DNA of 37,219 nt, taken from a virus. Each line of letters begins with the position of its first letter. Positions within the stretch are counted from its first letter, which is position 1. A model generated the notes under the pieces. That model was not told the origin of the DNA. It worked only from the letters and a program-made list of their open reading frames with translations, and did no database searches. The stretch lies in IMG/VR virus record IMGVR_UViG_3300024520_000227, positions 1 to 37,219 of that record; one strand, 5' to 3'. This document shows positions 1-37,219 of the stretch, in pieces. Both the position numbers and the translations under genes were made by a program.

Positions 1-146
1 GCTCGGGACGGACGACGTGAACACCGCAGAGCGGCGCTATACGTGCAAGCTCGTCGCGTCACGGCAGATGTTTTGCCCGTGCGGGACAGTGCTCGACCAG
101 TCGAGCGTCGTCGTATTGGAGGGGCCAGGCGTCACGCGAGGGTACT
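1..146. repeat. Left copy of 146-bp terminal overlap
   Basis: Bases 1-146 match 37074-37219. Positions 21-146 are identical (126 bases). Five mismatches fall at positions 7, 9, 18, 19 and 20. One reading frame crosses the joint in phase, so this is best read as the overlap of a circular or circularly permuted genome in an assembly, not as two gene copies. The clustered mismatches would then be strain variants present in the sampled population. Confidence 0.9.
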
Positions 147-256
147 GCGGAAACCACGCTGAACAGTTGCCCGACCTCGCCGCTAGCGCGGCCAAGAATG
201 CGGGCCAGACGCTCACGCTGACAACGTGGGACGACTCGCAAACCTTCACCCCATAA
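2..256 (+). CDS. 3' part of junction-spanning Cys-containing protein
   Basis: The frame is open from base 2 and continues the gene that starts at 37042. Joined across the contig ends it gives about 95 residues. A CPCG motif follows the RQMF segment, and a further Cys and His lie in YCGNH, so a small zinc-binding fold is possible. A GTG at position 17 could be mistaken for the start, but the joined gene has a clear AGGAGG site and ATG at 37042. No family is recognised. It is followed 24 bases later by the GP88-like gene, with the leader CCATAACCCA in between. Confidence 0.75.
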   Translation, partial: LGTDDVNTAERRYTCKLVASRQMFCPCGTVLDQSSVVVLEGPGVTRGYCGNHAEQLPDLAASAAKNAGQTLTLTTWDDSQTFTP

Positions 257-280
257 CCCAACAACGGGAGTAGCTACCCA
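251..280 (+). promoter_or_regulatory. CCATAACCCA leader motif, copy 1
   Basis: The 10-mer CCATAACCCA (251-260) sits directly between two early genes. It is followed by GGGAG then AGCTAC, ending at the ATG at 281. The same 10-mer recurs at 965, 3550, 33213 and 35669, always on the plus strand. Here it overlaps the stop codon of the upstream gene, and GGGAG probably serves as ribosome site. Its role beyond a leader is unknown. Confidence 0.5.
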
Positions 281-961
281 ATGAACGTAGAGCACCGATA
301 CTGTGCAGACCTTGGCATGTTCGCAGTGGACAGGCCTATCAACACCATCCGAGACGACAACGGGCGCGTCACTGCCAAGGGTTCGTGCCTTTGGAAGACG
401 TCAGCTTGTGACGACTGCTTCAATCTGAAGTTTATGAAGATGTACCAACGGGACATCGATGCCCGGGACGTGCGGAACGAGCAATCGTGGCAGGGCCTGA
501 CAGGCAAGGCCTTGCGCGATACGCTCAACCGGAAGCGTAATCAGACCGAGCGCGTGCGACTGATGACACGGGGTGAGGCTTTCCGAGACCGGACGGACAT
601 CATCCGAGTGCGCGACCTACTGACTGCGAACCCTGGCCGGAAGTTTTGGATACCTACCAGGGCATGGCGCAACAGGCACCTGCGGCCGCTGATCGTGGCA
701 ATCATGCGGGAGTTCCCGAACGCCAGGATACAGGCCTCGACAGACGTGACAACGACACGTGAGGAACAGGCCAGTCTCGACGCTGAGGGCTGGTCGACAA
801 TGTTCTTTGGCGACGACGAGGCATTCGAGACCTTGACAGGCGAGGAACGCCACCTATGCGCGAAGACATGGGAGAAAAGCAAAGGGGCATGCGCCACCCG
901 ATGCGGGAAGGGCGGATGTTTTGACAAGGGACAGACGCACGTGCACCTGAAGCAGCACTAG
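281..961 (+). CDS. GP88-like Cys-rich phage protein
   Basis: The 226-residue product has an N-terminal cysteine group (SCLWKTSACDDC, about residues 35-46), a central arginine-rich stretch with the pattern P..KFWIPTRAW (about 120-130), and a C-terminal cluster of four Cys (CATRCGKGGC) ending in HVHLKQH. This layout resembles the GP88 family of phage proteins, whose function is unknown; the match is from memory of the pattern and was not searched. The Cys clusters suggest zinc or an iron-sulfur cluster, which is inference. It lies early in the plus-strand operon, downstream of a CCATAACCCA leader. Confidence 0.7.
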   Translation: MNVEHRYCADLGMFAVDRPINTIRDDNGRVTAKGSCLWKTSACDDCFNLKFMKMYQRDIDARDVRNEQSWQGLTGKALRDTLNRKRNQTERVRLMTRGEAFRDRTDIIRVRDLLTANPGRKFWIPTRAWRNRHLRPLIVAIMREFPNARIQASTDVTTTREEQASLDAEGWSTMFFGDDEAFETLTGEERHLCAKTWEKSKGACATRCGKGGCFDKGQTHVHLKQH

Positions 962-964
962 ACA

Positions 965-974
965 CCATAACCCA
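965..974 (+). promoter_or_regulatory. CCATAACCCA leader motif, copy 2
   Basis: The 10-mer lies immediately upstream of GGGAGATGAG and the ATG at 988. No promoter boxes are evident just upstream. It overlaps nothing coding. Confidence 0.45.
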
Positions 975-987
975 GGGAGATGAGACG

Positions 988-1194
988 ATGAGCACCCACA
1001 AAACAGACGGATACGCGCTGTTTGACCTTCCCAACTATCACGACCTTGAGAAGGTAATGATGGACGGATACGCCGACGTTGACTGCACCGAGTGTGACCA
1101 CTCCGCACGCATCGAACCGGACGCAGACTGCCCGTGTCCTGAGTGCAGCACTGGCCGCCTGGTGTCACCACTAATCAAGGCAGGCCTGATATAG
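988..1194 (+). CDS. Small zinc-ribbon protein, 68 aa
   Basis: The product contains CTEC and CPCPEC, about 16 residues apart, the spacing of a small zinc ribbon or rubredoxin-like knuckle. The start at 988 is preceded by CCAGGGAGATGAGACG, which contains the ribosome site GGGAGATGAG. The same 16-base leader precedes the next gene at 1212. There is no enzyme motif. It is probably a nucleic-acid or protein binding accessory protein of the early operon; no family is recognised. Confidence 0.7.
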   Translation: MSTHKTDGYALFDLPNYHDLEKVMMDGYADVDCTECDHSARIEPDADCPCPECSTGRLVSPLIKAGLI

Positions 1195-1211
1195 GCCAGG
1201 GAGATGAGACG

Positions 1212-1457
1212 ATGACAGACGCAACCGAGACTATCAGGCGAGAGATGCAGGCGCGTATCAACGCTCAGCGCTCCGAGCGCGAGGCATTGGAGGCCAAGCA
1301 CGGACAGGTCTGGGATACCGCAGAGATGCAACGTGACTTCAGTGTCATCGGCTTTGGCGCACCGCTCATCGTCGTCACCCGCAAGGCTGACAATGCGAAG
1401 GGTAGCCTCTACTTCCAGCACAACCCGCGCTTCTACTGGGGATTCCAGGCGCACTAA
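1212..1457 (+). CDS. Hypothetical early protein, 81 aa
   Basis: The start was chosen at 1212 because it follows CCAGGGAGATGAGACG, identical to the leader of the gene at 988; the frame is open further upstream but without a start signal. The first half is a charged helix (about residues 1-40, rich in Glu and Arg). The second half looks like a small beta sheet ending FYWGFQAH. No family is recognised. Confidence 0.65.
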   Translation: MTDATETIRREMQARINAQRSEREALEAKHGQVWDTAEMQRDFSVIGFGAPLIVVTRKADNAKGSLYFQHNPRFYWGFQAH

Positions 1458-1485
1458 CCACAAACCCACAACCAGGAGGGATGAG

Positions 1486-1845
1486 ATGAGTAGGCTTGAG
1501 GAGGCGAGAGAGAGGGTCGCTACCGCCGCAGAGGTGCTGGCCGGGCTGTGCGCCCCCCATGACCAGGGGGCAAAAGAGGCCGCCGCCGAATGGGTTAACG
1601 CCGTGGTCGAGTACGAGGAATCGCTCCACGAGTACGGCGCGGACTTCGAGGCCGTCTTGTCCGACGATGAGGCCGAGACGCACCGGCAGTTGCTCTCGAT
1701 TGATAGGCGGCTGTCGCCCTTCATCACTGCAGCCCTCGGTATGTCGCAGTCCGAGATTGACTTCGACGAGGGGGACTTGCTTCGATACGAGAGGGCCCTG
1801 GCTGAAGACCCAGAGAGCGTCATATGGATGGGGGACATCAACTAA
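1486..1845 (+). CDS. Hypothetical acidic early protein, 119 aa
   Basis: The start at 1486 follows GGAGGGATGAG; an in-frame ATG is not present closer. The protein is helical and acidic, with charged helices at residues 1-70 and a C-terminal Glu/Asp-rich tail. There are no Cys clusters or membrane segments. It follows the 81-residue gene after 28 bases. Function unknown. Confidence 0.65.
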   Translation: MSRLEEARERVATAAEVLAGLCAPHDQGAKEAAAEWVNAVVEYEESLHEYGADFEAVLSDDEAETHRQLLSIDRRLSPFITAALGMSQSEIDFDEGDLLRYERALAEDPESVIWMGDIN

Positions 1846-1997
1846 ACCCGGCCCTCGCAGCGACACAAGCGAGGGGTAATGGTGTCTGGTGGGCATAGCC
1901 CCGGATGGGGGGGCCTGAGATGTACGCGATAGCACGGGGGCAAAACAATCCCACGCTTGAGCACACCAGTCACGCCGCGCAAGCGGTGGGTGTCGCA

Positions 1998-2030
1998 CGC
2001 CCTCTCCCCGGTGGGGAGGGGGCGCCTTTA
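1998..2030 (+). terminator. Strong GC hairpin, possible terminator or attenuator
   Basis: The arms 1998-2009 and 2013-2024 pair over 12 bp (one G-T pair) with a 3-base loop GGT, followed by CCTTTA. It lies in a 212-base gap (1846-2057) that otherwise holds no gene. The stem is very stable, but the T tract is short, so partial termination or mRNA protection between two early gene blocks is as likely as full termination. The single wobble is compatible with a plus-strand RNA. Confidence 0.5.
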
Positions 2031-2057
2031 ACACGACCGGCCCAGAGGGGGGATGAG

Positions 2058-2480
2058 ATGAGTGAACAAGCGCCTGGCTCTAGCGTCTGCATGACAGGGC
2101 ACGTGGCAAGGGGTGAGGGGTTTTGCGCCGACTGCGTGAGGCTGCGCGACTCCATTATAGAGGGCGTCCTGGACCGGGTTGAGAAGCGGAGGGCGGAAGA
2201 GACTGCGAACGCTGCGCGCCTAGTGTCGCGCGCGTCTACTCGGGGCGGCTCTGTCATGCTTTACGCGGACAGCCCGCGCGATGACCTCGTTAGATGGCTC
2301 GTCTGGTGTGATCCAAACGGACTGTGGATAGACGAAGACGTTAAGGCGGCGGGCCACGCCCCCATGAGTAGGCAAGAGTGCTGGGATATGATTCGGCTCT
2401 TGTCTGACAACCCACAACTAGAAACCGAGGGACGCGAATACTTGGACGCCGTCACGAACGGCGAGGAGGACGCAGCATGA
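2058..2480 (+). CDS. Hypothetical early protein, 140 aa
   Basis: The start at 2058 follows GGGGGGATGAG. The N-terminal part has a Cys/His set (C11, H15, C23 and C26, in CMTGH and FCADC) that could bind zinc. A helical Arg/Glu-rich segment follows, then a Trp-rich centre (WLVWCDPNGLW). The 3' end overlaps the next gene by four bases (ATGA). No family is recognised. Confidence 0.65.
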   Translation: MSEQAPGSSVCMTGHVARGEGFCADCVRLRDSIIEGVLDRVEKRRAEETANAARLVSRASTRGGSVMLYADSPRDDLVRWLVWCDPNGLWIDEDVKAAGHAPMSRQECWDMIRLLSDNPQLETEGREYLDAVTNGEEDAA

Positions 2481-2764
2481 TTTACCGACCAGCCAAGACC
2501 TGCAACCTGTGGGCAATGCGAGACGACCAGATAGCGAAGCTCCAGCGTGGGCAGTGGGTCTACTGCTGCGACCCGTCGCGCATGGAATACGAGCGCCCGT
2601 CACGCTTCTACGGCGTGACTCGGGCGGGAAGCGTCTGGGTCATTCATTGGAGCGGACCCCGTGAGAAGTACTCGCAGTGGGGCAAGCTGCTCGAAGCAAG
2701 GCGCGCCAACGACAAGCGCGGCCGATACCACCGGCAGCTATTCAACATGGGGGAGCAGGCATGA
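2477..2764 (+). CDS. Hypothetical early protein, 95 aa
   Basis: The product is basic and rich in Trp and Tyr, with VYCCDPS near residue 30 and an Arg/Lys-rich C-terminal half. The start overlaps the upstream stop (ATGA) and is preceded by GGAGGA inside that gene. It ends in ATGA shared with the 26-codon gene at 2761. Translational coupling is likely. Function unknown. Confidence 0.65.
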   Translation: MIYRPAKTCNLWAMRDDQIAKLQRGQWVYCCDPSRMEYERPSRFYGVTRAGSVWVIHWSGPREKYSQWGKLLEARRANDKRGRYHRQLFNMGEQA

Positions 2765-2841
2765 TTCACAACCACGCGCTAACACTAATACTTCTGAGCA
2801 CTTACGCGGTGCTAATCACAATGGCAATCCAGGGAGGATGA
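2761..2841 (+). CDS. 26-aa single-span membrane microprotein
   Basis: This short frame begins in an ATGA overlap with the upstream stop. It encodes MIHNHALTLILLSTYAVLIT followed by six residues, nearly all one hydrophobic segment. GGGGGAG lies just upstream, and the end of the gene supplies the GGGAGG site for the next gene. The phase, overlap and hydrophobicity all support a real gene. It might disturb or modulate the host membrane, but that is inference. Confidence 0.55.
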   Translation: MIHNHALTLILLSTYAVLITMAIQGG

Positions 2842-2844
2842 GTG

Positions 2845-3273
2845 ATGAGGGTTGAGGTATACAGGAATCTACACAAGCAGTGTTGGTCAGTGCGTGCCCT
2901 GGAGGGGCCGCAGAAGGGGCGGGTCATCGCCCACGAGCACGACTTCATCCTCGAAGCGTGCAGCTATGCGGTCCAGCCCGCAGGGCGTGACAAGGTCAGG
3001 CGCACCGGGCGCAAGAACGTGCACGCCTTCATCCGGGGCACGCTACCATCCGAGCCGATGGTGATGTGGCCGGGGACGCGGGGCGTCACCTATAACCCGT
3101 ACAAGCATGACGGGTTCGTCCTCGAAGCCATCGCCACGAAGGTGACCGGGCAGTCCAAGTACCTGGACGCCGGGGACAACTGGGTCGGTCAGTCGAGCGC
3201 GGTCAGGTTCTGCGCCGATGGGCGTGTGCTGGAGGGCTTCGCTAAAAGTGTAAGCCGATGGGGGGAAGGATGA
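2845..3273 (+). CDS. Hypothetical early protein, 142 aa
   Basis: The start was chosen at ATG 2845, seven bases after GGAGG; a GTG at 2842 is possible. The sequence alternates short basic beta-like segments with aromatic residues (VEVYRNLHKQCWSV at the N terminus). There is no membrane segment or catalytic motif. It overlaps the next gene by four bases. Not recognised. Confidence 0.65.
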   Translation: MRVEVYRNLHKQCWSVRALEGPQKGRVIAHEHDFILEACSYAVQPAGRDKVRRTGRKNVHAFIRGTLPSEPMVMWPGTRGVTYNPYKHDGFVLEAIATKVTGQSKYLDAGDNWVGQSSAVRFCADGRVLEGFAKSVSRWGEG

Positions 3274-3434
3274 ACTACGACGAGGCTGTTGAGCGCGGCT
3301 ACGACGGGCCGCCACCGAGACGCCGCAGCACCTACGGGTGCTCGGACATGATGTGCGGCGCTCTCGACTGCACCACGTGCTACGGGCCGAGCGCTGCTGA
3401 CTACAACGAAGAACCAAACGACGAGGAGGGCTAG
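3270..3434 (+). CDS. Cys-rich small protein, 54 aa
   Basis: Begins in an ATGA overlap after GGGGGAAGG. The core reads YGCSDMMCGALDCTTCYGP (residues 22-40), four Cys spaced C-x4-C-x3-C-x2-C, and the C terminus is acidic. The arrangement looks like a zinc knuckle seen in small phage proteins of unknown function. It is one of at least five small Cys-cluster proteins in this arm. Confidence 0.65.
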   Translation: MNYDEAVERGYDGPPPRRRSTYGCSDMMCGALDCTTCYGPSAADYNEEPNDEEG

Positions 3435-3437
3435 ACG

Positions 3438-3515
3438 ATGACAGACGAGCAACTACGGGCAGCACTCAAGGCAGCACTCGACGCCTGGGAAGCAGCGAAG
3501 AGGCGCTCAGCCTAG
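3438..3515 (+). CDS. 25-aa helical microprotein
   Basis: A short frame, MTDEQLRAALKAALDAWEAA then five residues, three bases after the upstream stop and following GAGGAGGG. The sequence would form one amphipathic helix. It is the last frame before the promoter at 3513. Its size makes it uncertain, but the ribosome site and tight spacing favour expression. Confidence 0.45.
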   Translation: MTDEQLRAALKAALDAWEAAKRRSA

Positions 3516-3541
3516 ACAAACTTGAATCGGTTTGATATAAG
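3513..3541 (+). promoter_or_regulatory. sigma70-type promoter for second early block
   Basis: TAGACA (3513-3518), a 17-base spacer and TATAAG (3536-3541): five of six matches in each box. Transcription would start near 3548, so the CCATAACCCA motif at 3550-3559 would lie at the very 5' end of the RNA. It drives the block from 3581 to the annealase and SSB. The -35 box overlaps the stop codon of the preceding 25-codon gene. Confidence 0.65.
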
Positions 3542-3549
3542 CCGAACCA

Positions 3550-3559
3550 CCATAACCCA
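3550..3559 (+). promoter_or_regulatory. CCATAACCCA leader motif, copy 3, at predicted RNA start
   Basis: Lies 8 bases after the -10 box of the 3513 promoter, so it would be the 5' terminus of the mRNA. It is followed by TTAGGAGAGCTAC and the ATG at 3581, resembling copies 1 and 4. Confidence 0.5.
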
Positions 3560-3580
3560 CAATCTTAGGAGAGCTACGTC

Positions 3581-3964
3581 ATGACCAAGCGAGATGAATA
3601 CGTACAGGATGAGTTGTCCCTATGGAGGCTGCACTTCGGTGAGGAGCAGGGCCGACCATGGGCATCGGCGGACATTGACTACGTCGGGATGGGCCTGCAC
3701 AGGGCAACGGTGTCGCTGTTCACGTCACGGGGGATGCGCGACGCGACGGCGATCACCAGCTTCCACGCCGGCACCGACTACTCAGACGACAGCATGTCGG
3801 TGTCCTTCCACGGCAGCATCCACGACCCCCGCGTCGCCGCCACCATCGAGGGCTTCCCCGAGGTGAACGAGACGACCAGGCAGTGGATGATTGACCGCAT
3901 CAACGCCTTGCCGATGGTCGTCAAGATGATGCTCGACCCCGCTGTCGAGGAGGCATCACTGTGA
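3581..3964 (+). CDS. Hypothetical early protein, 127 aa
   Basis: First gene after the promoter at 3513, with ribosome site TTAGGAGAG ten bases before ATG. The protein is soluble and acidic, with a beta-rich middle (residues 30-80) and C-terminal helix (RQWMIDRINALPMVVKMML). No conserved catalytic motif is visible. It overlaps the next gene by four bases (GTGA). Confidence 0.65.
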   Translation: MTKRDEYVQDELSLWRLHFGEEQGRPWASADIDYVGMGLHRATVSLFTSRGMRDATAITSFHAGTDYSDDSMSVSFHGSIHDPRVAATIEGFPEVNETTRQWMIDRINALPMVVKMMLDPAVEEASL

Positions 3965-4197
3965 GCAGCCTAAGCGATGCCCAGATGGCACAGGTGGTGC
4001 GTCAGCAGGCGTGGAACGAGGGCTACTCCTTCGGACGCGAAGAGATGCGCTACGAGATGACGGTGGCGAGGGTGGCCGGTGCGCCAGCGCTGCCCTGGTC
4101 GCCTCATCCGACACCGTTTGAGAGCGCACGCCTCGATGAGGCGGGCTGGTACTACCACATGAGCAAGGGGGAGAGCGGTGCCTACGAAAAAGCCTAG
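3961..4197 (+). CDS. Hypothetical early protein, 78 aa
   Basis: Starts at GTG 3961 in a GTGA overlap with the upstream stop and ends inside the start of the Gp157-like gene (20-base overlap). N-terminal helix with Gln and Arg, C-terminal segment rich in Pro and Tyr. Function unknown; the coupling to its neighbours suggests co-expression with the recombination genes. Confidence 0.6.
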   Translation: MSSLSDAQMAQVVRQQAWNEGYSFGREEMRYEMTVARVAGAPALPWSPHPTPFESARLDEAGWYYHMSKGESGAYEKA

Positions 4198-4747
4198 CAA
4201 GAGAGACATCGGTAGCTCGTGGTCCATCTCGAACGACGCAAGGCTTCTGGCCTCGTCCTTCATGGACGTGGCTGATGCCGATGGGGTGGTAGACGAGGGG
4301 CTCTACGATGCCTGGATGGCTGCCCTCGACGGTGTCTCAGGTGACATCAAGGAGAAGCTGCGGAGGCTGCGCGAGGTCAGGGACCGTGTCGCCGCAGAGG
4401 CTGGCGTGTTGAAGGCGCAGGCCGAGCGTATCAGCGCGAGGTCCAAGCGACGCTTCGCCGAGGTGGACAGGCTGAAGGGCTACATGAAGGAGTTGCTCCT
4501 TGCCCACCGAGAGCTGCACCCAGAGGTGAACAAGGTCGACCTCGACGACGGGTTCATTCGCCTCACCAAGCGGACCTCTTACGAGGTCACCTTGGTCGAG
4601 GAGGGCGTGTGGCCAACGGAGTACGTCACACGAGGGGTGCCAAAGCTCAACAAGGCGCTCATCGTCACAGCCCACAAGGAAGGGGTGCGCGTGCCAGGTG
4701 TCAAGGTGGAGAAGGTGATGACTGAACACATAATGGAGGGGAAGTGA
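4178..4747 (+). CDS. Gp157-like phage protein (Siphovirus Gp157 family)
   Basis: The 189-residue product starts at GTG 4178 after GGGGGAGAG. A long charged coiled coil (about residues 40-110, with repeated Glu/Arg/Lys and the run KSKRRFAEVDRLKGYM) is followed by a beta-rich tail with KVDLDDGFIRLTKRTSYEV and VPGVKVEK. This is the layout of the Gp157 family, typically encoded beside annealase and SSB genes in phages, as here. Members were linked to phage resistance in Streptococcus, but the mechanism is unclear. Confidence 0.8.
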   Translation: MPTKKPSKRDIGSSWSISNDARLLASSFMDVADADGVVDEGLYDAWMAALDGVSGDIKEKLRRLREVRDRVAAEAGVLKAQAERISARSKRRFAEVDRLKGYMKELLLAHRELHPEVNKVDLDDGFIRLTKRTSYEVTLVEEGVWPTEYVTRGVPKLNKALIVTAHKEGVRVPGVKVEKVMTEHIMEGK

Positions 4748-5055
4748 TGAAGAAGGTGAACTACGATTTGAAGCGCCAGCTCTCAGGCCTGTATGACCGG
4801 CTGCTTGACGCAGCAAGCGAGGCAGAGCACGCCGTCGATAGCTATAACGAGCTTGCCACTGAGTACAACGACGCACTCGCCGAGGTGGTCAACCAGATTG
4901 AAACCTACGTGGATGCGCGGTCTGAAAAGTGGCAGGAGTCTGAGCGCGCAGACGACTATGCGGAGTGGGTTGATGCGTTCCAAGAGGAGGCAGAGGAGGC
5001 GTCCTTTGAGTGGGAGGAGCCCGACTTCGAGAGTCTGCCGATGGAGCTACCGTGA
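4747..5055 (+). CDS. Hypothetical acidic protein, 102 aa
   Basis: Start chosen at ATG 4747, after GGAGGGG; a GTG at 4744 is possible. The first half is a helix; the second is strongly acidic (FQEEAEEASFEWEEPDFE). Such acidic small proteins can act as DNA mimics that bind host nucleases or helicases, but nothing here proves it. Overlaps the next frame's ATG by one base. Confidence 0.65.
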   Translation: MKKVNYDLKRQLSGLYDRLLDAASEAEHAVDSYNELATEYNDALAEVVNQIETYVDARSEKWQESERADDYAEWVDAFQEEAEEASFEWEEPDFESLPMELP

Positions 5056-5186
5056 TGACGCCAGAGCAGCAGTGGCTCCGCATGGTCAGGTCGTGGATGA
5101 ACCACCCCGGCCACCCGGAGCACCACAAGTACGCAGAGCTTACCAGGCGCCTCGATGAGGCCAGACAGAGGAGAACCCATGAGTAA
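5055..5186 (+). CDS. Small basic His-rich protein, 43 aa
   Basis: Reads from ATG 5055 (TGATG junction; GTG at 5052 also possible) to TAA at 5184. Sequence has NHPGHPEHHK near residue 16 and an Arg-rich C-terminal helix. It overlaps the following gene by eight bases. No family recognised; support comes from phase, packing and codon content. Confidence 0.5.
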   Translation: MTPEQQWLRMVRSWMNHPGHPEHHKYAELTRRLDEARQRRTHE

Positions 5187-5376
5187 CCCAGGACCGAAAG
5201 TAACGGCCGAAGACGAGACGGGCGTCGACTCGATCAGCGGAAAGACACGCAAGCAACTATACGAAGAGGCGGGCCTTGAGTGGTACGGCGACGGCAGCGA
5301 GCACCTAAGCCGCCACCACAGGCGCGGCTACGTGATGCCAGACGACCACCCACCAAAGGAGGGAGAGGATGAGTAA
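5179..5376 (+). CDS. Hypothetical acidic protein, 65 aa
   Basis: Start chosen at ATG 5179, preceded by AGAGGAGA. Its first 17 bases, ATGAGTAACCCAGGACC, are identical to the first 17 of the annealase gene at 5369, so both proteins begin MSNPGP. The body is charged, with GKTRKQLYEEAGLEWYGDG and a His/Arg patch SRHHRRG. It overlaps the annealase gene by eight bases. Function unknown. Confidence 0.6.
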   Translation: MSNPGPKVTAEDETGVDSISGKTRKQLYEEAGLEWYGDGSEHLSRHHRRGYVMPDDHPPKEGEDE

Positions 5377-6082
5377 CCCAGGACCCGAGCTATTCAAGGC
5401 CATGCTGGCCTTCCAATCGACCAACCCAAGGGTTGCGAAGTCTGGGGACAACCCGCACTTCAGGTCGAAGTACATCACGCTGGAGGACCTGACCAGCGTA
5501 GCGAGGGCGTGCAACCAGCACGGGCTCGTCTTCTATCAGTACATGGATGGTGGCCCTGACGGGTCGGACTTCTGCGTGACCACGGTGGCACATGCAGAGA
5601 GCGGTCAATACGTCGAGGCTCGCGTGCGCCTGCTGTATGGCAAGCAGAACCCACAGGGGCAGGGCTCGGCTTGCACGTATGCCCGGCGCTACGGCCTCGG
5701 TGCGCTGCTGGCCCTCTGCGAGACAGAGGATGACGACGCCAACCAGGCCATGGAGTCCCACGGTAGGCACTTCGAGAAGGATGCACGAACCGGCAGGGGG
5801 GAGTGGTCGCCGCCGAAGGAGGATGAGCCCCCTTTTGACGGCGGTGGCACCGAGCAGCCAACCGTCGAGCACGACCCATCTTGGGAGGATGACCGACCGC
5901 GCTTCATGGCGCGACTGTCGGTGGAGATGGACCTCGACTACTACCAGGTGGCCGAGTGGATGGAGGCTCGTGGCAACCCAAGACCGAGCGGAATGACGAC
6001 AAGGCAGAGGAGTCATCTCCTCGACAAACTACAGACAGAGACCGGACGTAATGCGTTCCTCAACTGGAAGGAGGAGAGGTGA
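5369..6082 (+). CDS. erf: ERF-family single-strand annealing protein
   Basis: The 237-residue protein has the ERF domain in about residues 5-130: LFKAMLAFQST, FRSKYITLEDL, and the signature region QGQGSACTYARRYGLGALLALC followed by acidic ETEDDDAN. ERF proteins anneal complementary single strands in phage recombination and can circularise or repair phage DNA. The C-terminal half is a variable acidic linker plus a helical tail. GGAGAGG precedes the start. SSB follows 360 bases later and the Gp157-like gene lies upstream, a common recombination cassette. Confidence 0.9.
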   Translation: MSNPGPELFKAMLAFQSTNPRVAKSGDNPHFRSKYITLEDLTSVARACNQHGLVFYQYMDGGPDGSDFCVTTVAHAESGQYVEARVRLLYGKQNPQGQGSACTYARRYGLGALLALCETEDDDANQAMESHGRHFEKDARTGRGEWSPPKEDEPPFDGGGTEQPTVEHDPSWEDDRPRFMARLSVEMDLDYYQVAEWMEARGNPRPSGMTTRQRSHLLDKLQTETGRNAFLNWKEER

Positions 6083-6309
6083 TGCCCAAGCAGGACAAGA
6101 CAGGTCGGATAACAAGAAAGACCCACGCGCTCGACAAGACGGTCATCCAGGCCCACGTCCCCCGCTACGTCAAGTACGGGATGGAGGACTACGTTGCTGC
6201 ATTCAACCGTGACCACCCTGGCGCACGGATGAGCAGCAGCCGGTTGACGGCATCACTTGTCATCAAGTTCCTGAAGGAGGAGGGGGCTATTGATGAGTCG
6301 CCTTACTAA
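6082..6309 (+). CDS. Small basic protein, possible DNA binder, 75 aa
   Basis: Start at ATG 6082 after GGAGGAGAGG; GTG 6079 is possible. N-terminal part is Lys/Arg-rich (PKQDKTGRITRKTH), followed by two predicted helices ending SRLTASLVIKFLKEEG, which could be a ribbon-helix-helix or helix-turn-helix fold. Position between annealase and SSB suggests a role with nucleic acid. It is one of few regulator candidates in the genome; not recognised by family. Confidence 0.6.
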   Translation: MPKQDKTGRITRKTHALDKTVIQAHVPRYVKYGMEDYVAAFNRDHPGARMSSSRLTASLVIKFLKEEGAIDESPY

Positions 6310-6460
6310 TGGAATGAACCAGCCCAGGTGCCTGGACTGTGGCCGGTTCATCAAGCCAGACGACCTCAGGTGTGAGCCATGCTGGGTGAGAGAGTTGAGG
6401 ATTATAATCCGCCGCAAAAGGGCGGCAATAAAAAGGAGAGAGATATGGCAAACCTCGTGA
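6293..6460 (+). CDS. Small zinc-finger protein, 55 aa
   Basis: Reads from ATG 6293, preceded by GGAGGAGG, to TGA at 6458. Contains CLDC and CEPC, eleven residues apart (residues 13-30), a four-Cys zinc finger, then a very basic helix (RIIIRRKRAAIKRR). It overlaps the preceding gene by 17 bases and the SSB start by 16. A nucleic-acid binding role is plausible. Confidence 0.6.
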   Translation: MSRLTNGMNQPRCLDCGRFIKPDDLRCEPCWVRELRIIIRRKRAAIKRREIWQTS

Positions 6461-6828
6461 TTCTAAAGGGGCGCCTTGGCGCCAAGCCTGAGCTTCGGCG
6501 AGTGGGGGCACAGAACACCCCCGTCGTCGAGGTATCCCTGGCCACCAACGCCTTCTCAAAGGGGGAGAAGAGCACCGACTGGCACAGGGTCACGCTTTGG
6601 GAGAAGCAGGCCGAGCTGATCGGCCAGATGGAGAAGGGTGCAGAGGTCTACGTGGAGGGGTCCCTCAAGACGGACGAGTGGACCGACAAGGAGGGCGCCA
6701 AGCACTACAAGACCTACGTGAAGGCGTTCCGGTTCGAGTTCTGCGGGTCTCGGGGTGACAATGCCCCGCGGACTGGGGCTGTGGGCCCGAAGCAGAATCC
6801 CTTTGGCGATGACGACCTCAAGTTCTAG
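6445..6828 (+). CDS. ssb: Single-stranded DNA-binding protein
   Basis: The 127-residue product has the SSB OB-fold: MANLVILKGRLGAKPELR at the N terminus, then EVSLATN, TDWHRVTLWEKQAE and GAEVYVEGSLKTDEW. The C-terminal tail, FGDDDLKF, resembles the acidic DDDIPF tip through which bacterial SSB recruits partner proteins. Start chosen at 6445 after AAAAGGAGAGAG; earlier in-frame starts lack such a site. It protects single strands in replication and works with the ERF annealase. Confidence 0.93.
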   Translation: MANLVILKGRLGAKPELRRVGAQNTPVVEVSLATNAFSKGEKSTDWHRVTLWEKQAELIGQMEKGAEVYVEGSLKTDEWTDKEGAKHYKTYVKAFRFEFCGSRGDNAPRTGAVGPKQNPFGDDDLKF

Positions 6829-6908
6829 ACTGGGAGGCCTGGCCCTCGGCGGGGGACCCACCACTACGGCTGCGACCTCGTCAACCCCCTGTCGGGGGCC
6901 CCTTTACA

Positions 6909-7469
6909 ATGCAAGCACTACTACTCATAGCGGCCTTGGCCGCCACCATCATCCCACCGGGGCCAGACCGGGCGCTCATCGAGCGCGCCGCTGAGTGCGG
7001 CGTCGACCCATACCTGGGCACGCGCCTCCTTGAGGTCGAAGAGCTTGCCGGGATACCCGCACGCCTACGGGGCATGACGCTTGGCAAGGCGTGCATCGAG
7101 ACACGAGGGAACACCAAAGCCATTGGCGACAACGGCAAGGCGCACGGAATCTTTCAGCTTTGGCCGTGGGCCAATCAGTTTATCCATGACCGGACAGACC
7201 CAATCGCGTCAGCTCACGTGCTGCTTGGGCGCCTGGTGACCACTGAGCGCACTGTGCACCGCTACTGCAAGGGTGTGCGGGACCGCTGGCGTGTGGCCTG
7301 GATACGCATCAATCGGGGGCCGTTTTGGCGCAGGGCCGACCGCAAGGGAGAGGCCCGGTGCTCGGGGGTGCAGCCGGCGGGACTGAAGCGACTGAGGCTG
7401 TGGCGATGGCTCAACCAGAGGCACTACGCCCTGGCAGGGGCTACGCCTCCCCCCACTCGGGGACGATAA
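6909..7469 (+). CDS. Secreted lytic transglycosylase-like protein
   Basis: The 186-residue product starts with a hydrophobic signal-like segment (MQALLLIAALAATII, residues 1-15). Residues 60-84 contain ACIETRGNT and GKAHGIFQLWPW, matching the Glu-S/T-x-x-N and G-x-Q-L motifs of SLT-type lytic transglycosylases and goose-type lysozymes, with Glu64 as probable catalytic residue. The ribosome site is weak; a CCCCC-TGTC-GGGGG hairpin (about 6880-6893) precedes it. It ends the plus arm and overlaps a minus-strand gene, so it is separated from the main lysis cassette. It may act in lysis or in entry. Confidence 0.75.
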   Translation: MQALLLIAALAATIIPPGPDRALIERAAECGVDPYLGTRLLEVEELAGIPARLRGMTLGKACIETRGNTKAIGDNGKAHGIFQLWPWANQFIHDRTDPIASAHVLLGRLVTTERTVHRYCKGVRDRWRVAWIRINRGPFWRRADRKGEARCSGVQPAGLKRLRLWRWLNQRHYALAGATPPPTRGR

Positions 7470-7614
7470 GCGCCACGTATGGGCGCGGACCATACGGCGT
7501 GTCACTGTCGTTGATTACAACGTAAGTGCCCGGCTCCTGAGTAAGGACGACCTCGGCGAGGAGTTCCAAGGGGTCGATGGTGACCTCATAGGATTCCCAC
7601 TCTTCGCCCTTCAC
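7441..7614 (-). CDS. Hypothetical protein, 57 aa
   Basis: The minus-strand frame begins at GTG 7614, one base after the stop of the coiled-coil membrane protein gene, and ends at TAG 7441. Residues run VKGEEWESYEVTIDPLELLA through LTQEPGTYVVIND to IVPEWGEA, with codon content like its neighbours. It overlaps the 3' end of the convergent transglycosylase gene by 29 bases. There is no clear ribosome site, so translation would depend on coupling. Function unknown. Confidence 0.5.
   Translation of the reverse strand: MKGEEWESYEVTIDPLELLAEVVLTQEPGTYVVINDSDTPYGPRPYVALIVPEWGEA
7476..7496. terminator. Inverted repeat between convergent arms
   Basis: CGTATGG (7476-7482) and CCATACG (7490-7496) form a perfect 7-bp stem with a 7-base loop, seven bases after the transglycosylase stop codon. 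It lies where plus and minus transcripts collide. No T tract follows on either strand, so it is a pause or processing site, or a bidirectional terminator needing a factor. It falls inside the 57-codon minus gene. Confidence 0.35.
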
Positions 7615-7615
7615 G

Positions 7616-7918
7616 TCATGGCCGGATGGTCTGGACCATCACCTTGAGTTCAGCCGTGGTGGTTCCAAGCTCAGTCAGGACCGCCTCGGTCTTCTCTACG
7701 ATCTTCACCAGCCGAGCCTGCTGCTCACGCACCGACCTCATGTCGGACTCAAGACGAACGATGGATTCATCATGGGAGTCCACCTTGGTGGCAAGGGCCT
7801 CCTGCCTGTCACCCGCAAGGGCCACGTTGGCGGCTCCGGTGGCGACAAGCGACAGAAGAACGCCCACCCATGTGGCCAGAGCCAGTGCGTTCGAGCGTGC
7901 CCAGCTGGAAAGACTCAC
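7616..7918 (-). CDS. Membrane-anchored coiled-coil protein, i-spanin-like
   Basis: The 100-residue protein starts at GTG 7918 in a GTGA overlap with the holin gene. One transmembrane segment (about residues 10-35, ALATWVGVLLSLVATGAANV) is followed by a coiled coil (DESIVRLESDMRSVREQQ and on to the C terminus). This topology is that of an inner-membrane spanin subunit, but short coiled-coil holin-associated proteins look similar. A lipoprotein gene, the potential outer partner, lies two genes upstream. Confidence 0.55.
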   Translation of the reverse strand: MSLSSWARSNALALATWVGVLLSLVATGAANVALAGDRQEALATKVDSHDESIVRLESDMRSVREQQARLVKIVEKTEAVLTELGTTTAELKVMVQTIRP

Positions 7919-8145
7919 TCGTCATCTCCTCCGGTGACCGCATCCTCGATGCGCTCGCTTCCCGCGAGCACCAGGCGAATGCAGAACATGACGATGGGGG
8001 TAAGGACAGCACCTATCGCCACACCATAGTCAGTGGGGTCCAGGGTTATGAAGCCGCCAAGGTGGAGGAGGCACGTGACGATTGCCCCCGCCACGACGGT
8101 GGTCTCAGGGGCGTCAATCGGCTTTGTGTGGACTGTCTTCAGCAT
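7915..8145 (-). CDS. Probable holin, 76 aa
   Basis: Two hydrophobic segments (about residues 17-35, TVVAGAIVTCLLHLGGFI, and 40-60, GVAIGAVLTPIVMFCIRLVL) are joined by a short loop, with an acidic charged C terminus (SERIEDAVTGGDDE). Length, topology and neighbours fit a class II-type holin that perforates the inner membrane to release or activate the endolysin. It lies three genes downstream of the M15 peptidase on the minus strand. Confidence 0.7.
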   Translation of the reverse strand: MLKTVHTKPIDAPETTVVAGAIVTCLLHLGGFITLDPTDYGVAIGAVLTPIVMFCIRLVLAGSERIEDAVTGGDDE

Positions 8146-8147
8146 GT

Positions 8148-8393
8148 CTACTCCTCGTCGTCGAAGATCTCCACGCCGACGTCGTCGATCTCGAACGAGC
8201 CAGCGGTGATGAATACTTCATCGGTCCTCAGAACACTCAGCGCCTCTGCTATCTGCTCTACTGGGACCATCTGAAGTGCCTCGGAGGCCATATGAAAGGT
8301 GTCCACCTTGGTTGTTTTCGCCAGCGTGTCAAGGAATGAGGCGGTCACGAGGGGTATCCGCATGAGGTCCCTGTCTGCATCACTCAGCGCCAC
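8148..8393 (-). CDS. Hypothetical protein, 81 aa
   Basis: Starts at GTG 8393, seven bases after GAGGAG. It overlaps the lipoprotein gene by 14 bases and ends two bases before the holin start. The protein is soluble and helical with an acidic tail (EIDDVGVEIFDDEE). It lies inside the lysis cassette, so a role in lysis timing is possible, but nothing in the sequence shows it. Confidence 0.6.
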   Translation of the reverse strand: MALSDADRDLMRIPLVTASFLDTLAKTTKVDTFHMASEALQMVPVEQIAEALSVLRTDEVFITAGSFEIDDVGVEIFDDEE

Positions 8394-8607
8394 GGCACAA
8401 CTCCTCGGCTACAGCTTTGCTGATTTTCAAGTTCTCGGGGGACGCAATGCACACACGGGTGACCTCCGGGTCACCGTCACCGTGGACGACCAGGCATGTG
8501 CCCTCGCCGTCTATCTTGCTAAGCTTCCAGCCACCAGTGCGCAAGTGGTACGTGCTGCCGCAACCTGCGAGCATCATTAGGATAATCATTACTGCGAGTT
8601 GTCTCAT
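8380..8607 (-). CDS. Lipoprotein, possible outer-membrane spanin
   Basis: The 75-residue product has a short signal peptide and lipobox (VMIILMMLAGC; Cys16 is the predicted lipidated residue). The mature part is about 60 residues with two further Cys. Small phage lipoproteins beside a holin are often o-spanins, which join an i-spanin to disrupt the outer membrane of Gram-negative hosts. Unlike many o-spanins it is not Pro-rich and is not nested in the i-spanin gene, so this call is tentative. Ribosome site GAGGG. Confidence 0.55.
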   Translation of the reverse strand: MRQLAVMIILMMLAGCGSTYHLRTGGWKLSKIDGEGTCLVVHGDGDPEVTRVCIASPENLKISKAVAEELCRGAE

Positions 8608-8689
8608 GTCTATGCCCTCGTGGCGTACCAGCTGTCAGGAATCCTAACAGCCCCATGTGTGTGTAGTCACTAACTTGTGCAGTTGCTCA

Positions 8690-9073
8690 CTAGCCGTCCC
8701 ACCTGGCCTTCGAGAGGCGCACGTCGTAGTGGGTGAAGTTCTGGCTGGGATACACCCCGATGCCACCCTGTGGAATGGTCCCGTCGGCGATGAGTTCTTC
8801 GAGGCAGGCCGACACTTCTGCCGGTGACTGTCCGCTGAGGCGGACGTCAGCCGCCTTGCCTGTCAGGTGCTGCGACTTGGACGCACCACCGACACGCTTG
8901 TTGTATTCCCTGGTGCGGTAGCCGGAGATGATGACCACGGGCGAGCCCAAGCGAGCACGGAGGTGCTCAAGGGCTAGGCAGAGTGCAGCGACGTTGCCCT
9001 GGTACTTCTCAGGCACCTGGGTCCCATCCTTGCAGGCGAACTCGCTCATCTTGAAGTGCTTTGTTACTTGCAT
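8690..9073 (-). CDS. Peptidase M15A-type endolysin
   Basis: The 127-residue protein shows the M15 metallopeptidase pattern: GYRTREYNKRVGG, then SQHLTGKAADVR with His69 and Asp76 as zinc ligands, and THYDVR with His115 as third ligand. Such enzymes cleave D-Ala-containing peptide bonds in peptidoglycan. There is no signal peptide, so release would need the holin nearby. The start at 9073 follows AGAGGATAG. An 82-base gap to the lipoprotein gene (8608-8689) holds nothing recognisable. Confidence 0.85.
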   Translation of the reverse strand: MQVTKHFKMSEFACKDGTQVPEKYQGNVAALCLALEHLRARLGSPVVIISGYRTREYNKRVGGASKSQHLTGKAADVRLSGQSPAEVSACLEELIADGTIPQGGIGVYPSQNFTHYDVRLSKARWDG

Positions 9074-9102
9074 GACTATCCTCTATGGAGTGACGGCTAT
9101 CA

Positions 9103-12100
9103 CTAGCGACGCCTGCTGGCCCTGGCCTTGTAGTGGGTCGTCCCAACACCGAAGGCGTCCAGGGCAACTGGGATCAGTCGCTGCATGAGCTTCTTCTCCT
9201 TACCAGTCATCTCTTCCCAGGCCTCCTCGGCGATGTTCTGAACCGTGATGGGGGTGAACGCGCCCATGGCGGGGAACACGCCCCGGTGCAGGACCACGGC
9301 CATGTAGTTGTCGAGCTTGGCGTTGACGAACTCCTCCATCAGCTTGTCCGTCTTGAGGGCCTCGACGGTTATCTTTCGTCCCCGGAAATCCTTCCCACTC
9401 CACGCTTGCCACATGGCCCCGATAAGGGGGGCGACCTTATTGCGAACCATTCGGGTCATACCCCTGCCAAAGTGCTCAGGGGATGTGATGAGCGGAATCA
9501 CATAGCGCCACGTGCTGGCCAGGCCGCCAGTGAGGTCTATATGATAGTCACCCACCCGGAACTTACCGGAGTCCGGGCCAGTGGAGGCGAAGTTGTCGAG
9601 GTTCTCCTCCGGGCTATCAGGCCCAAGAACAGAGGTCAAGAGCGCAAGACCGCCAATGAATGCCAGGTTGCGACCAACGCGCAGGCCATACTCCTTACGC
9701 ACAGCAGTGGAAACATTGGCGAACTTGCCAAGCCCAAGCGCAAGCTGGACTATCCGGTAGGGGGTCTCCAGCCGGGACAGCGTGAAGCGAGGGGCGAACA
9801 TCACATGCCGCGAGAGCTGCGCAAGCGCACCCGTGCCGCTCACCCAGTCACCGCGCCCGCTGCTGGTGTTGAGGAGAAGGGCAAGGGCCTTGATGTCATC
9901 ACGCGGTATCTTCTTGAGCATCTCCTTGATGTCGGACGTGTCCTTCACCCCATGGATGGGCGCCAAAATGTCACGCACCCCCTGGTCGAAGGTGGCGGTA
10001 CGCAGAAAGTTCAGGGTTAATCCGAAGACATTCTGGGAGGGGGTGGTGAGGTACTCGCCCAGGAGTCCAGACTCCAATGCCCGGAACATGAACAGCTCTT
10101 CACGAGCCTGAAGGGGGCCACCCTTGACGTTCGACATGCCCTCCACCTCCGTCAGCTCAAGCCCCCCAATGTCACGAATGATCTGCATGGGCGCCTCAAG
10201 TATGCCGCGTTGCAGGCGAGCCGCGTAGGCCCTGTTGTCCTTTGTCCAGGGGGCAAGCTGATATGCAATAGGCAGCGTCTTGGCGGCTGCGACAGGGTTC
10301 TGGATGAGAAGACCTATGGCCTGTCGGCCCAGCGCGGAGTCGTCGCCAGACGAGGAGAGGATGAGGGATGCCCCGAAGACACGCCTATACGCAGACAGCG
10401 CTCGCTGACCGCGCGTTACATTCTGGGGAACCTGAGACTTTTCACGCTGGGCTCGGCGGATTTCGCCATCGGCACGCGCAACGTCGTTGGATGCTTTCGC
10501 GATTGCCTTCTCGGCGACGCGAACACCCCGCTCAGAGTTGGCCTGATCGGCGCGTGACAGCAGGCGCCTCGCCTTGAGGAGTTGGTGCTTGGCGCTGCGG
10601 CGCTTCCCGCCGGCCTCCTTCTCATCGGCCTCGGCCTTGGCCCATATCTCAGCAATGCGGACATGCTCACCCTCGGTGAGGTCGCGACCCTTCTTGAGCA
10701 TGAACTCAATCTTGGCGCTCGCCAGGTCGGGTATCTCCCGAACAATAAGCTGCCTGTATCTTAGGCCACGGCCAAACTCAGAGCCCGCACGGCGCAGCGC
10801 AATCCCGGCAGCGAGGATGTCCTTATCCACCTGAGCCAGCCGGCCCCTATACAGCTCAGCGTCAGCATCCGGGGACTTCATGACCTCCATGATATCGTTT
10901 CGCGCTTTCCTGTTCATCATGACAGCGGCATGGATGGCGGCCTGCTCGACAACAGAAGGGCCGTGGCCCTCTTCGCTGGCGCGCTGAATCAGCTCACTCA
11001 ACTTGGCCCCGTGCTCAACCAGTCCAATCTCGGCCATCCGTGGACGCAGCCCCTGTGCGTCAACATCTGATAGCACCTGAGCAAAGGCGACCCGCTTGGA
11101 GCGGGTGAGCGCCTTCTTCTGCTCGTCGGTCAGCAGCAAATCTTCTGCTGCTTGAAGCATGACTGGGTCAATGTCTGCAAACTTGGCGGCCAGGCCGCTC
11201 CGGTCGATGTTTGCCTGGTTGAGGTGTCTGCCGGCAAGGGAGGTCATGATGACCTCATCGACCTTCGCTGACGGGGTCGACGGGTCTGAGAGTGCCTTGA
11301 CGAGTTCGGCATCCTCGACCCTCTGGGACGGCACCGCCTCTTGCACCACTGTTTCGGTAGCCCTGGTGGTCGGGCGAGCGGGAGCGTCGGGCCTCACGAT
11401 GCGTGGCCTATCGACCTCACCAGTGGAGATGACCTCCTCGGCGAGGACCTCTGCCTCTACGGCCTCGGTGGGTTGGACCACATCGGCGTCCCTTACAGCG
11501 CCACCGGACAGCTCTTCGGCGTAGCGGGTGGCAGCGGCGCGGTCTCTAGGGAGCCGCGACACATCGACGAGTCCGCGGCCAACTCCGCCGATCCCGGCAC
11601 CGGCAACAGCGCCCCCAAGTGAGCGCCACCCCATCTCCTCGACATCCACGCCCAGGATGCCCTCGTCACGGGTGCCGATCTGCTCGGCGACAGTCTGTGC
11701 AGACTCCTGCACAGCCTCGGTGGCGGCCTCCTTGGTGGCGGCGCGACCCACACGGCCCAGCATCGACCCCTTGGCGGCGGGGCTGACGATGCCCTTGACC
11801 CCGGCCCTCTCAAGGGCCGAGATACCCGTGGAGGCTATGGCCGAGATGCCCACATCGGCAGGGCTGACAGTGTCGGAGCCACGGTTGGCTGCCCTTTGCC
11901 GGGCCATGTCGCCAATCATGGAGTAGGCAGACGCAGGGAGGGACAGCCCGGCAAGGGCCATTCCGGGGATGGCGTTCACGCCGGTCTCCACCACGAACTT
12001 GGCTAGCTTCTCAGGCGTCTCGGACCAGCTGGGGTCCTGAAATACCTCTTTGATATCACCAACCTCTGGCGTCCATGACTGGTCTTCCCACTCCTTCCAG

Positions 12101-12465
12101 CTGGCGTTGAGGTCTTTGTACGCAGTGGTCCCGGTGGCCCACTCGGCTATCTTCTGGAGGCTTGTCTGCGGAAGGATATAGCCAATGCCTGGCAGCGCCT
12201 CGTCCAGTGCGCGGGGCGTCTCGACGGCGAAGCCACGGGCGGCGCGGGATAGGCCTTGGATAAAGGCGTTACCAAGGCCAGACCGATCTTCGTCCTCGTC
12301 GCCCTCGGTGGTGGCAGTCGAGAGTAGTGGGTCGGTGAGTGGAGGGGGACGCTTGGTGGCGCCAGACGACTTCATGACGCGGAGTATGCGTGCAGCCTCC
12401 TCTTTCGTGGGGACGCTCCCCTCGATCTCCACAGGCCCAAGGCCTTTGATGTTGACGATGCCCAC
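9103..12465 (-). CDS. Large internal virion-type protein, 1120 aa
   Basis: Starts at GTG 12465, ten bases after the upstream stop. The N terminus has GLGPVEIEGSVPTKEEAARI, a pattern seen at the start of large podoviral internal or ejected proteins (from memory). An acidic linker (TATTEGDEDEDR, about residues 50-62) follows, then hydrophobic glycine-rich helical segments around 160-310 and long coiled-coil regions in 440-700. The C-terminal 400 residues are helical and may bind membrane or DNA. No transglycosylase motif is seen. It is the last structural gene before lysis and probably enters the host with the DNA. Confidence 0.65.
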   Translation of the reverse strand: MGIVNIKGLGPVEIEGSVPTKEEAARILRVMKSSGATKRPPPLTDPLLSTATTEGDEDEDRSGLGNAFIQGLSRAARGFAVETPRALDEALPGIGYILPQTSLQKIAEWATGTTAYKDLNASWKEWEDQSWTPEVGDIKEVFQDPSWSETPEKLAKFVVETGVNAIPGMALAGLSLPASAYSMIGDMARQRAANRGSDTVSPADVGISAIASTGISALERAGVKGIVSPAAKGSMLGRVGRAATKEAATEAVQESAQTVAEQIGTRDEGILGVDVEEMGWRSLGGAVAGAGIGGVGRGLVDVSRLPRDRAAATRYAEELSGGAVRDADVVQPTEAVEAEVLAEEVISTGEVDRPRIVRPDAPARPTTRATETVVQEAVPSQRVEDAELVKALSDPSTPSAKVDEVIMTSLAGRHLNQANIDRSGLAAKFADIDPVMLQAAEDLLLTDEQKKALTRSKRVAFAQVLSDVDAQGLRPRMAEIGLVEHGAKLSELIQRASEEGHGPSVVEQAAIHAAVMMNRKARNDIMEVMKSPDADAELYRGRLAQVDKDILAAGIALRRAGSEFGRGLRYRQLIVREIPDLASAKIEFMLKKGRDLTEGEHVRIAEIWAKAEADEKEAGGKRRSAKHQLLKARRLLSRADQANSERGVRVAEKAIAKASNDVARADGEIRRAQREKSQVPQNVTRGQRALSAYRRVFGASLILSSSGDDSALGRQAIGLLIQNPVAAAKTLPIAYQLAPWTKDNRAYAARLQRGILEAPMQIIRDIGGLELTEVEGMSNVKGGPLQAREELFMFRALESGLLGEYLTTPSQNVFGLTLNFLRTATFDQGVRDILAPIHGVKDTSDIKEMLKKIPRDDIKALALLLNTSSGRGDWVSGTGALAQLSRHVMFAPRFTLSRLETPYRIVQLALGLGKFANVSTAVRKEYGLRVGRNLAFIGGLALLTSVLGPDSPEENLDNFASTGPDSGKFRVGDYHIDLTGGLASTWRYVIPLITSPEHFGRGMTRMVRNKVAPLIGAMWQAWSGKDFRGRKITVEALKTDKLMEEFVNAKLDNYMAVVLHRGVFPAMGAFTPITVQNIAEEAWEEMTGKEKKLMQRLIPVALDAFGVGTTHYKARASRRR
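12284..12322. repeat. 39-bp exact direct repeat, copy A
   Basis: Identical to 12483-12521, 199 bases away in the same orientation. This copy lies in the 5' part of the 1120-residue gene and encodes the acidic linker TATTEGDEDED. The other copy encodes the C-terminal tail of the neighbouring 824-residue protein. The two copies are in the same reading frame relative to their genes. Confidence 0.9.
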
Positions 12466-12475
12466 AGGCTAACCC

Positions 12476-14950
12476 CTAGCGACGATCTTCGTCCTCGTCG
12501 CCCTCGGTGGTGGCAGTCGAGTCAAGGAGGACCATTTCCCGCTCGCCCAAGGCAAGGCCCATCTCCACGGCACGCTCAACAAGAATCACCGCCTCTTCCT
12601 TGGCCGCTGCCAATGCGACGTCGTCATTCTCTTCCCTGGCCGTGGCTATTTTGCCGTGCAGCGTGGCCAGGCGGTTAAAGATTTTATCCCCCCTCGCTGT
12701 GAGCGCCTTGGCATCGGCACGCCCCTCCTTGCGCGCAGTCTCCTTGGCCTTATTGGCTGCCTTGATGGCCTCGTCAGCAGCCTCCTGGGCCGCTTTCTCG
12801 GCGGACCTTCTGGCCGTGACCGCCTTGGTTATCTCGATCCGAGTGCCCCTTTTGGCGCCCCGTTCAGTTGCCCACAAGCCTAGCTGATCGATCTCCAGCT
12901 CAGGGGGAACGCCGACGACCCTGCCGTATACGTGGTTGCGCGCGGTTTCAATCAGGTTCGCAACGAACTCCCCGTCCTCGGGATCGTCGAGGGCCTTCCG
13001 GTCGTAGCCGTTCTCGCCCAGCCAGTCCTTTACCGACTCATCGCTCCACTTACCCTCCCTGCGGTCGAAGTCGGTGCGTTGTGCCATATGAAGACTAGAG
13101 CGCCTGGCAATGTCGGCGTCGAGCGCCGGGCGCCCGCGACCTCGTCCGCGTCGCGCAAGTCGCATGAGCATAATCTCGGCCTTGCCCGCATCGGCCTTGG
13201 CCTTCCTTAGCTTCTGGGCGGCGTGATCTACGTCAGTTGACTCGGTCGCCAGGGCGACCCGCACATCACGCGCGTTCTCGACCATGTCCAGGCCATGCCG
13301 CTCCTCAGAGCGGCGCTCACGCCCGCGAACGCCGGTGGTGCTGGCGATAACCTTGTCCAAATCAGCAAGAGACTTGGCAAGTTGAAGCGTAGAGGGGGCT
13401 CCCTTCCCGCCGCTGCGTTTAACCAGCGCAAGCGCGGCCTTCTGAGCACGGCGCACATGGCCCCCGCTGATGAGGTCATCGAGGCCGGCGGGCTGTACGT
13501 CTGGGGAGTCCTCAATCGCCTGAAGGACGCGAGCAAGGTCCCCGCGATTCCTCGCATACGCTGCGTGTGCCATGAGTGACGTCAGGTCATCGGGCAGGTG
13601 CGCCGGAAGGCGCTCTGCCTCGGCGGATTGTCGTCTGATCTTGTCGGCAAGCTCAACATAGCCCTGAATGCCCGCTACGCCCGCGACAGGGGGGCCGACC
13701 GGCGCACGCGGAGCAGCCATGTTGGCCATGGGGGGCAACGGGGCGGTAACGGTGGGGCCCGACGGGACCGCCGCAGGACCCGGTGGTACGTCGATGGCAA
13801 CATCTTCCATGACCTCCACCGGAGCGGCGGTTCTGCCGGGCTGAAGGTACTCATCCAGCGCCGACCAGGCGGCATCGGTGGCCGGTGAGGGCGGTGGTCC
13901 GCCGACCGCAACATCTTCGATGCCCCCCACCGGAGCAGTGGCTGTGGCCATTGGCTGCGGGTCGCTCCTGGCTACACCGAAGTCACCCATGAACTGAAGG
14001 ACGTCCTCCCTTGCTGGAGGGTTCGACCGGCTAAAGCGCGGGTCCTGGGTGACCATGGTGCTGAGGGCCTGCTGGAAGCTCATCGGGGAGCCCATGGCGT
14101 GGCTCTTGGAGAGGGCCTCATCTAGCGCCGGGTACGGCGTGCCCATTTCTTGGGCCATCATGGCCGCCCCCTCAAAGAGGGATCGCGCCTCCGCATCCAG
14201 GCCAAGCTCCTCGGAGACACGCGCACGGTTATGTAGCAGCTCAGGGTGTGGGTAGATGTTGAAGGCGCGGTCAAACTCAGCGGCCGCCTCTTCAAGGGTG
14301 CGGCTGTATGCTTGAGGATTAATACCCTGCGCCTTCATCCTCATCGCGTACTGCGCTTGCTGAAGCGCCATATCGGCAACTTCACGAGCGCGGGTATACG
14401 GGTCGGCAGTCGGCGCAACATCTTCAGGTGCGGGGGTGCCTGGACCGGCAACGATGGGGGCAGCGCCACGGGTAGGGCTGAAGGAGTCCTGCAACGGAGC
14501 GGCAACGGGCACAGTCGCGGCGGTCTCGCTGATAAACGCATTGGCACCAGGGCTCGCCTCCCCGGCCATCGCCTCTGCTGCCACCTGTGAGCGCGCCGAG
14601 CCGGGGCCAATAAGCACACCGCCCTGCATGACATTGCCACGAGCGGTCCAGCGCTCGGCGTTGGTGGCGGTTGCGGGGTCCAGGCCCTGCCGTGAAAGCT
14701 CTGCATCGATGGCTGCGGTGCGTCGATCAGCCTCGCCACGAGCGGCCTCAACCCCCTCTCCGCGCTGAGAGCGCTGAACTGCGCCAGCTACCTGACCACC
14801 GATTGCCACGGCGGTGTCGATAGCCTTCATCAGCATACCGAACTCTTCCTTCCCAAACTTTGGACGCACCCCAGGGCGCTGCCTCATGTATCGAGGCTGG
14901 TAGGTGCCCTGTGCGGCCCGCATGGGCTTCGGTATAACGATTCTTCCCAT
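12476..14950 (-). CDS. Probable internal virion protein, 824 aa
   Basis: N terminus basic (GRIVIPKPMRAAQGTYQPRY), then an Ala-rich helical region, then a Pro/Ala-rich disordered middle (residues 140-430) containing repeated EDVA units (PEDVAPT, IEDVAVG, MEDVAID). The rest is Ala/Lys/Glu-rich coiled coil with a basic patch (RLARRGRGRGRP). It ends with the acidic repeat TATTEGDEDEDR. Low complexity and position between tail genes and the 1120-residue protein fit an internal or ejected protein. Ribosome site weak (GAG). Confidence 0.55.
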   Translation of the reverse strand: MGRIVIPKPMRAAQGTYQPRYMRQRPGVRPKFGKEEFGMLMKAIDTAVAIGGQVAGAVQRSQRGEGVEAARGEADRRTAAIDAELSRQGLDPATATNAERWTARGNVMQGGVLIGPGSARSQVAAEAMAGEASPGANAFISETAATVPVAAPLQDSFSPTRGAAPIVAGPGTPAPEDVAPTADPYTRAREVADMALQQAQYAMRMKAQGINPQAYSRTLEEAAAEFDRAFNIYPHPELLHNRARVSEELGLDAEARSLFEGAAMMAQEMGTPYPALDEALSKSHAMGSPMSFQQALSTMVTQDPRFSRSNPPAREDVLQFMGDFGVARSDPQPMATATAPVGGIEDVAVGGPPPSPATDAAWSALDEYLQPGRTAAPVEVMEDVAIDVPPGPAAVPSGPTVTAPLPPMANMAAPRAPVGPPVAGVAGIQGYVELADKIRRQSAEAERLPAHLPDDLTSLMAHAAYARNRGDLARVLQAIEDSPDVQPAGLDDLISGGHVRRAQKAALALVKRSGGKGAPSTLQLAKSLADLDKVIASTTGVRGRERRSEERHGLDMVENARDVRVALATESTDVDHAAQKLRKAKADAGKAEIMLMRLARRGRGRGRPALDADIARRSSLHMAQRTDFDRREGKWSDESVKDWLGENGYDRKALDDPEDGEFVANLIETARNHVYGRVVGVPPELEIDQLGLWATERGAKRGTRIEITKAVTARRSAEKAAQEAADEAIKAANKAKETARKEGRADAKALTARGDKIFNRLATLHGKIATAREENDDVALAAAKEEAVILVERAVEMGLALGEREMVLLDSTATTEGDEDEDRR
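12483..12521. repeat. 39-bp exact direct repeat, copy B
   Basis: Second copy of the repeat at 12284-12322, at the extreme 3' end of the 824-residue gene, encoding the tail STATTEGDEDEDR. It could be a conserved protein tag used in assembly or cleavage, or the product of a local duplication at a gene boundary. Confidence 0.9.
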
Positions 14951-14954
14951 TGTG

Positions 14955-15704
14955 CTACTCGATGGTGAACATGTTCATGGGGGTGCTCCGAATGCGCAAA
15001 GCCTCGGCAAGTATGTACTCGCGAACCTGTGGGTCACTCTCGGTAGCGGCCAGGGCCGACAGGTCCCGCGCCACGGCCCGCGTGTCGGTCTCGAATGGGT
15101 TGGAGTATTTGTCCTTAAGCCCGGCGATCGTGTTCTGGATCTCTTGCATTCTTGCCGTGCGTCTCTCGCCCTCCTCCCTCTGCATGGTGCTGATGCGTTG
15201 TTGTGCCTCAGCCTGCCCCAGGAAGGACTGCATCATGGCCTCCTCCATGGTCATGGCCTGCTGCGACTTGAGCTGCGCCTCGGCGAGGCTTTGCTGGGCG
15301 CCGAACTCAGCCCTGCGCTGCCCCGACTCAAGCCCCTGCTGTCGCAGTAGGGCGGCGCCACCGCCACCGATGGGCATGGCGCCCGCTTGCCCCATCCCGC
15401 CAGCCATAGCTCGCGCGGCCTCTCGGGTCACGGCGCGCTGCCCAACACGTCCTGACTGCGCGAAGGCCTCTTCGTTCTGGCGGAAGAGGGGCCCCAGAAC
15501 GCCTTCGAGTCCCTTGGCCCGGTCGACATAGCCAGAGAGCGCACCGCGCTCTGCCCCTTGTGCCCCGGCGATGTCGCCGTAGATGCTCTCAAGCTCAGCC
15601 TCTTTCCCTGAGGTGACCCTGTACTCCGGGGAGTCCGCAGGGCGCTGAACATTGGGTGTTACGTTATACGGGGTGGTTCGCGGTCGATCCCAGAGGGTAG
15701 CCAT
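14955..15704 (-). CDS. Coiled-coil virion protein, 249 aa
   Basis: After a Pro-rich N terminus, residues 30-215 are a Gln/Ala/Glu-rich coiled coil (GAQQSLAEAQLKSQQAM), with a glycine patch GQAGAMPIGGGG in the middle. Such small helical proteins upstream of two larger Ala-rich proteins resemble the internal core or ejection proteins of T7-like phages (gp14-like position). That is inferred from order and composition, not from sequence identity. Ribosome site AGGTAGGTG. Confidence 0.55.
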   Translation of the reverse strand: MATLWDRPRTTPYNVTPNVQRPADSPEYRVTSGKEAELESIYGDIAGAQGAERGALSGYVDRAKGLEGVLGPLFRQNEEAFAQSGRVGQRAVTREAARAMAGGMGQAGAMPIGGGGAALLRQQGLESGQRRAEFGAQQSLAEAQLKSQQAMTMEEAMMQSFLGQAEAQQRISTMQREEGERRTARMQEIQNTIAGLKDKYSNPFETDTRAVARDLSALAATESDPQVREYILAEALRIRSTPMNMFTIE

Positions 15705-15712
15705 GATTACAC

Positions 15713-17659
15713 CTACCTGGTGAGTGTCTTCTTGCAGATAAGATACACGTAGCAGCCGCCGTAGCCTACTACCATGCTTGCGCGGTTTCTTAGTAGGCCA
15801 GAGGGGTCGAAGAACGTGGAGGCATTGGGAATCGTATACTCTTCACCTGGGTCGCCGGCGGCGTCGGTGCTCTTGACCGCACACCGGACCTCTATCCACT
15901 GCTCGGCCCCCTCTGTCCTCGGGGCTGCCGGGGATGAGCCAATATCCGTTCGCTCCTGGGTGGTGGACCAGCCGGGCCCCATGAATATCGGCTCTGAGTT
16001 GCCGTGGTATCCGGGTCCATCGCTATCATTGGCCCGTGGCTCCAGCTGGTGAAGCTCCCAGTTCCACATGGCGACAGCGGTGTGGTCTTCTCCGGGCGTG
16101 CCGCCTGCGTCCAGGCCCATCCACCCGCCGGGCGGTGACGAGCTTGTGTTGATGCGGTCGATGAGGGTGGTCCCCTCCCCCCATCCTGACGGGTACGTTT
16201 CGAGGCCTGTCCCGCTTGGCGCGCTGATCGCCAGGCCTGCCACGGATTCGTAGTTAAAGTTGTCAGCCCGGATGCCGGTGCCGATCCCCACCTGGCATTC
16301 GAGGTGGATGTAAGTGCTTGGCGGGATCGTATAAGCGCCCTGCAAATTGTAGTTGAACTTGCCGCCAGACTCGCTGATGGGCGCCGCCACGTCTGTGTCG
16401 GGCGTATATCCGAGCACTCGCCACGGCGTCCAGTTCCACGCCAGGATGGCATGATGGAGCGTATAGGAATGGTGAATGGGCACTATGCGGCGGTCAAATA
16501 CCGATGAGTTCTCCATGGCCCAGGTGGGGGTCGTTAGGTTGGTGACGCTGCCCATGTACGGCCACGTGGATAGGTAGGTGGGGTGACACGCGATGCCCCC
16601 GTGGGCAGAGCCTTGAAAGAGTGGCACTGCGATTACATCGTAAGCCGCGTCATCTTTGATGGTCTCCGTGGGTGGCGTATCGGCGTATTTGTTGTATCCG
16701 CCCTCCAGTTTCTCCCGAAACTGGTCGTCGATGACCGTGATATTGGCGCACACTCCATCGGCGGTGTCGGCCTCGATCTTTGAGGCAGCGACTGGCGCTG
16801 TGACCGTGACGGTTGGGCCTGTCTTTGTTCCGTACTCATTCTTGCCCGAGCCGCCATCGGCGGGGATGTTCTGGATATTGGCGCCCACATCTCTTGTCAC
16901 CAGGGTGGATGCGAACTTGATGGACACCTCAATAGAGGGGAGCACAAGGTGTGCGTCCAGGTTGTCGCTGACCCCGGCTTCTCCCATGTCTTCGAGGCCG
17001 GGGCACTCCATGGTGAAGATGAGTGTGGAGTAGGGGTTAACGGCAACATCGATGCCGGTTTGGATGAACGGGTTGGCGCGGAGCGCATCTCCGGCGAAGG
17101 CACTTGCGGGAAGTGTTGTAGACCACAGCTCTTTCGACGGCACATACGGGTAGTCATAGGGGGGTGTGCCTGCGAATATCGCCGGGCTCTTCTCTCGAAT
17201 GGAGAGTCTTACCATGAGCCTGCTGACGCCCTCGAAGTAGAGCTTTCCCTGCTCGCTGGAGTATCCATACTTGCCGGTCGACCCCTCGTCGCTGAATGTC
17301 CAGAGGTGGCTGGCGATTGCTGCCGGCTCGGCGCGCTGGTCGAACGAGAACGACACAGACTTGAGCTTAACGGGCGGCAAGTCAGGCGTATAGAAGGGTG
17401 CGCCGCTGCTATCAAGCTGGAAAAACTCTTGAAGCGGCGGCAACGTGAATGGGACGGAGTGCTTGGCACCCCCGTATGGCTCATGCCCGAGGTATGGCAA
17501 CGTGAGGTTGACGCAGAATGGCGCCATTGGTGCCGCCATCTGCTCACTTTCAACATCGGTGCCCGAAAACACAAGGGCGGCATCTTCCAGCGGTGTTGAC
17601 ACGTGGCCGGGCTTGAGGCGGGCGCCCCTTGTCAGGCGCTTTCGTGTGATTTTAGCCAC
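15713..17659 (-). CDS. Virion structural protein (tail or decoration), 648 aa
   Basis: The protein is rich in Gly, Ser, Thr, Pro and aromatic residues, with no coiled coil, as in beta-structured tail or fibre proteins. It starts at GTG 17659 in an eight-base overlap (GTGGCTAA) with the 364-residue gene, after a basic N terminus AKITRKRLTRGARLK. It shares style with that protein, and both may form tail appendages contacting the host. No depolymerase or lectin motif is recognised. Confidence 0.6.
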   Translation of the reverse strand: MAKITRKRLTRGARLKPGHVSTPLEDAALVFSGTDVESEQMAAPMAPFCVNLTLPYLGHEPYGGAKHSVPFTLPPLQEFFQLDSSGAPFYTPDLPPVKLKSVSFSFDQRAEPAAIASHLWTFSDEGSTGKYGYSSEQGKLYFEGVSRLMVRLSIREKSPAIFAGTPPYDYPYVPSKELWSTTLPASAFAGDALRANPFIQTGIDVAVNPYSTLIFTMECPGLEDMGEAGVSDNLDAHLVLPSIEVSIKFASTLVTRDVGANIQNIPADGGSGKNEYGTKTGPTVTVTAPVAASKIEADTADGVCANITVIDDQFREKLEGGYNKYADTPPTETIKDDAAYDVIAVPLFQGSAHGGIACHPTYLSTWPYMGSVTNLTTPTWAMENSSVFDRRIVPIHHSYTLHHAILAWNWTPWRVLGYTPDTDVAAPISESGGKFNYNLQGAYTIPPSTYIHLECQVGIGTGIRADNFNYESVAGLAISAPSGTGLETYPSGWGEGTTLIDRINTSSSPPGGWMGLDAGGTPGEDHTAVAMWNWELHQLEPRANDSDGPGYHGNSEPIFMGPGWSTTQERTDIGSSPAAPRTEGAEQWIEVRCAVKSTDAAGDPGEEYTIPNASTFFDPSGLLRNRASMVVGYGGCYVYLICKKTLTR

Positions 17660-18746
17660 GCATAACCTCTTCGAGCATGGTCACTGTCATGTGCATCTTT
17701 TGCTGATACCACGGCTCATCAAAGGTCACCTCGCCGTCATCGACGGTGGTCTGCTCGTGGTTCCACCCGGTGTTTGTCGCAACATCCCCAGAGTACTTGG
17801 GAATGGCAACAGATATCCTGAGCCGGGCATTTTGATGGATGGGTATATTGAGATTGTTGAGCCGTATGCACACCCCCTGAAGCGTGCTGAAAAGCGAGTA
17901 GGGCCCATTGGTGAGACCTACGCCGTTTGGCCTGGCTGGCGGCTCCATATCGTAGTAGGTGGGCGATCCGAGGTCGTTCGAGGGAAGCGATTGTGCGGAG
18001 ATCGTGTCGTTATTGATCCGAAAGTGGCGTCTGAGTATCTCAATATCCGCCAGGTTTCGATCCTCCCTGGCAAACTCACTATCAACAGCCGCGGTGATGA
18101 CAAGCCCCATGTCGTCAGACTCAGGCGTAACGCCATCAATGGTGACCGGGCCGTACTTGAACCGGTTCTGATACACTAGAGCGCCTAGTGTCGCGCTGGC
18201 GTGGTCTGTTTCGAGTATCAGATCGATGCTATCAAGGATGCTTGGCTTTTCGAGAAACCATGAGCGTGTCCACGCATAGTGCTCGGACACGTCGGACTTG
18301 TCATTGAACGGTATGGCCCCTTCATAATCCAGCTCCAGCGCACCGAACGGGTGGATGCACGGGGAGTTGACACCCTTCAGCCGGAATGGATTCGTAAAGC
18401 GGACAGCGTCAGTATCGTCGCTGCCGAGCGTCTCCGCCGCCACCTGGGAGGAGTTGTTGACGGTGTGCATCCAGGGCCACCTGTGCATCGGATACACGCG
18501 ACCAAGCGCCGAGTTGGTGGGGCGACCGACGAGGGCGGTGTCGTCATACCAGTACTTGGGGCTCTGCGGCGACCATCCGGCCACATATGTGATCGGCACC
18601 CACCGTTTTCTCAGGTCACCCTGGGGGACAGAGTTAACCCGATCGACAACGTCTTGAAGGGCGTTGTCGATTCGATTCCCATCAATGGTGGTGCCATCGG
18701 AGAACTGCTCCTTGGTGATGACACGCGGGTTTGGCTTCCAGGCCAC
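17652..18746 (-). CDS. Virion structural protein, 364 aa
   Basis: Starts at GTG 18746 after AGGAGTGTT. The N-terminal helix (residues 10-40, ITKEQFSDGTTIDGNRIDNA) resembles the attachment segment of tail or fibre proteins in uncultured podoviruses (from memory of similar sequences). The rest is beta-rich with many Asn, Tyr and Pro. Probably a tail appendage component working with the 648-residue protein. Confidence 0.6.
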   Translation of the reverse strand: MAWKPNPRVITKEQFSDGTTIDGNRIDNALQDVVDRVNSVPQGDLRKRWVPITYVAGWSPQSPKYWYDDTALVGRPTNSALGRVYPMHRWPWMHTVNNSSQVAAETLGSDDTDAVRFTNPFRLKGVNSPCIHPFGALELDYEGAIPFNDKSDVSEHYAWTRSWFLEKPSILDSIDLILETDHASATLGALVYQNRFKYGPVTIDGVTPESDDMGLVITAAVDSEFAREDRNLADIEILRRHFRINNDTISAQSLPSNDLGSPTYYDMEPPARPNGVGLTNGPYSLFSTLQGVCIRLNNLNIPIHQNARLRISVAIPKYSGDVATNTGWNHEQTTVDDGEVTFDEPWYQQKMHMTVTMLEEVMRG

Positions 18747-18795
18747 ACAACACTCCTACAAATACTGACTTAGCACGGGCGGGGACGCGTGGCCC

Positions 18796-19467
18796 TCAAA
18801 CCGGCGCTATTGTGACGCTCCCAAGGTTCTTGACGTCTCCGTACTGGTCCATGGTCAAGTTCACACAGCCGAGCACATAGGTATATGCGACGCCCGGTGA
18901 CTTGATAATGCCAGTGCCGTTGTTGGTGGTCCCCACAAACACACACCCAATGAATGTGGCATAAGCAGCCGACTCCACCGTCACGTGGAAGGTCTGGGAG
19001 GACAAGACAGCCGGCATACGCACCTCACCACGAGTGAAGCGGCAGTTTATGAACACCACGCAGTTGGGCCTCTCTCCGTCTGGGCTCACAACGCGAACCA
19101 GCTCCCTCATAGACGGGTCACCCTCGTCGGTAAACTCAACACCGACGACCGTTGACTGGTTGTTGAAGGTGCAGTGTCGATTTATCTTGGCGCCATGCGA
19201 AACGCCGGTGATTGCATTAAGGCTGGCGGAGTGCTCAAAGCCTCCGTATACGCCGGGGGCGAGGTTCCACCCATTCCGCTCCTTTCGCCGCTCCGTGAGG
19301 ACGGAGCCCGGCGACGTTATGTCGAGCGCCGACACGCGCTGGTCGATCTGACCCGACCATGCGTGGTCATTGGCCTCCTCTGCGTCCCTGTCGGGGCGCA
19401 GGAGCCTCTCATAGATCCCCGCGCCCAGGTTCGCTGGTCGGCGGTCCATGCCGGTAGTCTTCGCCAT
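18796..19467 (-). CDS. Probable tail protein with beta-helix character, 223 aa
   Basis: After a charged N-terminal 60 residues, the sequence shows short repeating beta segments with stacked Cys/Asn/Phe (HCTFNNQSTVVGVEF, NCVVFINCRFTRG, YATFIGCVFVGT), the look of a right-handed parallel beta-helix. It starts in a TGATG junction with the nozzle-like gene. Such folds are common in tail spikes; no active-site residues for a depolymerase are evident. Confidence 0.55.
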   Translation of the reverse strand: MAKTTGMDRRPANLGAGIYERLLRPDRDAEEANDHAWSGQIDQRVSALDITSPGSVLTERRKERNGWNLAPGVYGGFEHSASLNAITGVSHGAKINRHCTFNNQSTVVGVEFTDEGDPSMRELVRVVSPDGERPNCVVFINCRFTRGEVRMPAVLSSQTFHVTVESAAYATFIGCVFVGTTNNGTGIIKSPGVAYTYVLGCVNLTMDQYGDVKNLGSVTIAPV

Positions 19468-22448
19468 CAGCCGCCTCGCCTGCGTCTGCCGCCAACGACC
19501 CTGAACACCGTCTTGATGCCCTCGATAACAAGCCTCTCGGCGCGGTTCATGATGAAGCCAAAGTGCATGAGGCTGAAGGTGCGGCCCTTCACCGACATGC
19601 TTACTGAGATCACATTCGTGTCCTCGTCTCCGATGAGGAGATTGCCCTCATGGGACACGGTCGACCCGTCCCAGATGGGGCTCCTGCTAATAGAGGCAAT
19701 GGAGTCCCCGAAAGACTTATCCACAAGCTCGCCAGAGGTGGACTGAATCCGTGTGCGCAGGGTGCTCTTCGATGTACCGAAGTCAATGATGTTACCAGTC
19801 GCATCGACGCCAGCGCCCTCAACTGCGGGCTGCTCGGGGGTGAGGTCGACAATCTGAGTCATCCACTCCTTCCGGTTGCTTCCTGCAAGGGTGTTGAAGA
19901 GCCCGTAGGGCCATGGCGGCGACAACTTCTCGACCCCGGCACCGTGACTGAGCAGGTTCACCCACGTGCCACGCATCTTCAGCTCCTGGTCGCCATCCAT
20001 GCCCACGTTGGTGGCCTTATAAGCCCAGTCAACCGGCTGCGACACACTATCCTCCGACCTCACATAGTCTTCGCCCTGCGACCAGCGACGGAAGATCTTC
20101 CAGTTAATCACCAGGGGGGCAACGGGCTCCGAGTTAGTGGAGTCTTGGATGCGGGGATACCCAGCCTCCGCCCTAAACCCCATCTCGCTTAATGCATTGT
20201 CCATCTTCGAGGCTGGGTCGTTCAGCCTCTTGAAGGGCAAAAACATCAGGAGGTTATGGCGCCCCTGGTTCAGGTTCATATAGGGCTTGTGCGTATACGT
20301 GGGGACTGCGGCATTTCCATCAAAGTACAGCCACAGGTAAGCGCCCGTTGTCGACATGCTGGTGAAGGTGTCGTCTGAAAACACCGCCAACTCGCCATTC
20401 GTATCCCTGTAGCACTCCGCAGACCCAAGCCGCTCAGGGGGAACCATCAGCTCCACGTGAGCCCCGCCGCCGCCGCCGCCGATAAAGACCGGGGCCCAGT
20501 GCGTATTGTCAAAGCTGCACTTCAGCTCAATAAGGTCAATCCCCTCGTCAGCCGAGGCATCCCACCTGTCTTCCGGCAGCGCAAGCGTTACCGGGATGAG
20601 CACGTACCGATCGCCCGACGCCGTCTCACCGGGCACCTGCCCACCGAACACATACCCGTTAGGCACGGGAATGGGGTCGTGAAAATACAGACCTCCGTCA
20701 GGGGCCCCAACAAGGGCTGCCGAATAGTTGTGCCACACCCCACCCAAGCGACGGTCGTCCTCAAATGAAACGCTTCTGTCGATGGCGCCACCCCGGCCGT
20801 ACTCCATGATGAAGAACGATCGGAATATCGAGCCATCGTCCGGGTCGGTCCCGGTGGCTTCCGTCGAATCAGCAATGGACTGGATGTCAGGACCAGCAAT
20901 CGCAAAAAGGTCTGACTGATAGCTCATGACCCACGGCGACGGCAGGTTCTGGGTCACCCCAATGACGGGGGTGTTGAGGGGGTCGAGCTTGACCATGGAC
21001 TCAAACGTCCACCACGCCCACTTGCCCCGCGTAAGCGCCAAGGCGCCCGAGAGGGCCGGGATAGAGATGAGGAGCAATCCGCGCTCAGCGGAGTAAGCGC
21101 ACGACACCCCATCGGGGGAGAATCGAAGGGTCGTCGCTGACTGCTCATATGCTATCGAGGTCAACCCATCGGGCATCACGTAGCCACCGCCATGAAGGAC
21201 GATCGAGCCATCGTTACCCACAAAGAACGACGTAAGCGGGTTGCCCATCCCCTCCGAACTGAAGAAGGGCTTGATGTCGGACGACAGGGACTGAACGCTC
21301 AGCCCGTTTGTGGTGCTATAGACGCCGCCAGAGTCGACCCAGACGAGCGCTCCCTCAACCTTTGCGAGAGCGTTTGCACCCACGCAACCAGCGGTGTCGC
21401 TGGTGCGCGTAAGGCGCCCAGCGCTGACAATGTCGCCAACTGAGGGTTGGTACAGCCAGGTCTCGTTTTCGGTGAATATGACGAGGTTGGAGTTCAGCTC
21501 AGCAATGGCGGTGATGTCCTCCTCAGACGGCACCGCAAAGAAGTTCTCTGCCGTGATGGCGCCGGGGAAGCCTGGATCACTCCAGAACAACGTCTTGCCA
21601 GAAGCGTAAACCATACGATTCTGAACAACGGCCACATCAACAGCAGATGGCATGTCGGAGGTCCGCAGATAATCAAAGGCTTCCGGGTTAATGCCGGGAG
21701 AGAGCACCACCGGCGTCACCATACTGGACTCACCGTAAGCCGCGGCGTACTCATGGCGATTGACGCGGTCGAGCATCGTGGGGCGGCTCTGATTAAACGA
21801 TGCCGGCATATAGGCCCAGACGCCTGCGGCGGTGTTCCCAAAGAACAGGATGTCGTTGAACTCCTCAAAAAAGAAGAACTCATCGGGCGCGCTCACCCAT
21901 GACGCATACGACGCGCTGGCGCTGGTCTGATACTGAGGAGTGGCAAGCTGCAATCCGCTCCCGGTGTTACCCCCAAACCCCAGCTGCGTGGGGGACCTGG
22001 CTCCAGGGGTCGTCGTTGGGACGGTGTCGTCATAGCTGTGAGAGACAGCAGACTGGCTCGTGTGAGGGTACAGCGGCACCTCGAAGCGCTCGTTGGTGTC
22101 GAGGTCGTAAATGCTCACCTGGTAAACGGGCAAACCCTCCGAGGCCGCCTCGACATCAGAGGTCAACACCTTGGCCCAAAAGACCGACACCATCTGTAGG
22201 TTGCCAAAGTTGGTCTTGATGAGCCTGGAGCCGAGGTGCTTGATATAGCCCCACTCAAAGGTCGGGGAGGGGCCTGGAAGCACCGGCACGCACATGGTTG
22301 TGTCGAACTGGGTGACCTGACCAAAGCCATCTCGAACATGCCAGGCGTTGCTGTCGTAAAGCATGTTAAGCGCGAACGAGCCCTTGGAGGGCGCATTCGC
22401 TTGAATGCCGTCGCCGAGAAGCTCTACCTCGTTACCCTTTACAGCCAT
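19467..22448 (-). CDS. Tail nozzle-like (tail tubular protein B-like) protein, 993 aa
   Basis: The first half reads like a beta-propeller tail tube protein: AWHVRDGFGQVTQFDT near the N terminus, the FFFEEFNDILFFGNT strand, then RMVYASGKTLFWSDPGFPGA, ITAIAELNSNLVIFTENETW and VWVDSGGVYSTTNGL, typical of podoviral tail nozzle proteins. The C-terminal half is a further beta-rich region, perhaps extra nozzle domains. It follows the adaptor gene with a one-base overlap. Role: distal tail tube through which DNA leaves. Confidence 0.7.
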   Translation of the reverse strand: MAVKGNEVELLGDGIQANAPSKGSFALNMLYDSNAWHVRDGFGQVTQFDTTMCVPVLPGPSPTFEWGYIKHLGSRLIKTNFGNLQMVSVFWAKVLTSDVEAASEGLPVYQVSIYDLDTNERFEVPLYPHTSQSAVSHSYDDTVPTTTPGARSPTQLGFGGNTGSGLQLATPQYQTSASASYASWVSAPDEFFFFEEFNDILFFGNTAAGVWAYMPASFNQSRPTMLDRVNRHEYAAAYGESSMVTPVVLSPGINPEAFDYLRTSDMPSAVDVAVVQNRMVYASGKTLFWSDPGFPGAITAENFFAVPSEEDITAIAELNSNLVIFTENETWLYQPSVGDIVSAGRLTRTSDTAGCVGANALAKVEGALVWVDSGGVYSTTNGLSVQSLSSDIKPFFSSEGMGNPLTSFFVGNDGSIVLHGGGYVMPDGLTSIAYEQSATTLRFSPDGVSCAYSAERGLLLISIPALSGALALTRGKWAWWTFESMVKLDPLNTPVIGVTQNLPSPWVMSYQSDLFAIAGPDIQSIADSTEATGTDPDDGSIFRSFFIMEYGRGGAIDRSVSFEDDRRLGGVWHNYSAALVGAPDGGLYFHDPIPVPNGYVFGGQVPGETASGDRYVLIPVTLALPEDRWDASADEGIDLIELKCSFDNTHWAPVFIGGGGGGAHVELMVPPERLGSAECYRDTNGELAVFSDDTFTSMSTTGAYLWLYFDGNAAVPTYTHKPYMNLNQGRHNLLMFLPFKRLNDPASKMDNALSEMGFRAEAGYPRIQDSTNSEPVAPLVINWKIFRRWSQGEDYVRSEDSVSQPVDWAYKATNVGMDGDQELKMRGTWVNLLSHGAGVEKLSPPWPYGLFNTLAGSNRKEWMTQIVDLTPEQPAVEGAGVDATGNIIDFGTSKSTLRTRIQSTSGELVDKSFGDSIASISRSPIWDGSTVSHEGNLLIGDEDTNVISVSMSVKGRTFSLMHFGFIMNRAERLVIEGIKTVFRVVGGRRRRGG

Positions 22449-23113
22449 CAGCCGTTATACCAGGCAACGTGGTCAACGTAGTCACACCCGTTGGATGCGC
22501 GAGCCTGGAGATACTCACTGAACTGACGGAGCCTGTCGGAGGTCTGCTGAAGTATTGGGGCACTCTGGGCGCCGTCGACAATGGCGTACTGGCGGTAAGC
22601 CAGTAGCGGGATGAGGTCGTGAAACGCCACGAGGTCATCTATATAGGCACTTGCACTGAGGCCGAGCCAGGTGATGTCCCCCTCTGGGACATACTCCATG
22701 CTGTATGTTCCGGTGAGTTTACGGCTAAACAGGAGGGATGTTCCGACAAGGGCATAGCTTGAGCCCGTAACGTCGACTGAGCGCGGCGTACTGACCCCGC
22801 TAAAGCGTTCGACGACGTCTCCCGAGGTGCTGACCCTATTGAACTCATTGATCCGCACAAGGCGCCCTGCCGTTGCCGTAGGGGACGCCCCCAGGAACGA
22901 GGGCGTTCCGGTGACAAGGTCAAACGACCGAACGCCGGCAAGCGTGATGGACTCACTGGCGTTATATATCTGCGGGTTGGTGTCACAGACAATGTTGCGA
23001 AACTCCCTATATCCGTCATCGAGATAGACCTCCACGTCCGCATCCGAGACAAACGTCTGGTCGGGCTCATCGATATACTGGCGAAACTTTGTGGCCACCT
23101 CTGCCGGAGTCAT
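22448..23113 (-). CDS. Head-tail adaptor (tail tubular protein A-like), 221 aa
   Basis: Begins TPAEVATKFRQYIDEPDQTF with DADVEVYLDDGYREF, the start of gp11/P22 gp4-type adaptors that sit between portal and nozzle, and ends with a helical bundle (DDLVAFHDLIPLLAYRQYAI, then RLRQFSEYLQ). Position directly after the portal gene with an ATGA overlap and before the nozzle gene supports it. Confidence 0.75.
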   Translation of the reverse strand: MTPAEVATKFRQYIDEPDQTFVSDADVEVYLDDGYREFRNIVCDTNPQIYNASESITLAGVRSFDLVTGTPSFLGASPTATAGRLVRINEFNRVSTSGDVVERFSGVSTPRSVDVTGSSYALVGTSLLFSRKLTGTYSMEYVPEGDITWLGLSASAYIDDLVAFHDLIPLLAYRQYAIVDGAQSAPILQQTSDRLRQFSEYLQARASNGCDYVDHVAWYNG

Positions 23114-25029
23114 CCCATACCTCCAAAGACCGGACTAATGAGCGCCTCGGTGCCGGCTGCCTGCGCCGACTGTGCCGACTCCATCTGCCCAACCTGATTA
23201 GCGCGCCCGACGCTCTCGTCGGCCATCTGCCCCTGCGTCTCGGGGGAGCCTGCGGCAACGATGGAGGCGATCTGATCGTTAAGGTTGCTGCCCTTTCCGG
23301 GCTGTCGGGGGAAGACCTTCTGCATGGCCTGCGCCTGCTGGAACTCCATGTCGTTTGCGGTCGGGTTCCCGAGGGCCACGACAATGTCACGGATGTAGAG
23401 CTGTCTCTCTTCTGAAAGCTCGTAAAACGCATCCTCGGCGACAAAGTCGGCGAAGACCTGGAGCATGGCGGCGAGGTCGTCGGACTGGAACATCTCGACC
23501 TCCAGACCGCGCTTGGCCGCTTCGAGGAGCTTCTTCGCGTGCGCCATGGCTTGCACCTTGGCGGTAACAAAGGAGTTCCCTGTGCGGAAGCTAAGCTCTT
23601 CGAGGGCGGTCTCGGGCGTAACGAGACCCGCCTGATACAGGTCCATGACGTGCTGGTCTCGGTCTTGCGCGTCGCGCCGGAAGGCGCTCCCGGCCTCGAT
23701 AAAGATCTCCGGCTCGTCCACGATGTTGGTGGAGCGAATCTCCTGGTAAGCAACATTGCCAGCGTAATCGAGCATCCGCGCCATCTTCGGCTCGGTGTAG
23801 TGCTCCTTCATGAGTTCGAGGACCACCTTGGCAAGCTGACGGATGGCAATCTCCACGCTTGTCTGGGTCTCCTGAAGCTGCGACGTGTCACGCTCCGTCA
23901 AGACCTGCATGGCCTTGCCAGAGCTAACGCCCACCGCCCGCTTGCCCAAGCTCACCGAGTGGATGCCCGCCACATCGTGCATCTCGGCCTGCGTCCTGGT
24001 GATGCTGTCGAGCACATAGCCCGGAAGGGGGACGGGTTGGATCTGAACCGGAGGGCCGCCGGCAGGGTTGTAGTAAATCTTCTCCCCAGGCCGGTTGGTC
24101 ATCGCCGATGTGTTAACCCCAGCGGTCTTCGGAATGGCCCACTTCGGGTTACCCATGAGCTTCACATTGTGAACCACCTGGGTGCGCTGCTCGTTGTAGA
24201 GGCGCTGAAGGTCCAGCAACGGCTGCATGAGGCCGATGCCCCAGAGCCTGCCCGGCACCTCAGTGTAGCGGATGATCTGAATCGGGAAGGTCTTCGTCTT
24301 CCAGGTGCCCTTGTAGAGGTAGACGTTGCCCGACATGATGGCGTGCCGGCCATCACGCCAATAGATCTCCATCAGCTCTACCCGATCGCTCGGGACCGTG
24401 TGCAGGTCATGGTCGAGGGAGTCGTCTGTGCTGTCCCCCTGTGACGCGCCGATGTCCTCGGCCTTGTCCGGGTACGCCTTCTTAACATCGTCCTCGACGT
24501 GGAAGCTGCGAATCCCAATCCACTGAGAGTCCGATGGGCTGATAACCTTGTCCTCAAAGAAGACGTCGTAAGGGCTTATCGCCTGCGTGTGGACGACGTC
24601 GTCATCGGCATCATAGTAAGTGTGCATGGCGGTGGTGCCGGTGACGAGGAGCCACTGAAGCGCGCTGTGCAACTTGTTCTGCATGTCTTCGCGCGACCAG
24701 TAGTACTGAAGCGCCACCTCAGAGACCTTCGCCTTGACGATGTCCTCATTCGACGGGCTCGCTGGCAAGACCGCAATAGACGGATAGCTCAGGGTAAGCC
24801 GGGCAAGGATGTTCCTGTAGATGTTCAGCAGGAGGTTGACCGTCTGGCGCTGGCTGCCATCGGGGCGAGCCTGACGGTTGATGATGTAGTTGCGGTTGTC
24901 CCGGTCGAAGTTGAGCCACTGGCGCCCTTCGAGGAACATGGTGCAGAGGTCCCATACTCGCGCATATGAGTTCTTATCAGTGCGAGAGGCCTGAATCTCA
25001 GTCCCCATGTTGTCTGGATACTCAGGCAT
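23110..25029 (-). CDS. Portal protein, 639 aa
   Basis: N-terminal helical wing (residues 15-80, with WDLCTMFLEGRQWLNFD and LNIYRNILARLTLSYPSI), a clip/stem region with GIGLMQPLLDLQRLYNEQR (about 280), the crown-like coil SGKAMQVLTERDTSQLQETQ, and a long Gln/Ala-rich tail. This is the podoviral portal pattern. Portal forms the dodecameric ring at one capsid vertex, where terminase docks. The gene order terminase, scaffold, capsid, portal, adaptor is internally consistent. Confidence 0.85.
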   Translation of the reverse strand: MPEYPDNMGTEIQASRTDKNSYARVWDLCTMFLEGRQWLNFDRDNRNYIINRQARPDGSQRQTVNLLLNIYRNILARLTLSYPSIAVLPASPSNEDIVKAKVSEVALQYYWSREDMQNKLHSALQWLLVTGTTAMHTYYDADDDVVHTQAISPYDVFFEDKVISPSDSQWIGIRSFHVEDDVKKAYPDKAEDIGASQGDSTDDSLDHDLHTVPSDRVELMEIYWRDGRHAIMSGNVYLYKGTWKTKTFPIQIIRYTEVPGRLWGIGLMQPLLDLQRLYNEQRTQVVHNVKLMGNPKWAIPKTAGVNTSAMTNRPGEKIYYNPAGGPPVQIQPVPLPGYVLDSITRTQAEMHDVAGIHSVSLGKRAVGVSSGKAMQVLTERDTSQLQETQTSVEIAIRQLAKVVLELMKEHYTEPKMARMLDYAGNVAYQEIRSTNIVDEPEIFIEAGSAFRRDAQDRDQHVMDLYQAGLVTPETALEELSFRTGNSFVTAKVQAMAHAKKLLEAAKRGLEVEMFQSDDLAAMLQVFADFVAEDAFYELSEERQLYIRDIVVALGNPTANDMEFQQAQAMQKVFPRQPGKGSNLNDQIASIVAAGSPETQGQMADESVGRANQVGQMESAQSAQAAGTEALISPVFGGMG

Positions 25030-25502
25030 CAGGCCAACATCCCCCCGACCAGCGACGGGTCAAACATATCCGGGTCGATGGGAACGTCCGCGTACTCGAT
25101 ATCAGACGGCCTTGGAACGCTCCCCTGTATGCCTCCGAATGTGCGCTCTGCCCACCCCTGCGCCTGACCGGAGCCTGGAATGCGAGAGAGCGTCTCCTTT
25201 GTACCCTTGGCAGTGGCGCCGAACCCAAGGGCTGGCCCACCGAAGCGCTCGATGTTCTGTGTGGCTGCAAAGGGCAGGTCTGCGGGGTTGAACGCCATCC
25301 CGCTGGGCCCTCCACCGAGGGCGACCTGGCCTGCGCCAGCAAGGAAGCCGGCAGCGTAGGGTGACTCTTCCTTCCAGCGGGGGCTAGACGCCAGCGCTTG
25401 GGGCACAAACCGCGTGGCTGCGCCAGCACCAAGGCCGCTAGTCGCGGCCGTGCCGACTGGGCCAGCCGCCGCCATCAGTGGCGCCAGTAGTGGGAACGCC
25501 AT
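25029..25502 (-). CDS. Hypothetical Gly/Ala-rich protein, 157 aa
   Basis: Start chosen at ATG 25502 after GAGGTG; the frame is open to 25586 but without a start signal. The N terminus is hydrophobic (MAFPLLAPLMAAAGPVGTAA), followed by Gly/Ala/Pro-rich low-complexity sequence and an acidic C terminus. It ends one base into the portal gene start. It may be a minor virion component; no family recognised. Confidence 0.55.
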   Translation of the reverse strand: MAFPLLAPLMAAAGPVGTAATSGLGAGAATRFVPQALASSPRWKEESPYAAGFLAGAGQVALGGGPSGMAFNPADLPFAATQNIERFGGPALGFGATAKGTKETLSRIPGSGQAQGWAERTFGGIQGSVPRPSDIEYADVPIDPDMFDPSLVGGMLA

Positions 25503-25677
25503 GGAGCACCTCGAAAATCTCGGAAGGGGTGGGGTCAATATTTGGGGGCTGAAGGAGGAGCTTGGACTCCTCCTCCCGCGCCCCACTATACACGCTCAGA
25601 AGCCTCACCAAAGAGACCTCCACAAACACCCCGCCCAAAAGGAGAACCGAGAGCAGGATGTCGTGGAGATCAGCCAT
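25438..25677 (-). CDS. Small membrane protein, 79 aa
   Basis: Begins at 25677, eight bases after the capsid gene. One hydrophobic segment (about residues 7-30, ILLSVLLLGGVFVEVSLVRL), then a charged and Pro-rich tail. It overlaps the following gene by 65 bases, more than others here, so one of the two starts may be wrong. The hydrophobic segment supports a real gene. Function unknown. Confidence 0.5.
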   Translation of the reverse strand: MADLHDILLSVLLLGGVFVEVSLVRLLSVYSGAREEESKLLLQPPNIDPTPSEIFEVLHGVPTTGATDGGGWPSRHGRD

Positions 25678-25684
25678 GCGAGAC

Positions 25685-26998
25685 CTACGCCGTTGCCGAC
25701 AAGAACATGCCAGTCAGAATGCCATTGGCGTTGGGGCGGTAGCAGTAGTGGTTGTAGTACCACTTGTAGAAACCTTCCCAGCTATCATTGTCCACCACGC
25801 GCGACAGAACGCTTCCGTCGAGGTCGGCGAACTTGCCATCTTCGAGCACCGCGAGCTTCCAGCACTTGGTGTTCATGAAGATCATCAAGCCATTGTCGAC
25901 GTTGCGGGCAGACTTGATGGGAATGCCGCCATACGACAGACCAAGGAAACCGCCGTCACCAGAGGTGGCCTTCTCGACAGGCTTGAAGATGTTGCCAGCG
26001 ATGAGGGCAGTGTAACGCGACCTCGCGATGGGGTTCATCATGATGAGGTCGGGGTCCATACCACTCGTAACATTGATGGCATCAATCATCTGCTGCATTC
26101 GCTCAAGCGAAAGCGCCTCAGCGTCAGCGGAGGCAGCAGCGTCATCCTGCGTGGCAATGATCGACTGAAGCTCCATGGCATCGCCAGCGACAGACCCACG
26201 GTCGACCCCGAAGAGGGAGACGTAGCCGAGGTTGCCGTAGATGCCCGTGGGCTCTGCGTCGAGATAGTCCAACGTCGCATGGGCGTCGCTGATGACCACC
26301 GCACAGCCGAACCCAGGCGCAACACCAGACGTGTCAAGCGCTGCGTCAAGCCGGATAGTGCCCGCAGCCGCGCTAAACCCAGCGTGGCTAGCATCAAGCT
26401 GCGCCGCCGTGGCGATGAACTCGTAAGTGATCGCCTCACCCGTGAGGGTGTTGTTGGAGCAATCAACAATGGCAAGGTCGACCGAAGCACCGCGTTCTGT
26501 GTAGGCGGTGGCGAGCTTGGCAAAGTCGCCCCGGAACTGCCACGTGGCGGCACCGGCCTCTGTCTGGCGCTGGTGAAGGAACCCGGCCACACGACCGCCG
26601 CTTGTGAGCGAGCGATCGGCCTTGTTGCGAACGTCGTCCTTGAGCTTATCCATCTCAAGTTCGAGCGCACCAACGAAGCTCGCCTTTCCGCCCTTGGCGG
26701 CCGACGCAATCGCCGGGCCAGTCACCTGGAACCGACCATAGAGGTAGGCCGCGGTGAAGGTCAGGCGCTTGGTGGTCTGCGTCCCAGCGTCGGGAAGCGA
26801 CGACGACTCAGCCTTGAACTCGACGCCAACATTGCGTCCGACATGCACGGGCACAACGCCCTGCTTGCCAGCCCAGGAGATCTTCGCCTTCTCAAACAAG
26901 TTGAGAACCATGACCTCATCGTTTAACTGTTCCTGTAGTGGACCAATGTAATAGTCCTTCAAAATCGCATCGAGCGTAGTTCTTGTGGCCTCAGCCAT
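25685..26998 (-). CDS. Major capsid protein, 437 aa
   Basis: Starts after AGGAGTTAG, 37 bases after scaffold. N-terminal helix and arm (TRTTLDAILKDYYIGPLQEQ), an E-loop-like segment with KAKISWAGKQGVVPVHVGRN, and a C-terminal half with MDPDLIMMNPIARSRYTALI and YGGIPIKSARNVDNG, the P-loop/A-domain pattern of HK97-fold capsid proteins. Position after scaffold and before portal supports this. A large Ala/Gly-rich insertion lies near residues 190-260. Confidence 0.85.
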   Translation of the reverse strand: MAEATRTTLDAILKDYYIGPLQEQLNDEVMVLNLFEKAKISWAGKQGVVPVHVGRNVGVEFKAESSSLPDAGTQTTKRLTFTAAYLYGRFQVTGPAIASAAKGGKASFVGALELEMDKLKDDVRNKADRSLTSGGRVAGFLHQRQTEAGAATWQFRGDFAKLATAYTERGASVDLAIVDCSNNTLTGEAITYEFIATAAQLDASHAGFSAAAGTIRLDAALDTSGVAPGFGCAVVISDAHATLDYLDAEPTGIYGNLGYVSLFGVDRGSVAGDAMELQSIIATQDDAAASADAEALSLERMQQMIDAINVTSGMDPDLIMMNPIARSRYTALIAGNIFKPVEKATSGDGGFLGLSYGGIPIKSARNVDNGLMIFMNTKCWKLAVLEDGKFADLDGSVLSRVVDNDSWEGFYKWYYNHYCYRPNANGILTGMFLSATA

Positions 26999-27012
26999 TT
27001 TCTAACTCCTGA

Positions 27013-27975
27013 TCAACCGAAGAGATTGATGCCTCCCTTCTTGAAGGCTTTCAAGAGGGCCTCAGAGCCCTCTGTGATCGTCTTGTAGCCAGGGCTGTCT
27101 GCGGACGAGGCAACACGGGACGCGCCCGTTCCGGCGCGCTTTGGTCGAGACGGAACACCAGTCGCTGCCTCGGTGGCATTCTCGGCGGCCTCTTGGACAG
27201 AGGCGTCGGGATTGTCGGTGAGGTAACGAGAGATGGCCTCCTCCTCGCGCTGGGCAAGCCACGCCACGTATTGCTCGGCCACTCGGCCCATATCTACATT
27301 TGGATCACGTTGAACGGCACTGTAGAGAACTTGCTGGATGTCCTTGTGAAGTCGTTCGTCATGGCTCCCCACAACATCGGCCACTTCCCGCCGAAGACGA
27401 TTTCGCTCAACCTCCACCTCCTGCTGATGCAGGCGGCGCTCCATGGTGGCGATCTGATCACGCACAGCCCTGGGAAGCTCCGTCTGACCATTCAAAAGGC
27501 GGTCAAGCTCATCGTCAACAGACTCAGCTTTGTCCTCAACCGGCGTGGCTGGACGCAGATTTCGCAGCGCGGAAACCTCGCTCCGCATCAACTCCATCTG
27601 CTGAAGGTGTGCCTCCATCTGCGCGCGAGCTTCGTCAGCCTCAGACTTATACTGATTGCGCGCATTAAGAACATCCTTGAACCGCTTGTACGGGACGCGG
27701 TGACCCGATGGAACAGACTCCTCCTCAGCGTCGCCGTCAGACGCCCTGGTCTCGTCTTGCTCCTCGCTCTTGCCGGCTTCGGTTGAAGCAACAACATCAG
27801 CTCCCGGTACTTCCGGCGCTTCCGCCACTCCTTCAACCTTCTCTTCGGCCACCGAAGCAGCCTCGACAGGGGGGTTAACGTCTGCCGTCTCAGACGAGTC
27901 AGGGATGCCAAAGCCAACACCGTCCTCAAGCTTCTCAAATAGTTCTTGAGTCTTTTCATCACTAAGGAAACCCAT
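27013..27975 (-). CDS. Scaffolding protein, 320 aa
   Basis: An acidic N-terminal third (DVNPPVEAASVAEEKVEGVA) is followed by VPYKRFKDVLNARNQYKSEA and a long coiled coil (residues 105-215, with MERRLHQQEVEVERNRLRRE), then a basic C-terminal patch (RPKRAGTGASR) of the kind that contacts capsid subunits. It lies directly upstream of the capsid gene with a GGAGTG site. This protein guides procapsid assembly. Confidence 0.85.
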   Translation of the reverse strand: MGFLSDEKTQELFEKLEDGVGFGIPDSSETADVNPPVEAASVAEEKVEGVAEAPEVPGADVVASTEAGKSEEQDETRASDGDAEEESVPSGHRVPYKRFKDVLNARNQYKSEADEARAQMEAHLQQMELMRSEVSALRNLRPATPVEDKAESVDDELDRLLNGQTELPRAVRDQIATMERRLHQQEVEVERNRLRREVADVVGSHDERLHKDIQQVLYSAVQRDPNVDMGRVAEQYVAWLAQREEEAISRYLTDNPDASVQEAAENATEAATGVPSRPKRAGTGASRVASSADSPGYKTITEGSEALLKAFKKGGINLFG

Positions 27976-28012
27976 CAGTCACTCCTTTTAACGCCGTGGA
28001 ATCATGGCGAGT

Positions 28013-29614
28013 TTAGCGTGCCGTGCGCACGAGTTGCTCTTGGGAGAGCATGTCGAGCGAATCCTCTTCATGGTCTCTCCACTCTTGTGTGAAGACCTTA
28101 CCCGTTGCCATCTCATATGCCAATATCTCTCGCAGCGTAGACGGGCGAACGGCTAGCTTCTCTTCACGTACAGCATCTATCTGGTCGAGACCGGCAAGCG
28201 CAAGTGCCCAGGCAAATACCATATCGTCGTGTTTGCCTCTGTCTGCCTGCGGCTTGCCCCGCTTATCGTACACAAATGTGTTTATCTCGGCCTTCATGCG
28301 GTCATCGTTTATTGCGAGGCGCTCTTCGGAGATGAACTTGTGCAGGCGTGACAGCAGGACGGGGCGGGTTGCCATCGTTGTGGCAAACCCTAGCTCCTCC
28401 TTCCACCGTTTGGCCATGCGGTCAAACTGGGTTCGTCTGTAGAGATTTGCGTAACCCTCGCCGATGAGAAACTCGATGACACTTAGTCCGTAGGAGTTTG
28501 ACTCCGCGACCACGAGCGCCCCCCAATGCTTCGCTTCCTTGTGGACCTTGTCGGAGAACTCGCTTGGTGAGAGCCTTCCGTAATACGTGCTGACACATTG
28601 GGGCTTATCCTTGTCTGTGATGTCCATCACGCAATAAGAGGAGTAGTCCCCCGATGGTGAGCCAGCTGCGGTATCAACACCCATGGCATATACGTGGTAC
28701 TTCTGCGGCTCGCCGTAGCGGCGATAACCCGCCGTGGCCCGCACGTGTGGAAACACCACACTGAAGAAGCGTTCGCCCGACGTGATGAACGCCATCTCTG
28801 CGGTGGCCGGATACTCCTGGTGGAACGTCTGCCAGTTAGAGCCACATTTGGTTCTGTACGTATTAAACGCCCAGTAGAGCTGCTTTCTCGTGAGCTTATT
28901 GTCAGCGGCATACTCCTTCCACTTGGATGGCACCGCATTGGTCAGCCCTCCTGGCCTACTGTCGAGCGCATACTCGGCGGCGCAGGTCCACGGCATGAAG
29001 ACCTTCTTATAGCCGTTCTCCCCTGCCCACAGGTCGTGGGCATGGTTGAGTCCATTGGCAGTAGTCTCCATGACAACGATGGCGTCAGGCGTAGCGGTCT
29101 GGAATGCGGCCTGGATGGTACGTTCAACGTCGGAGTAGAACGCAAACTCCGAGCAATGCAGGAAGTTATAGGTAGTTCCGCGCGACGACTGTGTGTTTGC
29201 TGTAAACACACGAATCATACCGCCATGGAAGAACAGCATCTCGCGCACCGACGACTTCTCGGTGGGGAAGACCATCCATGACGGCAGGTTGGTGTAGAAC
29301 CGGCGATAGATCTCGAATATCTGCTCAGCGCTCTCCCGAGACTGGGCCATCACACCGACCCGGAAGTTGGGTTGGAAGTATGCGTGCCAAAACGCATAGG
29401 CAGCCACGCCGGTGGTGCCTCCCAGCTGCCTGGCCTTGAGGTCGAACACCCATGGGTTCTCCTCAATGGCGTTGATGAGCGTCTGCTGAGCAGCGTTCAT
29501 CTTGAATGGGATGAGCTTCGCCTTCTTATCGACAATCTTCAGGTATCGACAGAAGTAGCGGAAGTCTGCCGCACACCGGCGAAGTTCATCCTCGCGTCTA
29601 GTTGACCGACTCAG
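28013..29614 (-). CDS. terL: Terminase large subunit, 533 aa, probable CTG start
   Basis: ATPase motifs: Walker A-like ARQLGGTT (residues 61-68), Walker B LHCSE (152-156), coupling TTANG near 184. Nuclease domain: GVDTAAG with Asp314, AESNS with Glu371, and DDMVFAWAL with Asp463/464. QEYPATAEMAF near 267 is also typical. The first ATG (29500) would cut off 38 residues including CAADFRYFCRYLKIVDKKAK, which belongs to the family N terminus. No ATG, GTG or TTG lies upstream; CTG 29612-29614 does, nine bases after a perfect AGGAGG within the small-subunit gene. I therefore start there, with a 17-base overlap. Confidence 0.88.
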   Translation of the reverse strand: MSRSTRREDELRRCAADFRYFCRYLKIVDKKAKLIPFKMNAAQQTLINAIEENPWVFDLKARQLGGTTGVAAYAFWHAYFQPNFRVGVMAQSRESAEQIFEIYRRFYTNLPSWMVFPTEKSSVREMLFFHGGMIRVFTANTQSSRGTTYNFLHCSEFAFYSDVERTIQAAFQTATPDAIVVMETTANGLNHAHDLWAGENGYKKVFMPWTCAAEYALDSRPGGLTNAVPSKWKEYAADNKLTRKQLYWAFNTYRTKCGSNWQTFHQEYPATAEMAFITSGERFFSVVFPHVRATAGYRRYGEPQKYHVYAMGVDTAAGSPSGDYSSYCVMDITDKDKPQCVSTYYGRLSPSEFSDKVHKEAKHWGALVVAESNSYGLSVIEFLIGEGYANLYRRTQFDRMAKRWKEELGFATTMATRPVLLSRLHKFISEERLAINDDRMKAEINTFVYDKRGKPQADRGKHDDMVFAWALALAGLDQIDAVREEKLAVRPSTLREILAYEMATGKVFTQEWRDHEEDSLDMLSQEQLVRTAR

Positions 29615-30158
29615 GGGCGTCGCCCTCCTTCGGCTTCATCTCATCGCGAACCTCGTCGAGGATATCGCGGAGCCGGTCCAGAACAACCTCCTCTCCGTCC
29701 TCTTTGAGCTTCTTGGTGCGCTCTTCGACGTAGACGGTGTCGGCCTTGGTCTTATCCAGCTGGGCCTTCTGCTGTTCGCGCTGAGTATCCACGTCCATAT
29801 CCGGCCTATCGTTCCATTTGTAGCGTTTTTGGAGGACAAACATGGCAGCACGCCAGTTATGGTTCTCCGTCGCCTCACGGATGACGATATTGGCGAACAG
29901 GCTCTCTCCCGCGCCTTCAGATCTCTGGATTTCATGAAGAAACCAGGGGTACAGGGCGTGTGTGAGGCGTGTTTTGCCCCGTTTCACCCATGCTGCGACG
30001 GTTGGTGGGGCTATTCCTGCGATCGACGCGGCTGCTTTCCGGCTATGGCCTGCTTCGAGGGCCTCCAGAACGAGCAACATGCGCGATTTCATGGTTCGCT
30101 CGACGGCTGACAGCACCACATCGCACGGCTCTGGTATCCTCAAGATGTCCTTACTCAT
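29598..30158 (-). CDS. terS: Terminase small subunit, 186 aa
   Basis: Start chosen at ATG 30158, in an ATGAGTAA overlap with the upstream gene and after AAGAAGAGG; earlier in-frame ATG lies inside that gene. A helix-turn-helix (about residues 36-62, GHSRKAAASIAGIAPPTVAA) probably recognises the packaging site, followed by a charged oligomerisation coiled coil (DTQREQQKAQLDKTKADTVY) and a Lys/Glu-rich tail. Directly precedes the large subunit. Confidence 0.8.
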   Translation of the reverse strand: MSKDILRIPEPCDVVLSAVERTMKSRMLLVLEALEAGHSRKAAASIAGIAPPTVAAWVKRGKTRLTHALYPWFLHEIQRSEGAGESLFANIVIREATENHNWRAAMFVLQKRYKWNDRPDMDVDTQREQQKAQLDKTKADTVYVEERTKKLKEDGEEVVLDRLRDILDEVRDEMKPKEGDAPESVN

Positions 30159-30633
30159 CCAGAAACCTCTTCTTCCATCGGAAGCGCTTCTTTCGGTCTG
30201 TCTCTTCGAGCATACAGATGTGAATCGACTCAAGAAAGCCGACCACATCGCGTGCGAACTGGGCCTCCATCTCTTCGGTGGCGTCAGCCTGTATGTCGTT
30301 GGCCCTCATACGGGCGATCATCCCGACCATGATGGCCCTTGCGGCGCGATGCTTCGGTCGAAGTGCAGCGTCATGATAGACCTCCAGCATTTCGACAGTG
30401 TTCATGAGTTCAAGGCCGATAACCTTGAACGCGGCGACGATTCCGCCGTCGCCCTCATAGACAACATCCAGAGCGATCTTACAGCTCGCCACGCATTCAG
30501 CGAGCAGTCCCTCGACCAGCGTAGCCTTCGCCACCCCACCCGAGCGTTTGTCCGGGTCATAGACGACGACGTCTTTGGACGTCATGCTGATCGCCTCTGG
30601 CAGCACTCCGCCTTCGGGGGCAAATGCGCTCAT
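30151..30633 (-). CDS. Hypothetical protein, 160 aa
   Basis: Helical protein with two short hydrophobic helices (LLAECVASCKIALDVVY and GGIVAAFKVIGLELM), then an amphipathic run with RPKHRAARAIMVGMIARMRA, and a basic C terminus (DRKKRFRWKKRFLDE). It starts in an ATGA overlap and ends overlapping the small terminase gene. It may assist packaging or regulate late genes. Family not recognised. Confidence 0.6.
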   Translation of the reverse strand: MSAFAPEGGVLPEAISMTSKDVVVYDPDKRSGGVAKATLVEGLLAECVASCKIALDVVYEGDGGIVAAFKVIGLELMNTVEMLEVYHDAALRPKHRAARAIMVGMIARMRANDIQADATEEMEAQFARDVVGFLESIHICMLEETDRKKRFRWKKRFLDE

Positions 30634-30935
30634 CCGCGGAACTTCTTTAGCATGGGCACAACGTAGCCGATGCCGCTGGTTCTGGCGCTATGCTCCGCAA
30701 GCCGCAGAAGCGCCAACGCAACATCGCTTGTGCTGTCGAACTTCCCTCGGGTCTGAACCTTGCGCAAAAACTTCACGAGGCTCTTATCCACATCGCACTC
30801 TCGAAAGCTCACGATGTTGGCGAAGTGCATCGGCTTCCTGGACGCCGACGAGCGCTGCTTTGGCGCGTTGTCCATCAGCTCTTGTGCAGCGGGCGCGGGC
30901 TTCTTCTTGGTCAGGGGCGTCTTCTTCGTAGCCAT
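30630..30935 (-). CDS. Small basic protein, 101 aa
   Basis: Start chosen at ATG 30935, seven bases after GAGGT. N-terminal Lys/Pro tail (TKKTPLTKKKPAPAA), then a helical domain (VDKSLVKFLRKVQTRGKFD, DVALALLRLAEHSARTS). The composition suggests nucleic-acid binding. Located between resolvase and terminase genes, with TGA overlapping the next ATG. Not recognised. Confidence 0.6.
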   Translation of the reverse strand: MATKKTPLTKKKPAPAAQELMDNAPKQRSSASRKPMHFANIVSFRECDVDKSLVKFLRKVQTRGKFDSTSDVALALLRLAEHSARTSGIGYVVPMLKKFRG

Positions 30936-30939
30936 CAAT

Positions 30940-31470
30940 CTACCTCATAGCGTCTAATGCCGGCCAGTTCCAGGCCTGGCAACACGCCACGCCTATAAGC
31001 AACGCTGCTCTCTTGTCATCGTTTGTTGCGCTAGCAGCAAGCGACAACCCACTCATGGCCAATACTTTACACAGAGTTCTCTGTGCCGCAACAGCCCGTG
31101 CTCTAGGGCGCGCTTCGAGTGACAGTATAGAGCGCCAGTGGTCTGGCGCGACTTCGAGCGTATGGATGCCCCGATGCCACGCCACACAGGCGAAGCGCTC
31201 TCTGACTCTGGCGAGTGCGAGTGACGAGGCTGCGTTTGGGCCGACAAAGCCGCCCCCTTCGACAACGACGAGCCCGCTGTGTCCTATGGCTTTGGAGATA
31301 TCGTCTGGGCTTTTGTGATTAATGCCCACGAAGTTAATGGGGCTACCCCATTCCCACCTGACCCCGACCGAGTCTTTCTTCCCGCTTGCTGGGTCAATGG
31401 ACAGCCACACCTCTGGCGGCCTGAACATTGGCGTTTGGGGGAAGCGGGCTTTTGAGCGGCCCTTAGCCAC
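30940..31470 (-). CDS. RuvC-like Holliday-junction resolvase, 176 aa
   Basis: Start chosen at GTG 31470 after AGGGG, overlapping the helicase stop by eight bases (GTGGCTAA). RNase-H-fold catalytic residues are visible in order: LSIDPASG (Asp26), VVVEGG (Glu71) and NDDKRAALLIG (Asp151/152). RuvC-type enzymes cut four-way junctions and resolve branched phage DNA before packaging. Pairing with the DnaB-like helicase and the ERF annealase supports recombination-dependent replication. The fold assignment rests on motif spacing and was not searched. Confidence 0.75.
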   Translation of the reverse strand: MAKGRSKARFPQTPMFRPPEVWLSIDPASGKKDSVGVRWEWGSPINFVGINHKSPDDISKAIGHSGLVVVEGGGFVGPNAASSLALARVRERFACVAWHRGIHTLEVAPDHWRSILSLEARPRARAVAAQRTLCKVLAMSGLSLAASATNDDKRAALLIGVACCQAWNWPALDAMR

Positions 31471-32803
31471 GGAACGCCCCTGAGCCTGCGGAGATGAACC
31501 TGGTCCTGCTGCCATCCCACTCGATATCGCTCTCATAGAGGTTACGTCTGGGTCCATGGCGGAACTTATCCATACCTATCTGCGCCTCCCAGGGGTGTGC
31601 GTTCTCGTTGACGTTATGGAGCAGCCACGGCACGAGTCCCAGGTCCGCATCATCATCGATAGCTCCTGAGCCCTTGCTGTCACGGATGGTGGGTCGCTCC
31701 TTGGAGCGTTTCGCCGCCATGGTTGGCTGTGAGATACTAACCACGACACAGTCGAGTTCCATGGCCAGTTCCTTGAGCCCTCTGCTGATTCGCTCCAGCT
31801 CTTCGGTTCGGTTGGCTGTTTTGGTTTGCGACCTCATGAGTTGTATATAGTCGACGACCACGATACCCAGGTCACCTTTCTGGGCCTTATACGAGCGGGC
31901 TGCTTGGCGCACCCCGTCGATAGTTGCCGCCTGATGCCCCACGACTCTGATCGGCGCAGCGGAGACCTTTTGTGCGCCATGCGTCATGGCTACCAGTTGG
32001 TCCTCATTGAGTCCTTTTTGGTCGTGCATCTGGACAGGTATGCCGGATTCCGCAGCGATGAGTCGTCCGACGATCTGATCAGTGGGCATCTCCAGCGAGA
32101 CGATGAGTGCCGGTCGCCCTTGTTGGGCGACTGACCAGGCGAACCCGTTGACAGCAAGAGCTGTCTTGCCGTGCCCATTGAGGCTCATGACGAGCACGAG
32201 CCAGCCTGGCCTAAATCCGCCTCCCAAGGCTTTATCCAAAGGATAAAGCCCTGACGTTATCCTCGGCGGTACCTTCTCGCCTTTCTGTATGGCGTGTATG
32301 CTACGCATGTAGTCGACGACTGCATCCCCCGCATCATCCCCATCGGTAAGATTCTCACCTTGCTCCCTCAGCTGTCCCACCACCGCCTCAGCCTCGCTGA
32401 TAGCCTCTTCGGGGCTGAGGTCCCCATCCACGGCGATAGAGGACAGGGTCTCGGACGCACCGAAGAGTCGTCGTCTTGCGGACATCTCCAGCAATCGGTC
32501 GATATAGGCGTTGAGCTTGAGCACAGAGCCTGCTCGATCTAAGAGCCCGACGAGCACATCCCCGCCGACCCTACCCCACGAGCCGAGGTCCGAGAGCACC
32601 TCTCTGAGGAGCACACCGTCCACGTCGCCGTGTCGGTCGAAGGCAGTGGTCAACCCGGTCCAGACCAGCTGGTTAACCTCGTTGTGGAAGTCTTCAGGAC
32701 ACAGGCGGCTTTGGGCCGCCGGTATCTTTGCCGGGTCGATGAGCAAGCACGCCAGCACTTCACGCTCAACGCTAGCGCTCTGCGGTAGAAATAGACGGTC
32801 CAC
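31463..32803 (-). CDS. dnaB: DnaB-like replicative helicase, 446 aa
   Basis: N-terminal domain with SVEREVLACLLIDPAKI, linker, then RecA-type motor: ITSGLYPLDKALGGGFRPG, Walker A SLNGHGKT (residues 207-214), SLEMP (236), Walker B LGIVVVDYIQLM (312-323), motif around SISQP (356), and KFRHGPRR arginine region. It starts at GTG 32803 in a one-base overlap (TAGTG) after GGGGGCGA. It unwinds the fork for DNA synthesis. No primase or polymerase accompanies it. Confidence 0.93.
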   Translation of the reverse strand: MDRLFLPQSASVEREVLACLLIDPAKIPAAQSRLCPEDFHNEVNQLVWTGLTTAFDRHGDVDGVLLREVLSDLGSWGRVGGDVLVGLLDRAGSVLKLNAYIDRLLEMSARRRLFGASETLSSIAVDGDLSPEEAISEAEAVVGQLREQGENLTDGDDAGDAVVDYMRSIHAIQKGEKVPPRITSGLYPLDKALGGGFRPGWLVLVMSLNGHGKTALAVNGFAWSVAQQGRPALIVSLEMPTDQIVGRLIAAESGIPVQMHDQKGLNEDQLVAMTHGAQKVSAAPIRVVGHQAATIDGVRQAARSYKAQKGDLGIVVVDYIQLMRSQTKTANRTEELERISRGLKELAMELDCVVVSISQPTMAAKRSKERPTIRDSKGSGAIDDDADLGLVPWLLHNVNENAHPWEAQIGMDKFRHGPRRNLYESDIEWDGSRTRFISAGSGAFRG

Positions 32804-33138
32804 TACTCGCCCCCGTGCCCTATGATGACCGCCCTCAGGCGGACAGCAGGCTTATAGGACGGATGGAACGCCGGAAGCTGGGCGATAATGTCCTCCAGCT
32901 GGTCCCGCACATAGGATGGGTCCGTCTCATCCACCATCCCGTCGATCTCCTCATGGGTGAGCTTCGCCAGATGGTAAACGACGGTGCACAGGTCGTGAGC
33001 CGCGCTGCGAACAACCACCGAATCCGCCTTGTGTCCCAGGTCGGCCAAGCGAGCGCCGAGGTTGTTCAGGTCCCTGACGGCATCGCTATAGTCAACACGG
33101 ACAGGGACTCGCCCAACCCATCGGTACTTTCCGCCCAC
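32803..33138 (-). CDS. Hypothetical protein, 111 aa
   Basis: Start chosen at GTG 33138, four bases after GGAGGAC; the frame is open upstream but lacks a site. The protein is helical (DYSDAVRDLNNLGARLADLG, then a Leu/Ala-rich second helix) with an acidic stretch. It lies directly upstream of the helicase with an overlapping stop, so it could be a helicase-loader-like or replication accessory protein; that is inference from position only. Confidence 0.55.
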   Translation of the reverse strand: MGGKYRWVGRVPVRVDYSDAVRDLNNLGARLADLGHKADSVVVRSAAHDLCTVVYHLAKLTHEEIDGMVDETDPSYVRDQLEDIIAQLPAFHPSYKPAVRLRAVIIGHGGE

Positions 33139-33212
33139 AATCGTCCTCCTTGATGGTGGATAAGACCACCCCCCAACCACACAATGGAGGCTGTGCAGCA
33201 AGAGGGTGGAAC

Positions 33213-33243
33213 CCATAACCCAACGGAGAGCTACCCCGCGAGT
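33213..33243 (+). promoter_or_regulatory. CCATAACCCA motif in opposite-strand gap
   Basis: CCATAACCCA at 33213-33222 is followed by ACGGAGAGCTACC, nearly the same as the leader at 251-280 of the early arm, but here no plus-strand gene follows. The short plus-strand ATG frame at 33255 is a shadow of the 262-residue minus gene. It may be a relic or a functional element of another kind, such as a recombination or replication site. Confidence 0.45.
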
Positions 33244-33249
33244 GGGGAA

Positions 33250-33278
33250 ACACTATGGGATGGCGAGGTGACTGTCAA
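33250..33278 (-). promoter_or_regulatory. Possible promoter for replication block
   Basis: TTGACA (minus strand of 33273-33278), 17-base spacer and TAGTGT (33250-33255). The -35 is perfect, the -10 weak (three of six). It sits in the 149-base gap upstream of the helicase operon. A CCCC-GGGG hairpin (about 33234-33247) would lie at the RNA start. The opposite-strand CCATAACCCA motif lies close by. Confidence 0.35.
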
Positions 33279-33287
33279 GCCGTACGA

Positions 33288-34076
33288 CTAGTAGCTACCA
33301 TGCTTGCGCTTGGTGCCCACCCGGGGGTTATGCGGGCGCTTGGCGGCTTCCCCTCTGGCCTTGGTTCTGGCCCGAGACGCCGCCTCCCTGCGGACTCTGA
33401 GTTCCTCAAGCCGCTCCCTATGCCAAGGCGGCCCGCCTGCCGGGTAGAACGACTCTTGTGCTCTTTGCGCCGCCACGTCAGGCGGTTCTCCTGGCAGGCT
33501 CTGCGCCCCCCGCTCTCCGGGTGCTGGCGTGTAGCCACTCCTGGCGGCCTCCCGCGCCTCCGCATCCCAGACCTGCCCGAGCCACTCTCGGTTTTCAGCG
33601 TCTACGCCCTGTGCCCGCGCCTGGCGTGCTCTAGCCTGAGAGATGGACTCGCCTGGGTCTCGGAAGCCAAACTCGCGAGCCATGCCATATTCAAAGACGT
33701 CGTCTGGCGAGCCAGACTCGCCTTCGTGTAGCAGATCGTCCACGTAAGACCGATTCGCCCAGTCTGTCGCGCTCTCGGCGTCGGACAGGTCGTGCCAAAG
33801 CTGCGCCTCAAGGGCGGTCGGGTCGCGCCTCAAGGGCATCTCTCCCAAGACCCCACTCTCGTAGAGGTCAGCCTCAAGACGCTCCTCGGCCATCGACGCG
33901 AGCGACGGGTTCATCGGGTAGCCCTGAGGCAACCCCAAGTAGTAACGAATCCGGTCTGCCGGGGTCATCTTGCCAGGGTCTTTCAGCAGCTTCACGGGTT
34001 TACCGCCACCACCGGCTGCCGCGCGTGAGCGGGCGGAAGATCGAGCAGCGCGAGCCTTTTCCTTAGTAGTGGCCAT
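33288..34076 (-). CDS. Hypothetical basic protein, 262 aa
   Basis: Basic N-terminal tail (TKEKARAARSSARSRAAAGG) and C-terminal tail (KRPHNPRVGTKRKHGSY) flank a charged Ala/Arg/Glu-rich middle with many acidic and Trp/Tyr residues. It starts after GGGAG. It lies four bases after the 77-residue basic gene. Nothing suggests an enzyme; possibly a DNA-binding or virion protein. Function unknown. Confidence 0.55.
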   Translation of the reverse strand: MATTKEKARAARSSARSRAAAGGGGKPVKLLKDPGKMTPADRIRYYLGLPQGYPMNPSLASMAEERLEADLYESGVLGEMPLRRDPTALEAQLWHDLSDAESATDWANRSYVDDLLHEGESGSPDDVFEYGMAREFGFRDPGESISQARARQARAQGVDAENREWLGQVWDAEAREAARSGYTPAPGERGAQSLPGEPPDVAAQRAQESFYPAGGPPWHRERLEELRVRREAASRARTKARGEAAKRPHNPRVGTKRKHGSY

Positions 34077-34079
34077 CCT

Positions 34080-34313
34080 TCAAACTCCCTTCTTGCTCTT
34101 GGACCGCTTGGCCAGGAGCAGAGCACTCAACATCTTGAACCGATTGGCCAGGAGCAGTGCGCTCAACAGCGACCGCTCTTCGGCGGTCTTGTTCTTCTTT
34201 GCCTCAAGACGCTTGATGGCAGCGAGGAGCTTACCCATCGGTATCTTCTCACCCTTACCAGCACCCGGGTACTTTCGCACACGACCGGGGCGCTTCACAG
34301 CGCTCTTGGACAT
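34080..34313 (-). CDS. Small very basic protein with tandem repeat, 77 aa
   Basis: Start chosen at ATG 34313 after GTGAGG; an in-frame ATG at 34382 lacks a site. The protein starts SKSAVKRPGRVRKYPGAGKG, a basic tail, then helical KLLAAIKRLEAKKNK, then two tandem 12-residue units LLSALLLANRFK and MLSALLLAKRSK. It is the first gene of the minus arm and could bind nucleic acid or regulate transcription. Not recognised. Confidence 0.5.
   Translation of the reverse strand: MSKSAVKRPGRVRKYPGAGKGEKIPMGKLLAAIKRLEAKKNKTAEERSLLSALLLANRFKMLSALLLAKRSKSKKGV
34104..34167. repeat. 36-bp tandem near-repeat in coding sequence
   Basis: 28-base segments at 34104-34131 and 34140-34167 match at all but three positions, with a 36-base period (12 codons). 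They encode the LSALLLA repeat in the 77-residue protein. A recent internal duplication is the simplest explanation. Confidence 0.8.
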
Positions 34314-34590
34314 AGCAATCGCCTCACTCGCGCGCGCACGCGCTCTTAACTGCAGGGGAGATCTTAAATAAGGTCCCATCAATGGTGCGGTCTTACCCGC
34401 ATGTTCTCCGCAAAGCGTCGAACCCTAGGGTAAGAACCTTACCATCGATGAAACCTCGAACCAGCGGCGTAGCCCAAAGCGAAGCCGCGCCGTCTAAGAC
34501 ACAAACTCCCGCCGCTGAGGGGGACCGATGGTGCGCGCACTCAGGGGGCTGAGAGCCGCTTACCATCTACTATATGTAGTTATACTAAAT

Positions 34591-34619
34591 ATTATAGCAC
34601 GGATTGACGAGTTTGTAAA
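34591..34619 (-). promoter_or_regulatory. Strong sigma70 promoter for the minus arm
   Basis: On the minus strand TTTACA (34614-34619), 17 bases, then TATAAT (34591-34596): five of six and six of six matches. The RNA would start near 34584 and carry about 270 bases of leader before the first gene at 34313. The palindrome CTACTATATGTAG (34567-34579) would lie just inside the RNA, a natural repressor site. Confidence 0.75.
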
Positions 34620-34789
34620 CTGGGTCGATCAGGTACGCCGAATAGCCCAGAGAGGCTATCGGCTGAAGCCCACACAGTGATCAGATTCATTCGACGAATC
34701 CCAAAATACCGGCGCGTAAAAAAGGTGACACACCGCCTCGACAAGGCGGGGGGTCGCCGCGTCATCGATCACCCGAGCAAGCGCTCGGT

Positions 34790-34884
34790 GTCAACTAACT
34801 ATACACCCTGCGTCAACTAGCTATACGCACACAGCTGTATACTAGCTATACACCTACCGAACGGTAACCGTATACCTACTATAC
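34790..34884. repeat. Four 15-bp imperfect-palindrome repeats (iterons or operators)
   Basis: GTCAACTAACTATAC (34790), GTCAACTAGCTATAC (34812), GTATACTAGCTATAC (34837) and GTATACCTACTATAC (34870). Each is partly self-complementary (GTATA and TATAC ends). Starts are 22, 25 and 33 bases apart. They lie between divergent arms, some 170 bases from the minus promoter. Either a repressor array or replication iterons would fit; no cognate protein is evident. Confidence 0.8.
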
Positions 34885-34890
34885 ACCCAC

Positions 34891-34907
34891 TGTCTCAGCC
34901 TGAGACA
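34891..34907. promoter_or_regulatory. 17-bp perfect palindrome, operator-like
   Basis: TGTCTCAG (34891-34898) and CTGAGACA (34900-34907) around one central base. It directly follows the repeat array and precedes the palindrome CTCGCGCGAG (34914-34923). A dimeric regulator site is the obvious reading; a second palindrome, ACGGT-A-ACCGT, lies at 34861-34871. Confidence 0.6.
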
Positions 34908-35388
34908 CCCACCCTCGCGCGAGTATCCTATGGGAATGGAGCCCCGTTCCCCCTGTTCGCTGTGCTGCTAGGTATGGCACAACATGTAGTGGGTAGGGAT
35001 TGGGAAGGGTACAAGATATGGTATCCACAACCCCTAAACGTTGTACTGCTCTACAGCCCAAAACCCACAACCCACCAGGCACCACAGGGCCCACACAAAA
35101 GACCGGACCTAAACCCCTGGAATCATGACAGCTTTTCTACCCTTTGATTTCATTTGAATCAAACCTTGCCCCTTGAATCATGATTTTGTAAACTGTGGTC
35201 ACGTTCGTTGAAAACCCGACCCCGCCCCATACAGGACACCGGCATTTCCCGGTTCGCCTGAGGGGCTTCACGGTGGCTGTGTAGCTTTTTAGCTCCGCCC
35301 GTGAGGCACAAGGTCAGGACGATACGAGCGCTCATTGACAACTGAATAGCAAAGATTCGAGGGACCATGGCACCCCATAGGAGGAGCC

Positions 35389-35622
35389 ATGTTCCACCCG
35401 ATAGAAGACCTACTAAGTGAACGACAGGATTTTGACGTGTCCACAGCCATAAGGCTCGGCCGGGCAGCGAATGGATATGCGCTCTACGAGCACCCACGAT
35501 ATGGGGATGAGTTCCCAATCGTGGCGGTGAACCTAACGACCGGCGAGAAGTTCAACACGTGGTACTTTGACATTGAGGATGCGCGTGGCCTCTTGGCCAT
35601 CCTCCAACCCACCTGCTACTAA
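35389..35622 (+). CDS. Hypothetical early protein, 77 aa
   Basis: First gene of the plus arm, with ribosome site GGAGGAG five bases before ATG. The protein is compact, with two short beta-like stretches (GYALYEHP, FPIVAVNL) and an acidic C-terminal helix (FDIEDARGLLAIL). Not recognised. Its downstream hairpin AGACC-GCTAT-GGTCT (35628-35642) marks the start of the non-coding region. Confidence 0.65.
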   Translation: MFHPIEDLLSERQDFDVSTAIRLGRAANGYALYEHPRYGDEFPIVAVNLTTGEKFNTWYFDIEDARGLLAILQPTCY

Positions 35623-35639
35623 CCCATAGACCGCTATGG

Positions 35640-36375
35640 TCTCTCGAATCTTTGCTACTCAGACCACCCCATAACCCAACAACAGCACCCGGAGACCTAT
35701 CGCAAATGCCCAGTACAAGTGTGACCTGCGTCTGATACCGACGCGATGGAGTGCACGAGGAACGGCAAGGCCGACAGCTATCTGGAATGCCCGAAGCTCA
35801 CCGAGTGAGCCACAGGAGCAGACCAGGGAATACCTCTCAACGCGACGATGGAGACCGTCTAGCGACGGAGAAGCCGCGAGAGTGAAAGCCCACTGGACTT
35901 GAACAAAGGGACTAGTCCGCCCGAAATAGGGAAGCGTAAGACGATAGGGTGTTGCAGAGGTCTGCTGTGCCCTGACGTGTCCGAACCAATACGGCGCATA
36001 GCGCCATTAGGGACACTTGTCAGACATGCCCGTGGAAACCGCGCCTGTCGTTTATCCTTCCACCTATCGAACCCGTCGACGTGACACGGCCCCATTGGCA
36101 AGGGCTAGGACGGGTGAGATGTGCCAGGAGTGAGACGAAAGGTCTCGCCGACTGGTAGCAGTACGGTCCCGGGGTGAAGCCTCAGACTGACAGACTGCAA
36201 AGTAAGCCGAACCCAACCGGACCAGCGAGGCATGGTCAAACCGTGGATAGGTGCCTGCTACTAGAACGCAGGGAGGGTTATACCCTCGAACAAGCGCGCA
36301 CCAGTCCTGAGTCTAGGCGCTCCCCGAGCGTTGGTGCTCGGGTCGCTCGTGTGCCCTTCTTCGAGTGTTTAACTG
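35640..36375 (+). ncRNA. Candidate large structured non-coding RNA
   Basis: About 735 bases without a supported gene, inside the otherwise tightly packed early arm. Strong stems include GCGTC/GACGC (35728-35744), CGGC/GCCG (35763-35773), GCTCAC-CGA-GTGAGC (35796-35810), a long nested stem CTGACGTGTCC with GGACAC..GTCAG enclosing GGCGC-ATA-GCGCC (35972-36023), CGTGG-AAA-CCGCG with a U-G pair (36031-36043), GAGAC/GTCTC (36132-36146), GACCA/TGGTC (36220-36237), CCTGC/GCAGG (36254-36272), GAGGGT-TAT-ACCCTC (36273-36287) and CCCGAGC/GCTCGGG (36323-36342). The U-G pair favours plus-strand RNA. A CCATAACCCA element at 35669 opens it. Size and phage setting recall GOLLD and ROOL RNAs, but identity is unproven. 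Confidence 0.65.
35669..35678 (+). promoter_or_regulatory. CCATAACCCA leader motif at start of non-coding region
   Basis: Fifth copy of the 10-mer. Upstream it shares GAATC and ACCACC with the copy behind the 3513 promoter, suggesting a related 5' end. No ribosome site plus long frame follows: the nearest ATG (35706) gives nine codons then a stop. Confidence 0.5.
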
Positions 36376-36390
36376 ACCAGGAGTTGAGAG

Positions 36391-36759
36391 ATGACAACGT
36401 ACAAGCCAACCCCAATCGATGACGCAGATGACGCGCTATGTGTGACCATGGTCAAAGCTGGCGTGGTCCTGCAGGCACGAAGTAACTTCACGCAGGCGTG
36501 CGTCGGAGTGGGTGCTGACGCACCTACCTTCAAGGACCTGACCGCACAGTCTCCCAGGGGATTGCGTGAGCAATGCCGCGGAATGCTCGCACTGGTGGGC
36601 GTGATGGCAGAGCGGAACGATTTGACAGACGCCGCGGCTATGGTCAAAGACGCAGTCTTTGTGATGGTCTCAGGCATCGATGAGACGCTTGACCTCGCCA
36701 AGAAACGCGACATGAAGACGGTGGGCGACCACCTTGCTGCGTTCTACGGCAAGCAATAG
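36391..36759 (+). CDS. Hypothetical early protein, 122 aa
   Basis: First gene after the non-coding region, with AGGAG seven bases upstream. It is predicted mostly helical (VMAERNDLTDAAAMVKDAVF, GIDETLDLAKKRD), acidic and soluble. The spacing to the next gene is nine bases. No family recognised; position next to the RNA makes it a candidate partner, which is inference only. Confidence 0.65.
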   Translation: MTTYKPTPIDDADDALCVTMVKAGVVLQARSNFTQACVGVGADAPTFKDLTAQSPRGLREQCRGMLALVGVMAERNDLTDAAAMVKDAVFVMVSGIDETLDLAKKRDMKTVGDHLAAFYGKQ

Positions 36760-36768
36760 GAGGACGAT

Positions 36769-37032
36769 ATGATTTGCCCACGACAATCGATTGAAACCAA
36801 ATACCTACACCCCACAAACCACAAGGGTGCGCGCATCGTCGCTAAATGCGACGCGGGACGTCACATAATCCCCTGGGAATACGAGCTGAATGCGGCCGAA
36901 AACCACGCGCTAGCCGCGTGTGCGCTGGCCAAGGTGCTCGGATGGGGTTTGCCTACGCACCTAGCGTCAACGCAAAAGGGATACGTGGCTATCTACTCGG
37001 ATAGCCTCTCGTACATCAACCTGCCCGACTAG
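36769..37032 (+). CDS. Hypothetical early protein, 87 aa
   Basis: Ribosome site AGGAGG before ATG. N-terminal KYLHPTNHKGARIVAKCDAG followed by a helix with ENHALAACALAKVLGWG and a C-terminal beta segment. This pattern (ThnHxG..., ENHxxAA) occurs in many small phage proteins of unknown role (from memory). Nine bases separate it from the next gene. Confidence 0.6.
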   Translation: MICPRQSIETKYLHPTNHKGARIVAKCDAGRHIIPWEYELNAAENHALAACALAKVLGWGLPTHLASTQKGYVAIYSDSLSYINLPD

Positions 37033-37041
37033 GAGGGCGAT

Positions 37042-37219
37042 ATGGACTTCGAGGAAATCATAGGCCGAGCGATGCTCGGTATGGACGACGCAGACACCGC
37101 AGAGCGGCGCTATACGTGCAAGCTCGTCGCGTCACGGCAGATGTTTTGCCCGTGCGGGACAGTGCTCGACCAGTCGAGCGTCGTCGTATTGGAGGGGCCA
37201 GGCGTCACGCGAGGGTACT
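37042..37219 (+). CDS. 5' part of junction-spanning Cys-containing protein
   Basis: Starts at ATG 37042, five bases after AGGAGGGCGAT, reading MDFEEIIGRAMLGMDDADTA and continuing past the right end in frame with 2-256. In the overlap the right copy reads GMDDADT where the left copy reads GTDDVNT, so the variants change amino acids. See the left part for the Cys motif. Confidence 0.75.
   Translation, partial: MDFEEIIGRAMLGMDDADTAERRYTCKLVASRQMFCPCGTVLDQSSVVVLEGPGVTRGY
37074..37219. repeat. Right copy of 146-bp terminal overlap
   Basis: Matches 1-146, with five differences in the first 20 bases and identity thereafter. Joining the ends restores one continuous gene and gives a unit of about 37,073 bp. 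Confidence 0.9.

Follow-up and report, generated by a model that had tools for sequence, protein, structure and literature searches.

We analysed a complete virus record of 37,219 bases (IMGVR_UViG_3300024520_000227), referred to in its full length as the window. Positions 1-146 and 37074-37219 match each other apart from about six mismatches. Because of this terminal repeat of 146 bases at both ends, the genome is a circular or circularly permuted molecule of ~37.07 kb, and its early arm carries on past the right end to the start of the record. A predicted terminase, DnaB helicase, ERF recombinase and SU10-like major head protein identify the virus as a tailed phage. The direction of transcription is leftward from 34382 for the late arm and rightward from about 35389 for the early arm. 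Bacterial genomes were compared by DnaB alignment and no relative was found, so the host remains unidentified. Within the late arm, a protein of 1120 aa (9103-12465) weakly matched a virion RNA polymerase family (phrog_2206, E=0.003).

The early arm opens with a small gene whose 77-aa product matched phrog_11770 (unknown function, E=2e-8). It is followed by 768 nt (35623-36390) without a gene, according to a codon model trained on the genes of this phage: every ORF inside this stretch scored zero or below, and each of the six frames contained 4-12 stops. The sequence-only reading of this DNA had described the block as gene-free, and these scores bear it out. It had also taken the arm to be otherwise packed with genes, which is not the case everywhere, as the same scoring left about 1 kb located 5' of the first early gene (34383-35388) gene-free as well. 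This divergent region harbours four iteron-like 21-nt direct repeats of the GTATACTAGCTATACACC type (34790-34890), perhaps a replication origin or repressor sites. About 60 nt of it (34704-34766) are conserved at 75-80% in several relatives. The features of the locus are compiled in Table 1.

Table 1. Features at the start of the early arm (window coordinates).
Feature	Position	Strand	Description
Upstream boxA-like motif	35204-35215	+	TTCGTTGAAAAC; at most one mismatch to TYCNTTGAMAAC
boxA-like motif	35331-35342	+	CTCATTGACAAC; abuts 5' arm of long helix
Long helix, 5' (leader) arm	35342-35371	+	only above-threshold long-range inverted repeat in the window
First early gene	35389-35622	+	77 aa; codon score, RBS; enclosed by long helix
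Long helix, 3' (trailer) arm	35633-35662	+	pairs with leader arm at 29 of 30 positions
Large structured RNA block	35663-36375	+	gene-free, homologous to relatives, folds on plus strand; true RNA ends undetermined
Domain X	35973-36022	+	TGAC+GTGTCC / GGACAC+TT bulge+GTCA; inner hairpin GGCGC/GCGCC
Domain Y	36066-36120	+	ATC-GA-ACCCGTC / GACGGGT-GA-GAT; inverted repeat I4
Domain Z	36123-36156	+	GCCAG-GA-GTGAGAC-GAAAG-GTCTCGC-CGA-CTGGT
Domain W	36201-36262	+	AGTA/TACT, GACCA/TGGTC, helix between
3'-terminal long hairpin	36277-36373	+	inverted repeat I1; 28-nt arms, 79% complementary
Following early gene	36391-36759	+	122 aa, no function assigned; 3' border of RNA block

Folding of the plus strand (35664-36372) gave a minimum free energy of -269 kcal/mol, compared to -246 ± 8 kcal/mol for dinucleotide shuffles (z=-2.74; 1 of the 60 shuffles was as low). 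The minus strand of the block folded ordinarily (z=-0.75). These values agree with the earlier description of a hairpin-dense block, and the strand-specific wobble pairing claimed with it is real, since the G.U pairs favour plus-strand RNA. The excess seen by single-sequence folding is modest; it was lacking on the plus strand of the relative G019 (z=-1.28), and several relatives had an excess on the minus strand too. Of the block as first delimited, 35640-36375, the first ~25 nt (to 35662) belong to the 3' arm of a long helix around the upstream gene and not to the large RNA. For the 5' part of the block (about 35700-35862) no homologue was detected; the remainder is common to relatives.

A terminase search retrieved 33 metagenomic contigs (69-83% protein identity), and further relatives were added via the gp88 gene and the helicase, while the 122-aa gene located 3' of the block yielded none. 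In G024, G010, G030, G019, L067 and L080, a gene-free block of about 450-770 nt was found in the equivalent place, among the first units of the early arm. Homology of the blocks was assessed by direct pairwise blastn (word size 4), which linked the relatives as a chain: window to G024 (59% over 417 nt, E=7e-15), G024 to L080 (64% over 560 nt, E=5e-38), L080 to L067 and to G010 (83% and 78%, respectively, over the first 320-360 nt), L080 to G030 (81% over an inner 110 nt) and G030 to G019 (87% over the last 138 nt). Since L080 unites parts that occur separately elsewhere, the RNA is, judging by these alignments, modular, with domains exchanged between phages. Blastn searches with the right arm and with the L080 block against 50,697 phage records returned nothing. 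Inside the RNA block of G030 (L057:10431-10447) we observed a perfect tRNA T-arm-like hairpin (GCGGGTTCGAATCCCGC), which directly precedes one arm of a 9-bp acceptor-like stem (GTGCTGCGG/CCGCAGCAC); ARAGORN called no tRNA.

A covariance model (R1) was built from G010, L067 and L080 only and run over 430 kb of phage sequence. It detected its three parents, window 35971-36159 (43.9 bits, E=4.6e-10) and G024 (37 bits, E=3.6e-8), with no other match at E<=1. Pairing statistics were calculated from MAFFT alignments made without structure, each resting on four to six sequences only; shuffled alignments and alignments slid by 1-3 columns served as controls. For domains X and Z, 15 of 26 pairs were changed on both sides, a level reached by none of the 500 shuffles, and 93% of the cells were paired (versus 76% shuffled and 30-42% slid). 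Changes on both sides affected 7 of 19 pairs in domain W (96% of cells paired) and 6 of 31 pairs in domain V of the relatives (94% of cells paired); for these domains, too, the pairing was lost in the slid controls.

Among all helices, domain X received the best covariation support, which confirms the nested stem over 50 bases that had been noticed at 35972-36023. Compensatory changes were found at most of its pairs (window, G024, G010, L067 and L080): at this stem the window has GTGTCC/GGACAC, G024 has GCGCCC/GGGCGC and the remaining ones have CAGCCC/GGGCTG. In domain Y, G024 carries GCTATC/GATAGT, with both sides changed (two sequences only), and the hairpin sequence of domain Z, GACGAAAGGTC, recurs in relatives. 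The domain Y change and part of the evidence for domain Z stem from a comparison of hand-picked helices, which is selection-biased and was not relied on. The 3' hairpin of the window is inferred, from its position only, to be the counterpart of domain V; a model of the latter (R2) did not match it. R2 weakly matched the 3' parts of L067 and L050 (G010), which are positional counterparts (E=0.12 and 1, respectively). Its reverse-strand matches were rejected as new copies, as they are mirror images of the same hairpins.

The sequence-only reading would have been refuted by codon-constrained evolution across the block, by missing covariation or by absence from all relatives with no transcript. 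No codon signal was found, covariation was strong and the six relatives carry homologous blocks. These comparisons establish, at the level of aligned sequences, that the block does not code for protein, has homologues in other phages and is under constraint to keep its base pairs. It meets the general criterion for a large structured phage RNA, namely a non-coding region with compensatory changes in several phages, with its transcription being inferred.

A scan of the window and the other contigs of the group for long-range complementarity revealed, for the window, only the arms around the first early gene. This helix and the boxA-like element before it had escaped the sequence-only reading. 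Gene-enclosing helices are present in the window, G029, L080, G019 and G010, the latter having two in tandem, which gives six cassettes. In G029, the equivalent helix contains a homologue of the 77-aa gene (67% identical); the arms and cargo genes of the L080, G019 and G010 cassettes differ. Across the six helices, 11 of 30 pairs were changed on both sides and 96.5% of the cells were paired, with one position being G.U in five of the six. The best partner of each 5' arm was its own 3' arm (-41 to -56 kcal/mol); the near-identical arms of the window and G029 paired best with the 3' arm of either one. For every one of the six, the plus-strand RNA forms the more stable helix, and the six cargo genes share the same orientation. 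The existence of the predicted helix and its covariation are shown by this comparison of arms, and its action as RNA on the transcribed strand is well supported. G029 has the helix without the large RNA, whereas G024 and G030 have the large RNA without the helix. Thus, either unit can exist without the other, and one need not be processed by the other. In the tandem of G010 (L050:2410-3280), the two cassettes have separate boxA-like elements and different arms, and no credible family was found for the cargo proteins of 105 and 120 aa. The literature searched (open-access papers only) did not yield any account of a phage with a pre-rRNA-like helix around a gene.

Allowing for one mismatch, TYCNTTGAMAAC had two matches on the early strand of the whole window, both in the leader, and none on the other strand. 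One boxA-like element stands immediately before the 5' arm, and about 130-140 nt upstream of it there is a second one in the window and in L080; at the place corresponding to this second motif of the window (35204-35215), L080, G010 and G024 each have one. While the window, L080 and G010 possess boxA-like elements, G029 and G019 have only the weaker CTGACAAC/TTGACAAA forms; there are no binding data. The exact 17-mer at the 35331 motif, CATTGACAACTGAATAG, occurred in 59 stretches in about 85,000 genomes. Four of the 59 exact matches were in sense orientation 114-245 nt upstream of a 16S or 23S rRNA gene (Planctomycetales, Thermoanaerobaculia, Adlerbacteria and Kerfeldbacteria). BoxA serves to recruit NusB/S10 at nut sites and in rRNA, and RNase III cuts the leader-trailer helices that flank rRNAs (PMC10250234). 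The boxA-like match of the window is short and departs from the proteobacterial consensus (GYTCTTTAANA in gamma-proteobacteria, PMC5725501). A promoter scan recognised no promoter, and at the block borders neither a promoter nor a terminator of the block's own was recognised. TTGACA at 35334 was discarded as a -35 box for want of a fitting -10 in the promoter scan.

To place the block among known RNAs, we compared it with Rfam 15. The whole database gave no match in the window, and the block remained empty even at E<=10 with relaxed filters. This covers GOLLD, ROOL, HEARO and group I and II introns, the families singled out by the sequence-only reading, as well as riboswitch and tmRNA models. 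The blocks of the relatives gave no match either, and neither the window nor the relatives contained tRNA or tmRNA genes. Direct GOLLD and ROOL searches of ten records were empty; they lacked a positive control, the control genomes being silent too, and their sensitivity is not independently shown. The sole Rfam match in the relatives lies outside the blocks: a type II hammerhead ribozyme (42.9 bits, above the Rfam cut-off) in an intergenic gap of the early arm of G024 (L049:3817-3902), which is absent from the window and the other relatives searched.

Like the block, GOLLD (RF02032) is a large, ornate and modular non-coding phage RNA with a better-kept 3' part, but the block shows no sequence-structure match to it, has no adjacent tRNA island and sits behind a helix-enclosed gene. 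GOLLD is also known from marine metagenome sequence, and its linkers sometimes contain tRNAs (PMC12286853). ROOL (RF03087) shares with the block its occurrence in phages and prophages, a similar length (574-position model), many helices and an unknown function; the block differs by lacking a match and a tRNA island. Both GOLLD and ROOL are often neighbours of such islands. HEARO is a structured RNA associated with an ORF, but the block has no Rfam match to it, and the embedded ORFs encode varied small proteins and no HNH endonuclease. The lambda nut and HK022 put RNAs are likewise early-leader elements of phages, modify host RNA polymerase and, in the case of nut, contain boxA. However, no N-like protein was identified in our phage, and we know of no gene-enclosing long helix or 700-nt RNA at nut or put. 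The locus resembles bacterial rRNA operon leaders in that a boxA-like motif precedes the 5' arm of a ~30-bp helix around a transcribed unit, and the exact 17-mer is also found ahead of 16S and 23S genes. In contrast to rRNA operons, the helix encloses a small protein gene, and the phage motif abuts the helix, whereas boxA and boxC of E. coli are 18-19 nt apart (PMC10250234).

We consider it probable that the block encodes a modular, structured plus-strand RNA of about 450-700 nt, which forms a new class of large RNAs in the early operon of an uncultured tailed-phage clade and, in the window, has a pre-rRNA-like unit located upstream. The sequence-only reading had proposed a large phage RNA, and a new class should it be neither GOLLD nor ROOL; the empty Rfam 15 search, the covariation and the homologues lend support to this proposal. 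Large structured phage RNAs are a kind already known. This class is absent from Rfam, and the arrangement around the RNA, with a gene-enclosing helix and a boxA-like element, is possibly unprecedented.

By analogy, the first unit of the operon would have the layout with which bacterial rRNA operons begin, and the large RNA would be the second unit. Host RNA polymerase would start upstream of the boxA-like element, which would load host NusB/S10 and thereby allow the polymerase to transcribe a long stretch of structured, untranslated RNA without being stopped by Rho. The two arms would then pair and host RNase III would cut the helix. Such a cut would free the mRNA of the first gene and set the 5' end of the large RNA that follows, and this RNA, once folded, might be active in infected cells in a GOLLD- or ROOL-like way. 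A working boxA, cleavage by RNase III, transcription and an effect in trans are inferences only. It is a tentative proposal, to which we give somewhat less than even chances, that these phages imitate the host rRNA operon as a whole, with boxA antitermination, leader-trailer helices that take up different small protein genes, and a new, modular, rRNA-like large RNA that is freed by the host enzymes of rRNA processing and serves the cell as a scaffold or RNA machine.

The very large structured RNAs of phages fall into only a few known classes. Two of these, GOLLD and ROOL, have been solved as homo-oligomeric nanocages, but no function has yet been assigned to either. Another class, with a modular build, a fixed early position and close, alignable relatives, offers a new handle on the role of such RNAs. 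The boxA-like element and the helix around the gene point to a way in which phages might escape Rho termination while transcribing long untranslated RNAs, and the helix frame to a way of inserting small genes into a unit resembling pre-rRNA.

The main rival interpretation is that the block is not a free RNA but a large, structured cis-acting leader through which the early genes behind it are controlled at the level of transcription or translation, for example by antitermination or anti-Rho activity like that of HK022 put or Bacillus EAR. Its location inside the early operon between genes, the lack of a recognised promoter or terminator at its borders and the boxA-like elements just upstream are all compatible with such a role. 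However, G029 lacks the block and still has early genes, and with 450-700 nt and at least five covarying domains the block is far larger than any cis antiterminator known to us. We therefore regard a cis-acting leader as rather unlikely, but cannot exclude it. The inverted repeats could also be DNA sites, i.e. a cruciform or an invertible or exchangeable cassette, the enclosed gene being moved by recombination. Different small genes in the same frame across phages and the tandem cassettes of G010 would fit this explanation, which we find improbable: all six cargo genes point in one direction, the recurrent G.U position and the greater stability of every helix as plus-strand RNA argue for RNA, and the arms differ between cassettes of one genome, as shared recombination sites would not.

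A very diverged GOLLD or ROOL would explain the size, the early or intergenic position in a phage and the ornate fold of the block, and the T-arm-like hairpin of G030 recalls the tRNAs of GOLLD linkers (PMC12286853). However, Rfam searches at E<=10 with relaxed filters left the window block empty, the blocks of the relatives had no match, the direct searches, though without a positive control, were empty too, and tRNA genes are absent. We consider this origin very improbable. Finally, the block might be a decayed coding region or a random spacer, and at its 5' border there is indeed intergenic spacer with an RBS-like sequence, as found before real genes of the arm (for example at window 247-290). 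Stops in all frames in seven phages and negative codon scores speak against this explanation. Since decay cannot produce compensatory pairing changes, it is refuted by the covariation, barring an alignment artefact, and we regard it as practically untenable.

Other stretches resemble parts of the locus. Pattern matches in L097-L102 were attributed to chance, as they had neither a blastn match to the blocks nor an R1 match. G006/L082 have a gene-free stretch at the equivalent place without detectable homology to the RNA, and were therefore excluded from the family. The 3' hairpin in the early arm of L082 contains a GAGCCTAGGCGCC motif, which is similar to GAGTCTAGGCGC in the 3' hairpin of the window. 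At the 3' end of the L080 block (L080:280-337), we observed a nearly perfect hairpin, GAATCAGTCTACCA-GCCAACG-TTGGTAGACTGATTC, which resembles a helix cassette without a gene.
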